DNA from: an uncultured Eubacteriales bacterium | GTDB taxonomy: Bacteria > Bacillota > Clostridia > Oscillospirales > Acutalibacteraceae | NCBI GenBank assembly: GCA_934700635.1 | Contig: CAKUXU010000026.1 | Location: 1-10,549 of the forward strand | Direction of reading: 5' to 3' | DNA: 10,549 bases | In this document: piece after piece, positions 1 through 10,549 of the stretch | How the letters are laid out: the number at the start of each line of letters is the position of its first letter | Numbering within the stretch: the stretch's first letter is position 1 | The notes under the pieces: model-generated | The model's database searches: none | Told to the model about the DNA's origin: nothing | Seen by the model: the letters and a program-made list of their open reading frames with translations, nothing else | Position numbers and translations under genes: made by a program

Positions 1-698
1 TATCTTATGGCTGTTGCCAGACCTAATGCAGTCCTGTTTGCTATATTGCTTGCTTTTTCATAAGCGGCGATTTGCTTGTGGCCAGTTATAAAAGTCTCTT
101 TATTAATCAACTGATGATCTTCTATTTGGAGCATTACAGTTACATCGCATTTCAAAGGTTCTCCCCAACGCGAAAAAGCTTTATACCTGCAGTTTAAATC
201 TTCGAAAACACCAAAATATTTCATTGTTCCCCATTTGAAAAGTGTGTGGACAGTATCATCTCTTGAATAAGATATCAGGTCAGGTAGACTGGTTAATTTT
301 TCGTTTTTTAGTGATATATTGCTGAAAAATTCGTTTCCATCAGGGGTTGAAATAAGTCCATCCATAGTTCTTATATTGTATTCGTCATATATATCGTAAT
401 GAAGTTCAATTGAAATTTTATCGCTGTTGCTTTTAACAGATATATTTATTTCTGAGGAATCGTTTGCACCTGCGATTATACTTTGGTGGCTGGAATTTTT
501 TCTGGTAAAGTCTTCTTTTAACTCATCAGGATTTATTTGAACTGGTAAAGCGCATTGATATCTGAATCTTTCTGGTGTGTTTATGGGAAATCGATGATCT
601 TCTATGAAAATGTAAAATACTGCCTTTGAAACTATACTGAAATCGCTTACTACACCTGTTCTATAATTGCTTCCCATCATACTGTCTTTAAAACCCAT
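1..698 (-). CDS. Contractile injection system tube/baseplate-adaptor-like protein (3' end outside window)
   Basis: An open frame starts with ATG at 698..696 and runs without a stop to the left edge, giving 232 complete codons. The two leftover bases (TA) could begin a stop or another codon. AAAGGA lies about 11 nt upstream of the ATG. The pattern fits the CIS tube/LysM-adaptor family (Afp7/PVC7-like): PVQINPDEL near residues 57-65, where the family has an FxFNPxxL element; a beta-strand ELHYDIYD near the middle, like the family ELxFDTYE; then the hallmark LFKWGTMKYFGVFEDL followed by Y-x-x-F, GEPLKCDVTVML and an acidic end. In relatives this protein links the tube or sheath end to the baseplate of phage-tail-like injection systems. 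The usual C-terminal LysM domain is not seen before the edge; the last residues are an Ala-rich helix instead. The family call rests on remembered motif spacing, not a search. An alternative is another tail protein of a prophage. Confidence 0.62.
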   Translation of the reverse strand, partial: MGFKDSMMGSNYRTGVVSDFSIVSKAVFYIFIEDHRFPINTPERFRYQCALPVQINPDELKEDFTRKNSSHQSIIAGANDSSEINISVKSNSDKISIELHYDIYDEYNIRTMDGLISTPDGNEFFSNISLKNEKLTSLPDLISYSRDDTVHTLFKWGTMKYFGVFEDLNCRYKAFSRWGEPLKCDVTVMLQIEDHQLINKETFITGHKQIAAYEKASNIANRTALGLATAIR

Positions 699-746
699 TT
701 TTTATACCGTCCTTTAAATAAAATTAGTAGTATAATATAATATTTA

Positions 747-774
747 TTGATAATTATATATCTAATAGTATAAT
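747..774 (+). promoter_or_regulatory. Candidate sigma-A promoter for the lipoprotein/two-component operon, interleaved with the opposite promoter
   Basis: TTGATA (747-752), a 16-nt spacer and TATAAT (769-774) form a near-consensus plus-strand promoter with an expected start near 781. Its footprint coincides almost exactly with the minus-strand promoter 753-781. The region is very AT-rich, so a chance -10 match is possible. Confidence 0.45.
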
Positions 775-781
775 ATGTCAA
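753..781 (-). promoter_or_regulatory. Consensus sigma-A promoter for the CIS-like gene
   Basis: Reading the minus strand, TTGACA (781..776) is followed by a 17-nt spacer and TATAAT (758..753), a perfect vegetative promoter. Transcription would start near 746, leaving a leader of about 48 nt before the ATG at 698. It is the only strong promoter seen upstream of that gene. Confidence 0.7.
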
Positions 782-815
782 TGATTGTTTTTTTAAACAT
801 ATAATTCTTAAAGGG

Positions 816-843
816 TTGAAAGCGCGGCTTTTTATGATAAAAT
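816..843 (+). promoter_or_regulatory. Second candidate promoter for the lipoprotein operon
   Basis: TTGAAA (816-821), a 16-nt spacer and TAAAAT (838-843) give a plausible sigma-A promoter starting near 850, about 30 nt before the TTG start codon. A small dyad AAAGC-GCG-GCTTT (819-831) followed by T residues lies inside it. That dyad could act as an operator, or as a weak attenuator for transcripts from the upstream promoter. Confidence 0.45.
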
Positions 844-879
844 TATAAATACTGAAATTTAGTTTACGGGGGAAATTTT

Positions 880-1383
880 TTGAAAAGAAAAATATTTATT
901 CTGCTATGTGTACCTCTTGTTTTTTCGGGATGTTCAAGTGAGAATTTTTTCGATATTCAATCCTCGATGAAATCTCCTGATTTTACAAAACAACAGCAAA
1001 ACTTAATAGATATCTTAGTTAAGTATTTAGGGAGTGATTTTTCTTGGGGATATTGTATGGTAAATGATAGATACTGTGCTATTTCCGATCACAAATTTGA
1101 TGATGATAATGTTTATAAAATAATGTTTTGTCATCCTGAAAATGATCCGGGAAATTTACATATTTTATTTTTGCGTGAAGGTACTGAAGAAACCCGAAAA
1201 ATTTTCGGTGAAATAGTAGGACTTTCAAAAGAGATTGAAAAGATTTACTTTAAAGATATTGATGATGATGGAATCGACGAAATATTGATTTGTAAAAATA
1301 CATCAAATCCGCAGGTAGAAGTTTATCGTTTTAACGAGTCAAAAATTGAAAAAATTAAAATAATAAATGATTTTATAAATTAA
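880..1383 (+). CDS. Small lipoprotein with an FG-GAP-like Asp motif
   Basis: This 167-residue protein has a lipoprotein signal: a positive N-terminus (MKRK), a hydrophobic core (residues 5-15) and a lipobox-like VFSGC with the modified cysteine at residue 18. It should therefore be anchored to the outer face of the membrane. Near the C-terminus, D-I-D-D-D-G-I-D-E-I (residues 126-135) resembles the calcium-binding loop of an FG-GAP/VCBS or EF-hand-like repeat, followed by a beta-strand rich stretch. No enzymatic motif is visible. The start is TTG at 880-882, chosen because GGGGGA lies just upstream and the signal peptide begins there. The gene lies 19 nt before the response-regulator gene in the same orientation, so it is probably co-transcribed and could act as an accessory ligand-sensing partner of the kinase. 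That role is inference. Specific function unknown. Confidence 0.8.
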   Translation: MKRKIFILLCVPLVFSGCSSENFFDIQSSMKSPDFTKQQQNLIDILVKYLGSDFSWGYCMVNDRYCAISDHKFDDDNVYKIMFCHPENDPGNLHILFLREGTEETRKIFGEIVGLSKEIEKIYFKDIDDDGIDEILICKNTSNPQVEVYRFNESKIEKIKIINDFIN

Positions 1384-1402
1384 TTAAAGAGGAGAATATA
1401 AA

Positions 1403-2104
1403 TTGAAAAGAGTACTTATTGCTGAAGATGAAACTGCCATTCGTGAATTTGAGGTCATAAATTTAGAACGTTCGGGGTATGAGGTTGTTGACACGGAAAG
1501 TGGAGAAAAAGCACTTGAAATGTTTGAACATTATAACGGCGACTTTGATCTGGCTGTTCTTGACATAATGTTACCAGGTATAGACGGAATAAAAGTTTGC
1601 AAAGAGCTTAGAAAAAAAAGCAGTACTATAGGAATAATTCTTCTTACTGCAAAAACTCAGGAAATAGATAAAGTTAGTGGTTTGATGCTTGGAGCCGATG
1701 ACTACATTACGAAACCTTTTAGTCCTTCTGAGCTTGTCGCCAGAGTAGATGCACTTTACAGACGTGTAGCACTTAATTCAATGAGAGCAGAAAATAAATT
1801 TAAAGAAGAAATTAAGTTCGGGGAATTTGTCTTGAATTTAAGAAACAGAGCACTTAAAAAAAGAGGTCACGTTATAGAACTTACTCAGGTGGAATTTCAA
1901 ATTATGGAATATTTTTTCTCTAATCCAGGAACGGTTTTAAGCAGATCTCAAATATTTAATCAAGTTTGGAGAAGTTCAAAAAGCGGAGAAGAAAAAATAG
2001 TTGATGTTAATATAAGAAGACTTAGAATGAAAATCGAAGATGATCCATCAGCTCCAAGGCATATAATTACTGTTTGGGGCATGGGTTACAAATGGGAGAA
2101 TTAA
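1403..2104 (+). CDS. OmpR/PhoB-family response regulator
   Basis: A 233-residue two-domain DNA-binding response regulator. The receiver domain (about 1-120) has the acidic pocket E8-D9-E10, the phosphoacceptor D54 in VLDIMLPGIDG, the switch T82 in LLTAK and the invariant K104 in DDYITKPF. The C-terminal winged-helix domain (about 130-232) has the PhoB-type recognition region: LTQVEFQIMEYFFSNPG, then SRSQIFNQVW, VDVNIRRLRMKIE and the terminal hairpin VWGMGYKW. Phosphorylation by the adjacent kinase should trigger binding to direct-repeat operators; the targets are not identifiable here. The start is TTG at 1403, preceded by AGAGGAGA at optimal spacing. The stop lies 3 nt before the kinase ATG, and the kinase ribosome site (GGGAGAA) is inside the end of this gene, so the two are translationally coupled. 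Confidence 0.96.
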   Translation: MKRVLIAEDETAIREFEVINLERSGYEVVDTESGEKALEMFEHYNGDFDLAVLDIMLPGIDGIKVCKELRKKSSTIGIILLTAKTQEIDKVSGLMLGADDYITKPFSPSELVARVDALYRRVALNSMRAENKFKEEIKFGEFVLNLRNRALKKRGHVIELTQVEFQIMEYFFSNPGTVLSRSQIFNQVWRSSKSGEEKIVDVNIRRLRMKIEDDPSAPRHIITVWGMGYKWEN

Positions 2105-2107
2105 AAA

Positions 2108-3514
2108 ATGACGGTAATTAAAGGTATTAAAAAACGATGGATGCTTAATAATGTAGGATTCGTAATTGGAATTTTTACCTTACTTGTAATTGCTTTTAAT
2201 TTCATACTACAAGGATATTTTTACAGTGGTGTACAGCAGACTCTGGTTGGAAGGTCCAATGAAGTTTATAGTGTATTTAAAAATTTTTGTTCCAAAAGTG
2301 AAAATACATTTCTTGATAAAGCTGTTTATTATGTTGAAGATATTCCTAAAGAAGAAAAATTCGAAGTTATGATTTTTGATGAAAATGATGAAGTAGTTAT
2401 TTCATCAATGGGATTTTTGCCTCAGGAAACTCAGATCTATCCTGATTATTGGCAAGCTAAAAAAGAAGGTACCGGAATATGGAAAGGCAAAAGTATCGAG
2501 GGAGAAACTTTGTTATGTGTAAGCAGAAGTCTCTACGATTGTGAAGGTAAATATATAGGTTCTGTTAGATATGTGGTTTCACTTGAAAATGTTAAAACCA
2601 AGATTTTTATAGGGACATTTTTACTAATACTAATTGAACTCATAGTTATATTTTTTATGGTTATTTCCGGTACTTATTTTATTAAATCGATTGTTAATCC
2701 TGTAAGTGATATTTGCAAAAAGTCCAAATTAATTGCGCAGGGAGATTTTAATGTTAAAATCGATAAAAAGTATAATGATGAAATTGGTGAACTAAGTGAT
2801 GCTATAAACAATATGGCTGCTGAGCTTAAACAGTCTGAGAAATTAAAAAATGATTTTATCTCTTCTATATCTCATGAATTAAGAACTCCTCTTACAGCAA
2901 TAAAAGGTTGGGCGGAAACAATGCAACTTTGTGATTCGGATCCTTCTACAATGAAAAGAGGGCTTGAAACTATTGCAAGAGAAACAGAGAGATTGTCGGG
3001 AATAGTAGAAGAAATGCTTGATTTTTCAAGTATAAGAGAAAAAAAGGTAAATCTAGTTAAAGAAAAAGTTGATATTCTTGCGGAAATCGGTGAAGCGGTT
3101 TATATGTTCAAAAATAGAGCCGATGCAGAAAACAAAACGCTTATATATTCTGAGCCTAAAATGCTTTCTGCGGTTTTAGGAGATAGAAACAGATTAAAAC
3201 AAGTTTTTATAAATATTCTTGATAATGCACTTAAATACACTAATGAAGGCGGGGGAATAAGTGTTAATGTTAGTGAAAAAGAAGATAATATTGTTATAAG
3301 TGTAACTGATAATGGTTGCGGCATACCGGTAAATCATTTACCTAATGTTACCAAAAAATTTTATAAGGCAAATCACTTAAAAAGAGGGTCTGGAATAGGA
3401 CTTGCAATAGTTGATGAAATAGTTGATCTTCATGGCGGAAAACTTGTAATAATAAGTGAAGAAGGTTTTGGAACTACAGTAACTGTAAGTTTACCTATTT
3501 ATAAACCTGAATAA
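2108..3514 (+). CDS. Membrane sensor histidine kinase (HisKA class)
   Basis: A 468-residue kinase with the order TM1 (about 15-37), an extracytoplasmic sensor region (about 38-164), TM2 (about 165-191), HAMP (about 190-243), HisKA with H256 in SSISHELRTPL, and HATPase_c. The ATPase domain has an N box with N373 in INILDNALKYT, the G1 box DNGCGIP (401-407), an F box FYKA (418-421) and the G2 box GSGIGLAIV (427-435). All catalytic elements are intact, so it should be an active kinase and partner of the regulator 3 nt upstream. The sensor region carries three cysteines (61, 137, 145) and no domain I can name; a PAS-like fold is possible. The domain order resembles ResE/VanS/PhoR-type kinases, but the ligand cannot be read from the sequence. 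Confidence 0.95.
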   Translation: MTVIKGIKKRWMLNNVGFVIGIFTLLVIAFNFILQGYFYSGVQQTLVGRSNEVYSVFKNFCSKSENTFLDKAVYYVEDIPKEEKFEVMIFDENDEVVISSMGFLPQETQIYPDYWQAKKEGTGIWKGKSIEGETLLCVSRSLYDCEGKYIGSVRYVVSLENVKTKIFIGTFLLILIELIVIFFMVISGTYFIKSIVNPVSDICKKSKLIAQGDFNVKIDKKYNDEIGELSDAINNMAAELKQSEKLKNDFISSISHELRTPLTAIKGWAETMQLCDSDPSTMKRGLETIARETERLSGIVEEMLDFSSIREKKVNLVKEKVDILAEIGEAVYMFKNRADAENKTLIYSEPKMLSAVLGDRNRLKQVFINILDNALKYTNEGGGISVNVSEKEDNIVISVTDNGCGIPVNHLPNVTKKFYKANHLKRGSGIGLAIVDEIVDLHGGKLVIISEEGFGTTVTVSLPIYKPE

Positions 3515-3532
3515 TATTTTGAGGGAATTAAT

Positions 3533-4321
3533 ATGAATATACGTGAATTTTATGAATATTCAAAAAAAAATCTTCCTGATTTAGATGATCATACTTTACA
3601 AAGCGAAGTAAATATAATTTTGGAAAATTACTTAAATTTAAGCTATACAGATCTTTTTTTGAATAGAAACAAAGAAATAAGCTATGAAAATTTAGAAGTT
3701 TTAAAAGAAGCTGTTTATAAGCGTTCTCAAGGAATACCTTTACAATACATTCTAGGCCATTGGAGTTTTATGGGCATGGATTTGCTTGTGGGTGAAGGTG
3801 TATTAATTCCGAGAGAAGATACTATGGCGGTTATAGACCTTGCAATGAACTGTAAAAACTTTAGAGAAAAAAGCAATATTATTGATATTTGCAGCGGAAG
3901 TGGTTGTATTTCGCTTTCAATTGAAAAATTTTTAAAAAATAATTCTAATATCTATGCTCTTGAATATTCTTCTGATGCTTTTTGCTATCTTAAAAAAAAT
4001 ATAAAAAAAGAAAACAGTAGTGTAAAACCCATTTTTGGAGACCTTTATGAAAAATATAAAGACTTTGAAAATAATTTTTTTGATTTGATTTTGTCTAATC
4101 CTCCATATATTAAAACAAATGAAATAGAAACACTCGAAAAAGAAATTTCTTTTGAGCCTCGAGTTGCACTAGATGGTGGCCTCGATGGTCTTCATTTTTA
4201 CAGGGGTATATGTAAATTGTGGACGCCTAAATTGAAAATTGGAGGAAGTCTTGTTTTTGAGATAGGAAAAGATCAATTTCAAGAAGTACAAGAAATTATG
4301 CTTAAAAATGGATTACAATAA
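3533..4321 (+). CDS. prmC: Peptide chain release factor N5-glutamine methyltransferase, C-terminally shortened by an in-frame TAA
   Basis: PrmC (HemK) methylates the glutamine of the GGQ motif in release factors RF1 and RF2, using S-adenosylmethionine, and so supports efficient termination. The helical N-terminal substrate domain (about 1-75) ends with the family signature PLQYILG (69-75), followed by IPREDT (92-97). The Rossmann methyltransferase domain has motif I DICSGSGCI (118-126), an acidic E144 and the catalytic NPPY (189-192). The start ATG at 3533 has TTGAGGGA upstream and lies 18 nt after the kinase stop, so the gene belongs to the same operon. The product is 262 residues and ends just after MLKNGLQ. 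The normal family tail (KDLxGxxRVI) is missing from the product but is encoded in frame immediately after the TAA. Motif content indicates an active-site-complete enzyme lacking its last strand. Confidence 0.9.
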   Translation: MNIREFYEYSKKNLPDLDDHTLQSEVNIILENYLNLSYTDLFLNRNKEISYENLEVLKEAVYKRSQGIPLQYILGHWSFMGMDLLVGEGVLIPREDTMAVIDLAMNCKNFREKSNIIDICSGSGCISLSIEKFLKNNSNIYALEYSSDAFCYLKKNIKKENSSVKPIFGDLYEKYKDFENNFFDLILSNPPYIKTNEIETLEKEISFEPRVALDGGLDGLHFYRGICKLWTPKLKIGGSLVFEIGKDQFQEVQEIMLKNGLQ

Positions 4322-4384
4322 ATTGAATATAAAAAAGATATAAATGGTATAATTCGAGCTATAATTGGTACTAAAAATGTATAA
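4319..4384 (+). other. In-frame TAA followed by the intact remainder of the prmC reading frame
   Basis: After the TAA at 4319-4321, the same frame continues for 20 sense codons, IEYKKDINGIIRAIIGTK plus NV, to a second TAA at 4382-4384. The K-D-I-N-G-I-I-R-A-I-I-G part matches the conserved C-terminal end of PrmC proteins (KDLxGxDRVVxG-like). Reading through would give a 283-residue protein, the normal family length. The stop replaces a single codon in the variable position before the final strand. Confidence 0.75.
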
Positions 4385-4418
4385 TTTTGAAAAAATAAAT
4401 TAATTTATAAAAAATAAT

Positions 4419-4446
4419 TTGACAAATTTATATAAATTATTATAAT
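4419..4446 (+). promoter_or_regulatory. Strong sigma-A promoter of the double-glycine peptide cluster
   Basis: TTGACA (4419-4424), a 16-nt spacer and TATAAT (4441-4446) match the consensus in both hexamers. The predicted start is about 4452-4454, leaving a leader of about 55 nt before the first peptide gene. No competing promoter is seen before the second or third gene, so all three are probably one transcript. Confidence 0.75.
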
Positions 4447-4449
4447 GAG

Positions 4450-4485
4450 ATATTGTAGATTTAGAGTATAATCTACAATATTTTT
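4450..4485 (+). promoter_or_regulatory. Perfect 12-bp dyad plus T-run in the peptide-cluster leader (operator, attenuator or upstream terminator)
   Basis: ATATTGTAGATT (4450-4461) and its exact complement AATCTACAATAT (4470-4481) flank an 8-nt loop and run into TTTTTATCTTTTT. As RNA this is a stem-loop with a U-tract, typical of an intrinsic terminator in AT-rich genomes, and it could end transcription of the prmC operon. It begins at the expected start point of the peptide promoter. It could therefore also be an operator dyad, an attenuator, or a 5' mRNA-stabilising hairpin. Confidence 0.6.
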
Positions 4486-4508
4486 ATCTTTTTAAAGGAG
4501 GTATATAT

Positions 4509-4772
4509 ATGTCTGAAAAAGAATTAAAGGCACTTGATTTTGAAGAAGAAAATGTTTCTGGTGGATTTTATTCTTCTTATGATGAGAGTCCCGAATGGAT
4601 CTTATTAGATGGTGAAGCTAAATTTAAAAAAAGGGTTCTTCATAAAGGAGAAAAAAGAGTTGATAAACATAAAGAAATTGGAAGGTATCGTACACGAAAA
4701 GAAGCTGAAGAAGCAGCTAGACAAAGAGGATTAAGTCTTAAAGCAGTAGTGCTAGACGATAAATATTGTTAA
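4509..4772 (+). CDS. Double-glycine leader peptide, paralogue 1 (87 aa)
   Basis: The N-terminus starts MSEKELKALD and ends in VSGG (16-19), the form of a type-2 (double-glycine) leader cut by a peptidase-containing ABC exporter (PCAT/C39). Cleavage would release a 68-residue cargo starting FYSSYDES. The cargo is highly charged, with Lys/Arg in the middle and a predicted amphipathic helix TRKEAEEAARQRGLSLK near residues 62-78, which is shared with the two downstream paralogues. The only cysteine is the last residue. AAAGGAGGT lies 6 nt before the ATG, an ideal ribosome site. The cargo diverges from paralogues 2 and 3 outside the leader and helix. I do not recognise a named bacteriocin, pheromone or modified-peptide family. 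No exporter or maturation enzyme is present in the window. Roles as antimicrobial, signal or other secreted small protein are all open. Confidence 0.72.
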   Translation: MSEKELKALDFEEENVSGGFYSSYDESPEWILLDGEAKFKKRVLHKGEKRVDKHKEIGRYRTRKEAEEAARQRGLSLKAVVLDDKYC

Positions 4773-4785
4773 AGGAGGAATTAAT

Positions 4786-5112
4786 ATGTCCGAAAAAGAA
4801 TTAGAAGTAATTGATGATAAAGGTGAAAAAGATGTTTCTGGCGGTTGTATAGGTGTGCAAAAAATATGCAGCGGTACACCTTTAAACAGTATGACCGAAG
4901 TTCGATACTGTGTTTATGACAGAGATTATAGGCGTAGCGATGCAGTACCTATACTTGAGGGATTTAAAACTTTGGAAGAAGCTAAAAAAGCAGCCGAAGA
5001 AAGAGGTCTCAGTACCGAATGGAGACATAAATTGTTAAGTAAAGATTTGTTCAGTAAGAAAATGGCAAAAGAAGAAAAAAAAGCATGGGAAGAAATTATG
5101 AAGAATAAATAA
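4786..5112 (+). CDS. Double-glycine leader peptide, paralogue 2 (108 aa)
   Basis: The leader is MSEKELEVID through VSGG (17-20), the same type as in its neighbours, and leaves an 88-residue cargo starting CIGVQKIC. The cargo has YCVYDRDYRR, then LEGFKTLEEAKKAAEERGLSTEW near residues 72-95, then a long Lys/Glu-rich helical tail. It has three cysteines (two in CIGVQKIC, one in YCVY), so a disulfide or a Cys-based modification is possible. The pattern suggests a small strand-strand-helix module followed by a charged helix. AAAGGAGG overlaps the stop codon of paralogue 1 (13 nt between genes), so the pair is cotranscribed. It shares most with paralogue 3, notably the CIG start and the GLST element. 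Function not recognised. Confidence 0.72.
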   Translation: MSEKELEVIDDKGEKDVSGGCIGVQKICSGTPLNSMTEVRYCVYDRDYRRSDAVPILEGFKTLEEAKKAAEERGLSTEWRHKLLSKDLFSKKMAKEEKKAWEEIMKNK

Positions 5113-5158
5113 AGTGATGAAATCATTATGATAAAATATTTTCAAAGGGGGAGTTTAT

Positions 5159-5503
5159 GTGTCAGAAAAAAATTTAAAATCAATTGATTCTAAAGATTCA
5201 GAAAAAGTTTCCGGAGGTTGCATTGGTGATGAACTTGTGTACACAGGTAGTAGAAGATATGGAACATACAAGAGAAGATATAGAGTTTATAATGATGATG
5301 ATTACTGCGACAATACACCAGTAGCAGAGGGGATTGAAACATTAGAAGAAGCTAAAAAGGAAGCAGAAAGAAGAGGACTAAGTACTAAGTGGAAACGTGA
5401 TCAATTCCCTTTAGCTTATAAAGCAGAACAACAAGTTATGGCAGATATGCAAATGGAAGAAGTGCAAAAATTAAAGAAAAAAAATTTAGATTCTACCTTC
5501 TAA
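5159..5503 (+). CDS. Double-glycine leader peptide, paralogue 3 (114 aa)
   Basis: The leader is MSEKNLKSID through VSGG (17-20), with a 94-residue cargo starting CIGDELVY. The middle part RRYRVYNDDDYCDN is followed by the conserved AEGIETLEEAKKEAERRGLSTKW and a Gln/Lys-rich helical tail ending in STF. There are two cysteines (21 and one in the DDDYC region). The start is GTG at 5159. The ATG at 5157 is in another frame, whereas the GTG restores the MSEK leader shared with the paralogues, with AAAGGGGGAG 5 nt upstream. The gap after paralogue 2 is 46 nt with a small TGAT-GAA-ATCA dyad and no terminator, so it belongs to the same transcript. The three genes look like tandem duplicates that diverged mainly in their cargo. 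No transporter is adjacent. Function not recognised. Confidence 0.72.
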   Translation: MSEKNLKSIDSKDSEKVSGGCIGDELVYTGSRRYGTYKRRYRVYNDDDYCDNTPVAEGIETLEEAKKEAERRGLSTKWKRDQFPLAYKAEQQVMADMQMEEVQKLKKKNLDSTF

Positions 5504-5513
5504 TATAGAATTT

Positions 5514-5546
5514 AAAAAAGCATTGTTTTTTAGACAATGCTTTTTT
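5514..5546. terminator. Bidirectional intrinsic terminator between the peptide cluster and pspC
   Basis: AAAAAAGCATTGT (5514-5526) and ACAATGCTTTTTT (5534-5546) form a 13-bp stem with a 7-nt loop. A-runs on one side and T-runs on the other make it work in both directions. It ends the plus-strand peptide transcript and the minus-strand pspC transcript, whose stop codon touches it. Confidence 0.9.
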
Positions 5547-5736
5547 ATTCTTCTTTTTGTATGGGCATTACAAGAGCACATAAAAGGTATGCAATAAAGC
5601 CAAATCCAAATATTAAGGAAGAAATTATCCATATTATTCTTATTAGTGTTGAGTCAATTTCAAAATATTCAGCAATTCCTCCGCAAACACCAAATATTTT
5701 TTTATCTTTTTTTGATCGAGTTAATCGTTTAATCAT
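5545..5736 (-). CDS. PspC-domain membrane protein
   Basis: A 63-residue stand-alone PspC domain. It has the basic, Gly-containing start MIKRLTRSKKDKKIFGVCGGIAEYF-type motif (KxxGVCGGIAEYF around residues 12-24), then DSTLIRIIWIISSLIFGFGFIAYLLCALVMP, which contains one long or two short membrane segments (about 31-57). Proteins of this family are linked to envelope and phage-shock stress responses, though their activity in Bacillota is poorly defined. The ATG at 5736 has GGAGG at good spacing. A separate promoter (5775-5803) and the shared terminator make it a single-gene transcript, independent of the gerW gene upstream. Confidence 0.9.
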   Translation of the reverse strand: MIKRLTRSKKDKKIFGVCGGIAEYFEIDSTLIRIIWIISSLIFGFGFIAYLLCALVMPIQKEE

Positions 5737-5774
5737 TGTATATTATCCTCCACATAATTAATACTTATAGACTA

Positions 5775-5803
5775 ATTATACAGGAATAAATAGTTATATT
5801 CAA
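5775..5803 (-). promoter_or_regulatory. Sigma-A promoter of pspC
   Basis: On the minus strand, TTGAAT (5803..5798), a 17-nt spacer and TATAAT (5780..5775) form a near-consensus promoter. It starts just past the gerW stop codon and would start transcription about 30 nt before the pspC ATG. Confidence 0.65.
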
Positions 5804-5807
5804 CACA

Positions 5808-6182
5808 TTATTTCTCTTCTCTTTTTTTCTTTATAGCTTTCGAAATTTTATCTACTATATCTGGAGTCATTGCAATAATTCTGTCTAAAGTGGTATTAAA
5901 TGATTCCACTTGAAGAAGTTTTACATCTCCTTCGGATATAACTAAAAAAGCAACCGGAACAATGTTTACTCCTGCGCCGTTTCCTCCTCCAAACATATCT
6001 TTTGAATCTTTTGTTGAAAAATCTGAGCCTCCTGAGGCGAAACCGTAGCTTACTTTTGAAACCGGTATGACAACTGTTCCGTCAGGAGTGGTTATTGATT
6101 CCCCTATTACTGTGTTTGCATTCACTATAGATTTTATTTTTTCAAGAGCTGAATCCATTAGATTTTCAATTTTATTACTCAT
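5808..6182 (-). CDS. gerW: GerW family sporulation protein (YtfJ)
   Basis: A 124-residue soluble protein with the full GerW/YtfJ pattern: the start IENLMDSALEKIKSIV, then ANTVIGESITTPDGTVVIPVSKVSYGFASGG, then the Gly-rich GGGNGAGVNIVPVAFLVI and the C-terminal helix ending in a Lys/Glu tail. In Bacillus subtilis YtfJ/GerW is made in the developing forespore and affects spore germination; its biochemical role is not established. The ATG at 6182 has a GAGGGTG ribosome site. The gene is 12 nt downstream of the DUF2953 gene, the same partnership as ytfI-ytfJ in Bacillus, so the two are one transcription unit. Length is typical for the family. Confidence 0.93.
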   Translation of the reverse strand: MSNKIENLMDSALEKIKSIVNANTVIGESITTPDGTVVIPVSKVSYGFASGGSDFSTKDSKDMFGGGNGAGVNIVPVAFLVISEGDVKLLQVESFNTTLDRIIAMTPDIVDKISKAIKKKREEK

Positions 6183-6194
6183 ATTTTTTCACCC

Positions 6195-6791
6195 TCACAA
6201 ATTAATTTTTGATATAGTTTTTAGTTTTTTCGAGTATTTTAAAAAACTTAAAATTAAATAAATCAGTTTGAATTTTATTTCCAAGTTTAAAATAAAAGAA
6301 TTTTTACTTTCAGTAAAGTCGGGAATCACTTTAACTTGGTAGTTTTGCGGGCGTTTTAAAGAGTATAGAATACCAAATGAAGAATAAACCAAAGCCGAAG
6401 CTTGTCCATATGCTAAAGCTGTATTGAAAGAATTTTCATTCCCGACTTTTAAAATAAAAGTTAAATCATTTATTTCCGTTTTTTCTAAAATATCTTTTAA
6501 TAATTTCCCTGAAACACTAAAAAAATTATAAACGGCTTTTATTGAATTTATAATTCCTTGCTTTTTTACTTTAGAAAAAATACTTTCGGAGTTGCTATTA
6601 TTTGAAAGATTCATAGAATTATTTTCTATATTTTTCTTTTTTTCATTGCTATACAAAGTAATTTTTAGCATAAATATTTTTATTTGAATTTTTAAATTCT
6701 TGTGTTGACTTATCTTTAGTTTAATAGGAATAAATAATATGACTGTCAAAAAAATTATTAAAATCAATAAAGTGAATAATATAGCATACAT
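6195..6791 (-). CDS. DUF2953 domain membrane-anchored protein (YtfI-like)
   Basis: A 198-residue protein with one N-terminal membrane segment (about 3-23) followed by PIKLKIS and a long beta-rich soluble part. The central region (residues about 55-75) is Asn/Ser/Lys-rich and low in complexity. The C-terminal half holds LTFILKVGNENSFNTALAYGQASALVYSSFGIL, a G-x-x-x-A-x-x-x-G pattern typical of DUF2953, and then PDFTESKNSF. Family function is unknown. The gene constantly neighbours gerW, and a link to forespore or spore-envelope formation is inferred from that. The ATG at 6791 has GAGGG only 4 nt upstream, a rather tight spacing. A sigma-F-like promoter lies just upstream. Confidence 0.8.
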   Translation of the reverse strand: MYAILFTLLILIIFLTVILFIPIKLKISQHKNLKIQIKIFMLKITLYSNEKKKNIENNSMNLSNNSNSESIFSKVKKQGIINSIKAVYNFFSVSGKLLKDILEKTEINDLTFILKVGNENSFNTALAYGQASALVYSSFGILYSLKRPQNYQVKVIPDFTESKNSFILNLEIKFKLIYLILSFLKYSKKLKTISKINL

Positions 6792-6821
6792 ATTGCCCTC
6801 AATAAATAATAAGATTATTTA

Positions 6822-6851
6822 GATTATATCCATAATCAGTCGATTATATGC
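6822..6851 (-). promoter_or_regulatory. Candidate forespore (sigma-F-like) promoter for DUF2953-gerW
   Basis: On the minus strand, GCATA (6851..6847), a 15-nt spacer and GGATATAATC (6831..6822) resemble the sigma-F pattern GYWTA-N15/16-GGNRANANTW, with two mismatches in the -10. The same stretch also reads as TGCATA-N18-TATAAT, so a sigma-A or sigma-G reading is possible. The start would be about 25-30 nt before the ATG. Confidence 0.35.
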
Positions 6852-6861
6852 ACCGCTAAAG

Positions 6862-7521
6862 TTAAAAATTTAATGGTATATGAGTTATTTTTATCACGAA
6901 ATTATAAAGAGCTTTCTCAATAGTTATCAATGGATAATCAAAAAATCCAAATAAAAACAAAATAAGAATTACCCATATAATAACTCTAATATTTTTATAG
7001 TACGCTTCAATAAATCTTTCAGGTATAAATGCTTCTAAAATTTTAAACCCGTCAAATGATGGAATAGGGAATAAGTTAAAAGTGGCAAGTAATGCGTTTA
7101 TTGATATGTAATAGGAAAGTAAATCTGCAAAAGCCATAGCTATATCTTCAGAAGGCATAAATTGCGTTAAATTAAGTAAAAGCCCTCCTACAAGCGCAGC
7201 TACTATATTTGAAACAGGACCCGCTAATGAAACAAGAGCACTGTCTCTTTTAGGATTCTTAAAATTTCTTGTGTAGATTGCAACTGGTTTGGCCCATCCA
7301 AAATCGAAAAGAAGCATACATACTGCTCCCCAAACAGAAAAATGAGCAACAGGGTTTAGTGTTAATCTCCCTTGTAATCTCGGAGTATCATCTCCTAATT
7401 TACATGCTACCCAAGCATGAGAAAATTCATGTAGTGGAAGTACTACAAAAATTATAAAAAGTATTGCTAATATTCTTAAAACAAGATCGTAAAAAGTTAT
7501 TCCAGGTTGTAAAAACCACAT
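6862..7521 (-). CDS. Site-2-type intramembrane zinc metalloprotease (M50 family)
   Basis: A 219-residue polytopic protein of the M50B/YwhC-like group. Zinc ligands H31 and H35 with catalytic E32 lie in LPLHEFSHAWVACKLGD at the end of the first membrane helix. The third ligand is D157 in NLFPIPSFDG (149-158), close to the family NxxPIPPLDG. GRLTLNPVAHF (51-61) and SLAGPVSNIVAAL (98-110) are the other conserved blocks. Further membrane helices lie at about 104-120, 136-156 and 178-195. All catalytic residues are present. No PDZ domain is found, unlike RseP. The substrate is unknown; a sporulation or envelope role is only suggested by neighbours. GAGGTG precedes the ATG at 7521, and the gene follows spoIID by 45 nt. 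Confidence 0.92.
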   Translation of the reverse strand: MWFLQPGITFYDLVLRILAILFIIFVVLPLHEFSHAWVACKLGDDTPRLQGRLTLNPVAHFSVWGAVCMLLFDFGWAKPVAIYTRNFKNPKRDSALVSLAGPVSNIVAALVGGLLLNLTQFMPSEDIAMAFADLLSYYISINALLATFNLFPIPSFDGFKILEAFIPERFIEAYYKNIRVIIWVILILFLFGFFDYPLITIEKALYNFVIKITHIPLNF

Positions 7522-7566
7522 TTAAATTCACCTCAAAGCAATTATATCATATAACTTATATAAATG

Positions 7567-8574
7567 TCATATTTTTTTTAACTTTGAGATAGATGTGCCA
7601 GGGTAGTACCATGAAAGTATTTTTTGATAACTTGCTCCTTGTTTTGCCATATACTGTGCACCGCTTTGACTCATTCCGACGCCGTGACCATAACCTTTTA
7701 CAGTAAATACTATTTTTTCATTCTCGGAGTTAAAATCCACTGTGAAATCCGAAGATCGCAGACCGAAAATTTTTCTTATTTGTTGACCTTTAATGGGTTC
7801 AGAACATATCGTTATTTCTTTTACCATACCGCCTTGAGTTCTTGAATTAATTTTTATCCAATTTGAAGGATTTCCTTCAAAAGATATATTTTTACTGTTA
7901 TTTTTAATTTTTTCTTTAAATTCCTGGATAGATATTTCTGTTTTGGTTTCATACCCAGATGCAAGTTTGTCACCGGGACTTTCAACGTTTGTCAAATATT
8001 TAAGATCTCCTCCGAAAACATCTTGGCACTTTTCGGTTTCCCCGGAAGAAATTGCATGATATGCTGCAAAAATTAAATTTCCATTTTCCTCTATAACTTG
8101 TGGAAAAACTTCATTTACACAAGTCTTTATTCTTGTATAATATTTTTCAAAATTATTCCCCCATTTTATCTTCATTTGATCTTCAGGAATATAATTTATC
8201 CATTTTGATGTATCGGCAGTAAAATCATATTCCTTTGAATTTTCTTTTCTTGAATTTGATCTTTCTCTACAAAAATATGTATAAGATGCAACCGCTTGAG
8301 CTTTAATGGCTTCTTTTTCGTATAGAGCGGGCATTTCACAGCTCACAACACTATACAAGAATTCTTCATCCGGTACTTTTATAATTTTTCCGCTAGATTT
8401 GTCAAGAATTTTAAAAAAGTTTGAATTTGATTCTTTCCTTTCTTCTGATAATTTTAAGGGTGATTCTAAATTTATTAATTCTCTTTTTTTATTTACTGAA
8501 AGAAGCGGAATAAAAATCATAGAAATTAAAATAAAAAATAAAATAAGCAACTTTCTTTGCATTTCTTGTTTCAT
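7567..8574 (-). CDS. spoIID: Stage II sporulation protein D (lytic transglycosylase)
   Basis: SpoIID cleaves glycan strands at the engulfing membrane of the mother cell, together with SpoIIM and SpoIIP, to drive forespore engulfment. This copy has 335 residues with an N-terminal membrane anchor (about 8-27). The SpoIID domain begins with DEEFLYSVVSCEMPALYEKEAIKAQAVASYTYF. E80 in CEMPA is in the place of the catalytic glutamate, and AIKAQAVA is the signature helix. YHAISSGETEKCQDVFGG (172-189) contains the Ser-Gly-Glu-Thr-Glu element. The C-terminal signature VKGYGHGVGMSQSGAQYMA (292-310) is followed by ILSWYYPGT. Length and motif order are normal. The ATG at 8574 has AAAGGACG upstream. A mother-cell sigma-E promoter is expected, but I could not identify a convincing one in the divergent region. 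Confidence 0.96.
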   Translation of the reverse strand: MKQEMQRKLLILFFILISMIFIPLLSVNKKRELINLESPLKLSEERKESNSNFFKILDKSSGKIIKVPDEEFLYSVVSCEMPALYEKEAIKAQAVASYTYFCRERSNSRKENSKEYDFTADTSKWINYIPEDQMKIKWGNNFEKYYTRIKTCVNEVFPQVIEENGNLIFAAYHAISSGETEKCQDVFGGDLKYLTNVESPGDKLASGYETKTEISIQEFKEKIKNNSKNISFEGNPSNWIKINSRTQGGMVKEITICSEPIKGQQIRKIFGLRSSDFTVDFNSENEKIVFTVKGYGHGVGMSQSGAQYMAKQGASYQKILSWYYPGTSISKLKKI

Positions 8575-8622
8575 AGAAATTCACGTCCTTTTGTATTTGT
8601 CTGGATTTCTAAACTTTTTTGT

Positions 8623-8636
8623 AATACGTGCGTATT
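8623..8636. promoter_or_regulatory. Short dyad AATACG-TG-CGTATT upstream of spoIID
   Basis: A 6-bp inverted repeat with a 2-bp centre, about 50 nt upstream of the spoIID start, in the divergent intergenic region. It has the form of a protein-binding site. No specific regulator can be assigned. Confidence 0.35.
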
Positions 8637-8678
8637 GACTTTAGAGTCGGCTTAATATAAACTGATAGTTTAGAAAGC

Positions 8679-8702
8679 TCCGTATAATATATATTATATG
8701 GA
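8679..8702. promoter_or_regulatory. 24-bp palindrome covering the -10 of the membrane-protein gene
   Basis: A perfect 16-bp palindrome, TATAATATATATTATA (8683-8698), is extended on both sides by TCC and GGA, with one G-T position between. It contains TATAAT (8683-8688), the best -10 candidate for the membrane gene at 8771, but there is no good -35 at the right distance. An operator over a promoter, or a regulator-dependent promoter, would fit. AT-richness makes part of the symmetry likely by chance. Confidence 0.4.
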
Positions 8703-8770
8703 CGAGAGATTGAGGTTATGTTTAAAACTTCAAAAGTCTAAAAAATTTAATTTAATTGGAGGTATTAAAA

Positions 8771-9574
8771 ATGTGTTTTAAAATTGCTCAAGTATTAGAA
8801 GGCATTTTACTGCTTGTAGTTTCATTTTTAGGTTTTAATGATGATTATTTCAAACTGGGTTCTGTTACGAGTTTTGTAGAGTCAGGATGGTTTACTGCTT
8901 TATTTTTTGGTGCCATAATGGCTTTTTTATTATTGATAAAATTTTCTAAAATAGAAATAAAAAATCTTAAAGTAAAGCGAGATATTTTTCTTGCTGTAAT
9001 AAGTGCTTTAGTTGCACTTAGTTTTTTCGCTTGTATATCAACATATTATAATGCTAAATCTATTTATGATTTTGAATGGCAACCAGTTATGATGGCTGCT
9101 TTATCGATTCTTTCTTGTTTAACTTTTGTTATAATGACAATTACTTTATTAACCGGGAAAAATTTATTTTCATTTTTGTCGTTTTTCATATACTGTCCTG
9201 TTTTTTGGTATGCTTTCCAACTAATTTTATTTTTATCGGTTCAAAATGATAATTCAAATATTTATGACATAACTTTAACCGCTTTTTCGGCACTTTTCTT
9301 TTTGTATTATACTCAAGTATTTTCAACATCTTCAAACCTCAACATTGTAAAATTAATTATTGGATTTGGAGTTCCAACGGTTATACTTACAGCTATGAAA
9401 ACAACGAATTATTATAATATGATAAAGGGTTCATCGGTGGTAAATGAAGTTGAAAGTACTACATTAAATCTACAAGATATGATTGCGATTTATATATTCT
9501 TTGTAGTAATATATGCATATGGAGAAATAAGAAAGAGCAAAATTAGTTCGGGTAATGATTCTCAAAAAATTTAG
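8771..9574 (+). CDS. Multi-spanning membrane protein of unknown function
   Basis: A 267-residue, very hydrophobic protein with about eight predicted membrane helices. They start near IAQVLEGILLLVVSFLGF and continue through WFTALFFGAIMAFLLL, IFLAVISALVALSFFACI, MMAALSILSCLTFVIMTITLL, LFSFLSFFIYCPVFWYAF, ITLTAFSALFFLYYTQVF, VKLIIGFGVPTVILTA and MIAIYIFFVVIYAYGE. It ends in a short polar Lys/Ser tail. No transporter, sensor or enzyme signature is recognised, and soluble loops are short. The start is taken at ATG 8771 because GGAGG lies 8 nt before it; an in-frame TTG at 8756 would place that ribosome site inside the gene. A palindrome-rich promoter region lies upstream. No terminator separates it from the GAPDH gene 66 nt downstream, but a shared transcript is uncertain. 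Confidence 0.75.
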   Translation: MCFKIAQVLEGILLLVVSFLGFNDDYFKLGSVTSFVESGWFTALFFGAIMAFLLLIKFSKIEIKNLKVKRDIFLAVISALVALSFFACISTYYNAKSIYDFEWQPVMMAALSILSCLTFVIMTITLLTGKNLFSFLSFFIYCPVFWYAFQLILFLSVQNDNSNIYDITLTAFSALFFLYYTQVFSTSSNLNIVKLIIGFGVPTVILTAMKTTNYYNMIKGSSVVNEVESTTLNLQDMIAIYIFFVVIYAYGEIRKSKISSGNDSQKI

Positions 9575-9622
9575 TATATATTTTCTTTAATTATCAGTAT
9601 AATTTATTATGTAGAAAATTAA

Positions 9623-10549
<927 letters not shown>

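What the first reader, a model, noticed from the sequence alone, without database searches (positions are those of the whole stretch)
4509..5503. Three tandem double-glycine leader peptides with long, unfamiliar cargo
Three adjacent genes share a near-identical MSEKxLxxxD...VSGG leader but release cargos of 68, 88 and 94 residues. These are longer and more charged than typical class II bacteriocins. The cargo looks like a small folded module rather than a pore-forming peptide. They have a strong dedicated promoter and a bidirectional terminator, so this is a self-contained expression cassette. Known: VSGG-type leaders direct export and cleavage by PCAT/C39 ABC exporters. Inference: the cassette makes a family of secreted small proteins of unknown role (antimicrobial, signal or surface). 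No exporter is within the window.
Basis: partly seen in the sequence, partly recalled or inferred. Interest (0 to 1): 0.8.

Follow-up and report, generated by a model that had tools for sequence, protein, structure and literature searches.

The report
Exported small-protein gene triplet
An uncultured Clostridia-like bacterium carries three neighbouring genes for small, soluble proteins that wear a detachable export tag; relatives carry scattered copies of the same fast-changing protein family together with a matching exporter, so this looks like a real secreted-protein family whose job is unknown.

Summary
Confirmed. Window 4509-5503 holds three co-directional genes with near-identical 19-20-residue leaders ending VSGG and charged cargos of 68, 88 and 94 residues, behind a 12/12 promoter and before a two-way terminator. 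No library names them. The window's gene order recurs in two relatives: G187 has one GG gene at this spot, G382 a decayed remnant, so the triplet is probably a local amplification. A GG-leader family with the same motif gives 25 matches in 12 of 398 family genomes, 11 of them 1.0-1.4 Mb. All 12 have a C39 exporter, against 54 of the other 386; it is NHLM/NHLP-type over the curated cut-off in 11 of 12. Cargos change faster than most compared genes but stay under purifying selection. Best reading: unmodified small proteins exported by an NHLM-type transporter; the role is a guess (matrix or cell-interaction first, bacteriocin second). Against: no hydrophobic residue at -7 in the window leaders (0 of 3), no genome held for the window, so its own exporter is unseen, and a weak structural model.

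The parts
4419..4446 (+). Promoter, TTGACA-16-TATAAT, 12 of 12
   Evidence: about 0.013 perfect sites expected per window by approximate shuffling, two found
4450..4481 (+). Perfect 12-bp inverted repeat directly after the -10: predicted stem-loop at the 5' end of the mRNA (or operator)
   Evidence: energy -11.5, z -5.0
4494..4501 (+). Ribosome-binding site AAAGGAGG of GG1
   Evidence: sequence
4509..4772 (+). GG1: leader 4509-4565 (19 aa), cargo 4566-4769 (68 aa)
   Evidence: cargo matches a profile of relatives' cargos alone, 25.1 bits
4786..5112 (+). GG2: leader 4786-4845 (20 aa), cargo 4846-5109 (88 aa), first mature residue Cys
   Evidence: cargo-only profile 20.1 bits
5159..5503 (+). GG3 (GTG start): leader 5159-5218 (20 aa), cargo 5219-5500 (94 aa), first mature residue Cys
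   Evidence: precursor 46% identical to GG2; alone not found by the relatives' cargo profile (6.8 bits, own best shuffle 8.8)
5513..5547 (.). Terminator-like hairpin readable on both strands, shared with the convergent PspC gene (5545-5736, -)

Best explanation
The three genes form one transcription unit that makes precursors of small soluble proteins. The leader ending in GG is read by a C39 peptidase-containing ABC transporter of the NHLM/NHLP type encoded elsewhere in the chromosome, cut after GG, and the 68-94-residue cargo is released outside, probably unmodified. The cargo belongs to a lineage-specific family (strand-strand-helix core with TxxEAxxxAxxxGxS, in relatives often followed by a short strand and a helix) whose genes are scattered, sometimes in tandem, many with their own strong promoter and a 5' mRNA hairpin. 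SHOWN by computation: the genes, the family, its synteny and its co-occurrence with the exporter. INFERRED: export and cleavage. GUESSED: the role outside the cell. My first choice is an abundant matrix or cell-surface interaction protein, like the GG-motif EbfG proteins of Synechococcus (about 40%), then an antagonistic protein (about 25%), a host- or protist-directed protein (about 20%), a signal (about 15%).
For: Leaders: over 31 distinct leader ends from 45 precursors (window included), LIVMF at -4 in 29 and at -12 in 29, positions within the leader helix that PCAT peptidases read (PMC6959990, passages). Same locus in relatives: lipoprotein-like ORF, RR, HK, PrmC, [GG], PspC, GerW, DUF2953, M50, SpoIID, TM in the window, L111 (one intact GG gene, 6747-7004) and L174 (remnant). 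Family: 25 matches at E<=1e-3 in 12 of 398 genomes (G139 and G052 supplied rows of that profile, so 10 of the 12 are independent; 2 of the 25 are broken). Cargo homology without leaders, profile without window rows: GG1 25.1, GG2 20.1, P0003 22.2 bits; best of 2000 shuffled cargos 9.9; no unrelated ORF of 968 in the 14 rows printed. Exporter: C39 at E<=1e-15 in 12 of 12 family-bearing genomes, 54 of the other 386 (Fisher p 2e-10). TIGR03796 over its cut-off of 853 bits in 11 of 12, the twelfth (G243) at 837; in 14 named control genomes 0 over it. HlyD-like, PCAT and second ABC gene side by side in 11 of these 12 genomes. Selection: cargo dN/dS 0.46 and 0.44 in two ortholog pairs, leader 0.06 in the one pair where measurable.
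Against: No genome is held for the window, so its exporter is not seen. The residue at -7, where Leu mattered for binding in PCAT1, is E, E and S in the window (0 of 3 hydrophobic) and LIVMF in only 15 of 31 family leaders; GG1 has Ala at -12. No family GG gene was found by script beside the exporter in 10 of 11 exporter loci read. G644, which has a cargo of this kind, gave no full-length TIGR03796 match. The first profile contains the leader, so the exporter association may in part reflect GG leaders of any kind; kinship is not corrected. In the cargo-only search G339, G283 and G126 gave no match. GG3 alone is not recognised. The model is weak (pLDDT 64-66) and matches nothing convincingly. 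No data on expression, cleavage or activity.
Confidence: 0.7

Rival explanations
1. The triplet is a multi-peptide class II bacteriocin: three exported antimicrobial peptides acting on competitors.
For: GG leaders, tandem precursors, C39 exporters in relatives; cargos evolve faster than most compared genes; a near-threshold bacteriocin-leader hit in a relative (TIGR01847 15.5 against a cut-off of 15.7).
Against: Cargos long, hydrophilic, 38-44% charged, no membrane-type stretch. No immunity-like gene recognised: the flanking PrmC and PspC are conserved genes. No bacteriocin model hits the window proteins. dN/dS stays below 1.
Confidence: 0.2
2. The precursors are RiPP substrates: the cargo is chemically modified (for example by a radical SAM enzyme) before export through the NHLM system.
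For: The exporter type is that of NHLP/Nif11 RiPP systems; in G644 a cargo of this kind sits on a longer, Nif11-resembling leader near a SPASM-domain protein; Nif11-leader genes follow the exporter in G283 and G052.
Against: No modification enzyme recognised in the window or, by reading ORFs, beside L110, L111 and L117. The long, domain-like cargos do not look like short hypervariable cores rich in Cys, Ser and Thr.
Confidence: 0.12
3. The GG leader is not an export signal here: the proteins are cytoplasmic (for instance DUF2188-like) and the motif is a family relic.
For: Weak likeness of relatives to DUF2188 (20.4 bits, cut-off 22) and to NDUFS4-type subunits; non-hydrophobic -7; 3 of 12 new cargo-only matches without GG.
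Against: 9 of 12 new cargo-only matches keep GG in the same frame, 6 of them intact; leader more conserved than cargo in the measurable pair; C39 exporter in 12 of 12 genomes. DUF2188 gives no match over its cut-off in 12 genomes.
Confidence: 0.12

Closest known systems
NHLM/NHLP export system with NHLP and Nif11 leader precursors (Haft et al. 2010, author recalled; PMC2887384, passages read)
   Same: Exporter of the relatives is this type: TIGR03796 over cut-off in 11 of 12 genomes, TIGR03797 over cut-off in G187 and G283
   Different: Window leaders are short plain GG leaders with no Nif11/NHLP hit; no modification enzyme recognised; cargo a longer soluble module rather than a short hypervariable core; the HlyD-like protein of G187 is short and below its cut-off (95 of 156 bits)
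EbfG1-4 with PteB in Synechococcus elongatus (PMC4997328, passages read)
   Same: Tandem small GG-motif proteins, mature 6-7 kDa, no known domain, exported with the help of a C39 transporter
   Different: No sequence kinship tested or claimed; their biofilm role is shown, the role here is unknown
PCAT1 with substrate CtA (organism Clostridium thermocellum recalled; PMC6959990, passages read)
   Same: GG leader plus a long cargo (residues 25-90) handled by a C39 ABC transporter
   Different: CtA cargo described there as unstructured; Leu at -7 present; no kinship tested
Class II bacteriocins with GG leader (Pfam Bacteriocin_IIc, TIGR01847)
   Same: Leader type and exporter class
   Different: Cargo length, charge, lack of a hydrophobic stretch, no immunity gene recognised

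Membership tests
PCAT (C39) substrates with double-glycine leader | GG at the end of a short leader, hydrophobic -4 and -12 | tested here: met
   Window: -4 V in 3 of 3; -12 I in 2 of 3 (GG1 has Ala at -12, Leu at -11); 31 family leader ends 29 and 29
PCAT (C39) substrates with double-glycine leader | Hydrophobic residue at -7 | tested here: not met
   Window 0 of 3; family 15 of 31
PCAT (C39) substrates with double-glycine leader | C39 exporter in the same genome | not testable with these tools
   No genome held; 12 of 12 family-bearing relatives have one
NHLM/NHLP-Nif11 systems | HlyD-like + C39-ABC (TIGR03796) + second ABC (TIGR03797) genes | tested here: inconclusive
   Relatives: TIGR03796 over cut-off in 11 of 12, three genes together in 11 of 12; window genome unseen; G644 no full-length match
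NHLM/NHLP-Nif11 systems | Precursor with Nif11 or NHLP leader | tested here: not met
   No NCBIfam hit for the three window precursors at E<=1
Class II bacteriocins | Short amphipathic or hydrophobic core and neighbouring immunity gene | tested here: not met
   Cargo properties; no immunity-like neighbour recognised
DUF2188 (PF09954) | Match over the curated cut-off | tested here: not met
   Best 20.5 bits, cut-off 22, in G139; 0 of 12 genomes over it; no window hit
NDUFS4-like fold | Shared fold with solved members | tested here: inconclusive

The most novel reading that the evidence does not exclude
A clade of small-genome Clostridia has turned an NHLM-type exporter, known from modified peptide natural products, into a general outlet for lineage-specific families of unmodified small folded proteins (strand-strand-helix and zinc-ribbon-like cargos), with the same cargo module found behind short GG leaders and, in one order-level relative, behind a longer Nif11-resembling leader, and many genes in their own expression cassette with a strong promoter and a 5' hairpin.
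Probability: 0.45. Interest if true: 0.68.

Novelty: new variant of a known kind. Interest (0 to 1): 0.52.

Why it matters
If right, NHLM exporters handle small folded proteins as well as modified peptides, and uncultured small-genome Clostridia carry secreted-protein families that Pfam, NCBIfam, PHROGs and PADLOC do not name. The family offers direct tests: defined precursors, defined exporters, and a leader variant (no hydrophobic -7) that probes C39 recognition.

Full report
WHAT IS THERE. The window is a 10,549-base contig for which no genome is held. Three ORFs on the + strand at 4509-4772, 4786-5112 and 5159-5503 (GTG start) encode 87, 108 and 114 residues. They share 21 invariant columns, 10 in the leader, which ends VSGG, and 11 in the cargo. 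The cargos are 68, 88 and 94 residues, 38-44% charged, without any membrane-like stretch. Codon usage favours the annotated frames. A 12/12 sigma-70 type promoter ends 62 bases before GG1, no + strand promoter-like site was listed inside 4509-5503, and a hairpin readable as terminator on both strands follows GG3. The gaps between the genes are 13 and 46 bases. They look like one operon.

NEIGHBOURS. Upstream: a lipoprotein-like ORF (my reading), a response regulator, a histidine kinase and PrmC; downstream on the other strand PspC, GerW, DUF2953, M50 and SpoIID, then a TM protein (my reading) and GAPDH on the + strand. Two relatives, G187 (L111) and G382 (L174), have the same order. Identity to the window (G187/G382): response regulator 94/91%, kinase 66/66, PrmC 52/48, PspC 59/67, GerW 78/73, M50 60/56, SpoIID 61/59, but also TM protein 47/48, lipoprotein-like 37/38 and DUF2953 33/33. 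The G187 GG protein is 28% identical to GG2 in an alignment; tblastn of the window GG proteins found nothing in these loci at E<=1e-3, and the reverse search found only the leader and a few residues after it (25 residues, 48%, E 0.002). So the GG protein is the least conserved of the locus, though two neighbours come close. G187 has one intact GG gene between PrmC and PspC (L111:6747-7004); G382 has a remnant without start codon or full leader. One ancestral gene with amplification in the window lineage is the simplest reading.

FAMILY. A profile of the window and first relatives (A3) gave 25 matches at E<=1e-3 in 12 of 398 genomes drawn from one family; at E<=0.1 there were 56 genomes, the additional ones mostly short matches in unrelated or long frames. 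G139 and G052 supplied rows of A3. By size, 11 of the 12 are 1.0-1.4 Mb and one is 1.8 Mb; completeness is not told, so missing sequence may play a part. G139 has three genes in tandem, G109 two, G187 two in tandem besides others. At order level 2 of 394 genomes matched A4 at E<=1e-3, one of them G139 itself. The protein database gave 20 proteins with A4 at E<=0.01. Because A3 and A4 contain the leader, cargos were also tested alone. A profile of 16 relatives' cargos, without window rows, recognised GG1 (25.1 bits), GG2 (20.1) and P0003 (22.2); the best of 2000 shuffled cargos scored 9.9; GG3 was not recognised (6.8). A cargo-only search (A6) of 20 chosen genomes gave 24 matches in 11 genomes. 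12 of the 24 are rows of A6. Of the 12 others, read, six have an intact GG leader (G077, G109 twice, G382 twice, G187), three keep GG but are broken (the G382 remnant and two in G052:C12), and three have no GG (G052:C21, G164:C20, G052:C22:5238). G339, G283 and G126 gave no cargo-only match, so their membership rests partly on the leader.

EXPORTER. C39 peptidase at E<=1e-15 is present in 66 of 398 genomes, among them all 12 family-bearing ones (Fisher p 2e-10, not corrected for kinship). A profile with the leader could pick up any GG peptide, but the nine of these genomes that also match by cargo alone are all in the C39 list. TIGR03796 (NHLM C39-ABC) passes its cut-off in 11 of the 12; G243 is just below (837 of 853 bits); none of 14 named controls passes. 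In G187 the second ABC gene passes TIGR03797 (727, cut-off 709), and a short HlyD-like protein hits TIGR03794 below cut-off (95 of 156). The three genes lie together in 11 of the 12 genomes; for G126 only a fragment was read. In G283 and G052 the operon is followed by Nif11-leader genes with GG, at least one over cut-off in each. In G644, from the same order, one cargo of this kind (A4 match, E 5e-12) and by eye a second sit on longer leaders that resemble Nif11 (one hits TIGR03798 at 15 of 32 bits, the other not at all), near a SPASM-domain protein and a Cys-rich GG peptide. G644 shows no full-length TIGR03796 match, so its exporter is unknown; its C39 content was not searched. A cargo behind two kinds of leader, both ending GG, suggests that the leader is a separable export tag.

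LEADER. Over 31 distinct leader ends, LIVMF stands at -4 in 29, at -12 in 29 and at -7 in 15. For PCAT1, changing Leu at -7 or -12 lowered binding (PMC6959990, passages). The window leaders have E, E and S at -7, so they are not canonical. Relatives such as L111 and L118 share this. Whether their transporters tolerate it is open.

EVOLUTION. In two ortholog pairs the cargo has dN 0.10 and dN/dS 0.46 (G260/G077), and dN 0.23 and 0.44 (G283/G126); whole genes 0.28 and 0.26. The leader is at 0.06 in the first pair and not measurable in the second. Of 35 other gene pairs compared in the same genomes, 31 are at 0.015-0.18, three at 0.28-0.36 (two of them DUF2953) and one at 0.95 on almost no change. 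With 54-60 cargo codons the estimates are rough. They fit real genes under purifying selection with a fast-changing cargo.

EXPRESSION. At the window promoter a perfect 12-bp inverted repeat starts right after the -10. Several family genes elsewhere have a hairpin at the same place with another sequence; two gene pairs show two both-sided changes each that keep pairing. Against 56 control promoters the GG genes have stronger 5' folds (12 of 22 against 10 of 56 with z below -1.5). A 5' hairpin that protects the mRNA is the likely meaning (inference); an operator is not excluded.

MECHANISM AND RANK. The best-supported account is export through an NHLM-type C39 transporter and release of an unmodified small protein. 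Export is inferred from leader, family and exporter co-occurrence; the role is a guess. Among known systems EbfG1-4 with PteB (PMC4997328) are the nearest working analogy; NHLP/Nif11 systems (PMC2887384) are the nearest in exporter type. I rate it a new variant of a known kind.

Noticed in passing
window 4319-4321: An in-frame TAA interrupts prmC near its end; the frame goes on with residues that align to the PrmC C-termini of both relatives. Nonsense change or assembly error not decided.
   Followed up: partly
L116, L112, L123, L101, L218:993-1244: Other GG-leader ORFs in these genomes carry Cys-rich, zinc-ribbon-like cargos.
   Followed up: partly
L218/L221 (G644:C185): A cargo of this family on a longer, Nif11-resembling leader near a SPASM-domain protein close to the contig start.
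   Followed up: partly
L184 10086-13919, L186 12250-14979: Runs of Nif11-leader and GG genes, several with Gly/Asn-rich tails, directly after an NHLM operon.
   Followed up: no
window 4450-4481 and upstream of L118, L119, L171, L172, L181: Short hairpin at the predicted transcript start of many GG genes, pairing kept while sequence differs.
   Followed up: yes
L187, L188, L189: The exporter operon lies beside V-type ATPase-like genes in G187, G260 and G077 (gene names read from the sequence, not from a family search).
   Followed up: no
L174 5170-5448 (-), L228, L238, L247, L252: Broken or partial copies of GG genes in G382, G052 and G164, suggesting turnover of the family.
   Followed up: partly
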